This document shows positions 1 through 64,000 of a stretch of DNA of 64,000 bases, piece after piece. Position numbers and translations under genes: made by a program. The notes under the pieces are model-generated. The model was not told the origin of the DNA, made no database searches, and saw nothing but the letters and a program-made list of their open reading frames with translations. This DNA comes from an uncultured Gemmata sp. (GTDB taxonomy: Bacteria; Planctomycetota; Planctomycetia; Gemmatales; Gemmataceae), in the NCBI GenBank assembly GCA_937924775.1, contig CALDUT010000002.1:62001-126000 (forward strand), written 5' to 3'. The first letter of the stretch is position 1. The number at the start of each line of letters is the position of its first letter.

Positions 1-204
1 TTGCCACGCCAAGTCCCGACGGTGACGATCGAGCTGCTGTTGTTCCGGCGTCAGTCGATTCAACCGCCGTCGCGTATTGACAATATCGGTGAGGATGCTC
101 TTGACCAAAGGGAGCATCTGCCGAGCGGTACGGAGGTCGAGAATGACCTCTTTTTTACGCGGTTTGCCAGCAGAATTGCTGGCCCGGTTGGGCGTGTTGC
201 TCAT
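1..204 (-). CDS. conserved small protein, N-terminal part (DUF2203-like)
   Basis: The minus strand has an open frame from an ATG at 204 that runs off the left edge; 68 codons are visible. A GGGAG ribosome site lies about seven bases before the ATG. After a short basic Ser/Asn-rich start the protein reads LDLRTARQMLPLVKSI, then an alpha-helical stretch rich in Arg and Gln. That pattern resembles the start of the DUF2203 family, whose function is not established. The plus-strand frame over the same bases has no sensible composition and is its shadow. The gene is certain enough to annotate; the family call is tentative because only the first third or half is present. Confidence 0.6.
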   Translation of the reverse strand, partial: MSNTPNRASNSAGKPRKKEVILDLRTARQMLPLVKSILTDIVNTRRRLNRLTPEQQQLDRHRRDLAWQ

Positions 205-586
205 GGTGACTCCCGTTCTATGCGAGGAAGGATAAAATCCCCCTCTATTACCATTCTAGAATCGCCGGTGGGCATCCGTACCAAACAGACGCAAATTTCT
301 CTTTATAAGTTCGTTCCGATTCCTTCTTAAGTGGGATACCTCCTCAACCTCAAAGGATTTACGCTTTCCCTCACTTGTTGTTACCTTTCCGCCTCTGAAA
401 AAAAAGGTCAGTTGTGAGGAAGTTTGCGCAGAATCACTACACTTTGGTAGGAAATTCGCCCCACCAACGCCGGGAGATGCAAACACCAGAATATTATCGA
501 GAATGTTATCGGTGCCGCCTGGAGGATTTATCGGCACCGTCGATGGAATATCGGCTTGGGGGAGTCAGGGACTACCAACTTGTGGC
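205..586. other. intergenic region, no supported gene
   Basis: This 382-base stretch lies between the start of the left-edge gene and the end of the NagB/PIG-L gene. Short open frames exist on both strands, but none has a ribosome site or recognisable protein. An 8-base inverted repeat, CGGTGCCG at 510-517 and CGGCACCG at 532-539, could form a hairpin downstream of the minus-strand NagB gene. It has no T-tract, so I do not call it a terminator. Confidence 0.5.
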
Positions 587-2473
587 TTACTTGTCCTTCC
601 ATAGCACAAAGGCTTCCAGAGCGAAGTATTCAGGCAAGCCGAGGGCATCGTAAGCCCGGGCCGTGGCGATGTTGCGGGCTTCCGCCCGTTGCCAAAATTC
701 GCGCCGATCGGTACCGCCGGGGAACATAGCCCGGTCTTTTTGACTCTGATGGCGGAAAATGGCCTGTTTTTTCCGCTCCAACACTTCCGGGGAAAGCGGT
801 ACGGCCATTTCGATTTCGTGGGCTTCCCATTCTTCCCATGCCCCTTTGTAAAGCCACACGTCGGTGTTTAGTCCCTGAGCGCGGATACGGCGGACCGCGG
901 CGAAAACGGCTTCGGCGCAGATCCGGTGTGTGCCGTGGGGGTCGCTCAATTCCCCCGCGACGTATACTTGGGCGGGTTGGAGCCGCGTGAGAAGCGCGAC
1001 GATATCGTCGATGTCTTCTGGTTGGATGGGTTTTTTGGTTTTTGTGCCGGTCTGGTAGAAACGGAGATTGAGAAATTCCAACTGTTCAGGCGGGATACCG
1101 CAGGCGAGGGCCGCGGCCCGGGCTTCAGTAGCCCGGATGAGGGCTTTGATCTTCAACACTTCAGGGCTATCCGGTTCCCCGGGACTTTTGTTGTCCAAGA
1201 ATTGATAGACGCGTTCTTTGATCGTGCCGGCGCTGGATTGTTCGGCAGGGGTCCCAAAAACTTCTAAAAATTCATCAACAAAGTCAACAAAGCGCCGGGC
1301 GTCGTGATCGTACACCGCGACGTTGCCGCTGGTCATGTACGCGACATGGACTTTGTGACCCTGTTCCACCAAGCGGATGATGGTTCCTCCCATGGAGATC
1401 ACGTCGTCGTCGGGGTGGGGGGAGAAAACCAGAGCAGTTTTGACATCCGTGGGGCTGTTGACCTTCCCGGCGGGGTAGGGGGTGATGGTGGCCATGCGAT
1501 CGTGGAAAATCTCTTCGCCGATTTGTTCCGCGGGGCCACGTTCCCGGAGCAATTCGTAGAGGTGATGGTCCCGGAAATCGTCGTCGTTGAGCTTTTGCAA
1601 GCCCTTTTTCGCCGTCAATGATAGCGTCACCACGGCTTTGCGAACCAATTCCGGAGTCCAAGTGCAGGGGCCAACTTCCCAGGGGCGTTTGATGGCGGTC
1701 AGCTCGGCGGCAGCGGCTTCGTCCAAAACAACCACCGCGTCTTTGTGTTCCTGCAAGAAACTGGCCGAAACGGCTTCGGTGGGTGGTTGTTCAACCGCTC
1801 GATAGACAATCCCCGCCTTGTGTTCACCAAACGCCATCAAAAAGATACGCCGAGCTTCGAGAATGCTCGCCACCCCCATGGTGATGGCATGGTGCGGTAC
1901 ATTTTCTTCCCCAAAAAAGCCGTCGGCGGCATCACGCCGGGTGATGCTGTCGAGCGTGACTAATCGGGTGCGGCTGTTCCGCGGGCTGCCGGGTTCGTTA
2001 AAGGCGATATGCCCCGTGCGGCCAATCCCCAAAATCTGAATGTCGATTCCGCCGACGGCTTGAATCTTCTCTTCGTAGGCCGCACAGGCTGCGTCGATTT
2101 CGTGGGGTTTCAACGTTCCATCCGGGATGTGAATGTTATCCCACGGAATATTGATGTGGTTAAACAGGTTTTCGTGCATCCACCGGAAGTATGAGTGGGG
2201 GCTTTCCTTGGGCATCGGGTAGTATTCATCGAGATTGAAAGTGATGACGCGCGAGAAATCCAACCCTTCCTCTTTGTGAAGCCGAATCAGTTCACGGTAC
2301 AGGCCCACAGGCGTGCTGCCGGTTGCTAAACCCAACACCGTCGGCTTGCCTGCGGCGTTGCGGGCCCGGATCAACTTGTCGATTTCGTGGGCCACATGTT
2401 TGGCCGCGGCGATGGCGGTCGGGAATTTCAATGTCTTGATTCGCGTGTGCGGCAGATACTGAAGAGAACTCAT
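587..2473 (-). CDS. nagB: glucosamine-6-phosphate deaminase-like / PIG-L deacetylase-like fusion protein
   Basis: A 628-residue cytoplasmic protein with two enzyme domains. Residues about 15-265 match glucosamine-6-phosphate deaminase, which turns glucosamine-6-phosphate into fructose-6-phosphate and ammonia: TGSTPVGLY at 51-59, NLDEYY near 80 and GHIAFNEP at 154-161 are its substrate loops and active site. Residues about 345-620 match the PIG-L/LmbE family of zinc-dependent N-acetylglucosamine-type deacetylases, with PHPDDD at 352-357 and DPHGTHR near 535 as metal ligands. Fusions of this kind are known in Bacteroidetes and planctomycetes. The pairing suggests deacetylation followed by deamination of amino sugars, but that coupling is inference. 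I chose the ATG at 2473, eight bases after GAAGG, because the 65-residue upstream extension is low in complexity and overlaps the divergent gene's leader. Confidence 0.9.
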   Translation of the reverse strand: MSSLQYLPHTRIKTLKFPTAIAAAKHVAHEIDKLIRARNAAGKPTVLGLATGSTPVGLYRELIRLHKEEGLDFSRVITFNLDEYYPMPKESPHSYFRWMHENLFNHINIPWDNIHIPDGTLKPHEIDAACAAYEEKIQAVGGIDIQILGIGRTGHIAFNEPGSPRNSRTRLVTLDSITRRDAADGFFGEENVPHHAITMGVASILEARRIFLMAFGEHKAGIVYRAVEQPPTEAVSASFLQEHKDAVVVLDEAAAAELTAIKRPWEVGPCTWTPELVRKAVVTLSLTAKKGLQKLNDDDFRDHHLYELLRERGPAEQIGEEIFHDRMATITPYPAGKVNSPTDVKTALVFSPHPDDDVISMGGTIIRLVEQGHKVHVAYMTSGNVAVYDHDARRFVDFVDEFLEVFGTPAEQSSAGTIKERVYQFLDNKSPGEPDSPEVLKIKALIRATEARAAALACGIPPEQLEFLNLRFYQTGTKTKKPIQPEDIDDIVALLTRLQPAQVYVAGELSDPHGTHRICAEAVFAAVRRIRAQGLNTDVWLYKGAWEEWEAHEIEMAVPLSPEVLERKKQAIFRHQSQKDRAMFPGGTDRREFWQRAEARNIATARAYDALGLPEYFALEAFVLWKDK

Positions 2474-2754
2474 CGATGCGCCTTCAGAAGCCAGGAGGAA
2501 ACACTTCCTCGCCACCGGAAATACCGTGAATGGATGTTGTAGCAGTCCGCGTGGGTGGTGGGTATTGGTCGGTTCGCAGAGTGGTTCAGGGGGGAGTTGC
2601 TGGATTACCGTGGTGTGGCTGCGTAGCGGTTGTAGTGGTGGAAACGCGGTTCGAACGCTCAACCGCAAGACGCTTCATGGTTGGATTTATCCTATCGCGG
2701 TTTAAGATGGAAAAACTTCACAAAGTTTTCCTTCTATGGATTGAATGGGCTGCC

Positions 2755-5700
2755 ATGAATCGCCATTTGCTTCTTGTTCTGATTGTCGTCGGTATTTTGG
2801 TCGAACGTACCCCTCGGATAGTGGCAGCGGAGAAGCCGCAACCCTTCGCGGCGATGAAATACCGGCTCGTCGGGCCGTTTGCGGGGGGCCGTGTAAGCCG
2901 GGCCTGCGGCATACCGGGCGATCCACTGACCTACTACGCGGCCACGGCTAGCGGAGGCGTTTGGAAATCGACCGACGGTGGGCTGACGTGGAAACCCATC
3001 TTCGACGACCAGCCGACAAGTAGCATTGGCAGTATCGCCGTAGCTCCCAGCGACCCCAACGTGGTTTATGTCGGCACTGGCGAGGCGAACATTCGCGGCA
3101 ACGTCTCGCCCGGCGCGGGCATTTTCAAAAGCACCGACGGCGGCAAAACGTGGCAGCATGTGTGGAAACAGATCGGTCAAATTGGTACGATCGCAGTTCA
3201 TCCACACAATCCCGACATTTGCTTTGCGGCTGTTCTCGGCCATGCCTTCGGCCCCAATCGCGAACGCGGCATCTATCGCACCACCGATGGGGGGCGAACC
3301 TGGCAATGTGTCTGCTTCCAAAACGACGAAACCGGGGCCAGCGATGTGTGCATTGACCCCAATAACCCTCGCATCATCTTCGCGGGCTTTTGGCAAGCCC
3401 GACGGCGGCCGTGGGAACTGACCAGTGGAGGCCCCGGGAGTGATCTTTTCATCTCCCGCGACGGCGGGGACACTTGGGATTCATTAAAGAAAAATGAAAA
3501 AGCCGCCTCAGGACTTCCCCTCGGGATTTGGGGGAAGGTGAATATCGCAATCGCCCCATCGGATTCGCAACGGATTTATGCGTTGATCGAAGCCGAGAAG
3601 GGCGGGCTGTTCCGATCCGACGACGGGGGTGAAACCTGGAAGCTTGTCAACGATTCGCGGCCGCTCCGCCAGCGGGCCTGGTACTTCAACACACTGACGG
3701 TTCATCCCACCAATCCTGATGTGGTCTTCGCCCCGCAAGTTCCGCTGCTGAAAAGCATCGACGGTGGGAAAACCTTCAACCCCATCGCCAAAGAGGTTCA
3801 CGCCGATCACCACGATCTGTGGATCGACCCCCAAAACCCCCAGCGCATGATCGACGCTAACGACGGGGGAGTTGCCATAACCACCGATGGGGCAAAGACT
3901 TGGGCAACACCAGCGTTGCCGATTGCGCAATGCTATCACGTCAGCGTCGATAGCCGCAATCCCTATCGGGTCCTCACCTGCATGCAAGACCTCGGCAGCG
4001 CTAGCGGACCCAGCCGGGCACTGCTATCTAGCGGCATTGGCCAAGGCGATTGGTACTCCATCGGCGGAGGGGAAGCCGGCTATGCCTTCGCCGATCCTAC
4101 GGACCCCAACATTGTCTACGCGGGCGAATACGGGGGGATCCTGACCCGCTACGATCATCGCACCGGGCAAGCCCGCAACATCACTATCAACCAATACAAC
4201 CCCAGTGGGATCGACCCGGCCAAGATGAAGTACCGCTTCCCATGGACCGCGCCGCTTCTCATCTCCCGGCACGATCCAACAACCGTCTATCATGCGGCGA
4301 ATGTCTTGTTCCGCACCCGCAATGGTGGCCTGACATGGGAAAAGATCAGTGATGACCTCACCCGTGACGACAAACAGAAACAGCAATGGAGTGGCGGACC
4401 CATCACCGGCGACAACACCGGGGCGGAAGTCTACTGTACAATTTTTGCACTGGCCGAATCCCCCCTCCAAAAAGGGCTTTTATGGGTCGGAACCGACGAC
4501 GGTTGGGTTCACATCAGCCGTGACGCAGGCAAAACTTGGACCAATTTGACCGCGAATATTCCCGGCCTGCCCGATTGGGGCACAGTGACGTGCATCGAAG
4601 CCAGCCCCCATACCCCGGGAACGGCTTTTCTCGTCGTTGATAACCACCGTATGGACGATTACAAGCCGTATGTCTGGAAAACTACAGACTTTGGGAAAAC
4701 ATGGACCCGCATCACCGACGGACTCGACACCACAACGCACGTCAAAGTCGTCCGTGAAGACCCGAAAAAGAAAGGCTTTCTGTACTTGGGTACCGAACGC
4801 GGGGTGATGTTCTCCCCCGACGCGGGGGCCACCTGGCAAAGCCTGCAACTGAACCTGCCGACGGTTCCGGTTCATGATCTGGTGGTGAAAGACAACGACT
4901 TAGTCGTTGGTACCCACGGCCGCAGTATCTGGATTCTCGACGATCTCACCCCGCTGCGTGAACAGGCCGCGGTGGGCAAGAAAGCCGTTCACCTCTTCCC
5001 CGTGCAACCCGCCACCAAGTGGCACATCGGCTGGGGCGGCCCCACGCGGGAATTTCTCCCCCGGGTCGCAGGCGAAAACCCCGACTTCGGGGCTGTTATT
5101 TGGTATCATCTCCACCCAGAACTACACGGCGATGTGAAAATTGAGATTCTTGATAATAATAGTCGTGTTATCGCCCAAGCCAAGGGAACTTTGTATCCAC
5201 ATGGGAAACGGCCTGAACCGGAACTCGAATCCGAGAAAGATAAAGCCAAAAACCAACGGCGTTTGGTACCGCGGGCGGGGCTGAACAAATTCGTGTGGGA
5301 CCTCACGCACGATGGAGCCGACACCATTCCGGAAGCCCCGGTTGATATGGGCGACGCGGGGCAACGCATTCCCGTGGCCCCGGGTGAATACACTGTGCGA
5401 TTCACCCTCGCCAATCAGAAACTGACCCAAAAAGTGAAGGTTCTGCACGATCCGCGGTTGGAGCAAACCATTCCCAACACGCCCGCAGCTTTACAGCAAT
5501 TGCTCACCAGCTTAAAAGAACAAGAAACCCTCGCCCTCCAGGTCCGCGATCATATCTCCCGGCTGACGGATACCGTTTCTCGGATTCGCTCACTCAAAAA
5601 GCAAATCGACCTTCGCCAAGAACTTCTCAAAGACCGCGACGACACCAAAGCCCATCTGAAACACAGCGAGACTCTGGCCAAGAAGCTTGATCAGTTAGAG

Positions 5701-6003
5701 GGCCAACTCCACAACCCGCAAGCGAAAATCAGCTACGATATCTTCGCTCAAAAAGGGGGGGCCATGCTCTATTCGCAATTCGCATGGCTTCTTGCCAACC
5801 TCACCGATGGGGACGGACCTCCGACCCAACCCCAAAAGGAACTCGCCAACGAACTGGAGAAACAACTGGCCAAACTCGTTCAAGAATTCGAGGGTATCAT
5901 TGCTACCGACGTGGAGAAGCTCAACACGGAAGCCCAAAACCTCGCGGTACCCGCGTTGTACGTTCCGCCGGCGAAAAAATTGGACAGAACACCATCCCCC
6001 TGA
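2755..6003 (+). CDS. secreted VPS10/sortilin-like beta-propeller protein
   Basis: A 1082-residue exported protein. The chosen ATG begins a signal peptide (MNRHLLLVLIVVGIL, likely cleaved after AA near residue 26). An in-frame ATG at 2707 is an alternative; neither has a strong ribosome site. About eleven Asp-box (BNR) repeats of the form SxDxGxTW follow: STDGGLTW, STDGGKTW, TTDGGRTW, SRDGGDTW, SDDGGETW and others, up to roughly residue 740. They form one or two large propellers like those of VPS10/sortilin proteins and bacterial BNR proteins. Next come a probable beta-sandwich and a charged, Leu/Lys/Gln-rich coiled-coil stretch around residues 920-1000. The substrate is unknown; many planctomycete relatives are annotated only as glycosyl hydrolase-like or sortilin-like. 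It is transcribed away from the NagB gene. Confidence 0.85.
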   Translation: MNRHLLLVLIVVGILVERTPRIVAAEKPQPFAAMKYRLVGPFAGGRVSRACGIPGDPLTYYAATASGGVWKSTDGGLTWKPIFDDQPTSSIGSIAVAPSDPNVVYVGTGEANIRGNVSPGAGIFKSTDGGKTWQHVWKQIGQIGTIAVHPHNPDICFAAVLGHAFGPNRERGIYRTTDGGRTWQCVCFQNDETGASDVCIDPNNPRIIFAGFWQARRRPWELTSGGPGSDLFISRDGGDTWDSLKKNEKAASGLPLGIWGKVNIAIAPSDSQRIYALIEAEKGGLFRSDDGGETWKLVNDSRPLRQRAWYFNTLTVHPTNPDVVFAPQVPLLKSIDGGKTFNPIAKEVHADHHDLWIDPQNPQRMIDANDGGVAITTDGAKTWATPALPIAQCYHVSVDSRNPYRVLTCMQDLGSASGPSRALLSSGIGQGDWYSIGGGEAGYAFADPTDPNIVYAGEYGGILTRYDHRTGQARNITINQYNPSGIDPAKMKYRFPWTAPLLISRHDPTTVYHAANVLFRTRNGGLTWEKISDDLTRDDKQKQQWSGGPITGDNTGAEVYCTIFALAESPLQKGLLWVGTDDGWVHISRDAGKTWTNLTANIPGLPDWGTVTCIEASPHTPGTAFLVVDNHRMDDYKPYVWKTTDFGKTWTRITDGLDTTTHVKVVREDPKKKGFLYLGTERGVMFSPDAGATWQSLQLNLPTVPVHDLVVKDNDLVVGTHGRSIWILDDLTPLREQAAVGKKAVHLFPVQPATKWHIGWGGPTREFLPRVAGENPDFGAVIWYHLHPELHGDVKIEILDNNSRVIAQAKGTLYPHGKRPEPELESEKDKAKNQRRLVPRAGLNKFVWDLTHDGADTIPEAPVDMGDAGQRIPVAPGEYTVRFTLANQKLTQKVKVLHDPRLEQTIPNTPAALQQLLTSLKEQETLALQVRDHISRLTDTVSRIRSLKKQIDLRQELLKDRDDTKAHLKHSETLAKKLDQLEGQLHNPQAKISYDIFAQKGGAMLYSQFAWLLANLTDGDGPPTQPQKELANELEKQLAKLVQEFEGIIATDVEKLNTEAQNLAVPALYVPPAKKLDRTPSP

Positions 6004-6052
6004 CATACAATGATGCTGCGGCTCCCCGGAGCAACGCTGAGGAGAATTTCCT

Positions 6053-6508
6053 ATGTTGACGCGGCTCGCGATGGTGGGCGCGGGTGTGTGGCTGTTGAAT
6101 TTTGGGCTCGCCGCTCAGGAAAACAAGGACATACCCAAGGATTTGCTCCCCTTCCAAGGAGTGTGGAAGGTGACCGAAGCCACCCGCGGCGGGGTGGCCG
6201 CCCCCAAGGAACTCGTCGCGGAGATGAAGCTCCAGTTTGAAGGGTCGAAAGTGACGGTATTTGAGAAAACCATCACCAAGGACGGCCAAATTATCGTTGA
6301 TTCCCAGAAAGACCCCGCGGAAATTGATTTGATCAGTTCCGAAGAGGATAAAACCACCGGCCGGGTGGTCAAATCCCTGGGAATTTATCAGTTCGACAAG
6401 GACGGGAAGTTGATCATCGTCTTCCAGAAAGGGTCTGATGCCGCTCGCCCCAAGACGTTTGACGACAAAACCGCGATCCGGTTGGTATTGGAGAAAATGA
6501 AGAAATGA
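6053..6508 (+). CDS. TIGR03067 family secreted protein
   Basis: A 151-residue protein starting with a signal peptide that ends near LAAQ (residue 22). It then has the signature FQGVWKVTEATRGGVAAP. That wording, and a lipocalin-like pattern of short beta strands with KVTVFEKTITKDG, fits TIGR03067, a planctomycete-enriched family of unknown function. GAGGAG lies about ten bases before the ATG. The gene follows the VPS10-like gene by 49 bases and may be cotranscribed. No catalytic residues can be recognised. Confidence 0.85.
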   Translation: MLTRLAMVGAGVWLLNFGLAAQENKDIPKDLLPFQGVWKVTEATRGGVAAPKELVAEMKLQFEGSKVTVFEKTITKDGQIIVDSQKDPAEIDLISSEEDKTTGRVVKSLGIYQFDKDGKLIIVFQKGSDAARPKTFDDKTAIRLVLEKMKK

Positions 6509-6692
6509 TGAATAACTCGTCGCGGCCGTCGAAATTTCTTCATGATTGTCGCGGTTCAGCCAACCGCATCCTCTCCGTAATGTATTAGGCAGTTCTGATC
6601 CCCAAACGGTGTTTCCCATCAGCCGGGAATTGGGGTAAGATAACCGAACCGCCGCATTTCCCGGCGGCTCTATGCTATATCGAGCCCCCCAA

Positions 6693-6722
6693 CTCGGTAT
6701 GGGCTCGCTCGGTATGGGCTCG
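6693..6722 (+). repeat. 15-bp perfect tandem duplication upstream of TPR gene
   Basis: CTCGGTATGGGCTCG occurs twice back to back (6693-6707 and 6708-6722), and a decayed third copy follows. It sits in the 5' leader of the TPR gene. Because 15 is a multiple of three, the longest possible reading frame passes through it, but the likely start is downstream. The rest of 6509-6692 shows no gene. Confidence 0.8.
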
Positions 6723-6764
6723 GTTCGATATGGTAGAGTAGACGGACTATTACCTTCGCGAAAC

Positions 6765-8015
6765 ATGACCCGCGATCGCGTAACTGAAGACGCACAAGCA
6801 CTCTTCACCCGGGGGCATCAAGCCCTGGATGCTGGTGATTACCACGAAGCGGTGGAGTGCTTTTCCCGGGCGATCCGCTTACGGCCGGATGTCTCGGTCG
6901 GCTATCGGTTTCGCGCGTATGCCTATTTGGAAATGGGCGACCGCATCCGGGCCTTGAACGACCTCGATCAGGCCATTCGTCTGAAACCCGACGATCCCCA
7001 AAGCTACGCGGATCGAGCGGCGGAATTGTTTATACAGCGACAGTTTGATCAAGCGATCGCCGATTGCGATCGGGCCTTGAAACTCGATCCGGCCCGGGTT
7101 TCCCTGCTGGCCCTGCGGGCCCGCTGCCATGCTGACCGGGGGGATACAGAATCCGCACTCCAGGATTTTGCCGCGGCCATCGCCGGTGATCCGGCTCATG
7201 CGACCACCTACCGCTTGTGGCGGGCCGAACTGTACTTCGATCTGGACGAATACTACCCGGCGATGGCCGATGTCGATGCGGTCCTCGCCGAAGAGCCGCA
7301 AAACACGGAGGCTCTGTATTTGCGAGCCAGCATTTTGCAGCACAACAACGATTACGGTAAAGCCATCGACGATTACACCGCCGCCTTGGCCCTCAAGCCC
7401 GACCATGCCTTCGCGTGGCTGGGGCGTGCCATCTGCCGCTTTTTGAAAAAGGATTACGCCGGGGCCATCGCCGATTGTGATGAGTTCTTGAAATTGATGC
7501 CGGGCGTGGTCAAGGGGTACGAAGTCCGCGGCAATGCTCGCAAAGCTCTCAACGATCTCGACGGGGCCTTGGCCGACTTCAACGAAGCGATCCAGCTGGC
7601 CCCGTCGGCGGTGATGCCCCTGAATTACCGCGCCAGTGTGCATTACGCGATGAAAAACTACGGTTTGGCCATCCGCGATCACATGGAAGCCCTTAAACGC
7701 GATCCGCGGAACGCCGCCACCTTCAACCAACTGGCGTGGGTGTGGGCGACGTGCCCCGACCCGGACGTGCGGAATGGCACACGGGCCCGGGAATGTGCCA
7801 CCCGCGCTTGCGAACTCTCAGAATGGAGCGAACCAAGCTTCATCGACACGCTCGCCGCCGCTTGTGCCGAGTGCGGAGAATTCGACGACGCCATCAAGTG
7901 GCAAGAAAAGGCCCTCGACATGGTCAGCGAACCGGAGCGGAAAGCGGATTACGAATCGCGCTTGAAGCTCTACCGCGAAGGTCGCCCGGCCCGGGTGCTT
8001 GGCAGCACGACCTAA
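6765..8015 (+). CDS. tetratricopeptide repeat protein
   Basis: A 416-residue soluble protein made almost entirely of TPR units. Repeats recur about every 34 residues with the usual small/large pattern, for example AGDYHEAVECFSRAIRLRPD, FDQAIADCDRALKLDP, YGKAIDDYTAALALKPD, YAGAIADCDEFLKLMP and LDGALADFNEAIQLAP. A variant unit with cysteines lies near the C-terminus. There is no signal peptide or enzyme domain, so it probably acts as a protein-binding scaffold. The ATG at 6765 was chosen because upstream codons encode the low-complexity tandem repeat; no strong ribosome site marks it. Similar TPR proteins are abundant in planctomycetes and the partner cannot be named. Confidence 0.85.
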   Translation: MTRDRVTEDAQALFTRGHQALDAGDYHEAVECFSRAIRLRPDVSVGYRFRAYAYLEMGDRIRALNDLDQAIRLKPDDPQSYADRAAELFIQRQFDQAIADCDRALKLDPARVSLLALRARCHADRGDTESALQDFAAAIAGDPAHATTYRLWRAELYFDLDEYYPAMADVDAVLAEEPQNTEALYLRASILQHNNDYGKAIDDYTAALALKPDHAFAWLGRAICRFLKKDYAGAIADCDEFLKLMPGVVKGYEVRGNARKALNDLDGALADFNEAIQLAPSAVMPLNYRASVHYAMKNYGLAIRDHMEALKRDPRNAATFNQLAWVWATCPDPDVRNGTRARECATRACELSEWSEPSFIDTLAAACAECGEFDDAIKWQEKALDMVSEPERKADYESRLKLYREGRPARVLGSTT

Positions 8016-8055
8016 TAATGCGTCAGCGATGACTCAACCCTTCGAGGGTTTACCC

Positions 8056-8087
8056 CCCACCGCCCTAGCACCCTCTGGGGCGGTGGG
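8056..8087 (+). terminator. hairpin after TPR gene
   Basis: CCCACCGCCC at 8056-8065 pairs perfectly with GGGCGGTGGG at 8078-8087 across a 12-base loop, 40 bases after the TPR stop codon. There is no T-tract, so it may be a weak or factor-assisted terminator, or an RNA 3'-end protector. Confidence 0.45.
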
Positions 8088-8196
8088 CTGCAGGGTGTCT
8101 CTTCCTACCGATCGCCCCGGCTTCTTATTTTGACCCGTGTTGTGAGCAACTGAGATTCCTTCTTCGCGACCGGTGGGCCATACTAATACTAGGAGT

Positions 8197-10200
8197 ATGC
8201 CGCGCATTCACCAACTACCACCGGACGTTGTCACGAAAATCGCTGCCGGGGAAGTGATTGAACGGCCTGCGTCGGTTGTTAGGGAGTTGCTGGAGAACTC
8301 CATCGACGCTGGGGCCAGCCGTATCGACATCGACCTCGAAGCCGGCGGAACCGAACTCATCCGCGTGGTCGATAACGGCTGCGGCATCGAGCCGGAGGAT
8401 CTTCCCCTCGCCTTCGCTCCCCACGCCACCAGCAAGTTGCGCTCGGCCGACGATCTGTTCCGGATTGGCACGCTGGGCTTTCGCGGCGAAGCCCTGGCCA
8501 GTATCGCCGGGGTGGGGCAAGTGATGCTGCAATCGCGGCCGCCGCAATCTTCCAGTGGTGCCGAACTGAAGTGCGACGGTGGGGTTTTGGGCCCAGTGAA
8601 ACCCTGGAATGGCTCGCCCGGTACCCGGATTGAAGTGAAGCATCTGTTTTACAACGTTCCAGTGCGGAAGAAGTTTCTCAAAAGCGTTGCGACCGAATTG
8701 GGTCACGTTTGCGAAACCGTTACGCGGATTGCTCTGGCCAACCCCACGTTGCATTTGACGCTGCGGCACAATGGCCGCTTGGTTTACGACATACCCGCGA
8801 CAGCCAGCCTGCTCGACCGGATTGCCCTCTTTTTCACCGCCGAAGTCCGCGATGCGCTCTACGACATCGATTCGGGCGATGGGCCACTGCGCGTTCGCGG
8901 TTTCATTGCCGACCCGCAATGCGACCGCGGGAATGCCAAATTACAATACTTTTTCGTCAATGGCCGCTGGTTCCGTGATCGCAGTTTGGCTCATGCGTTG
9001 CAAGAATCCTATCGCGGTCTGCTGATGAGTGGCCGCTACGCCGTCGCGTTCCTGTTTCTGACCATTCCGCCTGAGCAAGTGGATGTGAACGTGCATCCCA
9101 CGAAAGCGGAAGTGCGGTTTCAAGAGAATTCGCTGGTTTATTCGCTCGTGTGTAGCACAATCAAACGTCGGTTATTGCGAGAGAATCTCATTCCCCAGCT
9201 CACGCCGCTGCAGGGTCACGCGGTGGGTTTCGGGCTTTCCGAAACCGCGGAGGCTGGTGAACCACGGATCGCCACCGCCCCGCCTCCGGAACCGACTTCA
9301 CAAACCTCACTGTCGCTGACAGACCGCGATGAGATACTACCCCCCGCCAGGACGTGGGACCATCCGACACGATCGTCCACTCCGCGACCTTCATCCCTGT
9401 CGGATTTTTCGACACTGTCAGAGTTTCCTGCAGTGAGTTTTGATACCAGCCGTTCGGCTGACCGGGGATCCGTCGCGGAGAATTCGTCACAGGTGAGGCC
9501 AACCGCACCGCTTCTGGCGGTTGCAGCAACAACGCCCCGGCCTGGATCCCAACCGGTGCAACCCCCAACGCCTGCCTTACCACAGCCGCGGTCAGAATCC
9601 GCGCCCTCGGTTGAGCTGTCTGAAACTGTTGCGCCCACCGCTATTCAGCTTTATGATTCTTACCTGGTACTCGAAACCGCGGAAGGCATGTTAGTGATCG
9701 ACCAACACGCTCTGCATGAACGCATCCTTTACGAGCAATTGCGGTGTCGCATCCGCGACGGGCAATTGGAAGTGCAGCGATTGTTGATTCCCGAGCCGAT
9801 CGACTTACCCGCGGAGCAAGCCGCCTTGGTGTTGGAAGCGGCCGAGGCGTTACGCGAACTGGGTTTGGAAGTGTCCGATTTTGGGGGGAATACCATTCTA
9901 CTTTCCAGCTACCCGACACTGCTCGGGCGAAAGCCGCCGCACGAAATACTTCGCGGAGTCGTGGATCATCTGATAACCCAGGAACGGCCACCGACCAAAG
10001 AAGCGCTGTTACACCTGTTGATGGCGACTATGGCGTGTAAGGCGGCCATCAAAGCTGGGGACAAACTCGCGCCAGAGGAGATAGCCTATTTGCTGCACCT
10101 ACGCGAGATGGCGGAACACAGTCATCATTGCCCGCATGGCCGGCCGACATCGTTGTTGTTCAGCCGGGCTGAACTCGATCGGCAATTCCGCCGTACCTGA
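8197..10200 (+). CDS. mutL: DNA mismatch repair protein MutL (endonuclease type)
   Basis: A 667-residue mismatch-repair protein that links MutS recognition to strand incision. The N-terminal GHKL ATPase is complete: ENSIDAGA at 33-40, DNGCGI at 59-64, TSKL near 78, GTLGFRGEAL at 91-100. A Pro/Ser/Thr-rich linker fills roughly 345-485. The C-terminal dimerisation domain carries the metal-dependent nicking site DQHALHERILYE near 502, matching DQHA(X)2E(X)4E, plus ACKAAIK near 612 and CPHGRP near 645. This is therefore the endonuclease form found in bacteria without MutH. Start choice is awkward: AGGAG directly abuts the ATG at 8197, while an in-frame GTG at 8173 would add eight residues. I keep 8197 because MPRIHQLP matches the family's usual start. 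Confidence 0.96.
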   Translation: MPRIHQLPPDVVTKIAAGEVIERPASVVRELLENSIDAGASRIDIDLEAGGTELIRVVDNGCGIEPEDLPLAFAPHATSKLRSADDLFRIGTLGFRGEALASIAGVGQVMLQSRPPQSSSGAELKCDGGVLGPVKPWNGSPGTRIEVKHLFYNVPVRKKFLKSVATELGHVCETVTRIALANPTLHLTLRHNGRLVYDIPATASLLDRIALFFTAEVRDALYDIDSGDGPLRVRGFIADPQCDRGNAKLQYFFVNGRWFRDRSLAHALQESYRGLLMSGRYAVAFLFLTIPPEQVDVNVHPTKAEVRFQENSLVYSLVCSTIKRRLLRENLIPQLTPLQGHAVGFGLSETAEAGEPRIATAPPPEPTSQTSLSLTDRDEILPPARTWDHPTRSSTPRPSSLSDFSTLSEFPAVSFDTSRSADRGSVAENSSQVRPTAPLLAVAATTPRPGSQPVQPPTPALPQPRSESAPSVELSETVAPTAIQLYDSYLVLETAEGMLVIDQHALHERILYEQLRCRIRDGQLEVQRLLIPEPIDLPAEQAALVLEAAEALRELGLEVSDFGGNTILLSSYPTLLGRKPPHEILRGVVDHLITQERPPTKEALLHLLMATMACKAAIKAGDKLAPEEIAYLLHLREMAEHSHHCPHGRPTSLLFSRAELDRQFRRT

Positions 10201-10337
10201 GGCGTGTGCGGCTGGCCACCGGGGCGATATTGCCCATTTCACCGCGGATTAGGCCTGTAACAACGACAGGCTTCATTCCGCTGGCCGGCTTGGCTAAACT
10301 GAAATGCATCGCTGCCCGCCGAAGGATCCTCCTAACC

Positions 10338-12899
10338 ATGACGCACTTCACGCGACTTGTCAGCATCACTGGCGTGATTCTCCTCAGCACTGGGGCGATC
10401 GCTCAGGCTGTCATCACCAAGTTGACGCCCTTGGCCGAAGTGCTGGAGAGTGAACAATACATTTTCACCGCGAAAGTTGAGAAACTCGATCCAGATAACC
10501 CGGAACGCCCCACCGCGATTTTCCGCCGCGACAAAAACCTGAAAGGAGAAGCACCCTTCGAGCGGATCCCGGTGAACATGACCGGCGACGCCGAGGCCAA
10601 GAAAGCCGGCGACACCAAAGCTATGTTCGACCGCTTGGATGAATCGCGCACTCTGATTTTTTTCGTGCGGAAACAGGGCCGGCTGTACAACGCCAAGGTT
10701 TTCGTAGAAGGAACGTGGTTTTCGATCTACGGCACCACCGATGCCGACGGCAACACCATCCGCTGGGCGTTTCTCCACGGCGAACCGTACTTGCGACGCA
10801 CCTTCAAAGGTACCAGTGCCGAGATGATCCAAATCCTCCACGATTGCTTGGCCAAGAAGGCCAAACCGCCAGAACCGGACGAGAAAGAGAAACCCGGTTA
10901 TGGCCCGGTGGTGGAGAAGAAGTCGGGGCGTCACCCGCTGCCGGCTCGCCCGGTGGCGGTTTCGTCATCGTCGTGGTTCATCGGGAGCCGCGGGGCGAGC
11001 CTGTTCGCGGTCATTCCCACAGTGGTGTTTGTCGGCCCGTTAGCGGTTCTCGCCGCGCTGTTTCCCAGTTTTTTTTCCGTTGTCGCCATCGTGATGAAAC
11101 GCTGGCGTGCGTTTCTGGTGATTGCCAGCATCAATAGCACACTGGTGCTTCTGTATTGGTTAGTCTTTTCGTTCCGGCCGCATTGGCTGCCCGAGGGCAT
11201 GTGGTTTTCACCGCGGTTTGTCACGATCTACCTGATGGCGATTGCCTTTGTCGGTTTGATCTGGTCTGGGCGGCGCTACCGGCGGATGGCCGCGACCGAC
11301 CCCAGCATCACCGCGATTCCCAGCCGCAAGGAATTGCTCTGGTTGGTCAGCCTGACCCTGTTAGCGGCCAGTTGTACCGGGTTGACCGCGTGGTTGGCCA
11401 ATTGGGAAGCCACGATCGATATCCCGATGCGGGAATTCACTTTCATCGGCATGGCTCTTCTGGCCGCAACGCTTTACAGCGGTTACCGGCGGCTGACCCG
11501 CAGTGACGACACCCCCGCCGGCACGGAACCCCCGGCCCGGATGAGCCTGTCAGGAGAATCGGTGGCGATCGCGGTTCTGCTGGTCTGTGGCTTGGTCACC
11601 GTGTTACAGACTGCGGCACGGCCGATCCTCTTGACACACTCCCAGGAAACCACCGCGGGCGATGCCGAAACCCCCATCGGTCCGCGCCTGATCGGCGAAC
11701 CGGTTGTCTTCGAAGCCCAAGAAGACGGTAAAGCCCAACCGGAATTTGGCCGGGTGATGTCGAATCTCACGCTCCACGGCGACCGGTTGTACTTCGGCGC
11801 CGATCTCGGCCTCCAGGGCGGACGCATTCTCGGCATGAATCGCCACACCGGCAAGCTGGAATGGACCTACGATGCCCCGGGGATGTATTCCGTCTACTGC
11901 ACACCCACCATCGCCAACGGCAAGCTGTATTGTGGGGAGGGAACCCACTTCGATCGCGGTTGCCGGCTATTTTGCGTCAATCTCGCCGATGGCAATGATG
12001 CTTGGGAAGAACCGTTCCGCACCGAGAGCCACACCGAGGGCGCACCGACCGTTGTTGCTGGGAAAGTCTACTTTGCCGCGGGTGAAGATGGCTGCTATTG
12101 TGTCGATGCCAACACCGGGGCCAAGCTTTGGCAATTTCCCGGTGGTCGAGAAAAGGGTATTCACATCGATGCCTCGCCGGCGGTCAGCGGCGACACCGTG
12201 TTTGTGGGTAGTGGATTGTATTCGTTTGTCGCGGTAGCGCTGGATATTCACACCGGGGCCGAAAAATGGCGGACCGACCTGAAATACCGTGCCTTCGGGG
12301 CCCCGTTGTGCCGGTTTGGCAAGGTCTTTTTCGGTATCGGCACAGGGAATATCGGTTCTGACTTCGCCGATTATCCTGAAGAAGGCGGAATCGTCGAACA
12401 GGACGTGGGCGGGGCCGTGGTCTGCTTGGATGCTGCGAGCGGCCGCGAAGAATGGCGTTATACCTTACCCAAAAGTGTCCACACCGGCCTAGCCGCCGAC
12501 GAATTTACCATCTACGCCGGTTGCCGCGACGGCAGTGTGTACGCCATCGATCGCACCCAAGGCAAACTCCGTTGGCGCACCACTATCGGCGGGGCTGTTC
12601 TCAGCCGTCCTACGGTGGTCGAAAATGGGGGATACCCGGTCGCGGTTTATGCGGTATCCCAAGAAGGGTTAGTTGTCTGCCTGAACCCTCATACCGGGGC
12701 GATCTGCTGGCAGAAACCGTTGCCCAACTTCCGCTGGGATGGGGCTTCCACCGGGGCTGTGACATGTTCTCCCACTGTGGTTTCGACCCTCACGCCCACC
12801 GGCAGCCGCCGCACGATCTATGTGGGCGCGATGACGGTCGATGCCGTCAACCGCAAGCGGATCGCGATTTTCCGGTTTGAAGACGCTCTGGGTGAATGA
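10338..12899 (+). CDS. membrane protein with C-terminal PQQ-type beta-propeller
   Basis: An 853-residue envelope protein in three parts. A signal peptide ends near AIAQA (residue 23) and a domain of about 190 residues that I do not recognise follows. Roughly residues 215-480 then hold about six hydrophobic helices (for example VIPTVVFVGPLAVLAALF and FIGMALLAATLY). From about residue 520 to the end is a PQQ-like propeller with repeated blades ending in W (GKLEWTYD, GAKLWQFPG, GAEKWRTD, GREEWRYT, GKLRWRTT, GAICWQKP). Propellers of this type resemble BamB and quinoprotein dehydrogenases, but here no dehydrogenase residues are evident, so a structural or binding role is more likely. AAGGA lies about 12 bases before the ATG. 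It follows mutL on the same strand. Confidence 0.8.
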   Translation: MTHFTRLVSITGVILLSTGAIAQAVITKLTPLAEVLESEQYIFTAKVEKLDPDNPERPTAIFRRDKNLKGEAPFERIPVNMTGDAEAKKAGDTKAMFDRLDESRTLIFFVRKQGRLYNAKVFVEGTWFSIYGTTDADGNTIRWAFLHGEPYLRRTFKGTSAEMIQILHDCLAKKAKPPEPDEKEKPGYGPVVEKKSGRHPLPARPVAVSSSSWFIGSRGASLFAVIPTVVFVGPLAVLAALFPSFFSVVAIVMKRWRAFLVIASINSTLVLLYWLVFSFRPHWLPEGMWFSPRFVTIYLMAIAFVGLIWSGRRYRRMAATDPSITAIPSRKELLWLVSLTLLAASCTGLTAWLANWEATIDIPMREFTFIGMALLAATLYSGYRRLTRSDDTPAGTEPPARMSLSGESVAIAVLLVCGLVTVLQTAARPILLTHSQETTAGDAETPIGPRLIGEPVVFEAQEDGKAQPEFGRVMSNLTLHGDRLYFGADLGLQGGRILGMNRHTGKLEWTYDAPGMYSVYCTPTIANGKLYCGEGTHFDRGCRLFCVNLADGNDAWEEPFRTESHTEGAPTVVAGKVYFAAGEDGCYCVDANTGAKLWQFPGGREKGIHIDASPAVSGDTVFVGSGLYSFVAVALDIHTGAEKWRTDLKYRAFGAPLCRFGKVFFGIGTGNIGSDFADYPEEGGIVEQDVGGAVVCLDAASGREEWRYTLPKSVHTGLAADEFTIYAGCRDGSVYAIDRTQGKLRWRTTIGGAVLSRPTVVENGGYPVAVYAVSQEGLVVCLNPHTGAICWQKPLPNFRWDGASTGAVTCSPTVVSTLTPTGSRRTIYVGAMTVDAVNRKRIAIFRFEDALGE

Positions 12900-12973
12900 C
12901 CGCGGCCCGGCCCGAGTCGCTGTGCCACCAAGTCATTATTTGAACAGTGCTGGGTGTTTGGGAGTCGTCGTCT

Positions 12974-13885
12974 TCAATTTTGTTCAGAAACTGAACAATC
13001 TGATTGTAGGGCAGGCCCGCCGAAATAGGTTTTGTCCCGTTCTTCGTAGTCGGTGTAACCGAGAAGATCGTAGAGTTCTTGCCGGGTTTGCATCTTGGTG
13101 AGGCTGGCCGTTTGCGTGCCGGTGGTATGCAGGTCGCGGAGGGTCTCTTCCGCGGCCTTCATCGCCACTCGGAACGCCGTCAGGGGAAAGAGAATCAGTC
13201 GGTAGCCCATGTGCCCCAACGTTTGAACGTCCAACAGCGGCGATTTGCCGAATTCTGTCATGTTGGCCAATAAAATCGCACCCGGTAGGGCCTGGGCGAA
13301 GCGCGCAAATTCGTCCGGGGTTTCCAGGGCTTCGGGGAAGATGGCATCCGCCCCGGCATCGAGATACATTCGGGCTCGTCTCACTGCATCGTCAAACCCA
13401 TGGACCGCTTTGGCATCGGTACGGGCCATAATCACAAACTGCCGATCCCGGCGGGCTGCGACGGCGGCTCGGATTTTGGCCACCATAACTTCGGGAGCCA
13501 CAACGGATTTGCCCGACAGATGCCCGCACCGCTTGGGGAATTCTTGATCCTCCAAATGAATCCCCGCGACACCGGCCGCCTCGAACAACCGAACGGACCG
13601 TTCAACGTTCAAGGCTTCCCCAAAGCCCGTATCGGCATCACAAAGCAGAGGTAACCGGGTGGCCTGTGCAGTCAGTTGGGCGGCCTGAACAAACTCCGTG
13701 AGTGTCAGAAGGCCGATATCGGGTACACCGTAGCCCGCCGAGAGGGCCCCCCCGGAGAGATAAACCGCTCGAAAACCCAAGCGTTCGGCCATTTTGGCCA
13801 CCAGCGGATTGAAAACACCCGGCAAGGCAAAAGGACCGGCGGCCCATGCGTCGCGGAGTCGCCGCCCGGGGGATGGCCCAGTCAT
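12974..13885 (-). CDS. prpB: methylisocitrate lyase (PrpB family)
   Basis: A 303-residue cytoplasmic TIM-barrel enzyme of the isocitrate lyase/PEP mutase superfamily. DADTGFG at 83-89 supplies metal ligands, the catalytic loop is KRCGH at 118-122 inside LEDQEFPKRCGH, and IMARTDA follows. This combination is typical of methylisocitrate lyase, which splits 2-methylisocitrate into pyruvate and succinate in propionate breakdown. No prpC or prpD lies next to it, so a related lyase activity such as oxaloacetate or carboxyphosphoenolpyruvate hydrolysis cannot be excluded. The ATG at 13885 has GAGG about nine bases upstream; the longer frame starts at a TTG. The stop lies 74 bases from the convergent PQQ gene. 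Confidence 0.85.
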   Translation of the reverse strand: MTGPSPGRRLRDAWAAGPFALPGVFNPLVAKMAERLGFRAVYLSGGALSAGYGVPDIGLLTLTEFVQAAQLTAQATRLPLLCDADTGFGEALNVERSVRLFEAAGVAGIHLEDQEFPKRCGHLSGKSVVAPEVMVAKIRAAVAARRDRQFVIMARTDAKAVHGFDDAVRRARMYLDAGADAIFPEALETPDEFARFAQALPGAILLANMTEFGKSPLLDVQTLGHMGYRLILFPLTAFRVAMKAAEETLRDLHTTGTQTASLTKMQTRQELYDLLGYTDYEERDKTYFGGPALQSDCSVSEQN

Positions 13886-14060
13886 CGTTTGCGTCCTCAA
13901 AGAGCTATCAAACGGGATTCATCATAGGTGGCCAACGACTGTGTACAACGGCCGCTGAGGAAGATTTTTTTCAAGTTGGAAAATTGTCGGAAGTCGTTGA
14001 ATATCAAAGCCTCTGCGACGAAAAAAGAATAAAGTTCGGCAGCTTGCGCGAACCGAAATC

Positions 14061-14088
14061 TTGACAGTTGATGTCCGCCCTTTACAAT
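14061..14088 (+). promoter_or_regulatory. candidate sigma-70-type promoter P1 of the tRNA pair
   Basis: TTGACA at 14061-14066 and TACAAT at 14083-14088 are separated by 16 bases, about 180 bases upstream of tRNA-Ile. The -35 box is perfect and the -10 box differs from consensus by one base. The 382-base gap 13886-14267 otherwise holds no gene; in particular no 16S rRNA sequence can be seen in it. Confidence 0.7.
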
Positions 14089-14267
14089 CCTCAATGTGCA
14101 ATCCCACCCAATGAGGTGTGCATGAATACGACCCCGTTGTTGCAAATAACAACCGGAATCCTGCCAAATGGCGGATAGCTCTCATCGACAACGGGAAGGT
14201 TGGATGAGGGCCAAACCCAAGCGGTTTGGCCTTCGCGTTTACAAAGCACACACTTGGCGATGGTGTT

Positions 14268-14341
14268 GCGCGTATAGCTCAGTTGGCTAGAGCGCAGCTC
14301 TGATAAAGCTGAGGTCCTTGGTTCGAATCCAAGTACGCGCA
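14268..14341 (+). tRNA. tRNA-Ile (GAT anticodon)
   Basis: A 74-base cloverleaf. The acceptor strands GCGCGTA and TACGCGC pair, the D arm has AGCTCAGTTGG, the anticodon loop is CTGATAA with anticodon GAT, and the T arm is CTTGG-TTCGAAT-CCAAG. The discriminator base is A, and CCA is not encoded. This is the tRNA normally found in 16S-23S spacers. Confidence 0.97.
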
Positions 14342-14362
14342 CACAGTTGGCGGCACACGGGC

Positions 14363-14435
14363 GGGGATGTAGCTCAACTGGTAGAGCGCCTGCTTTGCAA
14401 GCAGGAGGTCAGGGGTTCGACTCCCCTCATCTCCA
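14363..14435 (+). tRNA. tRNA-Ala (TGC anticodon)
   Basis: A 73-base cloverleaf 21 bases after tRNA-Ile. The acceptor GGGGATG pairs with CATCTCC, the anticodon loop TTTGCAA gives TGC, and the T arm is AGGGG-TTCGACT-CCCCT. The discriminator is A and CCA is not encoded. Together with tRNA-Ile it forms the classical rRNA spacer pair, here without a 16S gene in front. Confidence 0.97.
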
Positions 14436-14578
14436 CCTTCCGGGTGATCGTCGGCAAAACTTTTGCAAGAAATGCCTGGGTGCGAGGTGGTCAAGAAATA
14501 AATGGATTGTGTCGGTAACCCCTTAAAAGCAGTAGTCGCGAGCAGAAAAAAATATTCGAAAAAAAAACGCGGCGAGGG

Positions 14579-14607
14579 TTGACAACGACGCAAGACGCCT
14601 CTAAAAT
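14579..14607 (+). promoter_or_regulatory. candidate sigma-70-type promoter P2 for 23S-5S
   Basis: TTGACA at 14579-14584 and TAAAAT at 14602-14607 are 17 bases apart, the ideal spacing. The bases before the -35 box are A-rich (14543-14567), like an UP element of rRNA promoters. A 10-base direct repeat, AGTCGCGAGC, flanks the promoter at 14534-14543 and 14624-14633. It lies in the 551-base tRNA-Ala to 23S gap (14436-14986), about 380 bases before the mature 23S end, so 23S-5S may be transcribed independently of the tRNAs. Confidence 0.7.
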
Positions 14608-14725
14608 TTCTCTCCCAGGCATAAGTCGCGAGCCTGAAAAGACTTGCGATGAATTTGGGATCTGAGTAGCTATCGATAGGCTATTCAGGCCGATGAGGCT
14701 AATAAGCCTGATCGTTGAGTCATGA

Positions 14726-14739
14726 GATCTTTGACAATT
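14726..14739 (+). promoter_or_regulatory. boxA-like rRNA antitermination element
   Basis: GATCTTTGACAATT resembles the boxA element (E. coli form TGCTCTTTAACAATT) that recruits NusB/S10 antitermination complexes in rRNA leaders. It lies about 120 bases downstream of candidate promoter P2 and upstream of 23S, as expected for a leader. A boxB hairpin was not identified. Confidence 0.55.
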
Positions 14740-14960
14740 CGGTAAGCAAGTGAAGTTGCATCCTTGACTTGGTGTAGCCTCTCGTCGATTGCAGAAAGCG
14801 AATGTTCGCGTATCTGCAATTCGGCTGTGAGACTTCATTAGGTCAACGACAAGACACGAGCCTTAGAAGTAGAAAGGCAACATCGTCTTGCCCGGCTGAG
14901 TTAACCTCGGTCGGGAATCGATGCTAGCTGGTGATAGTTTCGTTACCTGCGCGTGTGGTG

Positions 14961-14986
14961 ACACGGGCGGAGGAAGCGAACAAAGC

Positions 14987-14994
<8 letters not shown>
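14961..14994 (+). other. 23S rRNA processing stem, 5' strand
   Basis: The last 17 bases of this stretch are the perfect reverse complement of bases at the 3' end of 23S, and weaker pairing (ACACG, GCG) extends further out. The partner strand is 17739-17771. Such stems flank 23S rRNA and are cut by RNase III; this one also fixes the approximate ends of the mature RNA. Confidence 0.75.
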
Positions 14995-17738
<2,744 letters not shown>

Positions 17739-17746
<8 letters not shown>

Positions 17747-17771
17747 GCTTTGTTCCCTTTCTCGCTCGTGT
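17739..17771 (+). other. 23S rRNA processing stem, 3' strand
   Basis: This is the partner of 14961-14994: the first 17 bases are perfectly complementary and a further block pairs with interruptions. It overlaps the last eight bases of mature 23S and extends into the 23S-5S spacer. Confidence 0.75.
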
Positions 17772-17862
17772 CCTGCTACTTCACTGCTTACCGGTTGCAC
17801 AATATACGGAGTTCGGTGTCTGCTCGGATTCCTCCCACCGAACCCCCCTATATCATGCGACT

Positions 17863-17971
17863 TGCCGGTGACCATACCCAACTGGAAACACCCGTTCCCA
17901 TTCCGAACACGGCCGTGAAACTGTTGGGGCCGATGGTAGTGCGTCCAGCGCGAGAGTAGGTATCGCCGGCT
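17863..17971 (+). rRNA. 5S ribosomal RNA
   Basis: About 109 bases. The terminal stem is formed by GCCGGTGA near the start and TCGCCGGC near the end. The conserved core reads CCCATTCCGAACACGGCCGTGAAA, shown here only in outline, followed by GCCGATGGTAGTG and GCGAGAGTAGG. It lies about 115 bases after 23S and just before a strong terminator. Confidence 0.96.
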
Positions 17972-17983
17972 CAACATATCTGA

Positions 17984-18013
17984 CCCCGCGGAAGAGTATT
18001 CCGCGGGGTTTTT
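17984..18013 (+). terminator. intrinsic terminator of the 23S-5S unit
   Basis: CCCCGCGGAA (17984-17993) and TTCCGCGGGG (17999-18008) form a perfect 10-base stem with a 5-base loop, followed by five T, CC and five more T. It lies 13 bases after 5S and between convergent genes. Confidence 0.95.
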
Positions 18014-18055
18014 CCTTTTTAAACACATCCATTTTCGAGAGACTGTCCGTTGAGC

Positions 18056-18886
18056 TTAGCCCCGCGGCGATTTCTTCGCGTCATATTCTGGTCTGGCGAA
18101 AGTCGGCGGCCATGGCGACGTGTGCCGCGTGATGTTGTCCTGCGGCTCATAGCCCAGAAGATGTCGCATTGGCTCCAAATCCCACCGCATCCCCGTGTTA
18201 TTGGACATCCCCTTGATGATGAGAAATTTCTGAGGAATGGCTACGGTCAGGCAACAATCCATCAGTTGGAGAAAGTCCCTGTCGGACAGCCACATCAGCC
18301 GGAACCACTCGCCTCGCTCTGGAGGCAAGTTCGCCGGGAGGTTCTCGCCGCTCCGCCACATCCAGCCCAATCGTACCGCAATGGTCTCCAACCCATGCGA
18401 TTCCGCCAGGCAATATCCCAAACGCTCTCCGAAAAGCTTAGCTGCGGCATACGGCGTACTGTCGCGGGCGATTCCATCGACGCGGTAACGCAATCCTGGC
18501 TTCGACGGGGTTTCTGCCGTCAGACCACGGTCTTGGTCATCCTGGTATCCCCCACAACATGGTTGGAACTCGCGAAAATCATCCGTTGGACGCCGCCCAA
18601 CAAGGCCGCGTGATAAACGTGGATGAGGGCATCGACATTCGGCCCCACCAATTCTGGCCACGACTTATGAGCTTCCGGATCGGCAGCGAAGTGAAAAACC
18701 ACCTTCACTCCCCGAAATTCCTCAACCCAATCCCCCCAATGACTCAAATCGGCCGCGATGATTTGGGAATCACCCCGCGGGTCGCGATCCAGCAGGCGCA
18801 GAGGGTATTTCCCGGCCCAATGATGCCGCAGTTTGCGACCCATGTTCCCCGCTGCACCTGTGATGAGTATCGTTTGGGGGATTCAT
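18056..18886 (-). pseudogene. NAD-dependent epimerase/dehydratase with two frameshifts
   Basis: An extended short-chain dehydrogenase (SDR) of about 275 residues can be read only by changing frame twice. A strong ribosome site, GGGAGGA, lies six bases before the ATG at 18886. That frame fails at once, but removing one base from the five-base run at 18876-18880 restores TILITGAAGNMGRKL, the Rossmann NAD-binding loop. Translation then runs to FASSNHVVG and stops early; adding one base to the run at 18549-18553 restores GYQDDQ, later STPYAAAKLFGERLG (the YxxxK catalytic pair) and a normal C-terminus. Both changes are in homopolymers, so either a decayed gene or two sequencing errors would explain it. 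The substrate is unknown. Confidence 0.8.
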
Positions 18887-19113
18887 CGACCGTCCTCCCA
18901 AAGATTATCGTACAAATGTCTATCTTCACGATCTTTTTTTATTAACAATTGTTTTTATATTAATTTGTAATGATCGCGTGATTCTAAGTCGGATTAGCCC
19001 GATCCGAGCTGATGCTCGCGGCCATGGTCCGTTCTTTCACTCCCTGCGTAATCTTGTGCTAGTCTTGACAAGAAAGCTTTCCTGGCCACCCCTCCTGGCG
19101 CTGGGGCCGTTCT

Positions 19114-22100
19114 ATGTCCGTCCGTTTTGAAGCTCACGCTGAGCCAATCCCAGGCTATCGTCTTCTGCATCGCTTGGGAGCCGGGGGATTTGGCGAAGTC
19201 TGGAAATGTGAAGCCCCCGGCGGCATTCACAAAGCCGTGAAAATCATTCATGGCGATCTCCGTTCCCGCGACAACGACCTTGTCCGCTACGCCGAACAAG
19301 AACTGAAATCCCTCAAACGGGTCAAACAGGTTCGCCATCCCTACTTGTTGGCCCTCGATCGCTATGACATCGTTGACGGCCGACTCATCATTATCATGGA
19401 GTTGGCCGATTGCAACCTTTGGGATCGTTTCCGCCAGTGTCGCGAACAAGGTCTGCCGGGCATTCCCCGCCCGGAATTGCTCACCTACATGAGCGAGATC
19501 GCGGAAGTTCTCGACCTTTTCAACGATCAATTTCAACTGCAGCATCTCGACATCAAACCCCAGAATCTCTTCCTCCTCTACAACCACATCAAAGTCGCCG
19601 ATTTCGGGCAAGTGAAGGACCTGCAGGGATGGGTGGCCCAAGTGACCGGGGGCATCACCCCCGTCTATGCCGCTCCCGAAACCTTCGATGGAATCATCAC
19701 CCGTTATTGCGATCAATACAGTCTGGCCTGCGTATATCAGGAATTGCTCACAGGGGTGCGTCCCTTTGACGGCGCGAGCATGCACCAATTGTTTGTGCAG
19801 CACACCAGTGCCCCCCCCAATTTGGAGCCATCTCCCCCGGACGACCGCCCGGCATTGCTGCGGGCATTGGCCAAACGGCCAGAAGACCGTTGGCCCAGTG
19901 TCACGCAGTTCGTGGGGGCCTTGGCTGGAGGTTCGGCCGGGTCGCGCTGGTTTCCCGGGGGGCGTGTTGAGGTCGATACGCCGCGGGACCCTCATTTGGT
20001 AGAAACGAACACGGCCGATCCCGCGATTGAAGTGTTCTTGCCCGCATTTCCCAGCCCGACGCCCGGTGGCTCGCCGCTCGACGAAGGTTTTGTTCCGATT
20101 TTCACCCCCGCTCCCCCGGAATTGTCTGGGGACGGCTGTTTGCAACCGGCTCTGATTATCGGATTAGGCCAAACCGGTCTGCAAGTACTCCAGTGCTTCC
20201 GCGCGGAACTTGAACGCCGGTATGGTTGCTGTGATGCAACGCCCATCATCCGCATGCTGTTCATCGATACCGACCCACACACCGTGGCCTTGGCGCAAAC
20301 AAACAACAACGCACAGCAATACCCGCCGCTGGCTGTGCAGGAAGTGATCGCAGCCAAACTCCATCGCGCCGGGCACTATCTCAAGCCCCGCTTCAACGGA
20401 CGTAGTCTGATCGAGGGATGGTTTGACCAACAATTGCTATACCGCTTGCCGCGGCAACCGCAGACGATGGGTGTCCGCCTGCTGGGCCGGCTGGCATTCT
20501 GCGACCATTACCGGGCGATCATGGGCAAAGTTCAAGCGGAAATTGAAGCTGCGGTGTCTCTGGAGGCATTACAACAGACCGAAGCCCGTACCGGATTGGA
20601 ACGTCGCACCAATCGTCCGCGTGTCTATATCGTGGCCAACCTGGCTGGGGCGACCGGCGGCGGAATGTTTCTCGATGTGGCGTATGCCACACGTCACCGC
20701 TTGCGGCGGATGGGCTACGAGTCCGCCGAGATCATCGGTTTTTTGGTAGTACCCACGGCCGATGCCGCGGTGACCTCAGCACAACAGTTGGCCAACTGCT
20801 ACGCCGCGTTGAGCGAGTTGAACCATTTCCTGCGGGCCGATACCATCTTCACGGCTCATTACGATGAGCGAAATGGCTTCGTGAAAGAACAAAACCCGCC
20901 GTTCACCCAGTGTTTTCTCATCAATTCCACGGTTGGGTCGGGCCAACTGGTCGATTTCGCATCCTCATCAACCGCTACACACTCCACATTTCCACGGCCA
21001 TCGCTGCGCCAATTCACCCCCTCGGGGAAGAACTCGGCACGAGGGTCGGGGCCGCCGGAGATAGCTACCCTGGAAAGACCAACCCCTGGAATCGAATCGC
21101 CGGTGGCCATGGTGATTGGCCAGCGTTTACGTTTCGATCTGTTGACGCCTTTGGGACGCAAGGCTGACGAACTGAGGTCCGCAGTGAGACACAACGCTGC
21201 GAAAACGGATGAAAACACATCCCGGTGTCATGTGGCGACCTTCAATACCGTTACCTTTGATTGGCCGCGACGCGAGGTCGTCGCGGCAGCAGCCATCGTG
21301 ATGACGAAACGATTGTTGCAGCGTTGGACGGCACCCGATGTACGGCGTTATCAACAGGAAATCCCCCCTTTGGTCGCCACACGCTGGCAGCAACTCGGTT
21401 TGGAACCCGAAACGCTCACAGCTCGCCTGCGTGAAGTCGCCGACCGATGGTGTGGTGAACCGCTGGAAAAGTACCTCATGCGGCAGACGGAACCGCTCCA
21501 ACCCCGGGGTTGGTTGGCGCGGGGCCCCGAACCCACGCATGTGGCCGTTGTTGTCGATACCTTCACCAAGTTTTTCGGTCCGCCGACTGCAACGGCCCGC
21601 CGCGTTCCGACCGGCTTGGAGGAAGCCTTCACTCAAACCACGACGGGTCTTCAGCAATCGTATGCGAACGACTTCCAACTGCTTCTTCCAGAACTGATCC
21701 ACGGATTGCCCTGCCGCTGGGTTGGGGCTGAGGAATTCCACCGGGTGCTTTTGGCACGAATCGATCAACTGATCGAGCGGTACCAAAGGGCGATTATGGA
21801 CCACGATGCCCTCGCTACTCGAACCTATGAATGCCTCACACAGTACGCTTACCGTCAGAAGGGCTTGCGGAAACCGACGGCGGCGGAACTCGCCGAGGCC
21901 TTGCGGCGCTATCCCGCAGCCCGTTTGGATGCGATTCTCAGCCGGTGTTTGCTACAGTTGTACCAAGGCATTCGCGAACAACTCGCGGACCAATTGGCCA
22001 AAGTCGCGACGGTGCGACAACACTTGGTCGCGATGGCGGAGAAACTTACATCGGCACCCAACTTGGCTCCGCTGTCGAAGTACCAGCTTCTACCCCCAGG

Positions 22101-22710
22101 CTGTGAGACAATCGCTCATGCCGTGTCGCGATTCCTGGAATCGTTGAACGAAGACGATCTCACGGCCGTGGACCAGCGGATACCCACCGCTTTGAACAGC
22201 GAATTTAGTGACATCGTCGCCGTCGGCCACAATACGTCGTCACGCCTTGATGCTCTCCTTCGAGGGATGATCGAACAGGCTCGGCAGTATCTCGAAGCTC
22301 GGCTAGGCCATGTGGAATTGACGCCGATGTTGGCCGAACGTTTCCCGGCCATTGAGCAAGTGGAAGAGGCCCTGCGGCGAGCGTTCTGTGAGGCTGAGCC
22401 CGGATGGGTCGGTCGGGGGCCGTGGAGCCGCGAGGAACTGACCATCCTCGGTTGTTCGAATCATCCTGCGGATCAGGTCCTTCGCGAAATGGCAGCCCAA
22501 GCCATTCCGGTTTCCGATCTTCCCATAGTGACCACTCCCGATGAATTGACGATTTACCGCGAATGGCCAGCGGTCCCTCTGGCAGCTCTCCCTCAATTGG
22601 GGCCTGCGGCGGCTTCCGCCTACGAAAGCTTACCGGCTCTCAACCAATGTTCGCTTCATTCGCGATTGGACGTAACCCGCTGGCTGGGGGTCGAGGACCA
22701 CCAACCCTGA
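19114..22710 (+). CDS. protein kinase fused to tubulin-like GTPase domain
   Basis: A 1198-residue protein without signal peptide or membrane helix. Residues about 14-272 are a Ser/Thr protein kinase: glycine loop GAGGFGEV at 22-29, lysine in AVKII at 41-45, catalytic loop HLDIKPQN at 144-151, DFG at 163-165 and APE at 187-189. The usual HRD arginine is leucine, making it a non-RD kinase. A Pro-rich linker follows. Residues about 345-700 resemble the bacterial tubulin-like family Tubulin_2 (PF13809): GLGQTG at 350-355, FIDTD at 383-387, and the glycine loop ATGGGMF at 513-519, equivalent to the tubulin/FtsZ signature. Residues 620-680 are low in complexity. The remaining ~500 residues are helical and unassigned. 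It is probably a GTP-dependent scaffold controlled by phosphorylation; that is inference. The family assignment of the second half is by motif only. Confidence 0.8.
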   Translation: MSVRFEAHAEPIPGYRLLHRLGAGGFGEVWKCEAPGGIHKAVKIIHGDLRSRDNDLVRYAEQELKSLKRVKQVRHPYLLALDRYDIVDGRLIIIMELADCNLWDRFRQCREQGLPGIPRPELLTYMSEIAEVLDLFNDQFQLQHLDIKPQNLFLLYNHIKVADFGQVKDLQGWVAQVTGGITPVYAAPETFDGIITRYCDQYSLACVYQELLTGVRPFDGASMHQLFVQHTSAPPNLEPSPPDDRPALLRALAKRPEDRWPSVTQFVGALAGGSAGSRWFPGGRVEVDTPRDPHLVETNTADPAIEVFLPAFPSPTPGGSPLDEGFVPIFTPAPPELSGDGCLQPALIIGLGQTGLQVLQCFRAELERRYGCCDATPIIRMLFIDTDPHTVALAQTNNNAQQYPPLAVQEVIAAKLHRAGHYLKPRFNGRSLIEGWFDQQLLYRLPRQPQTMGVRLLGRLAFCDHYRAIMGKVQAEIEAAVSLEALQQTEARTGLERRTNRPRVYIVANLAGATGGGMFLDVAYATRHRLRRMGYESAEIIGFLVVPTADAAVTSAQQLANCYAALSELNHFLRADTIFTAHYDERNGFVKEQNPPFTQCFLINSTVGSGQLVDFASSSTATHSTFPRPSLRQFTPSGKNSARGSGPPEIATLERPTPGIESPVAMVIGQRLRFDLLTPLGRKADELRSAVRHNAAKTDENTSRCHVATFNTVTFDWPRREVVAAAAIVMTKRLLQRWTAPDVRRYQQEIPPLVATRWQQLGLEPETLTARLREVADRWCGEPLEKYLMRQTEPLQPRGWLARGPEPTHVAVVVDTFTKFFGPPTATARRVPTGLEEAFTQTTTGLQQSYANDFQLLLPELIHGLPCRWVGAEEFHRVLLARIDQLIERYQRAIMDHDALATRTYECLTQYAYRQKGLRKPTAAELAEALRRYPAARLDAILSRCLLQLYQGIREQLADQLAKVATVRQHLVAMAEKLTSAPNLAPLSKYQLLPPGCETIAHAVSRFLESLNEDDLTAVDQRIPTALNSEFSDIVAVGHNTSSRLDALLRGMIEQARQYLEARLGHVELTPMLAERFPAIEQVEEALRRAFCEAEPGWVGRGPWSREELTILGCSNHPADQVLREMAAQAIPVSDLPIVTTPDELTIYREWPAVPLAALPQLGPAAASAYESLPALNQCSLHSRLDVTRWLGVEDHQP

Positions 22711-22839
22711 AGTTTGTACCATCACACTTCTCGGGATGGCTATACATTATTGCTATCTAGTTGGGAGGATGGCCGTCGATTGTTCGGCCGCCCCGCCCTG
22801 ATTTCGTCCCACCCCTTTCTCCTCACGTCGGAGTGACTC

Positions 22840-24099
22840 ATGCGTCGCTATTTCGTTTCCCTGGGATGTTTGAGCATGGTCTTAGCCTCACTGGCATCGG
22901 CGGGCGAGCACGATTGGCCGATGTTCCGCGGGGCGGATCGAACGGGGGTTTCCCGCGATACTGGGCTTCTGCGGGAATGGCCGGAGAAAGGCCCGCCGCT
23001 GGTGTGGAAAACCCAAGGTCTTGGGATTGGCTTCTCCAGTGTGTCTGTTTTTGGTGATACCGTATTCACCATGGGCGATGTCAACAAGGAATGTTTTCTT
23101 TTCGGCATCGATCGCCAGAGCGGTCAAAAACGGTGGGAACTGAAAGTCGGGAAAGCCGGCGGTAATTACCAAGGCCCCCGTTGTACTCCCAGCACTGATG
23201 GTAAATGGGTCTACGGCTTGGGCCAATTCGGTGATTTGGTCTGCGCGACAGCCCAAGACGGCCAGGAAGTGTGGCGCAAAAGCTTTACCAAGGATTTTGG
23301 CGGTCGATCTGGCGGCTGGAACTTCACGGAATCGCCGCTGATTGATGGTGATCGGCTCATTGTCACACCCGGCGGCTCGAAAGCCACCATGGTCGCCCTC
23401 AACAAAAAGACTGGTGAGCTAATCTGGCAAGGCACTGTACCTGGTGGTGATACCGCGGGTTATGCTTCGGTGGTGATTGGCCATTTCGGTGGTGTCAAAC
23501 AGTACATCACGCTCATGGCGAATGGGCTTGTGGCCTTTGATGCCCAAACCGGCAAGTTGCTGTGGCGGTATGGTACCGATCGCGACCGGTTTGGTGGTAA
23601 TACCGCGAATATCCCAACACCGATCGTGAGGGATGAGTACGTCTTCGCTTCTGCAGGCTACGGCCGTGGAGCTGCTTTGCTGAAAATCACCAAAAAAGGT
23701 GAAGAATTCCACGTCGAAGAAGTCTATTGGAAACGTGAATTAACCAACAAACACGGGGGTGTAATTCTCGTCGGCGATAAGCTCTATGGCGATCGGGATG
23801 ACAGCGGCAATCCGTGGTGTGCGGATTTCAAAACCGGCAAGGTTTTGTGGACACGCAAAGGCGGCGAGGGCCGGGGGTCCGCCGCGATCACTTACGCCGA
23901 TGGCAAGCTCTACATCCGCTATTCGGATGGTTGGGTGGTGTTGGTTGATGCCACCGCGGATAAGTACACCGAATTGGGGGCATTCCGCGTTCCGAATGGC
24001 AAAACCAATACCTGGGCCCACCCGGTAGTTGTGGCCGGCAAGCTGTATATTCGCGAACTCGACGTCCTGTATTGCTATGATGTCAAAGCTCGCGAGTGA
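22840..24099 (+). CDS. secreted PQQ-like beta-propeller protein
   Basis: A 419-residue exported protein. The signal peptide ends near LASAG (residue 22), followed by WPMFRGADRTGVS, a typical planctomycete lead-in to the propeller. Blades repeat with W-containing strands: QKRWELKVG, QEVWRKSF, GELIWQGTV, GKLLWRYG and GKVLWTRKG. No catalytic acid or quinone-ligand set is obvious, so it is best called a BamB/quinoprotein-like propeller of unknown ligand. GGAG lies seven bases before the ATG. The gene follows the kinase-tubulin gene by 129 bases but probably has its own promoter. Confidence 0.85.
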   Translation: MRRYFVSLGCLSMVLASLASAGEHDWPMFRGADRTGVSRDTGLLREWPEKGPPLVWKTQGLGIGFSSVSVFGDTVFTMGDVNKECFLFGIDRQSGQKRWELKVGKAGGNYQGPRCTPSTDGKWVYGLGQFGDLVCATAQDGQEVWRKSFTKDFGGRSGGWNFTESPLIDGDRLIVTPGGSKATMVALNKKTGELIWQGTVPGGDTAGYASVVIGHFGGVKQYITLMANGLVAFDAQTGKLLWRYGTDRDRFGGNTANIPTPIVRDEYVFASAGYGRGAALLKITKKGEEFHVEEVYWKRELTNKHGGVILVGDKLYGDRDDSGNPWCADFKTGKVLWTRKGGEGRGSAAITYADGKLYIRYSDGWVVLVDATADKYTELGAFRVPNGKTNTWAHPVVVAGKLYIRELDVLYCYDVKARE

Positions 24100-24193
24100 T
24101 TCTCTCGGGTAGGGAAGGAACCTACCGAGCTAGCGATCAATTATTCCGGATAATAGTCACAGGCCGGGTAGGAGCGGCTTTTTCGAACCATTT

Positions 24194-24256
24194 GGTGGCG
24201 ACCGCGAGCATAGGATGGGGAGAGCCCATCATGAATCGGCTCCCGCGGTCGCCAAC
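24194..24256. terminator. compound inverted repeat between convergent genes
   Basis: GGCGACCGCG (24197-24206) pairs perfectly with CGCGGTCGCC (24244-24253). A second hairpin, GATGGG...CCCATC, lies inside it. The structure sits between the convergent PQQ and EF-P genes and could stop transcription from both sides, but there is no clear T-tract. Confidence 0.45.
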
Positions 24257-24273
24257 TGGCCCCCTCGGGACGA

Positions 24274-24849
24274 TCACTTCCCTTCTTTGGCTCGGCGGAG
24301 ATACTTCCCGTCTTCGGTTTGCACCACGACCATTTCCCCTTCGGTGATGAACGAGGGAACTTGAATCACCAGACCGGTTTCAAGTGTGGCCGGTTTTGTT
24401 TGAGCCGCGGCGGTGGCTCCCTTGATGGTCGGTTCGGTTTCCACCACTTTGAGGGTCACCGTTTGAGGCAATTCCAGCGACAACGGCTTGCCGTCGTAGA
24501 AGGTGATTTTCACATCATCGTTTTCGCGCAGGTATTTGATCATGTCGCCGACCATGTTCCCCGAGAGTGTCACGGGTTCGTAGGTTTCTTTGTCGAGGAA
24601 CACATAGTCATCACCATCTTTGTACGAGTAGATGAAGTCTTTGGTTTCGAGGAAGACCACATCGACTTTGTCATCCGGATGGACGCGTTCGTCGGTGATG
24701 GCTCCGGTGGAGAGATTCTTGAGTTTCAGGTAAAGAATTGCGCGCCAGTTGCCGGGAGTGTTCAGGTCGCGGTCTAAACAATAGTACAAAGTGCCGTTCA
24801 TGTTCAACACCATACCGCGACGAACGTCAATCATTTTTGTGGACGCCAT
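24274..24849 (-). CDS. efp: translation elongation factor P (asparagine-tip variant)
   Basis: A 191-residue ribosome-binding factor that rescues ribosomes stalled at polyproline. All three domains are recognisable: the N-terminal KOW-like domain (residues 5-65), the central OB domain and the C-terminal OB domain, which carries TVTLKVVETEPTIKG and KPATLETGLVIQVPSF. The loop that enters the peptidyl-transferase centre reads TPGNWRA, so the residue normally Lys or Arg (PGKGxA or GRGGA) is Asn. Post-translational lysylation or rhamnosylation at this site is therefore not possible. GGAGGG lies eight bases before the ATG at 24849. Upstream codons extending the frame encode repetitive intergenic sequence and were excluded. 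Confidence 0.94.
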   Translation of the reverse strand: MASTKMIDVRRGMVLNMNGTLYYCLDRDLNTPGNWRAILYLKLKNLSTGAITDERVHPDDKVDVVFLETKDFIYSYKDGDDYVFLDKETYEPVTLSGNMVGDMIKYLRENDDVKITFYDGKPLSLELPQTVTLKVVETEPTIKGATAAAQTKPATLETGLVIQVPSFITEGEMVVVQTEDGKYLRRAKEGK

Positions 24850-24980
24850 TGGCAGCCCTCCGTTGGGGGACTCTGCATCCTGCGGAATGTCCCAGTTTAT
24901 GGAATTTATCAACTGTCGTTGTAGCACATGCCGGGGGGGGGGAGAAGGGCAACGTTGCCAGACCGGCTCGCAGGCATGCA

Positions 24981-25082
24981 CAACCAACCTGCGGCTGCGG
25001 GAAGGCAATCGGCTGAGGAGTTGTTGTATCAACACCCGAGGTCAGCTCGCAACCACCGCATGGCTGTGGGAAGGAAACCGGC
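24981..25082. repeat. diverged 33-bp direct repeat in the efp/phosphatase gap
   Basis: Two related units, 24981-25013 and 25050-25082, share CAACCA, GGCTG, GGGAAGG and CGGC in the same order and spacing, with a period of about 69 bases. They lie in the 331-base divergent gap 24850-25180, which otherwise holds a run of nine G near 24940 and no supported gene. They could be duplicated regulatory sequence or a decayed repeat. Confidence 0.55.
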
Positions 25083-25180
25083 AAGCGGTTGTAGAAGCGC
25101 CTACTGAAACCCTATAACAAGCCAACAGTTACGATGGAACCACTGGTAGGAGTTCCCAGATTTCCGGAGATAGCCGTCTC

Positions 25181-26989
25181 ATGCCCTCCCTTCGGCTCAT
25201 TATTCCGTTGGCGTTACTATTTTCGGCCACGGCATTTGTTGGCGGTTACTTGTTGCTGCGTCCTCTTCCGCCGCCTGCCAATCGCCAACGCGAACCGGTG
25301 CCGATCATTCCCAACACATCGCCGGCGGAGCAATCGACGCACGATGAATCCTCGGCGAAACTTGTGGTGCTGGTCGTTTTTGATCAGCTCCGGGGGGATT
25401 ACTTATCGCGATGGGCGGAACTGTTTGGGCCGGATGGCTTCAACCGCTTGAAACATTCTGGTATTTGGTTCAGTAACTGTCACATCCCCTATGCTTGCAC
25501 GTCGACAGGGCCAGGGCACGCCGCCTTGGTGACCGGGGCACCACCGAGCGTCAACGGCATCGTGGAGAACGCCTGGTACGACCGAGCTACGGCTCAGGTG
25601 GTCTACTGCTGCGAACCCACCCGCGCGTATGATCTCATCCCGCCGGTGCCCCCGGAGCTGGGAAAGCCGGGGCGTGGTGCGGCCAAGGGCTTCTCTCCGG
25701 AGCGGTTGTTGGTCCCGACGGTGGGGGATTCTCTCTGGGAGGCTACCCAGGGGAAAGGCCGCGTGGTTTCGCTGGCCATCAAGGATCGTGCCGCGGTTCT
25801 CATGGGTGGTCGCAACCCCTATGCGGTTTATTGCTTCGATACTCGCGATGGCCAATTCCATACCGGAGCTTACTATAGCCGCGACGTTGAACATGCGTGG
25901 GTTCGCGACTTCAACCGGTCGCGGCTTGTCGATTCATGGTTCGACAAAACGTGGGAGAAACTGGATCCCAAGCTTGATTATGAACGCTTCAGTGGCCCCG
26001 ACGATGCCGACGGCGAAGTTCCTGGGGTTCATAGGGCCGGGCGAACCTTCCCCCACAGCTACCGCGGCCGTCTCAATGCTCCCGGCAGCCGCTACTATGC
26101 TGCCGTGGAAACGTCCCCGGCTGGGAATGAACTTCTTTTCACTTTGGCTCAGCAATGCATCACGGCTGAAAAACTCGGTCACAACGATTCACCCGACCTG
26201 TTGTGCGTGAGTTTTTCTTCCAACGATTTGGTTGGCCATCTGTTTGGACCCGATTCACAGGAAGTCTTGGACATCACACTGCGGAGTGACCGGTTGATGG
26301 CCGAGTTTCTCCGCTTCCTCGATACCATGGTGGGCCAGGGGAAGTATGTTGTACTCGTCACGGCGGATCATGGTATTTGCCCCTTACCGGAGCTTCCACG
26401 CACCAAGGAAACCTACCCTGACGCAACCCGTCGGACTGTCAGCGAACTTGCCAAAAACCTGACGCAGGCCCTGGATACTATCTATGGCGGCACGACCAAC
26501 TGGATCGAAAAGTTCGACGACGACGTTTGGCCGTGGTTGTATCTGAATTATACGGCCATTGAAGCCCGCAAACTCCGAGTAGCCGATGTGGCGGCGGTGG
26601 CCCGTGATTGGCTCGCGGATCAGGCTTTTTTGAAAACTGCCTTCACCCGTGCAGAACTGGAGGAGGGCCACATCGCAGCGGATCAGCCGCTGAAGAAAAC
26701 GGCAGCGCTAGCCTATCATAAGGACCGCTGCGGGGATGTGCTGGTGATTCCCAAACCGGGTGTCTTGGTGATGTCGTATCCCACCGGCACCGGTCATGGC
26801 AGCCCGCACGCGTACGATACGCACATCCCATTTTTGCTTTACGGAGCCGGTGTGCCGGCGTTAGGCGAACGGAAGGAATGGACTTCGTCGTTAGTCATTG
26901 CACCGACCTTGGCGTGGGCGTTGGGTGTACCCGCGCCGCGGCACAATACCACCCTGCTGCCGCCCGAGGTTCTACTGCTCAAGAAGTAA
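25181..26989 (+). CDS. alkaline phosphatase superfamily protein (PafA/nucleotide pyrophosphatase type)
   Basis: A 602-residue protein with an N-terminal hydrophobic segment (residues 5-28), probably a membrane anchor or uncleaved signal. The metal-binding start VVFDQLRGDYL (near 65) and the catalytic threonine region CTSTGPGHAALVTG (near 108) match the PafA-like branch of alkaline phosphatases. Further ligands are NDLVGHLFGPD and TADHGICPLP, and a final GTGHGSPHAYD supplies the last histidine. It should hydrolyse phosphomonoesters or diesters outside the cytoplasm; the substrate cannot be read from sequence. GGAGA lies 11 bases before the ATG, and the gene is transcribed divergently from efp. 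Confidence 0.88.
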   Translation: MPSLRLIIPLALLFSATAFVGGYLLLRPLPPPANRQREPVPIIPNTSPAEQSTHDESSAKLVVLVVFDQLRGDYLSRWAELFGPDGFNRLKHSGIWFSNCHIPYACTSTGPGHAALVTGAPPSVNGIVENAWYDRATAQVVYCCEPTRAYDLIPPVPPELGKPGRGAAKGFSPERLLVPTVGDSLWEATQGKGRVVSLAIKDRAAVLMGGRNPYAVYCFDTRDGQFHTGAYYSRDVEHAWVRDFNRSRLVDSWFDKTWEKLDPKLDYERFSGPDDADGEVPGVHRAGRTFPHSYRGRLNAPGSRYYAAVETSPAGNELLFTLAQQCITAEKLGHNDSPDLLCVSFSSNDLVGHLFGPDSQEVLDITLRSDRLMAEFLRFLDTMVGQGKYVVLVTADHGICPLPELPRTKETYPDATRRTVSELAKNLTQALDTIYGGTTNWIEKFDDDVWPWLYLNYTAIEARKLRVADVAAVARDWLADQAFLKTAFTRAELEEGHIAADQPLKKTAALAYHKDRCGDVLVIPKPGVLVMSYPTGTGHGSPHAYDTHIPFLLYGAGVPALGERKEWTSSLVIAPTLAWALGVPAPRHNTTLLPPEVLLLKK

Positions 26990-27109
26990 TCGCCAATGCG
27001 GCAGCCGTTTCAGTTACCTGCTTGCTATGTTGTTACTGATTACTCTCCATTCAGACTGACCTCGGTTCGATCTCAGCCGGTGGGCCGTGGATAACACGCT
27101 CCAACCACC

Positions 27110-27139
27110 GCGGGGAGAACTACCCCCCGCAGGCTTTTT
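27110..27139 (+). terminator. candidate intrinsic terminator
   Basis: GCGGGG (27110-27115) pairs with CCCCGC (27125-27130), followed by AGGC and five T. It lies about 120 bases after the phosphatase stop, ahead of the convergent LCCL gene. The stem is short. Confidence 0.5.
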
Positions 27140-27167
27140 GCTACCACCAGATGGCCTGAAAACTGCG

Positions 27168-28151
27168 TTAGCGTCGCACGAACTCGAAAGCGCCAGCGGG
27201 GTAGGCCCCATAGGCAGTCGAATTCACGTTGTTCCGGAAGCTCGAAACGAACTGCGGTGGCGATTGCACGATCCGGACCCGCACCACGACGGTTTCGCCC
27301 GGTTTGGCCAAGCCGGCATGAACCGCGGCGGCGGCCAGGTTCGAGTCAAGCGTGTAGATGTCGGTTCCCCACACGTTGGGATTCACTCCCGGAGCTGGGA
27401 CAAATCCCGTAACGCTGAAGACCAACTCCTTGCCCCATTGTTGTTGATACATCGTCAGATTCCCCGGGGCGGGGATGGCCGCAACCGCCTCGTCGGCCGC
27501 GGGTGTGTTTAGGGCCCGCAAGGAGCGAAGGTCGGCCAGTTTGAGCGATTGCTCTCCGAATTGGAAGGTGCGGACGCGCAGGACTTCCGCAGTCAGTCGG
27601 CCGGTGATCTTGGAATCCTCCGTGTGAACGATATCGTTTTCCCGGAAGTCGAGGTGCGCCGCTGGGACGCGCATTTGAATGTACTTCGCGACTTCCTCGG
27701 CACGACGTCCGGTTTCCGGGTCGTCATGCTTGATGGCTTTCAGGACAAACGGATAGGCACGCTCCCGCATCCCTTTGAGTTCTTCGGTGGCCGATTCCCG
27801 AATCTTGAAATCGGAGTGGTTCAGCCGGGCGATGGCGAGAATCACTTTCTCCGCAGTTTCTGGCGGAACCCGGTGGGCCAATTCGATACGGCGAATGTCG
27901 CCAACGGCAAGCTGCAAAATGCCGTATTTGGTGACCAATTCCAGTTTCTCGTCGAGTAGTTTGAGTTTCATGGTGCTGTCGTCGATGAATTTCACTTCGA
28001 CATCCACCGACGGTCGCGCTTTGGTCGATTCTGCCACCAGAGCTGGTTGACGTCCGCCACCGGCCCAAACAGGGTGGGGGGTTACACTCGACAATGCCAC
28101 TACAAGACAGGCGATAGGGGTAAGGCCGATGAGATTGCGACTGATGGGCAT
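27168..28151 (-). CDS. secreted LCCL-domain protein with HEAT-like segment
   Basis: A 327-residue exported protein with a signal peptide ending near VWAGG (residue 31). Residues about 45-100 form a small beta domain (KFIDDSTMKLKLLDEKLELV). Residues about 105-155 resemble a HEAT-type helical pair (FKIRESATEELKGM). Residues about 230-325 match the LCCL domain: WGTDIYTLDSNLAAAAVHAG, then GETVVVRVRIV, and a final YGAYPAGAFEFVR. LCCL is a ligand-binding module best known from eukaryotic secreted proteins such as cochlin and Limulus factor C. GGAGGG lies seven bases before the ATG. The biological role is unknown. Confidence 0.85.
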   Translation of the reverse strand: MPISRNLIGLTPIACLVVALSSVTPHPVWAGGGRQPALVAESTKARPSVDVEVKFIDDSTMKLKLLDEKLELVTKYGILQLAVGDIRRIELAHRVPPETAEKVILAIARLNHSDFKIRESATEELKGMRERAYPFVLKAIKHDDPETGRRAEEVAKYIQMRVPAAHLDFRENDIVHTEDSKITGRLTAEVLRVRTFQFGEQSLKLADLRSLRALNTPAADEAVAAIPAPGNLTMYQQQWGKELVFSVTGFVPAPGVNPNVWGTDIYTLDSNLAAAAVHAGLAKPGETVVVRVRIVQSPPQFVSSFRNNVNSTAYGAYPAGAFEFVRR

Positions 28152-28382
28152 GGGATGCCCTCCGGAAAAATGGGATCCGTCCTCGACTCAGGAAGTGACC
28201 CGCTTCCTTGCGGTGGGAGAGGTCTTTTCATATACTATCTGATCTGGCGCGGGGATTTCTACCCCAAGTTACTTCGCAAAACCAGAAAACCTTTCCTTAA
28301 AATAACCATGAGCGATTTTGGGCAAATGTCAAATCGCTCCGGTGAAAAATGTACAAATTTTCATATTGAGCGGCTAACCACG

Positions 28383-30098
28383 CTAAAATTCCATCGTCCG
28401 CAGGGCACGGATTCCCGCACGTAACGCAAGCACGACGGCCAACCCACTGATGAGGGCACCCAAGGGAATACCGACATAAACCCACAGGTTGACTCGGGCG
28501 GCGCCCTCGGTGGCTCGTTGAGCCAATTGGGCCGTATGGAACGGCACGACCATCAGCCCAATGACGACAACCACAAAGGCTAGGCTCACCACCATATTCA
28601 CTGTCCCGCCGAAGCCGACAACAATCTTCGAGGGATCGGTTTCGCGAAAATTCGGCAAATATGCTCCTAAACCCACGTTCAACGCACTCAAACCGATCGT
28701 GATCGCGGCCACTGTGACCGCATGCAGCAGCAATGCTGTCAGAGGAAGTGTCAACAGAACGTCGCTGATAAGGATGAGGAATTCCGCGATGACCAACGAC
28801 CCGGTGGCAGCGAAGGCAAACTTGCCGTAGAGAATTTGGTCCCGGCTGATCGGCGTCAGGCCCAGAATCCAAAACTTCCGCCCTTCCAACGAGATCAATG
28901 GAAAGACAAACCGGCTCAGACCCGCGCACAGTAGTACGGAAGTGCCACAGAGATTCATGAGACTGATGGCGTAGCGATCCATCACACCAAAATCGCCGGC
29001 GTAATACTGCCGGAAGTTGCTGGCCCCCAAGAGCATCAATCCCCCGAAGATCAGGAGGATGGCCCATTGTGTCGGATCCCGGCGGAAGGTGCGAAAATCT
29101 TTGAGCACAAGGACTTGCGTCGGTTTGTCGAGGTAAAAGACCAAGCCGAGCAGGAGTCGATCGAGAAGACTGGTTCCATAGACTTTCTTTCCCCGACCGA
29201 AGGCCGAAAGCCGATCGTAGGCCGGACGGTACAATCGCTGCGCTAGCCATGTGGCGACCACGAAGAGCAATAAGCCGTTGCTCCAGACCATGGCCAGCGG
29301 CAAGAAAGCTCCGGAAAGCTCGTCGCGGGCGGCGGCCATAACCCCGCGAGTCATCCAGTGGCTGGGAGCCAGCCCGCTGCGCATCAGGTCGAACTGGCCA
29401 ATCAGATCATCGAGTTCGCGACCGCTGGAAATCAGAGATTTGCGGAACCCCATTCCCAGTTGGTACAGCCAATAGATCATGGCCGCGCCTAAAACCAACC
29501 CCAGCAGCGTAAAAAACTGCTTGCGGTTTCGCGGCATGTAACGAACCAGTAACAAACACCCCGCGGCGGACACTGAACCCGGCAGAAGCACATAACCCAG
29601 CAAAAATAGCGGCAGAAGGGCGTAGAAATGCCATGGGACAGTCGAGACAAGCCCGTAACCAACAAAGATCGGCACGCCGAGGATCACAAACCCCCACGAG
29701 CTAAACGCCACGGCTGTTTGGAATTTGGTGACGAAAATCTGATCGGAGCGGGCCGGCGTAGCGAGCAAGTACCGCGCTTCGGGGCTAGTGAAAAGGCTCG
29801 CGTAGAGAATAATTCCGGTTGAGAACAGTAACATCATCCCGAGGGTGAAGAAGAGCAAATCGAACAACGCTTCAACAATTGCCCCCTTGAATGGGATGTT
29901 GTTGACAGCCAATTGATTGAACAGATACAGGCTGACGCCGAATGTGAAAAAAGCGACAAGCAAGCTGGTCGCGATCAGACTGAATAAGCGGAGGCGGCCA
30001 GTGTGCAGCGCAACCTGCAAACTATTGCGGAACAATGTATAGCGCAACCGGCGAAACAACCGGCTCTGGTCGGCCACCGGAGGGAGTTCGCGTCCCAT
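28383..30098 (-). CDS. ABC-2 type exporter permease
   Basis: A 571-residue integral membrane protein with about a dozen hydrophobic segments (for example LIATSLLVAFFTFGVSLYLF, LFFTLGMMLLFSTGIILY and LGLVLGAAMIYWLY). It belongs to the diverse ABC-2 export permeases. The gene lies 40 bases after the ATPase gene on the same strand and should form the channel for it. GGGAG lies about ten bases before the ATG at 30098. The cargo cannot be inferred. Confidence 0.82.
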   Translation of the reverse strand: MGRELPPVADQSRLFRRLRYTLFRNSLQVALHTGRLRLFSLIATSLLVAFFTFGVSLYLFNQLAVNNIPFKGAIVEALFDLLFFTLGMMLLFSTGIILYASLFTSPEARYLLATPARSDQIFVTKFQTAVAFSSWGFVILGVPIFVGYGLVSTVPWHFYALLPLFLLGYVLLPGSVSAAGCLLLVRYMPRNRKQFFTLLGLVLGAAMIYWLYQLGMGFRKSLISSGRELDDLIGQFDLMRSGLAPSHWMTRGVMAAARDELSGAFLPLAMVWSNGLLLFVVATWLAQRLYRPAYDRLSAFGRGKKVYGTSLLDRLLLGLVFYLDKPTQVLVLKDFRTFRRDPTQWAILLIFGGLMLLGASNFRQYYAGDFGVMDRYAISLMNLCGTSVLLCAGLSRFVFPLISLEGRKFWILGLTPISRDQILYGKFAFAATGSLVIAEFLILISDVLLTLPLTALLLHAVTVAAITIGLSALNVGLGAYLPNFRETDPSKIVVGFGGTVNMVVSLAFVVVVIGLMVVPFHTAQLAQRATEGAARVNLWVYVGIPLGALISGLAVVLALRAGIRALRTMEF

Positions 30099-30138
30099 GG
30101 CTTCAGGCTCCCGTTAGCAATGCCGTCGCGGACTGTCA

Positions 30139-30894
30139 TTAGGGGCTTGCGTTGGAAGCGACTGCTTCGGCCGCCGCTTCTTCGGTGATCTTCAGGAAGA
30201 GGTCTTCGAGGTTGCCGTCGATCGCGGCCTGTTGTCGCAGTTCGGCAAGAGTACCGCAGCCCAGAAGTCGCCCGCGATCGAGAATCCCGATCCGGTCGGC
30301 TAATTCCTGGGCGATGTCGAGCGTGTGGGTGCTGAGGAAGATCGTCATTCCTTCGCTGGCCAACCGCCGCAGGAGTATCTTGAGTTCGCGGATGCTTTTG
30401 GGATCCAGGCCGACGGTTGGTTCGTCGGCGATGAGCAATTGGGGTTCGTGAACGAGGGCGGCGGCGAAAACCGTCCGTTGCCGCATGCCGTGGGAGTAGC
30501 GTTCGGTAAGGTCGTCCACAAATTCATCGAGGTGGAAGAGTTCGATCACTTCGTCAATTTTCCGAGCGGCCTTGTCTGGGGGCATCGCGTACAGATCCGC
30601 CGTGAAGCGGAGGAATTCCCGCCCGGTGAGTTTTTCATACAAGAACGGCTGATCGGGAACGTAACTGATAAGCGCCCGGGCATGATCGCCTTCGGTCCGC
30701 ACATCGAAGCCGCCGATGCGAACAGTCCCTGCAGTGGGAAAGAGCAAGCCGCAGAGCATTTTGATGGTGGTTGTTTTGCCGGCCCCGTTGGGTCCCAGAA
30801 AGGCGAATAATTCCCCTGCCGGGATGTGGAGCGAGAGGTTTTCGACCGCTACCTTGGCCCCATAGCGCTTGGTGACGCTCTCGATGGAGATCAT
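30139..30894 (-). CDS. ABC transporter ATP-binding protein
   Basis: A 251-residue ATPase with Walker A GPNGAGKTT near 34-42, the Q-loop, the signature RYSHGMRQR, Walker B LLIADEP followed by TVGLDP, and the switch histidine in LSTHTLD. It powers the downstream permease. Its ATG lies two bases beyond the stop of the preceding gene, so the three genes 31778-28383 form one operon. Confidence 0.95.
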   Translation of the reverse strand: MISIESVTKRYGAKVAVENLSLHIPAGELFAFLGPNGAGKTTTIKMLCGLLFPTAGTVRIGGFDVRTEGDHARALISYVPDQPFLYEKLTGREFLRFTADLYAMPPDKAARKIDEVIELFHLDEFVDDLTERYSHGMRQRTVFAAALVHEPQLLIADEPTVGLDPKSIRELKILLRRLASEGMTIFLSTHTLDIAQELADRIGILDRGRLLGCGTLAELRQQAAIDGNLEDLFLKITEEAAAEAVASNASP

Positions 30895-30896
30895 GG

Positions 30897-31778
30897 TTAA
30901 TCCTCCCGCTGGAAGCTGAGGGTTTCACCTTTTTCGAAAGCCTCTTGGCGAAGAACCTGTCCATCGGATTGGCGAACCCACGTCCGCGCGACCACCTCGT
31001 GTCGCCGATATTCAATCACCCAACATGGTACTTGCTCGTTTTGCCAGGAAAGGATCCGCGGTGAGCGATCCACTTCCGCCACGAGCCGTTCTTTGGGTGG
31101 CTGTTCTGGGAATCGCAGTCCCAGTTCAGCGATTTTTTTGCGGAAAAGACCACCAACGGCATCTTGCAGCGGGTTCAGCTCATGAACGACCCACGTTTGC
31201 CCGCCGCGGACGTGGGCCAGCCGGTTCACCGGTTGGAGCGGGTTGAGCGGTTGCCCCTGCGGTACCGGCACCGGCTCGAAATCACCTTGCAGATTCGCCA
31301 GCGTACTGTGGATCGCGCAGTGGCCCGTGAGAATCCCCCCGCCGACCACGCCCCGAATGTCAATCGTGCCACTGGCCAGCGGCTGTGGACTGCCTTTCAT
31401 CCACACTTCGACGCGGCCATTCATACTCTGCTCTTTCAGATCGCCGTTGCGAGTCATAAATACATCCGCCGTAGCCTCAGGAATCTTCAGCAGAATACCG
31501 GCTTGCTCGAATTCGAGCTGCGAGTAGCGGTAAGTGAATTGGAAGGCATCTCGGGCATCGAGATACTTCATTTGGGTGGTGAGTTTGCCGCTTTTACTCC
31601 CATTGCGGTAAATCGTCCACTTCGCGGGAGAGTTCTGCCGGGCTTCGTCGGCCAGGTCGATGGCGACCGGCGGTGGACCGAAGGCCCACAACCGCGGCCA
31701 AATGTCCCGGTAGAATACGAAACCGGTGGTCGCCAGCCAAAAGGCGAAAATAGATGCGACAACCATTCGCGAAGGCAT
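30897..31778 (-). CDS. hypothetical membrane-anchored protein of the ABC operon
   Basis: A 293-residue protein with one N-terminal helix (VVASIFAFWLATTGFVFY) and a large presumably periplasmic domain. The domain is rich in beta strands (WTIYRNGSKSGKLTTQMKYL, ADVFMTRNGDLKEQSMNG) and could resemble a lipoprotein- or lipid-carrier fold, but I do not recognise a family. It is the first gene of the operon, separated from the ATPase by two bases, so it is likely an accessory or substrate-handling part of the exporter. AGGTGAG precedes the ATG. Confidence 0.7.
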   Translation of the reverse strand: MPSRMVVASIFAFWLATTGFVFYRDIWPRLWAFGPPPVAIDLADEARQNSPAKWTIYRNGSKSGKLTTQMKYLDARDAFQFTYRYSQLEFEQAGILLKIPEATADVFMTRNGDLKEQSMNGRVEVWMKGSPQPLASGTIDIRGVVGGGILTGHCAIHSTLANLQGDFEPVPVPQGQPLNPLQPVNRLAHVRGGQTWVVHELNPLQDAVGGLFRKKIAELGLRFPEQPPKERLVAEVDRSPRILSWQNEQVPCWVIEYRRHEVVARTWVRQSDGQVLRQEAFEKGETLSFQRED

Positions 31779-31978
31779 ACACTCACCTGCCGCCAGAAGA
31801 GACCAGATGAACAGGCCAGATATAAAAGGGGCTTACGGCATCAGTCCTTTCCATCCTATCACATCGACGCCACGGCCCGTTCCCTATTTCATCGGAGAAA
31901 ACCGTATCTCTTGAATCGTTTCCACTGCGTTTCCAAAATGCCCTCGTCCCTCTCCTCTCCACCCATTGGAATTGACCC

Positions 31979-33082
31979 ATGATCGTTGGCGTTCCGAAGG
32001 AAGTGAAACAAGATGAATACCGCGTGGCGATGGTCCCGGCGGGTGTCGAAGAATTGACACGTGCGGGGCACACGGTCCTCATTCAAACCGGGGCAGGTTC
32101 CGGCAGCGGTATCAGCGACGATCAGTACGCCGCTAACGGGGCCATTATCGTCGATACCGAGGCGGAAGTGTGGCAACGGGCGGATTTAATCGTCAAAGTG
32201 AAAGAACCACTTCCCGAAGAATGGCCGATGATGCGGCCCGGGCAGACGGTGTTCACCTACTTTCACTTCGCCGCGGACGAAAAACTGACCCGTGCAGTCC
32301 TCCAATCGGGGATTACCGCGATCGCCTACGAGACGATCCGCGACGCCAAGGGCACGCTCCCACTCTTGACGCCCATGAGCGAAGTCGCCGGGCGAATGAG
32401 CATTCAGGAGGGGGCGAAATATCTCGAACGGCCCTTCGATGGCCGGGGCATTTTGCTCGCCGGCGTACCGGGGGTGCCACCAGCGACAGTTTCGGTGATC
32501 GGGGCCGGGGTCGTCGGTTCCAACGCGGCACGGGTGGCGGCGGGCTTGGGGGCGAACGTCTACGTTCTCGACGTCAACCTCGACCGCTTACGCTATATCG
32601 ACGATGTCATGCCGCAGAATGTGACCACGGTATTCAGCAACCGGTTGAACATTCTGGAATGTTTACGCTTGTCCGATTTGGTCATTGGGGCGGTCCTGAT
32701 ACCGGGTGCAAAAGCCCCGCATTTGGTGCGCCGCGAAGACCTGAAAATCATGCAGCCGCGAGCCGTGGTGATTGATGTGGCCATTGACCAAGGCGGCTGT
32801 TTCGAAACCAGCCGGCCGACGACACACGCCAAACCCACCTATATTGTTGACGATATTGTCCACTATTGTGTCACCAACATGCCCGGGGCGGTAGGCCGCA
32901 CCAGCACCTACGCCCTCACCAACGTGACGTTGCCCTACGCACTCCAATTGGCCAACAAAGGTCCCACACGGGCCATCCGCGAGAACCCCGCGCTGTTGGC
33001 CGGGGTCAACATCCACGCGGGGAAAGTGACAAATCAGGCCGTGGCGGAAACCTTTGGATTTGAATATGTTCCCGCAGTGTAA
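31979..33082 (+). CDS. ald: alanine dehydrogenase
   Basis: A 367-residue cytoplasmic enzyme that interconverts L-alanine with pyruvate and ammonia using NAD. The family start MIVGVPKEVKQDEYRVAM is intact, with catalytic lysine in VKVKEPLPEE and histidine in YFHFAADEKLT. The NAD fold shows VIGAGVVGSNAARVAAGLGA, and the C-terminus has DDIVHYCVTNMPGAVGRTST. Length matches the family. The stop is 11 bases from the convergent threonine dehydrogenase gene. No strong ribosome site was seen. Confidence 0.96.
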   Translation: MIVGVPKEVKQDEYRVAMVPAGVEELTRAGHTVLIQTGAGSGSGISDDQYAANGAIIVDTEAEVWQRADLIVKVKEPLPEEWPMMRPGQTVFTYFHFAADEKLTRAVLQSGITAIAYETIRDAKGTLPLLTPMSEVAGRMSIQEGAKYLERPFDGRGILLAGVPGVPPATVSVIGAGVVGSNAARVAAGLGANVYVLDVNLDRLRYIDDVMPQNVTTVFSNRLNILECLRLSDLVIGAVLIPGAKAPHLVRREDLKIMQPRAVVIDVAIDQGGCFETSRPTTHAKPTYIVDDIVHYCVTNMPGAVGRTSTYALTNVTLPYALQLANKGPTRAIRENPALLAGVNIHAGKVTNQAVAETFGFEYVPAV

Positions 33083-33093
33083 GGTATTCTGCC

Positions 33094-34122
33094 TCAACGA
33101 TTTGCGTATCGTTTACGAATCGAGGGGATGAGGTATTCGCCGAACGCGGTGGCGAAATCGTAGCTGGGTGCATGGCCCCAGTCGGCCCGGGCCGCGGAAT
33201 CGTCGACATCCGCAGGCCACGAATCCACGATCCCCTGGCGTTTCTCATCAACTTTGGTGCGAATGTCGGCATGCGGGAAGGCCGAGCGCACCACTGCTTC
33301 AATCTCTGCGGCGCTGGGGGCAAAGGCCCCGATGTTGTACACGGTCCGGGTCAACCGCTCCCGGGGAGCAGTCATCAGCCGCACGATGGCATCAACAGCA
33401 TCCGGCATGGCCATGAAGGGGATTTGGGTGTCGGGCCGTACGAAGCACTCGTAGCGTTGTCCGCTGGCGGCTGCGTGGATCATTTCCGGGGCGTAATCGC
33501 TGGTTCCGCCGCTGGGGACCGTTTCCGCGGAAATCAGGCCGGGGAAACGAATGCAGCGGAAGTCAACTTTTCCGCTCATCGTTTCCGCTGCCAGTTGCTT
33601 GTAGTGCCGGGCGTAGTAACGACCCAAATGCTCACAGTAGAGTTTGTTTGCCCCATAGATCGTTGTGGGGACGTTGAAGTCATCTTCCTTGACCTTCCCT
33701 GCCCGGGCTTTCACTTCGCGGTTGGGTAAACCAAACGCCGCAATACTCGACGGATAGAAGAACAGAACCGGCCGTCCGTGACTTTCTCCCTGTTTTTGGG
33801 CGAATTCCAACACGTTGAGCGCTCCTTCGACATTCACTTTATGGGCCAGAGCGGGGGTGAATTCACTACGCGTGGACAGCAGCGCGGCTAAATGATACAC
33901 GCGATCCACCTCGTATTGCGCAAGGATCCCATCGAGAAGGGCGGTATCGAGGATGGAGCCAGTGATCGCTTGGCGCACCTTTGCCGCGGATTCCGGGGGC
34001 AGAGGGTTCAAATCGAGGGTGACGATCGGCCGCTCGGGGTCGTCGGCCGCGAGGCGGGCGATGAGGGCGTGTCCGATTTCTCCGGAAGCCCCGGTGATGA
34101 AGACAGAGGGTTTGCGTGACAT
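33094..34122 (-). CDS. L-threonine 3-dehydrogenase, SDR type
   Basis: A 342-residue NAD-dependent enzyme of the extended SDR fold. It has the TGASGEIG nucleotide loop at about 10-17, the catalytic YPSSIAAFG and YGANK motifs, and the stretches RFPGLISAETVPSGGTSDYAP and VRPDTQIPFMAMPDA that mark the epimerase-like threonine dehydrogenase branch. That enzyme oxidises threonine to 2-amino-3-ketobutyrate. The partner ligase (kbl) is not in the window. Only a weak ribosome site is visible before the ATG at 34122. Confidence 0.82.
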   Translation of the reverse strand: MSRKPSVFITGASGEIGHALIARLAADDPERPIVTLDLNPLPPESAAKVRQAITGSILDTALLDGILAQYEVDRVYHLAALLSTRSEFTPALAHKVNVEGALNVLEFAQKQGESHGRPVLFFYPSSIAAFGLPNREVKARAGKVKEDDFNVPTTIYGANKLYCEHLGRYYARHYKQLAAETMSGKVDFRCIRFPGLISAETVPSGGTSDYAPEMIHAAASGQRYECFVRPDTQIPFMAMPDAVDAIVRLMTAPRERLTRTVYNIGAFAPSAAEIEAVVRSAFPHADIRTKVDEKRQGIVDSWPADVDDSAARADWGHAPSYDFATAFGEYLIPSIRKRYANR

Positions 34123-34167
34123 GAAGCGTATGATATTAACACTTCCGCCACGGCCACGGCCGGCCCG

Positions 34168-34524
34168 CTATTTCTTCGCGGCGAGCCATTCAGCCAGCTC
34201 TTGAATTTGCGCTTCGGTCAGTTTGTCTTTGAAGGCCGGCATCAGGCGGGCTTTGGGGTCCACGCTTCTGGGGTCGCGGATCCACGCGGCGAAGTATTCG
34301 GCATTGCGCCCTTTGTAGCTGCCGACATGGGACAGATCCGGACCACGCGAACCCATCCCCTTCGATGGCCCCCCTGGCTCACCGCCGCGGGCGTGGCACT
34401 GGGCACAATGGAGCAGATAGATTCCCTCCGGCCCGCTGACCGGAGGCTCTGCCGGCCCGCAACCGCCCATCAACCCCCATCCGGCACACGCCACGACAAT
34501 CCCGGTTAGCATGCGAACCAACAT
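34168..34524 (-). CDS. lipoprotein cytochrome c (single heme)
   Basis: A 118-residue exported electron carrier. The signal ends in a lipobox (LMGGC, Cys22), so it is probably lipid-anchored. A single heme site CAQCH lies at 40-44, and the distal methionine is likely in LMPAF near 94. GAGGG precedes the ATG. It lies 45 bases upstream of the threonine dehydrogenase gene on the same strand and downstream of the DUF6807 gene; it may be read with either. The redox partner is unknown. Confidence 0.87.
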   Translation of the reverse strand: MLVRMLTGIVVACAGWGLMGGCGPAEPPVSGPEGIYLLHCAQCHARGGEPGGPSKGMGSRGPDLSHVGSYKGRNAEYFAAWIRDPRSVDPKARLMPAFKDKLTEAQIQELAEWLAAKK

Positions 34525-34599
34525 CAGTCAGCCCTCGTCACACCGTAGCTGGGTCAAAAAACACTCCGACAGAAGCACAAATTCAAGTGAGATAATGTT

Positions 34600-35514
34600 T
34601 TAAGTCTTCCGGCGGACGCCAAACGCGGTGTGTTTGGTGGGTTTGGCAACCAGTTCGAACGGGGGGAGTTTGTCGAATTCTTGGGCGATTTCCGCGGCTC
34701 GTTGCGCATTCAACGAACCGCGATGGGCATGCAGCAGGTAACGCAACGTCAGCGGCTCTTTCTTAGTAGTCGTTCGTGGTCCAGCAAAGCAGACAGAAGC
34801 GGCCATCCAACCATCTTCGCGAACGTGCCACGCCGACGGATGGCCGGGATTGGTGGCGTGGTCGAAGTAGGTGAGGCCCTCGCGGTGGCCGCCAGGTTGT
34901 TCGCCGCTGTAATCCATCCACTGGGCCTTTTGCCCAAAGATCGCGGCTTCTCCTTTCGCGCCGGTGCTACTGGTTAAGGTTCCACCACCGAAGAACCCAG
35001 AAATCACTTTGGCGACCCGCACGGCGAAAAAACCGAAGTTGGTTTTGCCAAATTCCAATGTTTCCGCGGTGGGGCGAAAGACGGTATGAATTTCCAGAAA
35101 CGTTTCGTTCTCCGGGCCGGGGCGAAGAGCTGCCAACAGGTCCTGCTCCAACAATTCTTGGGGGTCGTGACCGTCGAACCAACCTAAGCGCACGGCAAGG
35201 ATGGCTTGCGTGTCGCCATCCTGATAAGCCAGCCATTGTTTCTGTCGGATGCGAGCGGCTGTGAGGTCGGTCCAAAAATTCACCCCGCTGACTTTCTCGT
35301 GACCAAACCAAATCGACCGGTGATGCTCATGGTCGGGGGCCCCGGGGTGGCCCATTCGCGTTAGAGAAAGCCCCGACGACGGACCGAGCAAAGGGTAGAA
35401 GAAAGGGCGGGGATAAAGCTCGCTATAATGCCAACGCAACCGCTCAGAACCATCCACACGAAAACTCACCTGATGGTCCGGCAGCGGCAAGAGGGTACAA
35501 CGTGGAGTCGGCAT
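34600..35514 (-). CDS. DUF6807 (PmoA-like) protein
   Basis: A 304-residue protein matching the family once called methane oxygenase PmoA (PF14100, now DUF6807): HPGAPDHEHHRSIWFGHEKVSGVNFW in outline, then GQKAQWMDYSG, FDHATNPGHPSAWHVR and RYLLHAHRG. It has no signal peptide. The name PmoA is misleading; these are soluble proteins, common in planctomycetes, probably acting on sugars or polymers. A GAGGAG site lies about eight bases before the ATG, which starts nine bases after the STM4014-type gene, so it is the last gene of that operon. It is not a usual member of the STM4011-4015 set. Confidence 0.82.
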   Translation of the reverse strand: MPTPRCTLLPLPDHQVSFRVDGSERLRWHYSELYPRPFFYPLLGPSSGLSLTRMGHPGAPDHEHHRSIWFGHEKVSGVNFWTDLTAARIRQKQWLAYQDGDTQAILAVRLGWFDGHDPQELLEQDLLAALRPGPENETFLEIHTVFRPTAETLEFGKTNFGFFAVRVAKVISGFFGGGTLTSSTGAKGEAAIFGQKAQWMDYSGEQPGGHREGLTYFDHATNPGHPSAWHVREDGWMAASVCFAGPRTTTKKEPLTLRYLLHAHRGSLNAQRAAEIAQEFDKLPPFELVAKPTKHTAFGVRRKT

Positions 35515-35523
35515 AGGTTCTCC

Positions 35524-36651
35524 TCAGGCGAGTCGTTGAGCGAATGCATCCAGTTCGATTCGGTGAATCGAACGGCCCGATTGATCCACCCAACCGGGGA
35601 AGAAATCACCAAAGGCGTTCACTTCAAGGATGTAATGCCGGTGGAAGCCCCGTTCGAAGACGAGGTCCACGCCGGCGATGGCAGAGTCGAAGCAACTTGC
35701 GGCTTCCACGCAATGATCGAGCGCATCTTGCCAAGCCCGGGGGGGAATCACACTTCGGCAATAGCGATAATCCCCGCGGTGGCCACCCAGGTGTAAGTTG
35801 GTCATTGGCCAGTGGCTGAGACGGAAGATGGTTGCAACCGGTTGACCGTAGAGGCACACGATTCGCACATCGAAGTTCTGCTCATCGATTTGCGCTAGGG
35901 GCACTCCCCGCTGGATGATCACTCCTTCTGTCCAAAGAAATTGTAGGGCGGCCGCCAGATCGGCACCCCGAACGGTGCGAATCCGCCGGGTGTTGTAAAA
36001 TTGGCCATGGATGCGTGTGAGGGTCGTCAAGCCCTCCATCGGGTATTCCTCCGGCGGGATGCGAAGAACGACAATCCCCGTGGCCGACGAACCCGTGTTG
36101 AGCTTCACATACACCCGTGGCCAATGGGCCAGTTCCTCGAGTTCGAGGAGAAATAACGTACTGTCGGGCGCAGGCGGGAGCATCTCCGGTACAGGAAGTC
36201 CGGCCCGTTTCAGTTTCCACGCCGTTTGAGTTTTGTCGAACATCGCGGCAATGGCCAGGGGGCACGCCGTGGGCCGGAGATGTGGCCGGGCATTGAACGA
36301 CTGGCGCAAGCCCCTCAGCACCCGGCGAAAGCCGCGATACATCAGTCCGGGGCGAAGAAGCAGCCCTCTGGGGAAAGTTTGTGCCTGCCAGTCACAAGCC
36401 CATTCTGTGGGATCCTCACGATGACCAGCTTCGAGCAACAATCGGGTGGCAAGATCATCTCTGCCAGGCGATTCAAAGCGCACAATCGCCGGAGAATCGA
36501 ATCCCGGCAGGTCGTCGAGGCGGCCGTCGCGGGCGATCACTTCCGCCCACGGCACGATTTCCAGCCGTAGCGAGCGGTTCCACGCGGTGGCTTCCTGGCG
36601 GAATAGCTCGCAGCGTTTCGTACCCGGGTTGGCAATCAACACCATTCGCAT
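35524..36651 (-). CDS. STM4014-type protein (ATP-grasp-like)
   Basis: A 375-residue cytoplasmic protein. The first ~110 residues are an N-terminal domain (VLIANPGTKRCELFRQEA). The rest has an ATP-grasp pattern: DKTQTAWKLKRAGLPVPEML, then VYVKLNTGSSATGIVVL as the phosphate-binding lysine strand, and late acidic ligands in IAGVDLVF and YILEVNAFGDFFPGW. ATP-grasp enzymes ligate a carboxylate to an amine or thiol. It resembles Salmonella STM4014, a member of a conserved uncharacterised cluster. It starts six bases after the WGR/LRR gene, inside the six-gene operon. An ATG two codons later is an alternative start. Confidence 0.8.
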   Translation of the reverse strand: MRMVLIANPGTKRCELFRQEATAWNRSLRLEIVPWAEVIARDGRLDDLPGFDSPAIVRFESPGRDDLATRLLLEAGHREDPTEWACDWQAQTFPRGLLLRPGLMYRGFRRVLRGLRQSFNARPHLRPTACPLAIAAMFDKTQTAWKLKRAGLPVPEMLPPAPDSTLFLLELEELAHWPRVYVKLNTGSSATGIVVLRIPPEEYPMEGLTTLTRIHGQFYNTRRIRTVRGADLAAALQFLWTEGVIIQRGVPLAQIDEQNFDVRIVCLYGQPVATIFRLSHWPMTNLHLGGHRGDYRYCRSVIPPRAWQDALDHCVEAASCFDSAIAGVDLVFERGFHRHYILEVNAFGDFFPGWVDQSGRSIHRIELDAFAQRLA

Positions 36652-36657
36652 AACCGT

Positions 36658-38085
36658 CTACTCATAATCGCCCTGAATGAGGAATTCGGCGGGTTCATCA
36701 GGATCGGATTCGGTTTCTCTGTGTTGATAATCGAGATTCACGGGGATTTGAGTATTCCGGAGAGCCTCTGCGCCCTGTTCGGTAATGGCATTGCGTGACA
36801 GGTCGAGATATCTCAGATTCTGTATGTCCGGGCACGCGGCCAGTGCTTTAGCGCCTTGATCGGTGATACAACCGTGGCGAAGGTCCAGGACTTTCAAACG
36901 TTTCAGCATGCCGCTGGAAATGATTTCCTGTACACCACGGTCGCCGAAGTCGCTCAATCGCAACCGCAGGTGGGTGAGGCTCTGCAAATGCGGTGAGCGA
37001 CAGATGGCTTTGAGCCCGACCAGAGTGATGTACGGTGTGTCGTCATACTCCAGCGCATGAGGATGACAGAGCAGGTGGGTCAAGTGGGTCAGTGACTCAT
37101 TCTTGGCCAGGGCTTCCAGGGGAAAATTCCAACCGTGGTAGAGTTGTAGCACACGCAGCTGGCGGAGCTTCAACCGGGCGATTTTACTGATTTCCTCGCG
37201 GGTATGGGCGAAGATGAGCAGTTCTTCCACATCGGGCATCTGTTTCACAAAGTCGTAGACCAACTGGCCATTGAGATGGCATTGAAAATGGCAGAAATCG
37301 CCGTAGTCCTCGTCGGCCAGCCATCCGAATTGGAAGCGGCGAACAAAGGGGAGATAAGGCCAGCGGAGGAGGATATGCAGAGGCGCTTCCTGGATGTGCG
37401 CGTCGTCCGGGATATCGGCGGGACGTTCGGCGTCGTCGTCCACAAGAGTACCGCCGATGAACAATTCGCGAACAAACCGTGTTTCCGGCGACTCCACGAA
37501 GGCTGAGGCGGCGGCGAGGGTGAGTTGACCGAAGTTGACGGTCGCCAGAACACCGCGTTTGAACTCGTATTTTTTACCGCCGGTGTGGTTGATCTGGCCG
37601 CGTCCTTCGGTTTCCGTTGGGGCGGGGAACAGGTCGGCCCACGGCCCGACCCATTGCTTCTCATGTTTCTTTAATAATTTGGCTTCTTGCTTCTGAAGGG
37701 CCTTCCGTTCGGCTGTGGGTCGGCTTTCATCTTCAAGGGCGATTTGGACGTGCATGAATTCGCCGCGGGGGTCGCCTTTCTCGACGAGGAAATCCGCATA
37801 GGCGCACCACCCGGCGACGTCGTGCGGGTTTTTCTGCAGGCTGTGGATGAACGCTTCCTCCGTTGAGACAGCCGCTTTGGGTGTCGTTTCGACGTAGCCC
37901 TTTTTGAGTTTTTCGCGAATCAATTTCTCGGCTTCGTGTTGCGCTTCTACGGCGGAATCGAAGGTTTTGGTGTGGCTTTGCCCAGCCGTGCCGATTTTGC
38001 CAAAGGTCACGGTGAATTGCTGGCCTTGTACATCGATGTTCCAGAATTTGTGGCTTTTCGCATCACTCCGTTGGAAAGTTCGCAT
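36658..38085 (-). CDS. WGR domain / TIGR02996 / leucine-rich-repeat protein (STM4015-like)
   Basis: A 475-residue soluble protein in three parts. Residues 1-75 are a WGR-like domain ([23 protein letters not shown]...[13 protein letters not shown]). Residues about 82-128 are the TIGR02996 repeat-companion domain ([30 protein letters not shown]). Residues about 250-455 hold leucine-rich repeats of the ribonuclease-inhibitor kind ([20 protein letters not shown] and [19 protein letters not shown]). The C-terminus is acidic. It lies 34 bases after the STM4011-type gene and six before the STM4014-type gene. In Salmonella-type clusters the fifth gene, STM4015, is also an LRR protein, so I infer equivalence. 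The ATG at 38085 has GGAGAA upstream; the longer frame begins at a TTG. Confidence 0.8.
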
Positions 38086-38119
38086 AGATCGGGTTCTCCG
38101 CAATGAGGTGAACGGGAAT

Positions 38120-38974
38120 TTATCGGAAGCCGCGGGGAATTCGTTCTAAAACACCGTCGCCAAAAGTTTCGTACAGATTCAGGCGATCGAGATGGACGTA
38201 GCCAATGTGGCAGCTGCAGGTGTCGTTGCTACAGGGGCGTTCGTGGAGGCTGTCGGTGAAGTTCGGGTTGTAAATGTTGCCGATCGGTTCTTTGATGAAA
38301 TGACAGCGGTAGATGGTGCCTTCGCCATCCACTGCGATAACGTTTGCGCCAGCACGGCATGTGTGGCCACGACTGGCGTGAATGGTATTGTTCAGGGGAA
38401 ACAAGGGATCAATCCGGGTGAGGTCCACGATCATCTCCGGGGTGTAGTAGTCCCGCGTGCGTTTGTAAGCGTTCACCCACAGGTACACCTCCGATGGCAA
38501 TTCACGACGCAGAGCTTCAATCTCGGTGAAATGTTCTTTCAGCCCCACCACACCGACGCTGAAACGAACCCCTCGGTGCAGCAGCTCCTGACACTTTGCT
38601 AGAAACCGCTCGCGGGTGGTTTCGCTGGGGTGGAACGTACACCACAAGGCGAGTTTGGCCTTGTTGCAGGCCTCCACCCAATCGAGATGGCAGGAGAGAT
38701 TTGTTTGAATCGCGGCTTTCCAAACGTAGGGCAACTGGGTCAAGTGGGCCAAGGCGGATTGGTACCACTTCCGCACCAGAGCTTCCCCCCAAGGCGTGAA
38801 TAACACCCCGATGGAATCACCGGTACGCGAGCCGACCCAGTTCACAAAGCGTTCGAGGCCGTGGCGATCGTGGGCCAATTCGGCGGGGGTTTCTGTGCGT
38901 TTGGCAAAAGGGCAATACGTGCAAGCGTAGTTGCAACTGGCGAGTGGCCCCCGATAGAGAATGGTGAGGTTCAT
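38120..38974 (-). CDS. STM4011-type radical SAM protein
   Basis: A 284-residue radical S-adenosylmethionine enzyme. The [4Fe-4S] cluster motif is CNYACTYC, Cys 14, 18 and 21, followed by PFAKRTET. The GGE-type region is replaced by LFTPWGEAL. Near the C-terminus a cysteine-rich tail, [21 protein letters not shown] in outline plus [13 protein letters not shown], resembles a SPASM-like auxiliary cluster domain. Its ATG overlaps the stop of the STM4012-type gene by four bases, so the two are translationally coupled. The reaction is unknown. Confidence 0.88.
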
Positions 38975-40329
38975 TGGGCTTCATACTCCGCCATCAGATG
39001 CCGGACTTGGGGGGAGAAAAACCACGGGCCCAGGGCGTCGGAGCGTTCCAGCCCCAGGGCGGTGGGTTGCCACCGACGACCGTCGCAGGTCAGCAGCCCG
39101 AAGTCCGCGAAGGTGGCCAAGTCGGGCAAGTCGTCGACCGGATTACTTCCAAAGCGTTCTCTGTAACGGGCGATGTCAAGACCCTCGGTGTTGAGGATGG
39201 ATTGCAGTAAGTACCGCCGCTTCTGCTCGTCGTCATTCAGCTGAAAACCGTGTTCGACCCGGGCGAATTCTGCCCGACAGCGCGTGAGATAGTCGGTGAT
39301 AATGCGCTTGATGCTACGGGGGGCAACGGCATAGTCGAAGGAGTAGTGCAAGCTCCGGGTGTACGACCGAGCCCCACACCCCAGACCGACCATGCCATCG
39401 GTTTGACAACAGTAATGAGGTCGGTCAGAAGTTTCTGCGGAATAGGAACTTATATCGTTTTTGGGGAAGTCGCCACGGCGGCACCGAAACATCCGCATCG
39501 ACACTTGGTCGTAACCGATGTCCAAAAGTTGGTCACGGGCGACGCGGTAACAACTCAGCCGTACGTCGTCCCACTGTTTACAGGAACGCCCCAAACCGGT
39601 CAGTGGGCGGACATATAGCGGGTACAAGTAGAGTTCTTGAGGCTGATAGGATAACGCCTGCCGCAGCGAATATAGCCACGAATCGACCGTCTGTCCTGGA
39701 AGGCCGTAAATCAGGTCGATATTCAACACCGGGAATTGTGCCTCGGCCAAAAGGTTCAACGCTGCCGCCACAACGGCTTGCGATTGGGGGCGACCGCAAT
39801 TCACCGTCTCGGTTTCGACAAATGACTGGATCCCGATGCTGACCCGCTCCACACCGCGGGATTTGAGCAACTTCACTTTCTCATTGGTCAATGTGTCGGG
39901 AGAACACTCGACACTGGTGGGAACGCTGTGAGGATCGACACCCATCACCGTTTGCATCTGATCGAACAGGTGAGCCCATTGCTGCTCGCTCAGATATGTG
40001 GGTGTGCCCCCCCCGATGGCGAAACGGGCAAAGTGGGCGTCGGGAATGGCTTCGCGGACAGCGTGGAGTTGCTGACCCAAAGCTTCGAGATACCACGTCA
40101 CGAGGTCCTCGTGCGGTTGGGCGGTGGTGAAAAGGTTGCAAAATCCGCAGCGCATCGTGCAAAACGGGATATGGACATAAAGAAAAAGCGAGCGTTGATC
40201 TTCCTCCGCCCACACTGCACGCAACGGCCGCGGGTGCAAGGACCGGTAGGCTGTTTTGTGCGGATAGGCATAGACATAACCCTGATAAGGGCTAGATCGC
40301 AGCACCGGGTGCGATTCCGCGGCGATCAT
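38971..40329 (-). CDS. STM4012-type radical SAM protein (HemN-like)
   Basis: A 452-residue radical SAM enzyme of the coproporphyrinogen dehydrogenase-like (HemN/HemW) group. The cluster motif is CTMRCGFC, Cys 57, 61 and 64, preceded by YVHIPF, followed by the SAM-binding IGGGTPTYLS and the HemN hallmarks SVECSPDTL, VSIGIQSF and DLIYGLPGQT. The C-terminal part has the usual helical domain (ILNTEGLDIARYRERFG). It overlaps its upstream neighbour by four bases and its downstream neighbour by four. Sequence similarity to HemN does not imply heme synthesis here; the context with STM4011, STM4013 and STM4014 types points to another product. Confidence 0.88.
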   Translation of the reverse strand: MIAAESHPVLRSSPYQGYVYAYPHKTAYRSLHPRPLRAVWAEEDQRSLFLYVHIPFCTMRCGFCNLFTTAQPHEDLVTWYLEALGQQLHAVREAIPDAHFARFAIGGGTPTYLSEQQWAHLFDQMQTVMGVDPHSVPTSVECSPDTLTNEKVKLLKSRGVERVSIGIQSFVETETVNCGRPQSQAVVAAALNLLAEAQFPVLNIDLIYGLPGQTVDSWLYSLRQALSYQPQELYLYPLYVRPLTGLGRSCKQWDDVRLSCYRVARDQLLDIGYDQVSMRMFRCRRGDFPKNDISSYSAETSDRPHYCCQTDGMVGLGCGARSYTRSLHYSFDYAVAPRSIKRIITDYLTRCRAEFARVEHGFQLNDDEQKRRYLLQSILNTEGLDIARYRERFGSNPVDDLPDLATFADFGLLTCDGRRWQPTALGLERSDALGPWFFSPQVRHLMAEYEAQ

Positions 40330-41135
40330 AGCTCATCCTTTCGCAAGAAAAATTCGGCGTAAGGAACCTCCCACACCACCGGATGGGCCAGGCGGTGGCC
40401 GACGTAGCCGTCTTCGCCGTAAGCGGTTCCGTGGTCAGATGTTACGATGCAGAGCCACGATGAACGCCGGGGTAATTCCGCAAACAACCGGCCCAAGGCA
40501 GTGTCCACGTATTCCAAGGCTGCAGCATGGGATTCCAGCGTATCGTCGCTGGCTCCGGGAAGGTAAAACCGATTGGGTTGATGAATCGCCGATACATTCA
40601 CAAACAGGAAGACCCGTTGATGGGACGGCAAGGCGCCCAAGCGCGCAAGTGCAAGTTGTACTTGATGTTCCGTAGATCGTGGTTCGGTCACGCCCAAGGC
40701 GATCGACCAATGGCTTTCATCAAACAAACTCGGCAGTACATTCCCCAAAGGGGTTTGTTTGTTGAAAAAACCAACTCCACCGATGCAGATCGTGTAGTAG
40801 CCACAGTTGCGCAAGCCGGTGATGATGTCCGGGGCGTCGAAAACCGCGGTGTTGGTTGTGGTGGTTTCACTGCCGGGGAAGCGGAGGGCGAAGAGCCGCG
40901 GATGTTTGCCGGGGCGTGCGGGTGTAGGGAGGAAGCCGGCAAAAAACGCCATGTGAGCCGCGAAGGTGAAGTTCCCCGGGGTATGCCGTTTTTCCCATCC
41001 CTGAGAAGGCAGCACCCGGGCGAGGTGGGGGATGCGGTGTTCGTACAATAACCGAACTGCGACATCGTAACGCAACGTGTCGAGAGTGATGAACAGAATG
41101 TCATAACGGCCGATGATTGCTTGGGCGTTCAACAT
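40326..41135 (-). CDS. STM4013-type sulfatase-like hydrolase
   Basis: A 269-residue cytoplasmic protein of the alkaline phosphatase/sulfatase superfamily, first gene of the operon. Metal and catalytic motifs are ITLDTLRYD at 16-24, the nucleophile region PGNFTFAAH with threonine 57 in place of the sulfatase cysteine, TSDHGTAYGEDG, and GHRLAHPVV. Threonine fits a phosphatase, phosphodiesterase or phosphotransferase rather than a formylglycine sulfatase. Its stop overlaps the STM4012-type start as ATGA. The start codon has only a weak ribosome site. Divergent from the DUF1501 gene; the operon promoter should lie in 41136-41359. Confidence 0.85.
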   Translation of the reverse strand: MLNAQAIIGRYDILFITLDTLRYDVAVRLLYEHRIPHLARVLPSQGWEKRHTPGNFTFAAHMAFFAGFLPTPARPGKHPRLFALRFPGSETTTTNTAVFDAPDIITGLRNCGYYTICIGGVGFFNKQTPLGNVLPSLFDESHWSIALGVTEPRSTEHQVQLALARLGALPSHQRVFLFVNVSAIHQPNRFYLPGASDDTLESHAAALEYVDTALGRLFAELPRRSSWLCIVTSDHGTAYGEDGYVGHRLAHPVVWEVPYAEFFLRKDEL

Positions 41136-41359
41136 GCCCGCATCTTACCCGGAGAAACAAGCTTCTCGATGTCGGTTGCCCAAGATTTTCTGATTTTTCC
41201 GGCTCGCGGTTTTCAGTTGACATCGCCGCGAGAGCATGTGATGATCGGAATATGTCAGTGGGGCGTGCTTCCCGCCACAATGGCCCCTGCCTGACTCACC
41301 GACCCACCGCGGAGTTGGTCCCACCTAACTTTCCCACGTTCCCTTGTCGAGGTCCTATC

Positions 41360-42649
41360 ATGTTGCGAATTCTCGGATCGTCTCATCGGTTTTGTGATGG
41401 TGCCACCCGGCGTGACTTTTTGCAAATCGGAGCCTTTGGCACCGCTCTGACCCTCGCCGACCTGTTGCGGTACCAAGCGGTGCAAGCCGCGAGCAAAAAG
41501 CAGACCAGCCGTTCCCGGAAAGCGGCCATCATGATCTACCTGCCGGGCGGCCCCTCACATATGGACATGTACGACCTGAAGCCAGACGCCCCCAAAGAAT
41601 TCCGCGGTGAGTTCAATCCGATCGCCACCAACGTGCCGGGGGTGCAAATTTGCGAACACTTCCCCCTCCAAGCCAAAATGTGGGACAAGTTGGCCTGTAT
41701 CCGTTCGATTGTTTCGGTGGATGAACATTCTGATTCTCTTGTGATGACCGGATATCCGGACCGGGTCAACCGGACTGCCGATCACCCGAGTTTTGGGTCT
41801 GTGGTCTCAAAATTACGGTCTGGCGATAATGGCCCGGTTCCACCGTTTGTTAGCCTTCGGGGCATGAGTCGCGGCACCGAACCGGGGTATTTGGGCATTG
41901 CCCATCGTCCCTTCACACCAAGCGGGCCTGGCAACCAAAACCTCCGCTTAGCCAACGGTGTCACGATCGATCGCTTGGATGAACGAAAAAGTCTGCTCGA
42001 TCAATTCGATGATACCCGCCGCGAGATCGACGCTTCTGGCACCATGAGTGGCATGGATGCTTATACCGAAAAGGCCATTGAAATGGTCACCGCGGGCGTC
42101 GTTCGCGATGCTCTGGACATTCGCAAAGAAGACGACAAGACCCGCGAGCGCTACAAGGGGGTCGAACAGTTCCTCACGGCCCGTCGGTTGATCGAAGCCG
42201 GTGTCGGCTGTGTCACCCTGAGTATCGGCGGCTGGGATACCCACGGGAACAACTTCACCACCTTGAAACGGCAACTGCCGATGGTGGATAAAGGGATCGC
42301 CAATCTGATCCAGGATTTGCACGATCGCGGCATGCAAGACGACGTGGTCACGATCATGTGGGGGGAATTCGGACGCACCCCCAAGGTGAATAACAACGCG
42401 GGTCGCGACCACTGGGCCCCGGTAATGAGCGCCTTGATCGCCGGTGGTGGCCTGCGGATGGGCCAAGCCGTGGGGGCTAGCACCGCCAAGGGGGAACGCC
42501 CGAAAGACAACCCCCTGAGCGTGCAACGGGTTCTCAGCACGATTTACCACGTTCTAGGTATCGATCCCAGCCTGACCTTCACCAATGGCTCGGGCCGCCC
42601 GATGTACATTCTCGACGATCGGGAACCGGTCAAAGAACTCCTGGGTTGA
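41360..42649 (+). CDS. DUF1501 family protein (Tat-exported)
   Basis: A 429-residue protein with an N-terminal twin-arginine motif, TRRDFLQIGAFG, directing folded export. The family start IYLPGGPSHMDMYDLKPDAPKEFRG is clear, as are GVGCVTLSIGGWDTHGNN and WGEFGRTPKVNNNAGRDHW near the end. DUF1501 has a sulfatase/phosphatase-like fold; function is not established. It is typically paired with DUF1549/DUF1553 proteins, as here: the next gene starts 94 bases downstream. GAGG lies ten bases before the ATG; longer frames upstream overlap the divergent operon. Confidence 0.9.
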   Translation: MLRILGSSHRFCDGATRRDFLQIGAFGTALTLADLLRYQAVQAASKKQTSRSRKAAIMIYLPGGPSHMDMYDLKPDAPKEFRGEFNPIATNVPGVQICEHFPLQAKMWDKLACIRSIVSVDEHSDSLVMTGYPDRVNRTADHPSFGSVVSKLRSGDNGPVPPFVSLRGMSRGTEPGYLGIAHRPFTPSGPGNQNLRLANGVTIDRLDERKSLLDQFDDTRREIDASGTMSGMDAYTEKAIEMVTAGVVRDALDIRKEDDKTRERYKGVEQFLTARRLIEAGVGCVTLSIGGWDTHGNNFTTLKRQLPMVDKGIANLIQDLHDRGMQDDVVTIMWGEFGRTPKVNNNAGRDHWAPVMSALIAGGGLRMGQAVGASTAKGERPKDNPLSVQRVLSTIYHVLGIDPSLTFTNGSGRPMYILDDREPVKELLG

Positions 42650-42743
42650 TAGAATAATAGTTAACCACCTGTGCGGGGGCCGCTGCCGCCCCCGCGTGTC
42701 TGCACCCACCCCCGACCCACTTCGCACGCATAGGGCATCGGCT

Positions 42744-45218
42744 ATGACCCGATTCATACTCTCTCTGCTGACTTTGGGTTTCCTCGCTTCGGTGGCGATG
42801 GCGGCTGAAGCCCCTGTGGCTTCGATCTCCGCTTACCCGGCGAAATTGACCCTCCGCGGCACTGACGACGCCCCGCAGCTGGTCATCACCGGAACCCGAA
42901 CCGATGGCCGACTTGTTGATCTGACGGCAGCGGCCACCTACACCGTCGGCGATGCGGCCATTGCCCGGGTCGATGCCACCGGTCGCGTCTTCCCGATGGC
43001 CAATGGGACGACCGAAATTCGCGTCCGTTATGAAGGGCATACGGTTCATATCCCGTTGGTGGCGGAGAAGATGGAAACACCGTTGCCGCTGAATTTCCCG
43101 AATCAAGTGAACCCGATTTTCACCAAATTGAGCTGTTCGTCGGGCGGTTGCCACGGCAAGATCGCAGGCCAGAATGGCTTCCGTTTGTCGCTGTTGGGTT
43201 TTGATCCACAGTTCGACTACGACAATCTGCTGAAAGAAACCCGTGGCCGTCGTGTTTTCCCCGCGGCTCCCGAGAAAAGCCTGATCCTCACGAAAGCCAC
43301 CGGGCAGGTAGCCCACGGTGGCGGCAAAAAGATGGAGCCGGAGAGCGAAGAATACAAAATCGTCCGCCGCTGGATCGCCTCCGGGATGCCCTACGGCAGC
43401 CCCAACGATCCCGTCGTGACGCGGATCAGCATTTACCCGGACGCGCGCGTGGTTGATCGCCGAAGTCGCCAGCAGCTCGCCGTGCACGCCCATTACAGCG
43501 ACGGAACCATCGAAGACATCACCCGGCGGGCCCAATACGAAAGCAACGATACCGACATTGCGACCGTCAGCGAAACCGGCTTAGTGCAAACCCTTTCACT
43601 CACCGGTCAGGCCGCGATCATGGCCCGTTTCAACGGGCATGTGACGGTCTTTAACGTCACTATTCCCCGCGCCGGTGATCCTGTCCAATTTGAGTTCCCT
43701 GAGCAAACCATCGTTGACAAATTCACCGCGAAAAAGTGGCGGGAACTGAATATCGCTCCCTCGGAACTCTGCTCCGACGAAGTTTTTATTCGTCGTGCCT
43801 ATCTTGATATCACCGGCACGCTCCCCGATGCGGCAGCGGTTCTGGCTTTTGTCGCCGATCGCGACCCCGCCAAACGAGAAAAACTTGTCGATCGGTTATT
43901 AGAAACCCCGGAATATGCTTATTTCTTTGCCAATAAGTGGGCCGATGTTCTCCGCGTCAAACGCCGCAATCAGCCCAACCGGGCCTACGGTACCTTCGCG
44001 TTCCATAGTTGGATTCGCGAAGCCATGGCCGCGGATAAGCCTTATGACCAATTCGTTCGCGACATTCTGTGCGCCATCGGGGATGAAAGCAAATCGCCGC
44101 CCACCGTGTGGTACAAGGAAGTGCGGACCGCAGAACAATTCGTGGACGATGTCAGTCAGGTGTTCCTCGGCCAGCGCCTGGCCTGTGCCAACTGCCACCA
44201 TCACCCGTATGAAAAATGGAGTCAGGATGATTACTGGGGTGTGGCGGCGTTCTTTGCCCGCGTGGCGTTCAAGACCGTGCCCACCCCGGGCCAGGCGAAT
44301 CAAAATCCGCAGAATCAGAAGCAGGTTCTGTATGTAAAAGCCACTGGGACGGTTCAGAACAAACGCAGCGGCCAACCGGCTCCGATGAAGCCGCTCGACG
44401 CCGACCCCCTTACCGCCAGCAGCGACGAAGACCCCCGCGCGAAGTTCGCGGAGTGGCTCACAAACCCCCGAAACCCGTTTTTCGCGAAAACGGTGGCCAA
44501 CCGTTACTGGGCCCACTTCTTCGGCCGGGGTATCGTCGATCCGCTCGACGATATGCGTATCACCAACCCCCCCAGCAACCCCGAACTGCTCGAGGCGCTC
44601 GCTCAGAACCTGATCGACAACGGGTACAGTCTCAAAGCTCTTATCAAAACGATTTGCAAGAGCCGCACCTATCAGCTCTCCAGCGAGCCGAATGAATTCA
44701 ATCAAGGCGACAAACAATCGTTTGCCCGCTACTATCCGAAACGCCTGCAAGCCGAGGTTCTCTTCGACGCGGTCGCTAAACTGACCGACAGCCCCACGAG
44801 CTTCCCCGGCTTGCCCACCGACACATTCGCCCCCAACCGGGCGATTATGCTGCCGGATGAATCGTTCGCATCTTACTTCCTGGATGTCAGCGGTCGCCCG
44901 CAGCGGATCAGCGCCTGCGAGTGTGAACGTGTCAATGAAGCGAGCCTCGCTATGACGCTACACTTGCTCAACAGTCAAGAAGTGCAGGATAAAATCGCCC
45001 GCCCCGGTGGCCGGGCCGACCGACTAGCGAAAGACCCCCGCCCCGATGCGGAGAAGGTGACCGAACTCTTCCTGATCGCTACGGGCCAAAAACCCAGTGC
45101 TGAGAAGCTGAAATTGGCTCTCGAACACATCGCCAAGCACGAAAAAAACAAGAAATTGGCCTATGAGAACATCATCTGGGCTCTGCTGAATACAAAAGCC
45201 TTCTTGTTCAACCAATAG
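42744..45218 (+). CDS. DUF1549/DUF1553 planctomycete cytochrome-like protein with Ig-like domains
   Basis: An 824-residue exported protein (signal peptide ending near AMAAE, residue 20). Residues about 25-100 are a bacterial Ig-like (BIG_2) domain. Residues about 115-220 form the first cytochrome-like segment, with CSSGGCHG near 130; the spacing is Cys-X4-Cys-His, not a canonical heme site. A second Ig-like domain follows. The DUF1549 core spans roughly 335-540 with a true CxxCH site, CANCHHHPYEKW near 485. DUF1553 occupies the C-terminal third (NRYWAHFFGRG, NPPSNPELLEALA). These proteins are planctomycete hallmarks, probably redox or polysaccharide-related at the cell surface. Forms a pair with the DUF1501 gene. 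Confidence 0.9.
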   Translation: MTRFILSLLTLGFLASVAMAAEAPVASISAYPAKLTLRGTDDAPQLVITGTRTDGRLVDLTAAATYTVGDAAIARVDATGRVFPMANGTTEIRVRYEGHTVHIPLVAEKMETPLPLNFPNQVNPIFTKLSCSSGGCHGKIAGQNGFRLSLLGFDPQFDYDNLLKETRGRRVFPAAPEKSLILTKATGQVAHGGGKKMEPESEEYKIVRRWIASGMPYGSPNDPVVTRISIYPDARVVDRRSRQQLAVHAHYSDGTIEDITRRAQYESNDTDIATVSETGLVQTLSLTGQAAIMARFNGHVTVFNVTIPRAGDPVQFEFPEQTIVDKFTAKKWRELNIAPSELCSDEVFIRRAYLDITGTLPDAAAVLAFVADRDPAKREKLVDRLLETPEYAYFFANKWADVLRVKRRNQPNRAYGTFAFHSWIREAMAADKPYDQFVRDILCAIGDESKSPPTVWYKEVRTAEQFVDDVSQVFLGQRLACANCHHHPYEKWSQDDYWGVAAFFARVAFKTVPTPGQANQNPQNQKQVLYVKATGTVQNKRSGQPAPMKPLDADPLTASSDEDPRAKFAEWLTNPRNPFFAKTVANRYWAHFFGRGIVDPLDDMRITNPPSNPELLEALAQNLIDNGYSLKALIKTICKSRTYQLSSEPNEFNQGDKQSFARYYPKRLQAEVLFDAVAKLTDSPTSFPGLPTDTFAPNRAIMLPDESFASYFLDVSGRPQRISACECERVNEASLAMTLHLLNSQEVQDKIARPGGRADRLAKDPRPDAEKVTELFLIATGQKPSAEKLKLALEHIAKHEKNKKLAYENIIWALLNTKAFLFNQ

Positions 45219-45243
45219 CTGTTACTGCGATCCCCTCAGGATT

Positions 45244-45283
45244 CCCCCGACAGCCTCACCGGCTGGCCGGGGGTTCATTTTTT
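45244..45283 (+). terminator. intrinsic terminator after DUF1501-DUF1553 pair
   Basis: CCCCCG (45244-45249) pairs with CGGGGG (45268-45273), an inner AGCC/GGCT stem stabilises the loop, and TTCATTTTTT follows. It lies 26 bases after the stop codon. Confidence 0.8.
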
Positions 45284-45418
45284 CAGTCATCGCCGCCAAC
45301 CGATAGCCCCTGTTGGCAGTCGCTTTGCGGTTGTCCACTTTGGGCGGACCGCAATGTGCCGGTTTCGCAACGATGCGCTCAGACTCCCGAGGGCTTCGCT
45401 GTCCGAAAATTGAACAGC

Positions 45419-46801
45419 TCATCGGGCCGCCGTTGGGAATGCGGGTTCCGTCGATTCAGGGGCCACCGGTTTGGTGGCGTCGAGTAATATTCCGCAGACC
45501 GCGGCGACAGCGAACGAGCAGCCACAGACGATAAAGGCCGTGTCCCAGCCGGCATGGGAGCGCAGGACCGTCAGAATCACCGGTGATAGTGCGGCTCCGA
45601 TGTTGCCCCACATGTTGCCCCATCCCAAAGCCATCCCTACCGTGCGCCCGCCCACATCCTGGGCGAACGACCAAACCGTGGGGTTGTGCAAATCTACCAG
45701 GAACGTCATCAAACTCAAGGCCACGACCACCCACCAGACTGAGCTGAATGCCGGGATCGCCCACAGGGCCGCCGAACAGCCCCCGAGGGTGAGAACCAGC
45801 GGCACGGAACGCCCCCACCGCGGGCCTAACGCCAACCGTAATATGTCGGTGAAGATCCCTCCCACCAGCATCCCGGCGACGCCAATAAACAGTACCACCG
45901 ACTGCATGCTACCGCGTTCTTGCAGCGGCACATCAAAGGCTTCAATAAGGTACGTGGGCATCAACGTGATGACGAAAACCCAGCCAATATTGACGCAGAA
46001 TTGCATGGTGCCATAAAGCCACATGTTACGCGATGTGGCCAAGCGTGCCAATTGCGGTAAAATCCGCGGGCGATGCGTTGGCAGGGCTTCTCGCTGGGCC
46101 AGTGCGGTTTCGCTGTCCGGCAGCTTCAAGCTCGCTTGGGGTTTGGTCTGGGGTGGTGGATGATCGCGGACGACAAGCCAATAAACGACCGCGACGAACA
46201 CCCCACACGCCCCATAGACGACGAACACTCCCCGCCAGTTCACACCCGATTCCCCTTCACCCCATCCCGGCCCACCAAAACCGACCAACGCCACAGCCAG
46301 CCATGCGGTCAAAAACGGGGCCACCGCCCCACCGATGCGGCCGCCCAAGGCCACCACACTACTGCATACTCCGCGTACACTGGCGGGGGCCCAACGTTTG
46401 ATCAAGGCCGCGGCCGCCGGATAGGCCCCCGATTCCGTAATCCCGAGCAAAAGCCGCACTACAACCAGCCCCACAAACCCGCTCACCAACGCCGTCGAGG
46501 CCGTGACCAGCGACCAGGCCACAATCGATAGTGCCAAGACTAATCGCGGACCGAATCGGTCGGCCAGCGTGCCCAATGGGATCTGAAACAGGGCATAGGT
46601 GAAAAAAAAGGCACTGAGAATGTAGCCTTTTTGATAGTCGGTTAAACCAAGATCTTTCTGGATGGGGTCAGCGAGGGTTGAGAAACAGACCCGGTCGATG
46701 TACAGCCAAAACGCGGCCAGCGCGGTGATGAACACCAGTAACATAACGTAGCGGAGGTGGGGGGGCATCAGGAAAATCAACCGAAAAAAGAGCCGAATCA
46801 T
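45419..46801 (-). CDS. major facilitator superfamily transporter
   Basis: A 460-residue membrane protein with twelve predicted helices. The loop 2-3 motif, GTLADRFGPRLVLALS, is the MFS signature, and WLYIDRVCFSTLADPIQKDLGL near the start fits the anion:cation symporter or hexuronate-transporter branch. The middle loop is long and charged. The substrate is not readable; organic acid uptake is a reasonable guess. No ribosome site is visible before the ATG at 46801; an ATG 11 codons later is possible. It lies 85 bases downstream of the dipeptidase on the same strand, with a hairpin between. Confidence 0.9.
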   Translation of the reverse strand: MIRLFFRLIFLMPPHLRYVMLLVFITALAAFWLYIDRVCFSTLADPIQKDLGLTDYQKGYILSAFFFTYALFQIPLGTLADRFGPRLVLALSIVAWSLVTASTALVSGFVGLVVVRLLLGITESGAYPAAAALIKRWAPASVRGVCSSVVALGGRIGGAVAPFLTAWLAVALVGFGGPGWGEGESGVNWRGVFVVYGACGVFVAVVYWLVVRDHPPPQTKPQASLKLPDSETALAQREALPTHRPRILPQLARLATSRNMWLYGTMQFCVNIGWVFVITLMPTYLIEAFDVPLQERGSMQSVVLFIGVAGMLVGGIFTDILRLALGPRWGRSVPLVLTLGGCSAALWAIPAFSSVWWVVVALSLMTFLVDLHNPTVWSFAQDVGGRTVGMALGWGNMWGNIGAALSPVILTVLRSHAGWDTAFIVCGCSFAVAAVCGILLDATKPVAPESTEPAFPTAAR

Positions 46802-46841
46802 GATCGGTAGGGGGGATCGAGGGTAGGTGGGGATGACCCTC

Positions 46842-46867
46842 GGGTCGGTGGTGCCTGCGACCGACCC
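46842..46867 (-). terminator. hairpin between dipeptidase and MFS genes
   Basis: GGGTCGGT (46842-46849) pairs with ACCGACCC (46860-46867) across a ten-base loop. There is no T-tract, so it could attenuate or merely separate the two minus-strand genes. Confidence 0.35.
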
Positions 46868-46886
46868 TCAAGAGGGCCGTGAGCAT

Positions 46887-47948
46887 CTATGCCGGCAATA
46901 CTTCACTGAAAAATCGCAGCCAATTACCGTGCATCACGGCTTCTATGTCGCCCTGAGAATAACCGCGACGCTCCAGCAGCGGTACGAGCTTTTGCAAGTC
47001 GGCGATCGTATCCACTCCCACGGGGGTTTGTTCGCTGCCATAGCCACCGTCGAGGTCTGAACCGATCCCCACGTGGCGGCCATTTCCAGCCAACTGACAA
47101 ATGTGATCGATGTTCTCGACAACACGTTCGAGTGTCACTTCCCGGAGGCTTTGGCCTCGGACCCAGCCCGGTTGGAGCATCACGGTGTCGAGAGCGACGC
47201 CTAGAACGCCATCGCGTTCCAGCACGAAGCGGATCTGTTCATCGCTGAATTGCCGCTGCCAGGGGCAGAACTTACGGGCATTCTGGTGGCTGGCCAGGAC
47301 GCGGCCCGAAAAGCGATCGCGAATTTGTTGGAATGATCGGTCGGAAAGATGAGTCAGATCCAAGGCGAGGCTCAATTCTTCGATCCTTTGCAGCAGGGGC
47401 AAAGCCTCAGCACTCAGCCCGACTTCGCTCCGGGTGCCGCCGCCGTAGCGGTTGGCCCCGTAGTGTGTCAGGCCAACGGCCCGCAACCCGGCCTCGTACC
47501 ATTCCGTCAGGTTATCCGGGTCCAGGACCGCATCCGCACATTCCATGCTCAGGATGAACCCGAACGGTGTGGTGGCGAAGTGGGTTCGGCACGCGTCCAC
47601 ATGCTGGTGCAGCTCACTGCGCGTGCGGAGCATCCGCATCCAGCCGCTGCGTTCCATGGCCCGGTAGTAGGCCAGGTGGGAATGGGCGATGGCATAGCAC
47701 GCTTCGGGAGTTGTGCGGCCGAAGGGGTGGTTGATCGCCATTTCGAGTCGGGCGAAGAGTGTGGCCACACCCAGCCCCACATGAGCGGCCTTTAGTTCGG
47801 GGAAACTCACGGTATTGGTTCGCCGTCCAGGGTCGGTCATGCCGAGGGTGGCTTCTTGCGTGCGAATTTCCGTGATGGTCAGCCGCAGATCGCGGTTCCA
47901 ATCTACGGCGTTGAAGGCGAGATCGAGGTGGGCATCAAAAATCAGCAC
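46887..47948 (-). CDS. membrane dipeptidase family protein (M19)
   Basis: A 353-residue zinc hydrolase of the renal dipeptidase family. Metal ligands are visible in order: DAHLDLA at 5-11 (His-x-Asp), SMECAD (bridging Glu), DLTHLSDRS (His), ASHQNARKF (His) and IGSDLDGGYG (Asp). The family cleaves dipeptides, including D-amino acid and dehydropeptides. No signal peptide is present. The start is a GTG, about nine bases after GGAGAA. Confidence 0.92.
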   Translation of the reverse strand: MLIFDAHLDLAFNAVDWNRDLRLTITEIRTQEATLGMTDPGRRTNTVSFPELKAAHVGLGVATLFARLEMAINHPFGRTTPEACYAIAHSHLAYYRAMERSGWMRMLRTRSELHQHVDACRTHFATTPFGFILSMECADAVLDPDNLTEWYEAGLRAVGLTHYGANRYGGGTRSEVGLSAEALPLLQRIEELSLALDLTHLSDRSFQQIRDRFSGRVLASHQNARKFCPWQRQFSDEQIRFVLERDGVLGVALDTVMLQPGWVRGQSLREVTLERVVENIDHICQLAGNGRHVGIGSDLDGGYGSEQTPVGVDTIADLQKLVPLLERRGYSQGDIEAVMHGNWLRFFSEVLPA

Positions 47949-48125
47949 GATCCGGTTCTCCGAAAAACCAGCAGGAGTTTACCACGACAGCCGCGCTGTT
48001 GCACGAACCATCCCCAGTCGTTGCGAAGTTCTTCTCAGGAAAGAATTTCGGCACTCGTCCGGTGGTTGGTGGGGGTGATACACTAGTAGAGAAGGTCCTC
48101 TCCCCTATGCGATGGAGCAACACTG

Positions 48126-48992
48126 ATGGCCGCACCGACACTGCCTATGGACGACCGCGATGGTCTCATCTGGTTCAATGGCCAGTTGGTGCCGTGGCGT
48201 GAGGCCAAAGTTCACGTTCTGATTCACAGCCTCCATTACGGCAATAGCGTGTTCGAAGGCGAGCGGATTTACAACGGGAAAGTTTTCAAGCTCACCGAAC
48301 ATTCCAGGCGCTTGCACAAATCGGCGAATATGCTGGCCTACGAACTGCCTTATTCCATCGAGGAACTCGATGCGGCCACCCGGCTGGTGGTTGCCCAGAA
48401 CAAGCTCGACAGCGGATATGTCCGGCCCCTGGCGTGGCGGGGAGCTGAAGTGATCGGCGTTTCAGCCCAAGGGACGAAAGTTCATGTGATGATCGCGGCA
48501 TTCCCTTGGGGCGCTTATTACGAGCAGAAAGCCATCCGGCTTGTCACCAGCCGCTGGAAACGTCCCAGCCCCGAAAGCTCCCCTGCCGGAAGTAAAGCGG
48601 CTGGGCTGTACATTATCTGTACATTGGCGAAGGATGAAGCCTTGGCCGCCGGCTACCACGATGCCCTTATGCACGATTATAAGGGCCGGCTCTCCGAAGC
48701 CACGGGGGCCAATCTGTTCCTAGTTATCAACGGCGAACTTCACACCCCCACCACCGAAACCATTCTCAACGGTATCACACGACTGACCGTCATGGATTTG
48801 GCACGCAAACGAGGTATCAAAGTCGTTGAACGGGAAATTTACCCCGATGAATTGGCACGGGCCAGCGAGGTATTCTTGACGGGCACCGCGGTGGAGGTGC
48901 AACCCGTGGCAGCGATCGACCAACGGGAATATCCGATCGGACCGATCACCACACAGCTTCAGGCCGACTATGCCGCGTTAGTTCGCTCCTGA
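48126..48992 (+). CDS. ilvE: branched-chain amino acid aminotransferase
   Basis: A 288-residue pyridoxal phosphate enzyme of fold type IV that makes leucine, isoleucine and valine from their 2-oxo acids. It has HSLHYGNSVFEGER near 34-47, the Schiff-base lysine 157 in AGSKAAGLY, EATGANLF near 191, and TVMDLARKRGI with LTGTAVEVQPV near the end. Length is slightly below the usual 300. GGAG lies about ten bases before the ATG. Confidence 0.93.
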   Translation: MAAPTLPMDDRDGLIWFNGQLVPWREAKVHVLIHSLHYGNSVFEGERIYNGKVFKLTEHSRRLHKSANMLAYELPYSIEELDAATRLVVAQNKLDSGYVRPLAWRGAEVIGVSAQGTKVHVMIAAFPWGAYYEQKAIRLVTSRWKRPSPESSPAGSKAAGLYIICTLAKDEALAAGYHDALMHDYKGRLSEATGANLFLVINGELHTPTTETILNGITRLTVMDLARKRGIKVVEREIYPDELARASEVFLTGTAVEVQPVAAIDQREYPIGPITTQLQADYAALVRS

Positions 48993-49005
48993 TGATCGGC
49001 GAGGT

Positions 49006-49020
49006 GTCGGAATTTCCGAC
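49006..49020. promoter_or_regulatory. palindromic operator-like site 1
   Basis: GTCGGAATTTCCGAC has perfect 7-base arms around a central T. It lies between ilvE and the isomerase gene. A near copy lies 55 bases further on, so it is a probable binding site for a dimeric regulator. Confidence 0.55.
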
Positions 49021-49060
49021 AAAATTCCGCGGCGTTAGCCCGGTAATCGCGGTCGTTGCT

Positions 49061-49075
49061 GTCAGAATATCCGAC
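49061..49075. promoter_or_regulatory. palindromic operator-like site 2
   Basis: GTCAGAATATCCGAC matches site 1 at 13 of 15 positions. It lies 24 bases before the isomerase start codon, where a bound protein would block initiation. Confidence 0.55.
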
Positions 49076-49098
49076 AGGTGGCCCTGCGAGGAGGCCTC

Positions 49099-49911
49099 AT
49101 GAAGTCCGCGGTCACGATCTGTCTGGTTCCCGAGGCTCGCGGTGGACCGTTCGTCTATTGGGACGATCTCGCGACCGCATGCCAACAAGCCGCTGCCCGT
49201 GGCTTTGACGCGGTGGAAATCTTCCCGCCCGATCCTGACGCCATCGATCCGCAGGAACTCCGCGGATTATTGGACGATCACGAACTGTCGCTGGCCGCGG
49301 TCGGCACCGCGGCCGGGTGGCTGAAACATCGGCTCACCCTCACCAGCTCGGAGGAAACCACACGCGACAAAGCCATTGGCTTCCTCCAACGGATGATGGA
49401 CTTCGCCAGCCCATTCGAAGCCCCAGTCATCGTGGGATCTATGCAAGGAAAAGCCGAGGCTCCAGTCACTCAACCAGTTGCGCTCCGCTATCTCGGCAAT
49501 GCCCTCTTCAAACTCGACGAACACGCCCACGATCTTGGTACCACACTGCTCTACGAACCCCTCAATCGCTACGAAACCAACCTCCTCAACACGCTCGCCG
49601 ATGCCGTCCAATTCCTCAACGCGATTCAGACACGCCAAGTGAAGATTCTGGCCGATTTGTACCACATGAATATCGAAGAAGCGAACTTGGCAGATGCTGT
49701 CCGCAACGCCGCAACGATGATTGGGCACGTTCACTTTGCCGACTCCAACCGCCGGGCCCCCGGTTTCGGCCATACCGATTTCCTGCCGATTATCGCGGCT
49801 TTGGTCGAAGGGGGCTACGCGGGTTACCTGTCCGCAGAAGTTCTTCCGTTGCCCGATTCGGACACCGCGGCGCGGCAGACAATCGCCACGTTCCGCCAGA
49901 TTGTCGGGTAG
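49099..49911 (+). CDS. sugar phosphate isomerase/epimerase (TIM barrel)
   Basis: A 270-residue protein of the xylose isomerase-like/AP endonuclease 2 barrel family. Metal ligand motifs are LLYEPLNRYETN (Glu), LADLYHMNIEE (Asp and His), GHVHFADSNRRAPGFGHTDF (His and Asp) and LSAEVLP (Glu). Such enzymes isomerise or epimerise sugars or inositols; the substrate is unknown. GAGGAGG lies five bases before the ATG. Two copies of an operator-like palindrome lie just upstream. Confidence 0.88.
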   Translation: MKSAVTICLVPEARGGPFVYWDDLATACQQAAARGFDAVEIFPPDPDAIDPQELRGLLDDHELSLAAVGTAAGWLKHRLTLTSSEETTRDKAIGFLQRMMDFASPFEAPVIVGSMQGKAEAPVTQPVALRYLGNALFKLDEHAHDLGTTLLYEPLNRYETNLLNTLADAVQFLNAIQTRQVKILADLYHMNIEEANLADAVRNAATMIGHVHFADSNRRAPGFGHTDFLPIIAALVEGGYAGYLSAEVLPLPDSDTAARQTIATFRQIVG

Positions 49912-50020
49912 GCCGAAACGGCCGTCTGGGTTGAAAACCGCCGCGTTGGTCTGTCCCTTCTGGTAGTTGTAAATCGCCCAGATTGTTGGCTAGAAAAGGC
50001 GAAAACGCAAATCAAAACGC

Positions 50021-50049
50021 TTGACGGCGCATCGTCGGGCCGTTATAGC
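50021..50049 (+). promoter_or_regulatory. candidate promoter of the secretin gene
   Basis: TTGACG at 50021-50026 and TATAGC at 50044-50049 are spaced 17 bases apart, about 180 bases before the secretin start. The 320-base gap 49912-50231 that contains it shows no gene. Confidence 0.5.
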
Positions 50050-50231
50050 CCACACGCTTTCTCACATACTCTCTACGCGGGGCATGAAGCCCGAGGAGAC
50101 GAGAGCCGGAGCTGCTGGGGCGGCTACCGGCGTTCGCGTCGGACACGGCCGGGTGGAACGGTCCACTCGGTGACCGGGGGATTTGATCCCGACGCGACTC
50201 GTTTGTCCAGCGCGGGGGAAGGAGGCCATTG

Positions 50232-53200
50232 GTGTTCCAGGCAAAGAAGTGGAGCTGGAAGCGGGTGGCGGCCAACCTGCTGCTGGTGCCGGTGCTGGCC
50301 GGGGGGTCGGTCGCCGTGGTCCACGCCCAGCTCGGTAAGGGAAGTGGCATCGGCGGAACCGCCAAAACCACCATGCCAGTAACCGGTACGGCCGCCAGCA
50401 GGCCGGTCACGGCACAAACTACCACCGCGACAACCAACGCGGACCCTAAACAACTGCTCCGGGAGGGCCGCCGCGCCCTCGATGAGGGGCGCTTCGCCGA
50501 CGCCCAAGATTTCGCACAAGCCGCCGAACGCAGCAACCCCAGCGGCAAATGGGGACTTTTCGACGATACGCCCAACGCCCTCCGCAAAGATATTCAGGCG
50601 GCCAAAACCCGCGCAGACAAGAAAAAAGCCGCGGAATTGGTCAAGGAAGCAAAAGCTCTAGCGGCGAAAAAAACCGCGACCGAAGCCGAATACGCTCACA
50701 ACCTCGACACCGCCCTGCAATTGGCTCGCCAGGCCGATCGCTTGCATGGCCCCTATTCCTCGTGGGATTGGAGCGACCGGGCCGATAAACTCATCAAAGA
50801 ACTGGAAGCCGCACGGGCCAAGCTCAAAGTCCCGGCCAAACCGATCGCTCCGAACACCACAGCCACAGCGTCAGTCAACACCACTCGACCCACCACCCCA
50901 ACCAGTTCCCCAGGTACCCAGCCCAGCGGTCCCGCTGTCGTCGGCCACAAAATGCCCACCACGCCGCCGGCTCCCGGGGGGGCGAACGATCCGAAAAAGG
51001 CCGCGGCTCTCAAACTGATGGCCGAAGGCCGGACACTCGCCGAACGCGGCGACCTGCTTGGGGCGAAAGCGAAGTTCATGGAAGCCGACAAACTCGGAGC
51101 GGCCTTCAGTGCGACCGAGTTCAATCCCGGCTTTGCTCTCCAAGACCTCCGTGCCCGCGGGGCGGACATGATCGACCGCAGCGTCCGCGACGCTCAAGCG
51201 GCGATGGCCACCAAAAATTACACGCAAGCTCAAGAAATCCTCAACCGGGCAGCGGAAGTCGCCACAGCTCTGGGTCTTTACCTCCAACCGGTGGCCGAAG
51301 CCAAGGCGGCGCTCTACCTGGCCTCTGGCGGGCAGTTCGGAGCCCCATCGCCCAGCGGCATCACCGCGACCGGTGGGTCGGAACACCTGATCCCAGCCCA
51401 CCCTGTCGGCTCCACCACCCCCACGCTTCCACCGGGGACTGCCACAGTTTATGGCAAACAGCCGGAAACTGTTGCCGCGGATGGCACCGCGACCGCGCGG
51501 CAACTACTCAACCAAGCCGTCTACGAGTTCCAGAAAGGCGAATTCGAAATCGCCGAAAAACTCGCCCAACAAGCCCATAACCAGGGGTTGCAGGAAGAAG
51601 CTCGGGCTCTGCTCAATAGTATCGATGCCGAGAAATTCCGGCAAAAGCAACGCAGTGCCGTGAATGCCGTGGCAACCGCCAAGGCGGCCTTCGACAAAAA
51701 GGATTATGAACGGGCTTTCAATGTTCTTATCCTCATCGAACCCAAGCTCTTGCCGTCCGAAGCGCAAGCAGCGCACGCGCAAATGCTGGCCGCGTGCAAA
51801 GCCCAACTTGACCAAGCGGGGAAAAACGACGTGATCGCCGTCGGCAGCCAGCAACCCGCCGCCAAAGATCCGCCCGGCACCGCGCAAGTCAACCCGCCGG
51901 CGTCATCGTCCCAAACCGCGGATTCACTCCGGTCGCTGCAGATCCAGAAGCTGCATGCGGAAGGTTTGGAAGTCCAGGAGAAAGCCCAGAAAGCCTTTGG
52001 CAGTGGCGAAACCGACCTCGCCATGCAAATGCTGATCGACTACGCGAACCGGGTGCGGGCTAGCGGTTTACCAGCCGGAGCCGTCAATCAACTGCTCCGC
52101 TCGGTGGAAGGCCGCTTGGAAACCTTCCGCATGCTCAAAGGCCAGGCGGATGCTATCGCCCGGCAAAACAAAGACAAGCGCGAAGCCCGCGAACTCATCA
52201 ACAATCGCGGTGTCGCGGAGGAAGAACGTAAACGCGACGTGGCCCAACTCGTGCGGCAATTCCACGATCTGATGAAAAAGAACGACTACGCGGCCGCCGA
52301 GCGTGTCGCCCTGCAGGCCAAACAACTCGATCCGGACGATCCGGCCGTTTCGGCTCTCTACGAAATGGCCAAAATGACCAAACGGATCAAAGAGGCTGAA
52401 CGCGACAAAGCCGCCAAAGAGAGCTTCTTCCTCGAAGGGTTGAACGACAATGACCGTATGGGGCCGTATGTCTCCACGGATAATCCCGTGGCCATTAAGC
52501 TCGAGGCGATGGAACGGGTTCGCCGGCGGGGTTCGCTGGACGATGCCTACCTGAAAACCCGCTCGCAGGCCGAGTACGAAATCGAAATGCGGCTGCAAAA
52601 GCCGATTTCAGTCGACTTCAACCAAACGCCGCTCGATCAGGCTATTGAAAACCTCAAAACGCTCACGAATCTGCCGTTGCAGTTCGATCGTCGGGCGATG
52701 GCCGAAGAGCAAATCAGTGAAGTGCAGCCGATCACCGTTAACCCGGGCACCCCGGTGGCAGCCAAGAACATTCTGGCCTTTATTTTGGAACAGGCTGGAT
52801 TGGGCTATGTGATCGAGCACGACATGGTGAAGATCACAACGCTCAAGAAGGCCAAAGGACGGATGGTGACCAAGGTCTTCTCGGTGGCCGACCTCGTCAC
52901 ACCGGTGCCCAATTTCGCCCTGCCGGACTACGCCAATTTGGCCAAAGCCTTACGCAACCCCATGCACGACGCCATCCAAAATTCGTCGTCGCCGTATGTG
53001 CCGCGGGGTGGTTTGGGTGGCGGGGTGCCGGTCAATAGCCCCCTGGTCGGTGAACTGGCCACCACCCCGGCGCTGCACCTGCCCGGCCAACGGCAGGGGG
53101 GGACTTTGCAGGCGAACCCAGTGGGGGATTCCGCCAACGTCACCGAAGCCAACAACATCAAGCACGAACAACTCATGAAGCTCATCACGAGCATGGTACG

Positions 53201-54329
53201 ACCCCACTCGTGGGACGCTCACGGTGGCCCCGGAAAACTCCAATATTACGAGATCGGTCATGCCCTGGTGGTGAACCAAACTGCGGATGTCATCTCGGAA
53301 ATTCAAGACTTGCTCGAAGCCTTGCGGCGGCTGCAAGACCTCGCTGTGGCCGTGGAGGTGCGCATTGTGTCGCTCTCCGAGGCGTTCTTCGAGCGGATGG
53401 GCTTGGATTTCTCGGTGAACATCAAAACCAACACCACCAAGTTCGAACCGGCTCTGACCAGTGGGATTTTCCGCCCGGAACCGTTCATCAACGACATCAA
53501 CAATAAAGGTGTCACAATCGGTTTGACTCCGGCGGGAACATTTACCCCCGACCTGGATGTGCCGATCCGGGCCACGAGCTTCCAACGGGCTATTCCCGGC
53601 TTTGGCGGCTTCCCGAACCAACCTGGTGATCAAGGTGGGATTGCCTTGGGCCTGGCGTTCTTGAACGATATTCAGGTGTATACATTGCTCGAGTTGGCCC
53701 AAGGCGATCGGCGTTTCAACATCATGCAAGCGCCGAAACTCACCCTCTTCAACGGCCAAACCTCGACCCTGGCGGTGAACGATTTGCAATTCTTCTTAGC
53801 CAGTGTTTCGGTCTTGCAGGTGAATGGTCAGTTGGTGTTCATCCCCAACAACACCCCTTTGCCGGTGGGGGTCAACATCACGATTCAAACCGTGGTTTCG
53901 GCGGACCGTCGCTTTGTTCGTCTCAACCTGCCGGTGAACTTCACCACCAACTTCTCCGCGAACGTACCGCTGTTCCCGTTCACCACCTTCATCACCCCGG
54001 TGTTTGAGGGGGGGAGCCAAGGTCAGCCGGTACCGTTCACGCAGTTCCTGCAACAACCGGGTTTCACCACGGTGAACGTTCAGACCACGGTGGTTTGCCC
54101 CGATGGCGGTACGGTGCTGCTGGGTGGTTTGAAGACCTTGTCGGAAAACCGCAACGAGTTCGGCCCGCCGTTCTTGAGCAAGATTCCCTACATCAGTCGG
54201 TTGTTCAAGAACGTGGGGGTGGGGCGTGAAAGCGCACACGTCATGATCATGGTGACACCGCGGATCATCATCAACTCGGAGGAGGAAATCTTCCAGACGG
54301 AAGGCCGCTTGCCGGGTGAAGTCCGCTAA
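50232..54329 (+). CDS. very large TPR-secretin (type II secretion GspD/PilQ-like)
   Basis: A 1365-residue outer-membrane channel protein, about twice the usual length. The signal-like start (AANLLLVPVLAGGSVAVVHAQ) is followed by ~700 residues of helical repeats (LLREGRRALDEGRFADAQDFAQ, NYTQAQEILNRAAEVATALG, KPYEFQKGEFEIAEKLAQQA in outline) joined by Pro/Thr linkers. Residues about 790-860 look like a secretin N-domain (KPISVDFNQTPLDQAIENL). From about 1035 to the end is the secretin barrel: AVEVRIVSLSEAFFERMGL, RRFNIMQAPKLTLFNGQ, and the signature GPPFLSKIPYISRLFKNVG. No other secretion genes lie nearby. I chose the GTG at 50232, six bases after GGAGG; a TTG three bases earlier is an alternative. 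Confidence 0.9.
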   Translation: MFQAKKWSWKRVAANLLLVPVLAGGSVAVVHAQLGKGSGIGGTAKTTMPVTGTAASRPVTAQTTTATTNADPKQLLREGRRALDEGRFADAQDFAQAAERSNPSGKWGLFDDTPNALRKDIQAAKTRADKKKAAELVKEAKALAAKKTATEAEYAHNLDTALQLARQADRLHGPYSSWDWSDRADKLIKELEAARAKLKVPAKPIAPNTTATASVNTTRPTTPTSSPGTQPSGPAVVGHKMPTTPPAPGGANDPKKAAALKLMAEGRTLAERGDLLGAKAKFMEADKLGAAFSATEFNPGFALQDLRARGADMIDRSVRDAQAAMATKNYTQAQEILNRAAEVATALGLYLQPVAEAKAALYLASGGQFGAPSPSGITATGGSEHLIPAHPVGSTTPTLPPGTATVYGKQPETVAADGTATARQLLNQAVYEFQKGEFEIAEKLAQQAHNQGLQEEARALLNSIDAEKFRQKQRSAVNAVATAKAAFDKKDYERAFNVLILIEPKLLPSEAQAAHAQMLAACKAQLDQAGKNDVIAVGSQQPAAKDPPGTAQVNPPASSSQTADSLRSLQIQKLHAEGLEVQEKAQKAFGSGETDLAMQMLIDYANRVRASGLPAGAVNQLLRSVEGRLETFRMLKGQADAIARQNKDKREARELINNRGVAEEERKRDVAQLVRQFHDLMKKNDYAAAERVALQAKQLDPDDPAVSALYEMAKMTKRIKEAERDKAAKESFFLEGLNDNDRMGPYVSTDNPVAIKLEAMERVRRRGSLDDAYLKTRSQAEYEIEMRLQKPISVDFNQTPLDQAIENLKTLTNLPLQFDRRAMAEEQISEVQPITVNPGTPVAAKNILAFILEQAGLGYVIEHDMVKITTLKKAKGRMVTKVFSVADLVTPVPNFALPDYANLAKALRNPMHDAIQNSSSPYVPRGGLGGGVPVNSPLVGELATTPALHLPGQRQGGTLQANPVGDSANVTEANNIKHEQLMKLITSMVRPHSWDAHGGPGKLQYYEIGHALVVNQTADVISEIQDLLEALRRLQDLAVAVEVRIVSLSEAFFERMGLDFSVNIKTNTTKFEPALTSGIFRPEPFINDINNKGVTIGLTPAGTFTPDLDVPIRATSFQRAIPGFGGFPNQPGDQGGIALGLAFLNDIQVYTLLELAQGDRRFNIMQAPKLTLFNGQTSTLAVNDLQFFLASVSVLQVNGQLVFIPNNTPLPVGVNITIQTVVSADRRFVRLNLPVNFTTNFSANVPLFPFTTFITPVFEGGSQGQPVPFTQFLQQPGFTTVNVQTTVVCPDGGTVLLGGLKTLSENRNEFGPPFLSKIPYISRLFKNVGVGRESAHVMIMVTPRIIINSEEEIFQTEGRLPGEVR

Positions 54330-54353
54330 CCGGATGCGAAAAGCTGTCGATCC

Positions 54354-54388
54354 AGCCTACGCGGGTGGACATCCGCGTAGGCTTTTTC
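54354..54388 (+). terminator. intrinsic terminator of the secretin gene
   Basis: AGCCTACGCGG (54354-54364) and CCGCGTAGGCT (54373-54383) pair perfectly across eight bases, followed by a run of T. Confidence 0.92.
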
Positions 54389-54422
54389 ATCTGTAAGCGA
54401 AAATTTCGCGCTGTACATGAAA

Positions 54423-54460
54423 CACCATCGCCCACCGGCTCAAGCCAGTGGGCGATGGTG
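54423..54460 (-). terminator. candidate terminator of the second DUF1501 gene
   Basis: CACCATCGCCCAC (54423-54435) and GTGGGCGATGGTG (54448-54460) form a 13-base stem with an inner GGCT/AGCC stem. Read on the minus strand it is followed by TTT. It lies 31 bases beyond the DUF1501 stop. Confidence 0.7.
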
Positions 54461-54491
54461 GCTTCCGATACGGTAGTCAGGCTGAGGTGGT

Positions 54492-55811
54492 TCAGAACAA
54501 TTCTTTCACGGGTTTGCCTTCGGGGCACAGTTCGATCGGCCGCCCATCTTGCGTCTTATACCATGTGTGGAGATTGACACCCAAGACTGTGTAGATGGTG
54601 GCCGCGAGGTCTTGGGGACTGACGGGGTTATCGGTCACCACTTCTGCCAAGGCGTTGGTTTGGCCGATGACTTGACCCACCTTCAGGCCACCGCCTGCCA
54701 TGAGGGCCACGCCGGCCGTGCTCCAGTGGTCGCGGCCGGCGGTGGGGTTGACTTTCGGAGTCCGCCCAAAGTCGCCAAACCATACGACGAGAGTTTCCGG
54801 GAGCAATCCGCGGACATCGAGATCGTCGAGCAAGGCCGACAGTCCGCGGTCGATCCGCGGCATCAGGCGATCTTTGAGGCTCCGGAAGTTGTTGGTGTGG
54901 GTATCCCAGCCGCCATCGGTGACCGTGACAAACTGTACCCCGGCTTCGATCAGCCGCCGGGCTAATAAGCAGCTTTGACCGAATTGGTTGCGGCCGTAGA
55001 TTTCACGGGTTTTGGGGCTTTCCAAGGTGAGGTCGAAGGCTTTCTTGGCCGCAGGGCTGGTGATGATGTCGTGGGCTTTTTCGTAGAATTCGTCGCGTGC
55101 TTTCACCACACCAGCGCTTTCAACCGTCTTTTGATAATTCTCCAAATCGGACAACATCGCGTAGCGGCGGTCGAGCCGCTGCCGCTCCGCAGCGGTGCTA
55201 ACAGCCAAATCGCGCACTTTGAACGCCGGCGAGTTCGGATCATCCGGAACTTCAAACGGGTTGAACTGATCGCCGAGGAAACCCGCAATTCCACCGTTGA
55301 AGCGGCGGTCGATGGCCCGGCCCAATTGCACAAACGGTAGCATGCCGTCGACATAACCGCGTTCCTTGGCAATGACCGAGCCGTAACACGGGAAGGGGAG
55401 CGAGGCGTTGAACTTGTGCCCGCTCATCATGAGGTGGTCGGCCACTCCGTGCGAGCCATTTTTGGGATCGTGTCCCCGGATGATGGCGAGTTTGTCGGTC
55501 CGCATTGCCAGAAGCGGTGCCACGTCGGCGAAACGCACGCCCGGCAGTGTGGTGGCCACGGTTCCAAACTCCCCGCGAATTTCCACCGGGGCATCGGGTT
55601 TGGGGTCGAAGGTGTCGATGTGGCTGGGGCCCCCTTGCATCCATAAGAGGATGCAGCGTTTGGCTTTGGCTTTTTGTTCCGGGTGGTGGCTGCGGGCCTG
55701 GAGATACTGGGGCAAGCTCAGCCCAAATGCGGTCAAACCACCCAAGCGTAAGAAGGTGCGGCGTGATACACCTGAACAATCCGACGTTACGCCAGTTGTG
55801 ATGTCCAACAT
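54492..55811 (-). CDS. DUF1501 family protein (Tat-exported), second copy
   Basis: A 439-residue protein with SRRTFLRLGGLTAFG as twin-arginine signal, then LLWMQGGPSHIDTFDPKPDA, VTVTDGGWDTHTNNF and WFGDFGRTPKVNPTAGRDHW. Its motifs match the copy at 41360, but it has no DUF1549/1553 gene beside it. The ATG at 55811 lies 25 codons inside the longest frame and directly precedes the family-typical start. Confidence 0.9.
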   Translation of the reverse strand: MLDITTGVTSDCSGVSRRTFLRLGGLTAFGLSLPQYLQARSHHPEQKAKAKRCILLWMQGGPSHIDTFDPKPDAPVEIRGEFGTVATTLPGVRFADVAPLLAMRTDKLAIIRGHDPKNGSHGVADHLMMSGHKFNASLPFPCYGSVIAKERGYVDGMLPFVQLGRAIDRRFNGGIAGFLGDQFNPFEVPDDPNSPAFKVRDLAVSTAAERQRLDRRYAMLSDLENYQKTVESAGVVKARDEFYEKAHDIITSPAAKKAFDLTLESPKTREIYGRNQFGQSCLLARRLIEAGVQFVTVTDGGWDTHTNNFRSLKDRLMPRIDRGLSALLDDLDVRGLLPETLVVWFGDFGRTPKVNPTAGRDHWSTAGVALMAGGGLKVGQVIGQTNALAEVVTDNPVSPQDLAATIYTVLGVNLHTWYKTQDGRPIELCPEGKPVKELF

Positions 55812-56020
55812 AGGCGGGCACCCGATTGGGGTGTGATGGTATGGAGGGAGACGCGAGCGAATGGTAACTTTCGCTGGCAAATACAAAGATCGGGGAATTT
55901 CTGGTGTTTGTCAATCGAAAATCCGCCTGAGCGCAAGAAATTCTTTGTCCTCTTCGAAGCTTTCTCTTCGAAGCTTTCTCCTCTTCTCCAAATGGTCTTT
56001 TTTGCGGTTTTTCTCCATAC

Positions 56021-56533
56021 TTAGCCATCGCTGGGCTTTTCGGACATGATGGGTTGCTCCGACCAGCGGAGTTGGCCAGCCGTCGGGCCACAGTCGCGGC
56101 AGTACCAGCCGGTGATCCGGCGGGGCCGACGATGGCGATGGAAACGTTGGTGGCAGGTGGGACAGATGGCTTGCCAGCGGCCGTAGGGCATTTGCACTTC
56201 GTCGCCACAGCAGCGTTCGGGTGTGGCCCCGATTTCGCGGCATTTGGCTTTCCACACGGCATCGTGCCCATGTCCGGGGCCTACCAACGCATGGGCGATC
56301 TCATGTAACAGAGTGTCACAAACATCTGCGTCGGAGTTGCGTTCGACAAAGTACACAGACAATTCGATGCGTCCGGGTTCACCGCGATGGGGGTAGAAGC
56401 ACACCCCGGCTCGCCGCAGATTCCGGTTGAAGCCAAATTCCCAATCTTGTAGTCCGTGCGTATTGAGCAGTTGCCGGGCCCATTCGCGAATGCGTGCGGC
56501 CCGTTGCGTGAGGCGAAACGGCCGGTCTGTCAT
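56021..56533 (-). CDS. SprT-like zinc metalloprotein
   Basis: A 170-residue protein with a metalloprotease motif LLHEIAHALVGPGHGHDAVW: HEIAH at 77-81 and the third histidine near 90. A C-terminal zinc ribbon has CPTCHQRF and YCRDCG. This layout matches the SprT/Spartan family, in eukaryotes a protease for DNA-protein crosslinks; in bacteria the role is not established. The start at 56533 begins MTDRPFRL; upstream codons are an implausible extension. Confidence 0.88.
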   Translation of the reverse strand: MTDRPFRLTQRAARIREWARQLLNTHGLQDWEFGFNRNLRRAGVCFYPHRGEPGRIELSVYFVERNSDADVCDTLLHEIAHALVGPGHGHDAVWKAKCREIGATPERCCGDEVQMPYGRWQAICPTCHQRFHRHRRPRRITGWYCRDCGPTAGQLRWSEQPIMSEKPSDG

Positions 56534-56595
56534 TGTGGTGATGGTGATAATCTGTAAGTTCTTCTTATCATTGATGTTACGGCAGTGGACGGCGT

Positions 56596-57600
56596 TTATC
56601 GAGCTTCCAAGGCCAACGCGAGAGCCGTTGTGGCCCAACCGCTGGCCGCGATAGAGAGGAACTGGTTTTTCCCGTGGGGGAAGCCGCTTTCGTAGTATGG
56701 TTGGAAGGGGCGGCTGCGGGATTTTACCAGCCAAGTTCCGTCGCGGCGTTGGGTTTTGAGCAGGAACGCTAGCCCCGCCTGATAGGCCGGGGAGTTGCAT
56801 TTGAGAGCGCCGGCTTCGTGGAGAGCGAAAAGGGCTGTTCCCGTGGCATACACATCGCTAGCCCCGGTGCTCAGTTGGGACCAGCCACCATCAGGCCGTT
56901 GCTCGTGGAGCAAGTCCCAGGCCGCTGCGGCAATTTCTGGGCGAGCGGCTCCTGCTTCTTTCAGAGCCAGTAATCGGAAGACGCGGTCTTCCGTATCCCG
57001 CGGCGTGGTTTGGATGAGCCATTTCTGGGCATCGGTCCGTCGTTTGTTCATTTTTTGAACATCTACTTTCGCGGCCGGGCCCCAAACCCGCAGGCCCCGG
57101 AGAGCGAGATACGTGGTTGTGAAGTGGCTGGCTTCTGTGGGTGGGCGGTTCGACATTGTCCGCCAATGATCGCGTTCCGCTTGGGTTTTCAGCAGGTACT
57201 CGACGACGGCTGCGGTATTGTCATTGGGTTGATGCCCCGCCAATTCGAGCGTCAAGAGGGCATAACCCGCTGTGGCGACCTGCCCGCCAGTGCCTCGACC
57301 CTCGCGAAACCGCGGACGGTTGGTTTCGAGAAATTGGGCGATGTGTTCCGCTTGGGATTGGAACAAGTCCGCAGGCAGTTGAAACCCGCGTTGCCGGGCG
57401 GTGGCAAACGCCAGCATGGGGGAAGCCTGGTTGTGGCAGGCGAAGCAGGTTTTTTGTTCGGCGTGACCCTTGGCCCCGGCGACGAGGGCCGGGAGGGCCG
57501 ATTCCATCGCTTTCCGCAAATTGGCGGGAGTAGGGGCTGGGCCCGGCAGCATCGACAGAGGTAGCATCGACAGAGCAAGAAAAATCGTCGCCTTCAACAT
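56596..57600 (-). CDS. exported protein with heme motif and squalene-cyclase-like repeats
   Basis: A 334-residue protein with a signal peptide (MLKATIFLALSMLPLSML), a c-type heme motif CFACH near residue 50, and an alpha/alpha toroid of the terpene cyclase/prenyltransferase type. Repeat blocks include LLHEQRPDGGWSQL, AGLAFLLKTQRRDGTWLV and TAGYALLTLELAGHQPND. The catalytic DxDD of squalene-hopene cyclase was not seen, so cyclase activity is doubtful. A redox or binding role is possible. The chosen ATG lies 14 codons inside the longest frame. Confidence 0.8.
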   Translation of the reverse strand: MLKATIFLALSMLPLSMLPGPAPTPANLRKAMESALPALVAGAKGHAEQKTCFACHNQASPMLAFATARQRGFQLPADLFQSQAEHIAQFLETNRPRFREGRGTGGQVATAGYALLTLELAGHQPNDNTAAVVEYLLKTQAERDHWRTMSNRPPTEASHFTTTYLALRGLRVWGPAAKVDVQKMNKRRTDAQKWLIQTTPRDTEDRVFRLLALKEAGAARPEIAAAAWDLLHEQRPDGGWSQLSTGASDVYATGTALFALHEAGALKCNSPAYQAGLAFLLKTQRRDGTWLVKSRSRPFQPYYESGFPHGKNQFLSIAASGWATTALALALEAR

Positions 57601-57806
57601 GGCTGGCTCCGCGGTACGATGATCGGATGTTAGACCCGGCACCTGTTAAGTGCAATCTACACTCTCACCGTTCGAAATTCCTCTGGAAGCCGTCGGAATT
57701 TCTCATTCCGCGTTGATCCGTGACGTTGGTGGCAACAGCTTCAGGAAACGAGCTGCCGAAAATGTTGTAGAATAAAGAATATCTTCTGCTTCCCGTCGAG
57801 GCTGTC

Positions 57807-58166
57807 ATGTCCACACATGCGGGCTTTGCTTGTCTATTCACCTTCACTTCGGACAATCGCGGCGTTGTGATCGCTTTGCAAGGCAAGTTGGATCCAGAAG
57901 CGGTGCAAGAACTCCATCCCCAGGTGCAAGAAGTGTATCAGGCTGGCGTTCGTCGCTTTGTGTTTGATCTGAGTGAACTTTCGTATCTGAGCAGTATGGG
58001 GGTTCGGTTGCTGTTGGGGTTACGGAATCAAGTGAAACAGGATGGCCAAGTGGTGTTATGCCATCCATCAGCGGAGATTATGTCGCTTGTGGATATGATG
58101 AAGCTGAACGACATTTTCCCTATCTATCCGACGCGTGCGGAGGCTGTCGCGGCCATTTCGAGGTGA
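57807..58166 (+). CDS. STAS-domain anti-sigma factor antagonist
   Basis: A 119-residue cytoplasmic protein of the SpoIIAA/RsbV type. ALQGKLDPEAVQEL, FVFDLSELSYLSSMGVRLLL and VVLCHPSAEIMSLVDMMKL cover the fold; the phosphorylation site is serine 62 or 63. Such proteins release sigma factors from anti-sigma kinases when unphosphorylated. No partner kinase or sigma gene is adjacent. GAGG lies six bases before the ATG. Confidence 0.92.
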   Translation: MSTHAGFACLFTFTSDNRGVVIALQGKLDPEAVQELHPQVQEVYQAGVRRFVFDLSELSYLSSMGVRLLLGLRNQVKQDGQVVLCHPSAEIMSLVDMMKLNDIFPIYPTRAEAVAAISR

Positions 58167-58196
58167 TACAGCCACGCCAGTTGTTCTGCCACTGGA

Positions 58197-58766
58197 TTAT
58201 TCGCGTTTTTCCCGGGCGATCACCAACGCACTAACAGCCTTGAACTGCGGATGTTGGGCATCAGCCATCCATTCGAAAGCCACAGCCTCGGCGGTCGTGA
58301 GGATGGCTCCGGCCTGCTCTAAACGCCGCAGGGCCGTATCGTGATCAAGACGGCCGCGGGCCGCCAGAGCATCGACCGGGAGAAAAACATTCAGGCCAGC
58401 CTCGAGCAAGTCGAACGCGGTTTGGGACACGCAAACATGTGTTTCCATGCCTACCAGGACGATGTTTTGGCGGCGCAACATTTCGAGTTCTTCGAGAAAG
58501 GCCTCCGCGCCGCAGCAACTGAAAGCGGTTTTGGGGGGAATGTCCGGCGGCAGACGCCGAGCGATTTCTGCATGGGTGGGTCCCAGGCCCTTGGGGTATT
58601 GCTCGGTCGCTTGAATGGGCACGCCCAGAGTATGGGCGACATCAAGAACAAAGCTTGTGTTGCGGATCAAATCTTGGGCCGTGGGCATTTTTGCCAGGAG
58701 TTTGTCCTGAATGTCGATGACGACGACCACGGAATTATCCGCTTTCATGCGTTTCACGGTTGCCAT
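58197..58766 (-). CDS. isochorismatase-family cysteine hydrolase
   Basis: A 189-residue hydrolase with catalytic triad residues visible: Asp in VIDIQDKL, Lys in PPKTAFSC, and Cys in GMETHVCVSQTAFDLL. The substrate could be a nicotinamide- or amide-type compound. Its start overlaps the end of the transglutaminase gene by 32 bases, and its GGAGGAA ribosome site lies inside that gene, so it is the last gene of the MoxR operon by position. Confidence 0.9.
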   Translation of the reverse strand: MATVKRMKADNSVVVVIDIQDKLLAKMPTAQDLIRNTSFVLDVAHTLGVPIQATEQYPKGLGPTHAEIARRLPPDIPPKTAFSCCGAEAFLEELEMLRRQNIVLVGMETHVCVSQTAFDLLEAGLNVFLPVDALAARGRLDHDTALRRLEQAGAILTTAEAVAFEWMADAQHPQFKAVSALVIAREKRE

Positions 58767-61083
58767 CGTGTGTTCCTCCGTGGTGAAGAGCTAGCCGCAG
58801 TTGATCGAGAGCGGTTTCGAGTTCGACCAAGCGGGCGTCGGAGAGAGTCATTTGCCCGAAACGGCGTTGGTAGTAGGCTTCCGCCCAAGCCCCGGGTACA
58901 TGGGCAACATGGCCAAGCCCCCGTTCTCGTAACGCGGCTGCGGCGGTCGTGGCGAATTCGTAGGCGGTGTCGGTGGGGCGCGGAACGATCCCGTGTTGCT
59001 TTAACACCGCGACCATTTCATGGAACCATGAGGTCGTTTCGGGTTCAGATGGTGATTCCCGAGGGGCGCGGCGGAGTCGTCGCACTATCGCCGGAACGGT
59101 CGCCACGAGTATGAGAATCAATCCCGCGATGATCAAATTCCGTGGTCGCGTTAACCATGTGGTGACAGCGCGGAGGGCTTTTTGCCGTTGTTCCGGGGTG
59201 TAGTTGGTGACATAGGTTCGGAAGTTCGTTTTCACCCAATGATTGGCTTCTTGCCACCATTTCCGTTCCTTTTGCGATTCCGCGACAGCCTCAGGCGTCG
59301 GGTCCAATGTTCGCCAATAATAGACGCGGCTGAGGGGGTCGTTGAGTAGCTCCGGCGGTTGGTTGTTCACGGGTAAGAGGGCTTCAACCCAGGCATGCGC
59401 CGCCGATTGACGGACTACATAGCGGCCGCCTTGAATATGTTCGCAGCCGCGAAAGCCGGTGACGTAGACGGCCGGGATTCCCTGCGACCGCAGCAAAAGC
59501 ACCAGTGCCGTTGCAAAGCGTTCGCAATGGCCCTCTTTCAGCTCAAACAAGAATTCTTCGATAGGATCAAAATCGTTATTCACCCGGCGAAGCTCGGTGC
59601 TGTAGCGGAAATCCGAGGACTGGGCCAAATGGGCCGTGAAGGTCCGAGCGATGGGTTCGTGATACTTCAAATCGGGCAAGTCGGTGCGTGAGTTGCGGTA
59701 GTCGCGAGGTAATTCCCCTTTTTGGACCATCCCGTCGAGAAGTCGGTCAGCGTACTGCTTGATGCGGGGCAGGGGATTGGTGCGGATCGACACTAACTCG
59801 CGTTCGTAATTCCAATCGACGAAGCGAAATGGCGGGCTGGCATCCGGATCGGCCGTGACGCGGTAGATTTGGATATAGTCTTTCACGGAACGCAGAATTC
59901 GCAATGGTGGGGCAAATTGCCCATCGGGAATCGGTTGCCAGCAGCGGTAACCGTCTTCGGTAACCGAGGCGATCGGCACAGGTTGATCCGCGGCCCACAG
60001 CACCGGGCTGGCCAAAAAAAAGCCGCGTAAATCCGCGGGAACTTCAAATCGAATGGCGAATTGCCCCGGACCCAAAAGCGGCGGCGACCAGCGATCGACA
60101 TAAACCGCAAAACGCGCTGGTTCCCCCCGCCGCAGTGGCGTGTTGACCGCGGTGATGTGCGGCAGAGTTTCTGGCATCGGGCTCCAATCCCAACGGCCGC
60201 TGCTGTAATGGCGCAGCGTTCGCCCACGCCATTTTTGGTGGGGATTCACGTCGGTTTTCGGCGATCCATCCGCGTAGGTTGCGGTAAACTCAAAGGCAGT
60301 ATCTTCCACGATTTCCAACTGCCCGGCAGTGTTCAAATTCACCACCTGATCGGGATTGTAGCCTACCGCGAAACGACCCACCCCGAAATCGGCTCGCTCG
60401 CTGTACGAACGCGGTGTCAGCAAGTACAACGGGATCGCTACCACCAAGGCCAGAAAAGCCCACACCAAAGCCGGGATCAGATCGAGGCGGTGGCCTGTTG
60501 GGTCAATCGATACTGCGATGGTTTTCGTGGCTGGTTGTCGTCCCCCGGGGATCGGGGGGATTGCTCCCGACACCCGACCCAGATACAGCAGACTGAAGCT
60601 CCAAACCGCCACAATCAAATAACAGCCGATGAGGATAAAACAAAACAAAGTACCGCCGAACGCCGCGGCCAGAGCGATCCCGGCCAAAGCCACGCCGTGT
60701 AAAGTCCAATAATCGCCGGCGTGTTTGTCGCTGCGGGCCATCTTGGCCACGATGGCCAGCATCACCAACGGGCCGCACAACGCCACCACCAGGATATGCC
60801 AACCCAGGTGGAAGTACTCGCTGGTGTCCATTTCCCGCTGGATGCGGTACGCGGCCCACATCAGATACACCGCGCCGATAGCCATACCCAACCGGTTGGC
60901 CGCTGGGATGGAAAGAAACGTCACCCGGCTCTCCAGAAAGTAGAGTATGCCCAGAGCGATGATCGCAAGTGTTGCAAAGACCGCAACTTCCGGCAAAAGT
61001 TCAAATTCCGCGTAGCCCAAAGCCGCGCAGGTGAGCGCTAGGGTTAGATAGATGCTGAAGCGGAAACTGGCTTCGGTTGGCAT
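58735..61083 (-). CDS. TgpA-type membrane transglutaminase-like protein
   Basis: A 782-residue membrane protein. The N-terminal ~200 residues contain six to seven helices (DUF3488-like). A periplasmic region follows, then the transglutaminase core: Cys in GHCERFATALVLLLRSQG, His in SAAHAWVEALL and Asp in TLDPTPEA. Another helix (NLIIAGLILILVATVPAIV) precedes the C-terminal DUF4129-like cytoplasmic segment. Family members pair with MoxR and DUF58 proteins, as here. The DUF58 stop lies 203 bases upstream of this start. Confidence 0.9.
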   Translation of the reverse strand: MPTEASFRFSIYLTLALTCAALGYAEFELLPEVAVFATLAIIALGILYFLESRVTFLSIPAANRLGMAIGAVYLMWAAYRIQREMDTSEYFHLGWHILVVALCGPLVMLAIVAKMARSDKHAGDYWTLHGVALAGIALAAAFGGTLFCFILIGCYLIVAVWSFSLLYLGRVSGAIPPIPGGRQPATKTIAVSIDPTGHRLDLIPALVWAFLALVVAIPLYLLTPRSYSERADFGVGRFAVGYNPDQVVNLNTAGQLEIVEDTAFEFTATYADGSPKTDVNPHQKWRGRTLRHYSSGRWDWSPMPETLPHITAVNTPLRRGEPARFAVYVDRWSPPLLGPGQFAIRFEVPADLRGFFLASPVLWAADQPVPIASVTEDGYRCWQPIPDGQFAPPLRILRSVKDYIQIYRVTADPDASPPFRFVDWNYERELVSIRTNPLPRIKQYADRLLDGMVQKGELPRDYRNSRTDLPDLKYHEPIARTFTAHLAQSSDFRYSTELRRVNNDFDPIEEFLFELKEGHCERFATALVLLLRSQGIPAVYVTGFRGCEHIQGGRYVVRQSAAHAWVEALLPVNNQPPELLNDPLSRVYYWRTLDPTPEAVAESQKERKWWQEANHWVKTNFRTYVTNYTPEQRQKALRAVTTWLTRPRNLIIAGLILILVATVPAIVRRLRRAPRESPSEPETTSWFHEMVAVLKQHGIVPRPTDTAYEFATTAAAALRERGLGHVAHVPGAWAEAYYQRRFGQMTLSDARLVELETALDQLRLALHHGGTHDGNRETHESG

Positions 61084-61286
61084 GATGTTGCGAGCTCTCC
61101 GTCGGTTCCCCTATTGGTCGGTGTTAGCGAAGCGAACGTACGTATTGATGCCAAATCATAACTTTTTGCTGCTGAATGAATCCATCGGCACGCTCGTAAC
61201 TTGCACCTTGGGCAGGGTTCTGTCGGTTCTCCGCGTGGTTCCTGCGTTGGCCTGCGGGGTGGTCGGGGTATAGTGGCTTAGCCACG

Positions 61287-62456
61287 TTATTTCCCCGACC
61301 AGCGTTTCTGTGCAGGGACTGCCGGTGGAAGATACCACGGGAGCTGATCGCTGGGGCTGAGGGCAATAAACGGTTTTCCACACTCTCGCGTTAAGCGGGT
61401 CGCCATGGGCGACCGCGAGCGGCTGCTGACGACCACCCGGGCACTGCGGCCGACACGGCGATGAAAACCGTCGCCGGGGTGAAATTCACCCGTCGAAGAA
61501 CCCGCGACATCGGCCAGCGGAGTCAGAGCGTCGCGGAGATCTTCTTCTGAATTCGCGGAAACGGGGGGATCGGTTCGCCCCACCACGGCGACCGTGACGG
61601 GATTATCGAAAGCCCGTCGCCAGGTCACGGCCATGGTTGCGGCCAGGGAGAGGGCGTCTTCCAGGCGTTGCCAGTCCCATTCGGTCGGTTCAGCTGGTAA
61701 CCATGGCTCAACCACCAGCAACAGTTCGGGCGACGGTGCCGTATCGTACTCGCGGACCAACAGTTCCCCCCGGCGGGCGCTACTGCGCCAATGGATATCG
61801 CGAATGGCATCCCCAGGCCGGTAACTGCGGACCCCCCGGACTTCTGCCTGATCATTCGTGATACGGCGAAGAACCTTGCGGCTGCGGCCATCGTTGCCCA
61901 TTTGCCGCAGAATCCAGCGGCGCAAACCATCGGGTTCTGCATACCCCAATTGGGGCAGCACCACAATGGCGTGGTTTGCATCTCCGGGGCGCTCACACTC
62001 GATAAACCCGAAGGGGTAACCGGACACAATCGTTACCGGGCCATGAAAACGCCCACGATGGGGAAACTCCCGCGCCGCGGTGCAGGTCAGGGATTGTCCC
62101 GCTGGCAGCCGGTAGACCAAAAACGTGTTGCTGTGCTGTTGGGCCTGATCGGCCACCGTCACGGTGACCGGGGAACGCGATTCATTCGTCACCCGCACCC
62201 CGCATTCAGCCCATTCGCCCGCAAACACCGGATGAATCGATAACCGCTGCGCTATTGTGCGCCGGACCGCCCGCCACGCCATCACCCCGTTGATAACTAC
62301 CAACATCACCATCGCATAGACGATGATGATGACCATATTAATACTTTTGAACCACACATAACCCCCGGCCAGCATCGCGACAATCAACCAGCCCCACCCG
62401 GTCGCAGTGAACCGGAGTTGCAGGGGATGGTGCGGCTTGGCAGTGGTCGGCGTCAT
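61287..62456 (-). CDS. DUF58 domain protein
   Basis: A 389-residue protein with two N-terminal helices (GWGWLIVAMLAGGYVWF, MVIIIVYAMVMLVVI), a beta-rich region, and the DUF58 core: GVRSYRPGDAIRDIHWRSSA and GELLVREYD, followed by an incomplete von Willebrand-like fold. It starts in the sequence ATGA overlapping the MoxR stop by four bases, showing translational coupling. DUF58 proteins are partners of MoxR ATPases. Confidence 0.92.
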   Translation of the reverse strand: MTPTTAKPHHPLQLRFTATGWGWLIVAMLAGGYVWFKSINMVIIIVYAMVMLVVINGVMAWRAVRRTIAQRLSIHPVFAGEWAECGVRVTNESRSPVTVTVADQAQQHSNTFLVYRLPAGQSLTCTAAREFPHRGRFHGPVTIVSGYPFGFIECERPGDANHAIVVLPQLGYAEPDGLRRWILRQMGNDGRSRKVLRRITNDQAEVRGVRSYRPGDAIRDIHWRSSARRGELLVREYDTAPSPELLLVVEPWLPAEPTEWDWQRLEDALSLAATMAVTWRRAFDNPVTVAVVGRTDPPVSANSEEDLRDALTPLADVAGSSTGEFHPGDGFHRRVGRSARVVVSSRSRSPMATRLTRECGKPFIALSPSDQLPWYLPPAVPAQKRWSGK

Positions 62457-63421
62457 GTGGGTACCTTCACCTTCGCGAGGATGTCGCGAACAACCGGCCC
62501 TGCATCGGGATGCCCCCCCGCCGCCCAACTCCGGGTGACCAACCGGTGTGCCAAAACCGGTTCGGCCAACGTTTTCACATCATCGGGAATGACATAATCC
62601 CGACCCGCGGTGACGGCATAGGCTTGCACCGACCGATACAAGGCCAAAGCCCCCCGAATGCTCGCCCCCAGGGCCAATTCCTGATGCCGGCGGGTTTCGC
62701 CAATCAGATCGAGGATGTATTCCGCAATCGCTTCATCCACCCGCACGGTACGGACGTACTCTTGGAGAGCGATCACATCAGCGGGTTGAAGGACCGGCTC
62801 GAGTTTTTCCACCGGCTCACCCGCTCGGTGCTGTGTCAAGATCGCCCGTTCGGCTTCACGATTCGGGTAACCAACTTTCACGCGGATCAAAAATCGGTCG
62901 AGTTGGCTTTCTGGCAGCGGATAAGTGCCTTCGAATTCATGTGGGTTTTGTGTCGCGACTACCAAAAACGGTGGTCCCAGTAGCCGGGTGTTGCCATCCA
63001 CCGTCACTTGCCGTTCTTGCATCGCTTCTAAAAGGGCCGATTGGGTCCGCGGTGTGGCGCGGTTGATTTCGTCGGCTAATAGTACTTCGGCAAAGAGAGG
63101 GCCGGGTTGAAAAACGAACTCGCTGGTCTGGGATTTGTACACCGTGACACCGATGAGATCACCGGGTAACAAGTCCGGGGTGAACTGAATACGATTGAAC
63201 TTGCACGCCAAACTCCGCGCGAGGGCCTTGGCCAACAGTGTTTTGCCCACGCCGGGAACGTCGTCCAGCAAGATGTGCCCTTCCGCCAGCAGAGCGACCG
63301 CGGCCAGTCGCACCACCTCCGGCTTGCCCAGGAACACCCGGTTGATGTTCGCCTGCAGGGCGTCGAGGAGAGATGCGAGTTCCCGAGGGGTTCGGGCGGG
63401 GAGTAAGCCATCGTGTGCCAT
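62453..63421 (-). CDS. MoxR-family AAA+ ATPase
   Basis: A 322-residue chaperone-like ATPase. Walker A is PGVGKT at 56-61, Walker B with sensor region is LLADEINRATPRTQSALLEAMQE in outline near 117, and ATQNPHEFEGTYPLPESQLDRF follows. It is the first gene of the minus-strand operon MoxR-DUF58-TgpA-isochorismatase. GGAGA precedes the ATG. Confidence 0.95.
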   Translation of the reverse strand: MAHDGLLPARTPRELASLLDALQANINRVFLGKPEVVRLAAVALLAEGHILLDDVPGVGKTLLAKALARSLACKFNRIQFTPDLLPGDLIGVTVYKSQTSEFVFQPGPLFAEVLLADEINRATPRTQSALLEAMQERQVTVDGNTRLLGPPFLVVATQNPHEFEGTYPLPESQLDRFLIRVKVGYPNREAERAILTQHRAGEPVEKLEPVLQPADVIALQEYVRTVRVDEAIAEYILDLIGETRRHQELALGASIRGALALYRSVQAYAVTAGRDYVIPDDVKTLAEPVLAHRLVTRSWAAGGHPDAGPVVRDILAKVKVPT

Positions 63422-63635
63422 GCGCCGTCTCCGCGGATGGAAGCGACGCCTTTAATATACGATCCTGACCGCCAACCGGTTCGTAGCCTGCAGCGCCGGC
63501 GCAGAGATGGTCTCACTGTCCCTGTCCTGGCACCAACTTCGTAGTTGCTAGTCCGCCGAAAATTGGCTACCAAGATAAGAAGAGTTATCAGAATGAGCGG
63601 ATCCAGTAGCTTTCAGCACTGTGGGAGAACAGCGG

Positions 63636-64000
63636 ATGATCCGGCTTGATGCAGTACGGCCCGCAACCTTTTGTGATGGTCTTTCGCGGCGGGATTTCTT
63701 GCACGCCGGTGCGCTGGCCCCTTTGGGTCTGACGTTGGCGGGCTGGCAGCGGGCCAAGGCTGTCGGAGCGGTGGATAGCGACGTCAATTGCATCATGCTA
63801 TTTCTCGTCGGCGGGCCCAGCCAACTCGATACCTGGGACCCGAAGCCGAACGCTCCGGTGGAGGTGCGGGGGCCATTTCAACCGATCAAAACCTCGGTCA
63901 ATGGTATCCATATCAGTGAAATCTTCCCCAAAATGGCCCAACATGCGGATAAATATTCGCTGTTGCGGACTGTGTATCACACCGCGACCGCGGTTCATGA
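63636..64000 (+). CDS. DUF1501 family protein, N-terminal part (third copy)
   Basis: The frame from ATG 63636 runs off the right edge after 121 codons. It has a twin-arginine signal, LSRRDFLHAGALAPLG, and the family start FLVGGPSQLDTWDPKPNAPVEVRG, then TVYHTATAVH. GGGAG lies 11 bases before the ATG. It is divergent from the MoxR gene across a 214-base gap. Confidence 0.9.
   Translation, partial: MIRLDAVRPATFCDGLSRRDFLHAGALAPLGLTLAGWQRAKAVGAVDSDVNCIMLFLVGGPSQLDTWDPKPNAPVEVRGPFQPIKTSVNGIHISEIFPKMAQHADKYSLLRTVYHTATAVH

Follow-up and report, generated by a model that had tools for sequence, protein, structure and literature searches.

A near-invariant C-terminal glutamate tail points to STM4015 as a probable substrate or carrier protein in a radical SAM/ATP-grasp operon of Gemmata

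The STM4015-like protein encoded in an operon of an uncultured Gemmata sp. looks like the substrate or carrier of the pathway formed by its neighbours, because its family combines a near-invariant C-terminal glutamate tail with a copy number that varies beside single-copy enzymes. The operon would accordingly encode a carrier-protein or protein-tail modification pathway, in which the ATP-grasp protein STM4014 couples a group to the terminal glutamate of STM4015 and the radical SAM proteins and hydrolases rework it, a reading that we consider about as likely as not.

Results

Layout of the operon and identity of its genes

Six open reading frames, all open and all on the minus strand, occupy positions 34600 to 41135 of the window, i.e. 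of the whole 64,000-nucleotide stretch that was analysed.

40326..41135, minus strand: STM4013-like hydrolase of the alkaline phosphatase superfamily, Thr nucleophile (NF038075, 415.8 bits, cut-off 250)
38971..40329, minus strand: STM4012-like radical SAM protein of HemN fold (NF006067, 593.3 bits, cut-off 380)
38120..38974, minus strand: STM4011-like radical SAM protein with a twitch-like auxiliary cluster region (NF038073, 405.8 bits, cut-off 200)
36658..38085, minus strand: STM4015-like WGR-LRR protein, proposed carrier or substrate (WGR, 67.5 bits)
36661..36696, minus strand: C-terminal tail of the STM4015-like protein, last 12 residues, ending in QGDYE, predicted disordered
35524..36651, minus strand: STM4014-like ATP-grasp protein with a RimK/LysX/ArgX-like fold (NF038074, 245.9 bits, cut-off 175)
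34600..35514, minus strand: DUF6807 protein (PF14100, 203.1 bits)

The first-pass annotation had described this six-gene operon, and the reading frames, the two ATGA stop/start overlaps of 4 bases each and the remaining gaps of 34, 6 and 9 bases were all found again; this spacing suggests co-expression. In the ORF list the WGR/LRR frame starts at a TTG (38103), and we prefer the ATG at 38085, which is preceded by GGAGAA and which yields the 34-base gap. Pfam matches in the operon comprised WGR, LRR, the sulfatase superfamily, Radical_SAM/HemN_C, ATP-grasp (YheC/D) and DUF6807; for STM4011, the Radical_SAM score of 18.5 bits lies below the Pfam cut-off of 29.5.

The annotation had also named a complete STM4011-4015 set, to be checked by an NCBIfam search, and this identification was right. 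The search placed STM4011 to STM4014 above the cut-offs; the STM4015-like protein reached only 62.1 bits with NF038076 (cut-off 275), the match spanning residues 290-468 of the 481-aa version. The membership of this protein therefore rests on its position, its LRR homology and its C-terminal tail. The NCBIfam descriptions of the STM4011-4015 families are no more specific than 'radical SAM protein' or 'hydrolase', and full-text searches, with subscription journals and preprint servers largely outside their reach, found no paper on the function of the cassette.

The DUF6807 gene, counted earlier as the sixth gene of the operon, is present there but does not belong to the conserved cassette: tblastn of the loci found it at one other locus only (L047, from a Gemmata MAG), many loci being too short for this to be a census. 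By its spacing it belongs to the same transcription unit, and it is probably a passenger.

Distribution and linkage of the cassette

Linked STM4015 and STM4014 genes were found in 69 loci, the window included, and the clustering expected by the earlier annotation is thus not due to chance. According to record titles and taxonomy lines, such linked pairs occur in at least eleven phyla, Salmonella included. The genes follow the order 4013-4012-4011-4015-4014 in the window and 4015-4014-4013-4012-4011 in most other linked loci. Relatives of STM4011 were detected in at least 548 stretches of GTDB species genomes (E ≤ 1e-3), the best 80 of which were examined. Within the phylum of the window, STM4011 exceeded its cut-off in 8 of 294 genomes, and all eight also had STM4014 and STM4013 above theirs.

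None of the 54 pattern-matching stretches in viral contigs encoded an STM4011 relative. A megablast search of 20,395 E. coli records, which detects near matches only and leaves distant copies possible, gave no match to the Salmonella cassette DNA, and PADLOC returned only weak partial matches to anti-phage defence systems (PDC-M51A, 31 bits; WGR_XIII, 14.3 bits). Among the recurrent neighbours (25 top clusters, from crude gene calls), a HAD phosphatase stood out, the rest looking generic. A DUF6745 protein and a protein of about 99 aa also travel with the cassette (35 ORFs each), and their conserved ends are T or A after E/Q and D, respectively.

STM4015 carries a conserved tail ending in glutamate

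STM4015 is present in one, two, three or four copies in 49, 18, 1 and 1 of the 69 loci, whereas STM4014 and STM4011 are single-copy in every one of them. The last residue is Glu in 91 of 93 distinct tails, with R at position -7 in 81 and Y or F at -6 in 85, the commonest form being R[YF]xxxxE. The entropy amounts to 0.17 bits at position -1, as compared with 2.4-3.7 bits in columns -8 to -30, and the segment from -28 to -9 is acidic (on average 6.3 acidic residues out of 20). The pattern [RKWYFH][YFW]x4E at the C-terminus, picked after the tails had been inspected, matched 86 of 96 STM4015 ORFs versus 5 of 10,912 other six-frame ORFs, 306 of which end in E. A final E is also rare in the cassette enzymes (STM4014, 0/69; STM4013, 2/73; STM4012, 1/86; STM4011, 3/96). 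Paralogues from the same locus (29 pairs) averaged 65% identity over the final 7 residues, 17% over the linker and 53% overall. Against the glutamate reading, the terminal E was absent from 4 of 112 distinct high-scoring STM4015 ORFs (L134, one copy each in L066 and L075, and L155, where the ORF is the initial fragment of a disrupted gene).

The window protein (475 aa) is a WGR-LRR protein, most of its relatives being LRR proteins. It adjoins the STM4014 gene and terminates in Glu as part of a GDYE end; similar GD[YFWIM]E tails were found in L047, L049 (two), L146 and, in genome G306, in two LRR proteins from different contigs. Its AlphaFold model has a mean pLDDT of 87.3, the ten-residue blocks of 361-450 averaging 91-98, and falls below 50 at residues 464-469 and 472-475, i.e. 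in the tail. Could this be an unrelated LRR protein? Six other distinct LRR ORFs of the same genome scored 29.5-60.7 bits with the same profile and were all tail-less, so that position and tail, rather than score, decide the assignment. Among the five matches to the tail pattern in this genome, no large ORF other than that of the STM4015-like protein has a GDxE end; as the reversed control of the DNA pattern occurs about as often (4 matches versus 5), this singularity provides weak support.

In support of the glutamate reading, G306 has five tailed LRR proteins, each on a contig of its own. In G302 the tailed STM4015 is on a contig other than that of STM4014. In G303, where STM4014 is unlinked, no tailed STM4015 was found. 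Among genomes with an unlinked radical SAM block, an STM4014 match was missing in 2 of 15 and an STM4015 match in 2 of 5, which counts against the reading. An alternative carrier was sought beside the unlinked STM4014 of L144/L145; no tailed ORF was seen there, and a biotinyl-carrier-like ORF adjoins.

A different explanation would be that the tail is only a docking motif, through which an unmodified STM4015, as a scaffold or adaptor, brings together enzymes that act on a small molecule. Interaction elements are typically of the kinds seen here (WGR, LRR, acidic linkers), and the folded part is conserved across phyla: with a profile made in this work from 11 STM4015 ORFs, most members of the family exceed 300 bits. 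Yet a docking motif would need neither the extreme C-terminus nor a near-invariant last residue, and the adjacent gene encodes a ligase whose closest folds act on a C-terminal Glu, which makes this explanation improbable.

STM4014 resembles ligases acting on a C-terminal glutamate

The AlphaFold model of the window STM4014 (pLDDT 92.9) best matched the ArgX-LysW complex 3vpb (Z 23.2, rmsd 2.9 over 272), followed by 3vpd (Z 22.2) and RimK (Z 21.4-22.1), so that ArgX (with LysW), LysX and RimK are the leading folds. Other ATP-grasp folds, such as PPIP5K2 (Z 21.2) and glutathione synthetase (20.9), came within about 2.5 Z of the best. With an STM4014 profile, whole-sequence E values below 1e-3 were obtained in the PDB for LysX and RimK entries only, though the similarity is weak (i-Evalues per stretch of 0.08-1.6), and the NCBIfam scores are far below cut-off (RimK, 23.6 bits versus 143.4; LysX_arch, 20.6 versus 275.6). 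On the modelled fold, STM4014 thus appears closest to the RimK/LysX/ArgX branch of the ATP-grasp family, by a small margin.

STM4014 proteins carry the sequence GDLL in 77 of 96 rows (duplicates included), and GDFFPG is confined to the four genomes whose GDxE-tailed protein is linked. A link between tail type and ligase type did not hold: the GDFFPG set is one clade, and G306 combines GDxE tails with the common GDLL-type STM4014. We count this lack of strict pairing against ligation to glutamate.

The radical SAM proteins and the hydrolases

In STM4012, C57, C61 and C64 are invariant (46 sequences). The best PDB match of its profile was HemN 1olt (E 3.3e-59), which could suggest a porphyrin- or heme-related pathway, and the Salmonella record has its true hemN some 7.5 kb past STM4011. 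STM4012 scores, however, below the NCBIfam cut-offs of the heme enzymes (HemN, 143.4 bits versus 324.95; HemW, 152.2 versus 205.4), and no heme-related gene was recognised among the 25 listed recurrent neighbour clusters (one representative start each). A role in heme metabolism is therefore very improbable.

STM4011 has invariant C14, C18 and C21 as well as C206, C224, C248, C253 and C255 (49 sequences). The signature of SPASM/twitch auxiliary clusters is Cx9-15Gx4C, and STM4011 fits it with C206-x12-G219-x4-C224, followed by C248, C253 and C255, G219 being nearly invariant in the same sequences.

The main rival to ligation on glutamate is a RiPP-type pathway, with the last 7-10 residues of STM4015 as the core peptide. 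STM4011 and STM4012 would cross-link, methylate or decarboxylate core residues, e.g. Tyr/Phe or Glu, STM4014 would form an ester or amide as in graspetides, and the product would be freed by a protease encoded elsewhere. The weak relatives of STM4011 are indeed RiPP maturases, at scores short of the family cut-offs (PapB, 25.8 bits versus 340; nif11 radical SAM, 20.4 versus 518.7; SkfB, E 0.005). STM4012 matches the radical SAM methyltransferase NocN (9p2u, E 5.3e-38), the fold matches of STM4014 include the graspetide ligase PsnB, and the tail is conserved in a protein of multiple copies; the conserved R/Y of most tails would also suit a RiPP core and counts against the glutamate reading. Against a core peptide, near-invariance is limited to the last Glu, whereas a cross-linked core is expected to keep a second reactive residue: Tyr at -6 is replaced by Phe in 16 of 93 tails, and window-type tails retain the GD-x-E end only. 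Furthermore, the 93 distinct tails show no conserved Thr, Ser or Lys that could act as graspetide acceptor, and the five cassette genes include no peptidase or exporter. We judge the RiPP pathway unlikely, though a serious contender.

In STM4013, D19, T57, H185, D234, H235 and H247 are invariant (43 sequences). The Thr at the nucleophile position agrees with the sulfatase-like hydrolase first proposed, but a minority of loci have a HAD phosphatase gene beside STM4013, a hint that the chemistry concerns phosphate and not sulfate. This HAD family was present in 17 of 134 sequences, at most 400 bases from STM4013 or STM4014 in 13, and Bacteroides STM4011 carries a fused HAD domain.

Discussion

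The first-pass annotation had proposed a small-molecule or peptide modification pathway. The direction was right, but the tail and the copy number recast STM4015 as the likely substrate or carrier. From the gene content and fold relations we infer the following steps. STM4015 would be the substrate, made up of a folded part for recognition, a linker rich in acidic residues and a flexible tail that ends in Glu. STM4014 would activate this Glu as an acyl phosphate and then join it to a small and probably phosphorylated building block, through the amino group of the latter. The tethered group would be remodelled by STM4012 and STM4011, and its phosphate removed by STM4013, in some lineages together with the HAD phosphatase. 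As neither a releasing peptidase nor a transporter is encoded among the five cassette genes, the product may be retained on STM4015 as a modified tail or be freed by an unlinked enzyme.

The window holds the same five genes as the STM4011-STM4015 set, named after Salmonella genes, with four over the curated cut-offs. It differs by the WGR and TIGR02996 domains of its STM4015, by a GDYE tail instead of RYxAVxE and by the additional DUF6807 gene. The partner enzymes of LysW pathways are a kinase, a reductase, an aminotransferase and a peptidase, whereas those of the cassette are radical SAM and phosphatase-like enzymes; the absence of the kinase, the reductase and the releasing peptidase counts against glutamate ligation. 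LysW-type amino-group carriers are described in PMC9303977 as a folded part with an acidic C-terminal extension ending in Glu, and PMC10433800 describes zinc-binding cysteines and an EDWGE end for LysW. The window STM4015 resembles the LysW/LysX, ArgX and Vzb22 systems by its C-terminal Glu and its adjacent ligase, but it is a WGR/LRR protein with neither the EDWGE end nor the short zinc-cysteine build.

The substrate of RimK is ribosomal protein S6, and we know of no radical SAM partners of this enzyme. RimK is described as acting on a protein C-terminus (PMC10092738); STM4014 shares its fold, at a sequence score far below the family cut-off. Pearlins (3-thiaglutamate, 3-thiahomoleucine) are described as products of amino-acid chemistry at the C-terminal end of a ribosomal scaffold, the route to 3-thiahomoleucine including a radical SAM step (PMC9303977). 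Their loading relies on aminoacyl-tRNA ligases, whereas in the STM4015 system an ATP-grasp protein would do the loading. Their scaffold TglA is given as a 50-residue peptide (PMC9016710).

More tentatively, and short of an even chance, STM4011-4015 may be a hitherto unrecognised, multi-phylum tail-modification system performing radical SAM chemistry on a group tethered to the C-terminal Glu of LRR/WGR proteins. The tail would then be a transferable tag, since one enzyme set could serve several scattered substrates. The gene set has so far borne only locus-tag names, and the shared STM4015 tail ending in glutamate is new here. With STM4015 as the likely substrate, and the terminal residue and the ligase specified, a pathway of unknown function becomes testable by mass spectrometry. 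If true, the concept of the amino-group carrier would come to cover radical SAM chemistry and a repeat-protein scaffold as well.

Organization of the operon and family assignment

The first-pass annotation had described six minus-strand genes with two 4-base stop/start overlaps and gaps of 34, 6 and 9 bases. Inspection of the ORFs confirmed this arrangement, and the domain assignments of the encoded proteins were backed by Pfam. Five of the proteins had also been matched to the STM4011–STM4015 families. This assignment stood for the sulfatase-like hydrolase STM4013, the radical SAM proteins STM4012 and STM4011 and the ATP-grasp protein STM4014, all well over their NCBIfam cut-offs. The WGR-LRR protein matched STM4015 below the cut-off, at 62.1 bits against 275. 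This low score notwithstanding, it is, judging from its position, LRR homology and C-terminal tail, a member of STM4015. Its WGR domain is N-terminal; Pfam also finds this domain in Bacteroides STM4015 proteins, and tblastn reveals WGR-like N-terminal parts in those of Myxococcus/Corallococcus, a Pirellulaceae and two Saprospiraceae loci. In its AlphaFold model, the WGR and LRR parts are largely confident, some loops being lower; pLDDT drops under 50 at residues 464–469 and 472–475 of the C-terminal tail.

The genome of the window contains one STM4011 match. Genes for an NAD-dependent epimerase/dehydratase and a c-type cytochrome (33094–34524) adjoin the operon on the same strand; the former matches D-erythronate dehydrogenase below the cut-off.

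Distribution of the cassette

In a collection of plasmids, 14 records contained relatives of STM4011 by protein search; neighboring STM40xx genes were present in all eight of the regions read, although the Bacteroides region lacked annotated STM4013 and STM4012. Scanning one genome per GTDB species yielded at least 548 stretches encoding an STM4011 relative (E ≤ 1e-3), of which the best 80 (52–84% identical) were fetched. The neighborhood check bore out that the genes cluster elsewhere. Using HMMs built from the first loci collected, we found STM4015 and STM4014 together in 69 loci, window included, accompanied by STM4011 in 69, STM4012 in 68 and STM4013 in 67. According to record titles, taxonomy lines and the phyla to which some of the genera are assigned, these loci belong to Planctomycetota, Chloroflexota, Acidobacteriota, Myxococcota, Cyanobacteriota, Verrucomicrobiota, Actinomycetota, Bacteroidota, Pseudomonadota, Deinococcota and Bacillota. 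When 294 genomes from the phylum of the window were examined, 8 had STM4011 over its cut-off, 9 had STM4014 and 10 had STM4013, the same 8 being common to all three; the others were G191, where a contig end cuts STM4011, and G282, which is 54% complete. Genome G048 (L131) may carry the remains of a decayed cassette, as it held only fragments of STM4011 (111 bits) and STM4014 (164.5 bits), both below the cut-offs. In 13 of 15 radical SAM loci without linked STM4014, the latter was found elsewhere in the genome.

Several loci showed further features. Two MAGs in which STM4014 is unlinked have a small ORF resembling a biotinyl/lipoyl carrier close to it (L144, 2593–2850; L145, 303–638). A record titled Comamonas sp. 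(L073), perhaps a mislabelled genome, has its cassette arranged as in Myxococcus. A DUF6745 protein and a protein of about 99 residues accompany the cassette (35 ORFs each; L031, L032, L033, L037, L038 and others). The former, LRR-like at its N-terminus in Deinococcus and Methylobacterium, has Thr (32) or Ala (3) as its last residue, preceded in most cases by Y-x-P-x-x-[EQ] or a similar sequence; the latter has GHSH and HEEH-type motifs and ends in Asp in 35/35.

STM4015 proteins share a C-terminal tail

Anchored at the stop codon, 93 distinct tails from 96 STM4015 ORFs were aligned, leaving out eight loci that were window duplicates or unlinked LRR controls from its genome. Glu was terminal in 91 of the 93, with Arg at −7 in 81 and Tyr/Phe at −6 in 85; entropy was 0.17 bits at −1, 0.86 at −7 and 1.25 at −6 versus 2.4–3.7 from −8 to −30. 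The pattern [RKWYFH][YFW]x4E at the C-terminal end, picked after the tails had been seen, occurred in 86/96 STM4015 ORFs; among the 10,912 remaining ORFs from six-frame translation of the same loci, 5 had it and 306 ended in Glu. Terminal Glu is rare in the cassette enzymes. When every locus was included, there were 112 distinct ORFs with a score of at least 100 bits: 102 carried the pattern, 6 more ended in Glu and 4 did not. Same-locus paralogues (29 pairs) were 65% identical over the last seven residues, 17% in the linker and 53% overall. Loci contain one to four copies of STM4015 and single copies of STM4014 and STM4011. Because of this conserved Glu-ending tail and its variable copy number, STM4015 looks like the substrate of the pathway.

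The window protein ends in QGDYE, and related tails are QGDYE (L047), QGDIE and EGDWE (L049) and MGDME (L146). In the window's genome, a GD-[A/T-first codon]-E-stop DNA pattern had five sites versus four for a reversed-pattern control; only the operon gene ends a large ORF, two others ending frames of 30 and 38 codons. None of six distinct other LRR ORFs found there with the STM4015 profile had such a tail.

The planctomycete MAG G306 encodes five tailed LRR proteins on five separate contigs (L153, L156, L159, L160, L161), in two tail flavours: two LRR proteins end in EGDFE and YGDME, and three STM4015 proteins have R[YF]-type or related tails ending in Glu. Only one STM4014 exceeds the cut-off in G306. 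In a Cytophagales MAG (G300; L155/L157), an STM4015 gene is split into two overlapping pieces, and no STM4014 match was found in that genome.

STM4014 resembles LysX-type ligases

The AlphaFold model of STM4014 (pLDDT 92.9) best matched the ArgX-LysW complex (Foldseek 1.6e-12; Z 23.2, rmsd 2.9, 272 aligned), followed by LysX (Z 22.2) and RimK (Z 21.4–22.1), with PPIP5K2 (Z 21.2) and glutathione synthetase (Z 20.9) close behind. LysX and RimK also ranked first in a sequence-profile search, though weakly per stretch. Residues invariant in 44 sequences include K140, K183, D261, R263, R277, T284-N285-L286, E343 and N345. Two of the segments, D-x-R and TN, can be aligned with LysX.

The EDWGE tail is recognized by a C-terminal motif in LysX/ArgX, as described in PMC10433800. 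In STM4014, the segment after E-x-N is GDLL in 77 of 96 rows, and GDFFPG is confined to the four genomes in which a GDxE tail is linked. This association is a lead only, as it concerns a single clade and its strict form is broken by G306.

The other enzymes

STM4012 is HemN-like, yet falls outside the HemN and HemW NCBIfam cut-offs; its second PDB relative is NocN. Besides the radical SAM cysteines, STM4011 contains five further invariant cysteines with twitch-like spacing, and SkfB was its sole PDB profile match at E ≤ 0.01.

Thr is invariant in STM4013 at the position where sulfatases require Cys or Ser. In the PDB, the protein is related to sulfatases, nucleotide pyrophosphatase/phosphodiesterases and phosphonate monoester hydrolases. 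A HAD family was present in 17 of 134 sequences examined; among the 14 with computed distances, it lay no more than 400 bases from STM4013 or STM4014 in 13 and at 852 from STM4013 in L067. In the Salmonella record, STM4011 is followed by a Cof-type HAD gene; in Bacteroides, a single protein combines STM4011 with a HAD-IIB phosphatase domain as a fusion (L036, 7965–9530). The Thr and relatives of STM4013, the HAD neighbors and this fusion together suggest a phosphorylated intermediate.

Discussion

Full-text literature searches found no paper on the function of the cassette; two Salmonella papers include individual genes of it in tables (PMC3844500, PMC2784778). We favor the reading that STM4014 would ligate a group onto the terminal Glu of STM4015, its main rival being a RiPP-type pathway. 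The ligation reading has a parallel in the amino-group carrier pathways, with which the cassette shares a folded part, an acidic linker, a terminal Glu, a LysX-like ligase alongside and tailoring enzymes. As described in PMC9303977, the growing molecule sits there on the γ-carboxylate of the C-terminal Glu, and the carrier is recognized through both its globular domain and negatively charged residues. The parts of the cassette are unlike those of each known case compared (LysW/LysX/ArgX pathways, RimK, pearlins). Given this parallel in anatomy and these different parts, we call the cassette a putative new variant of the carrier-protein idea.
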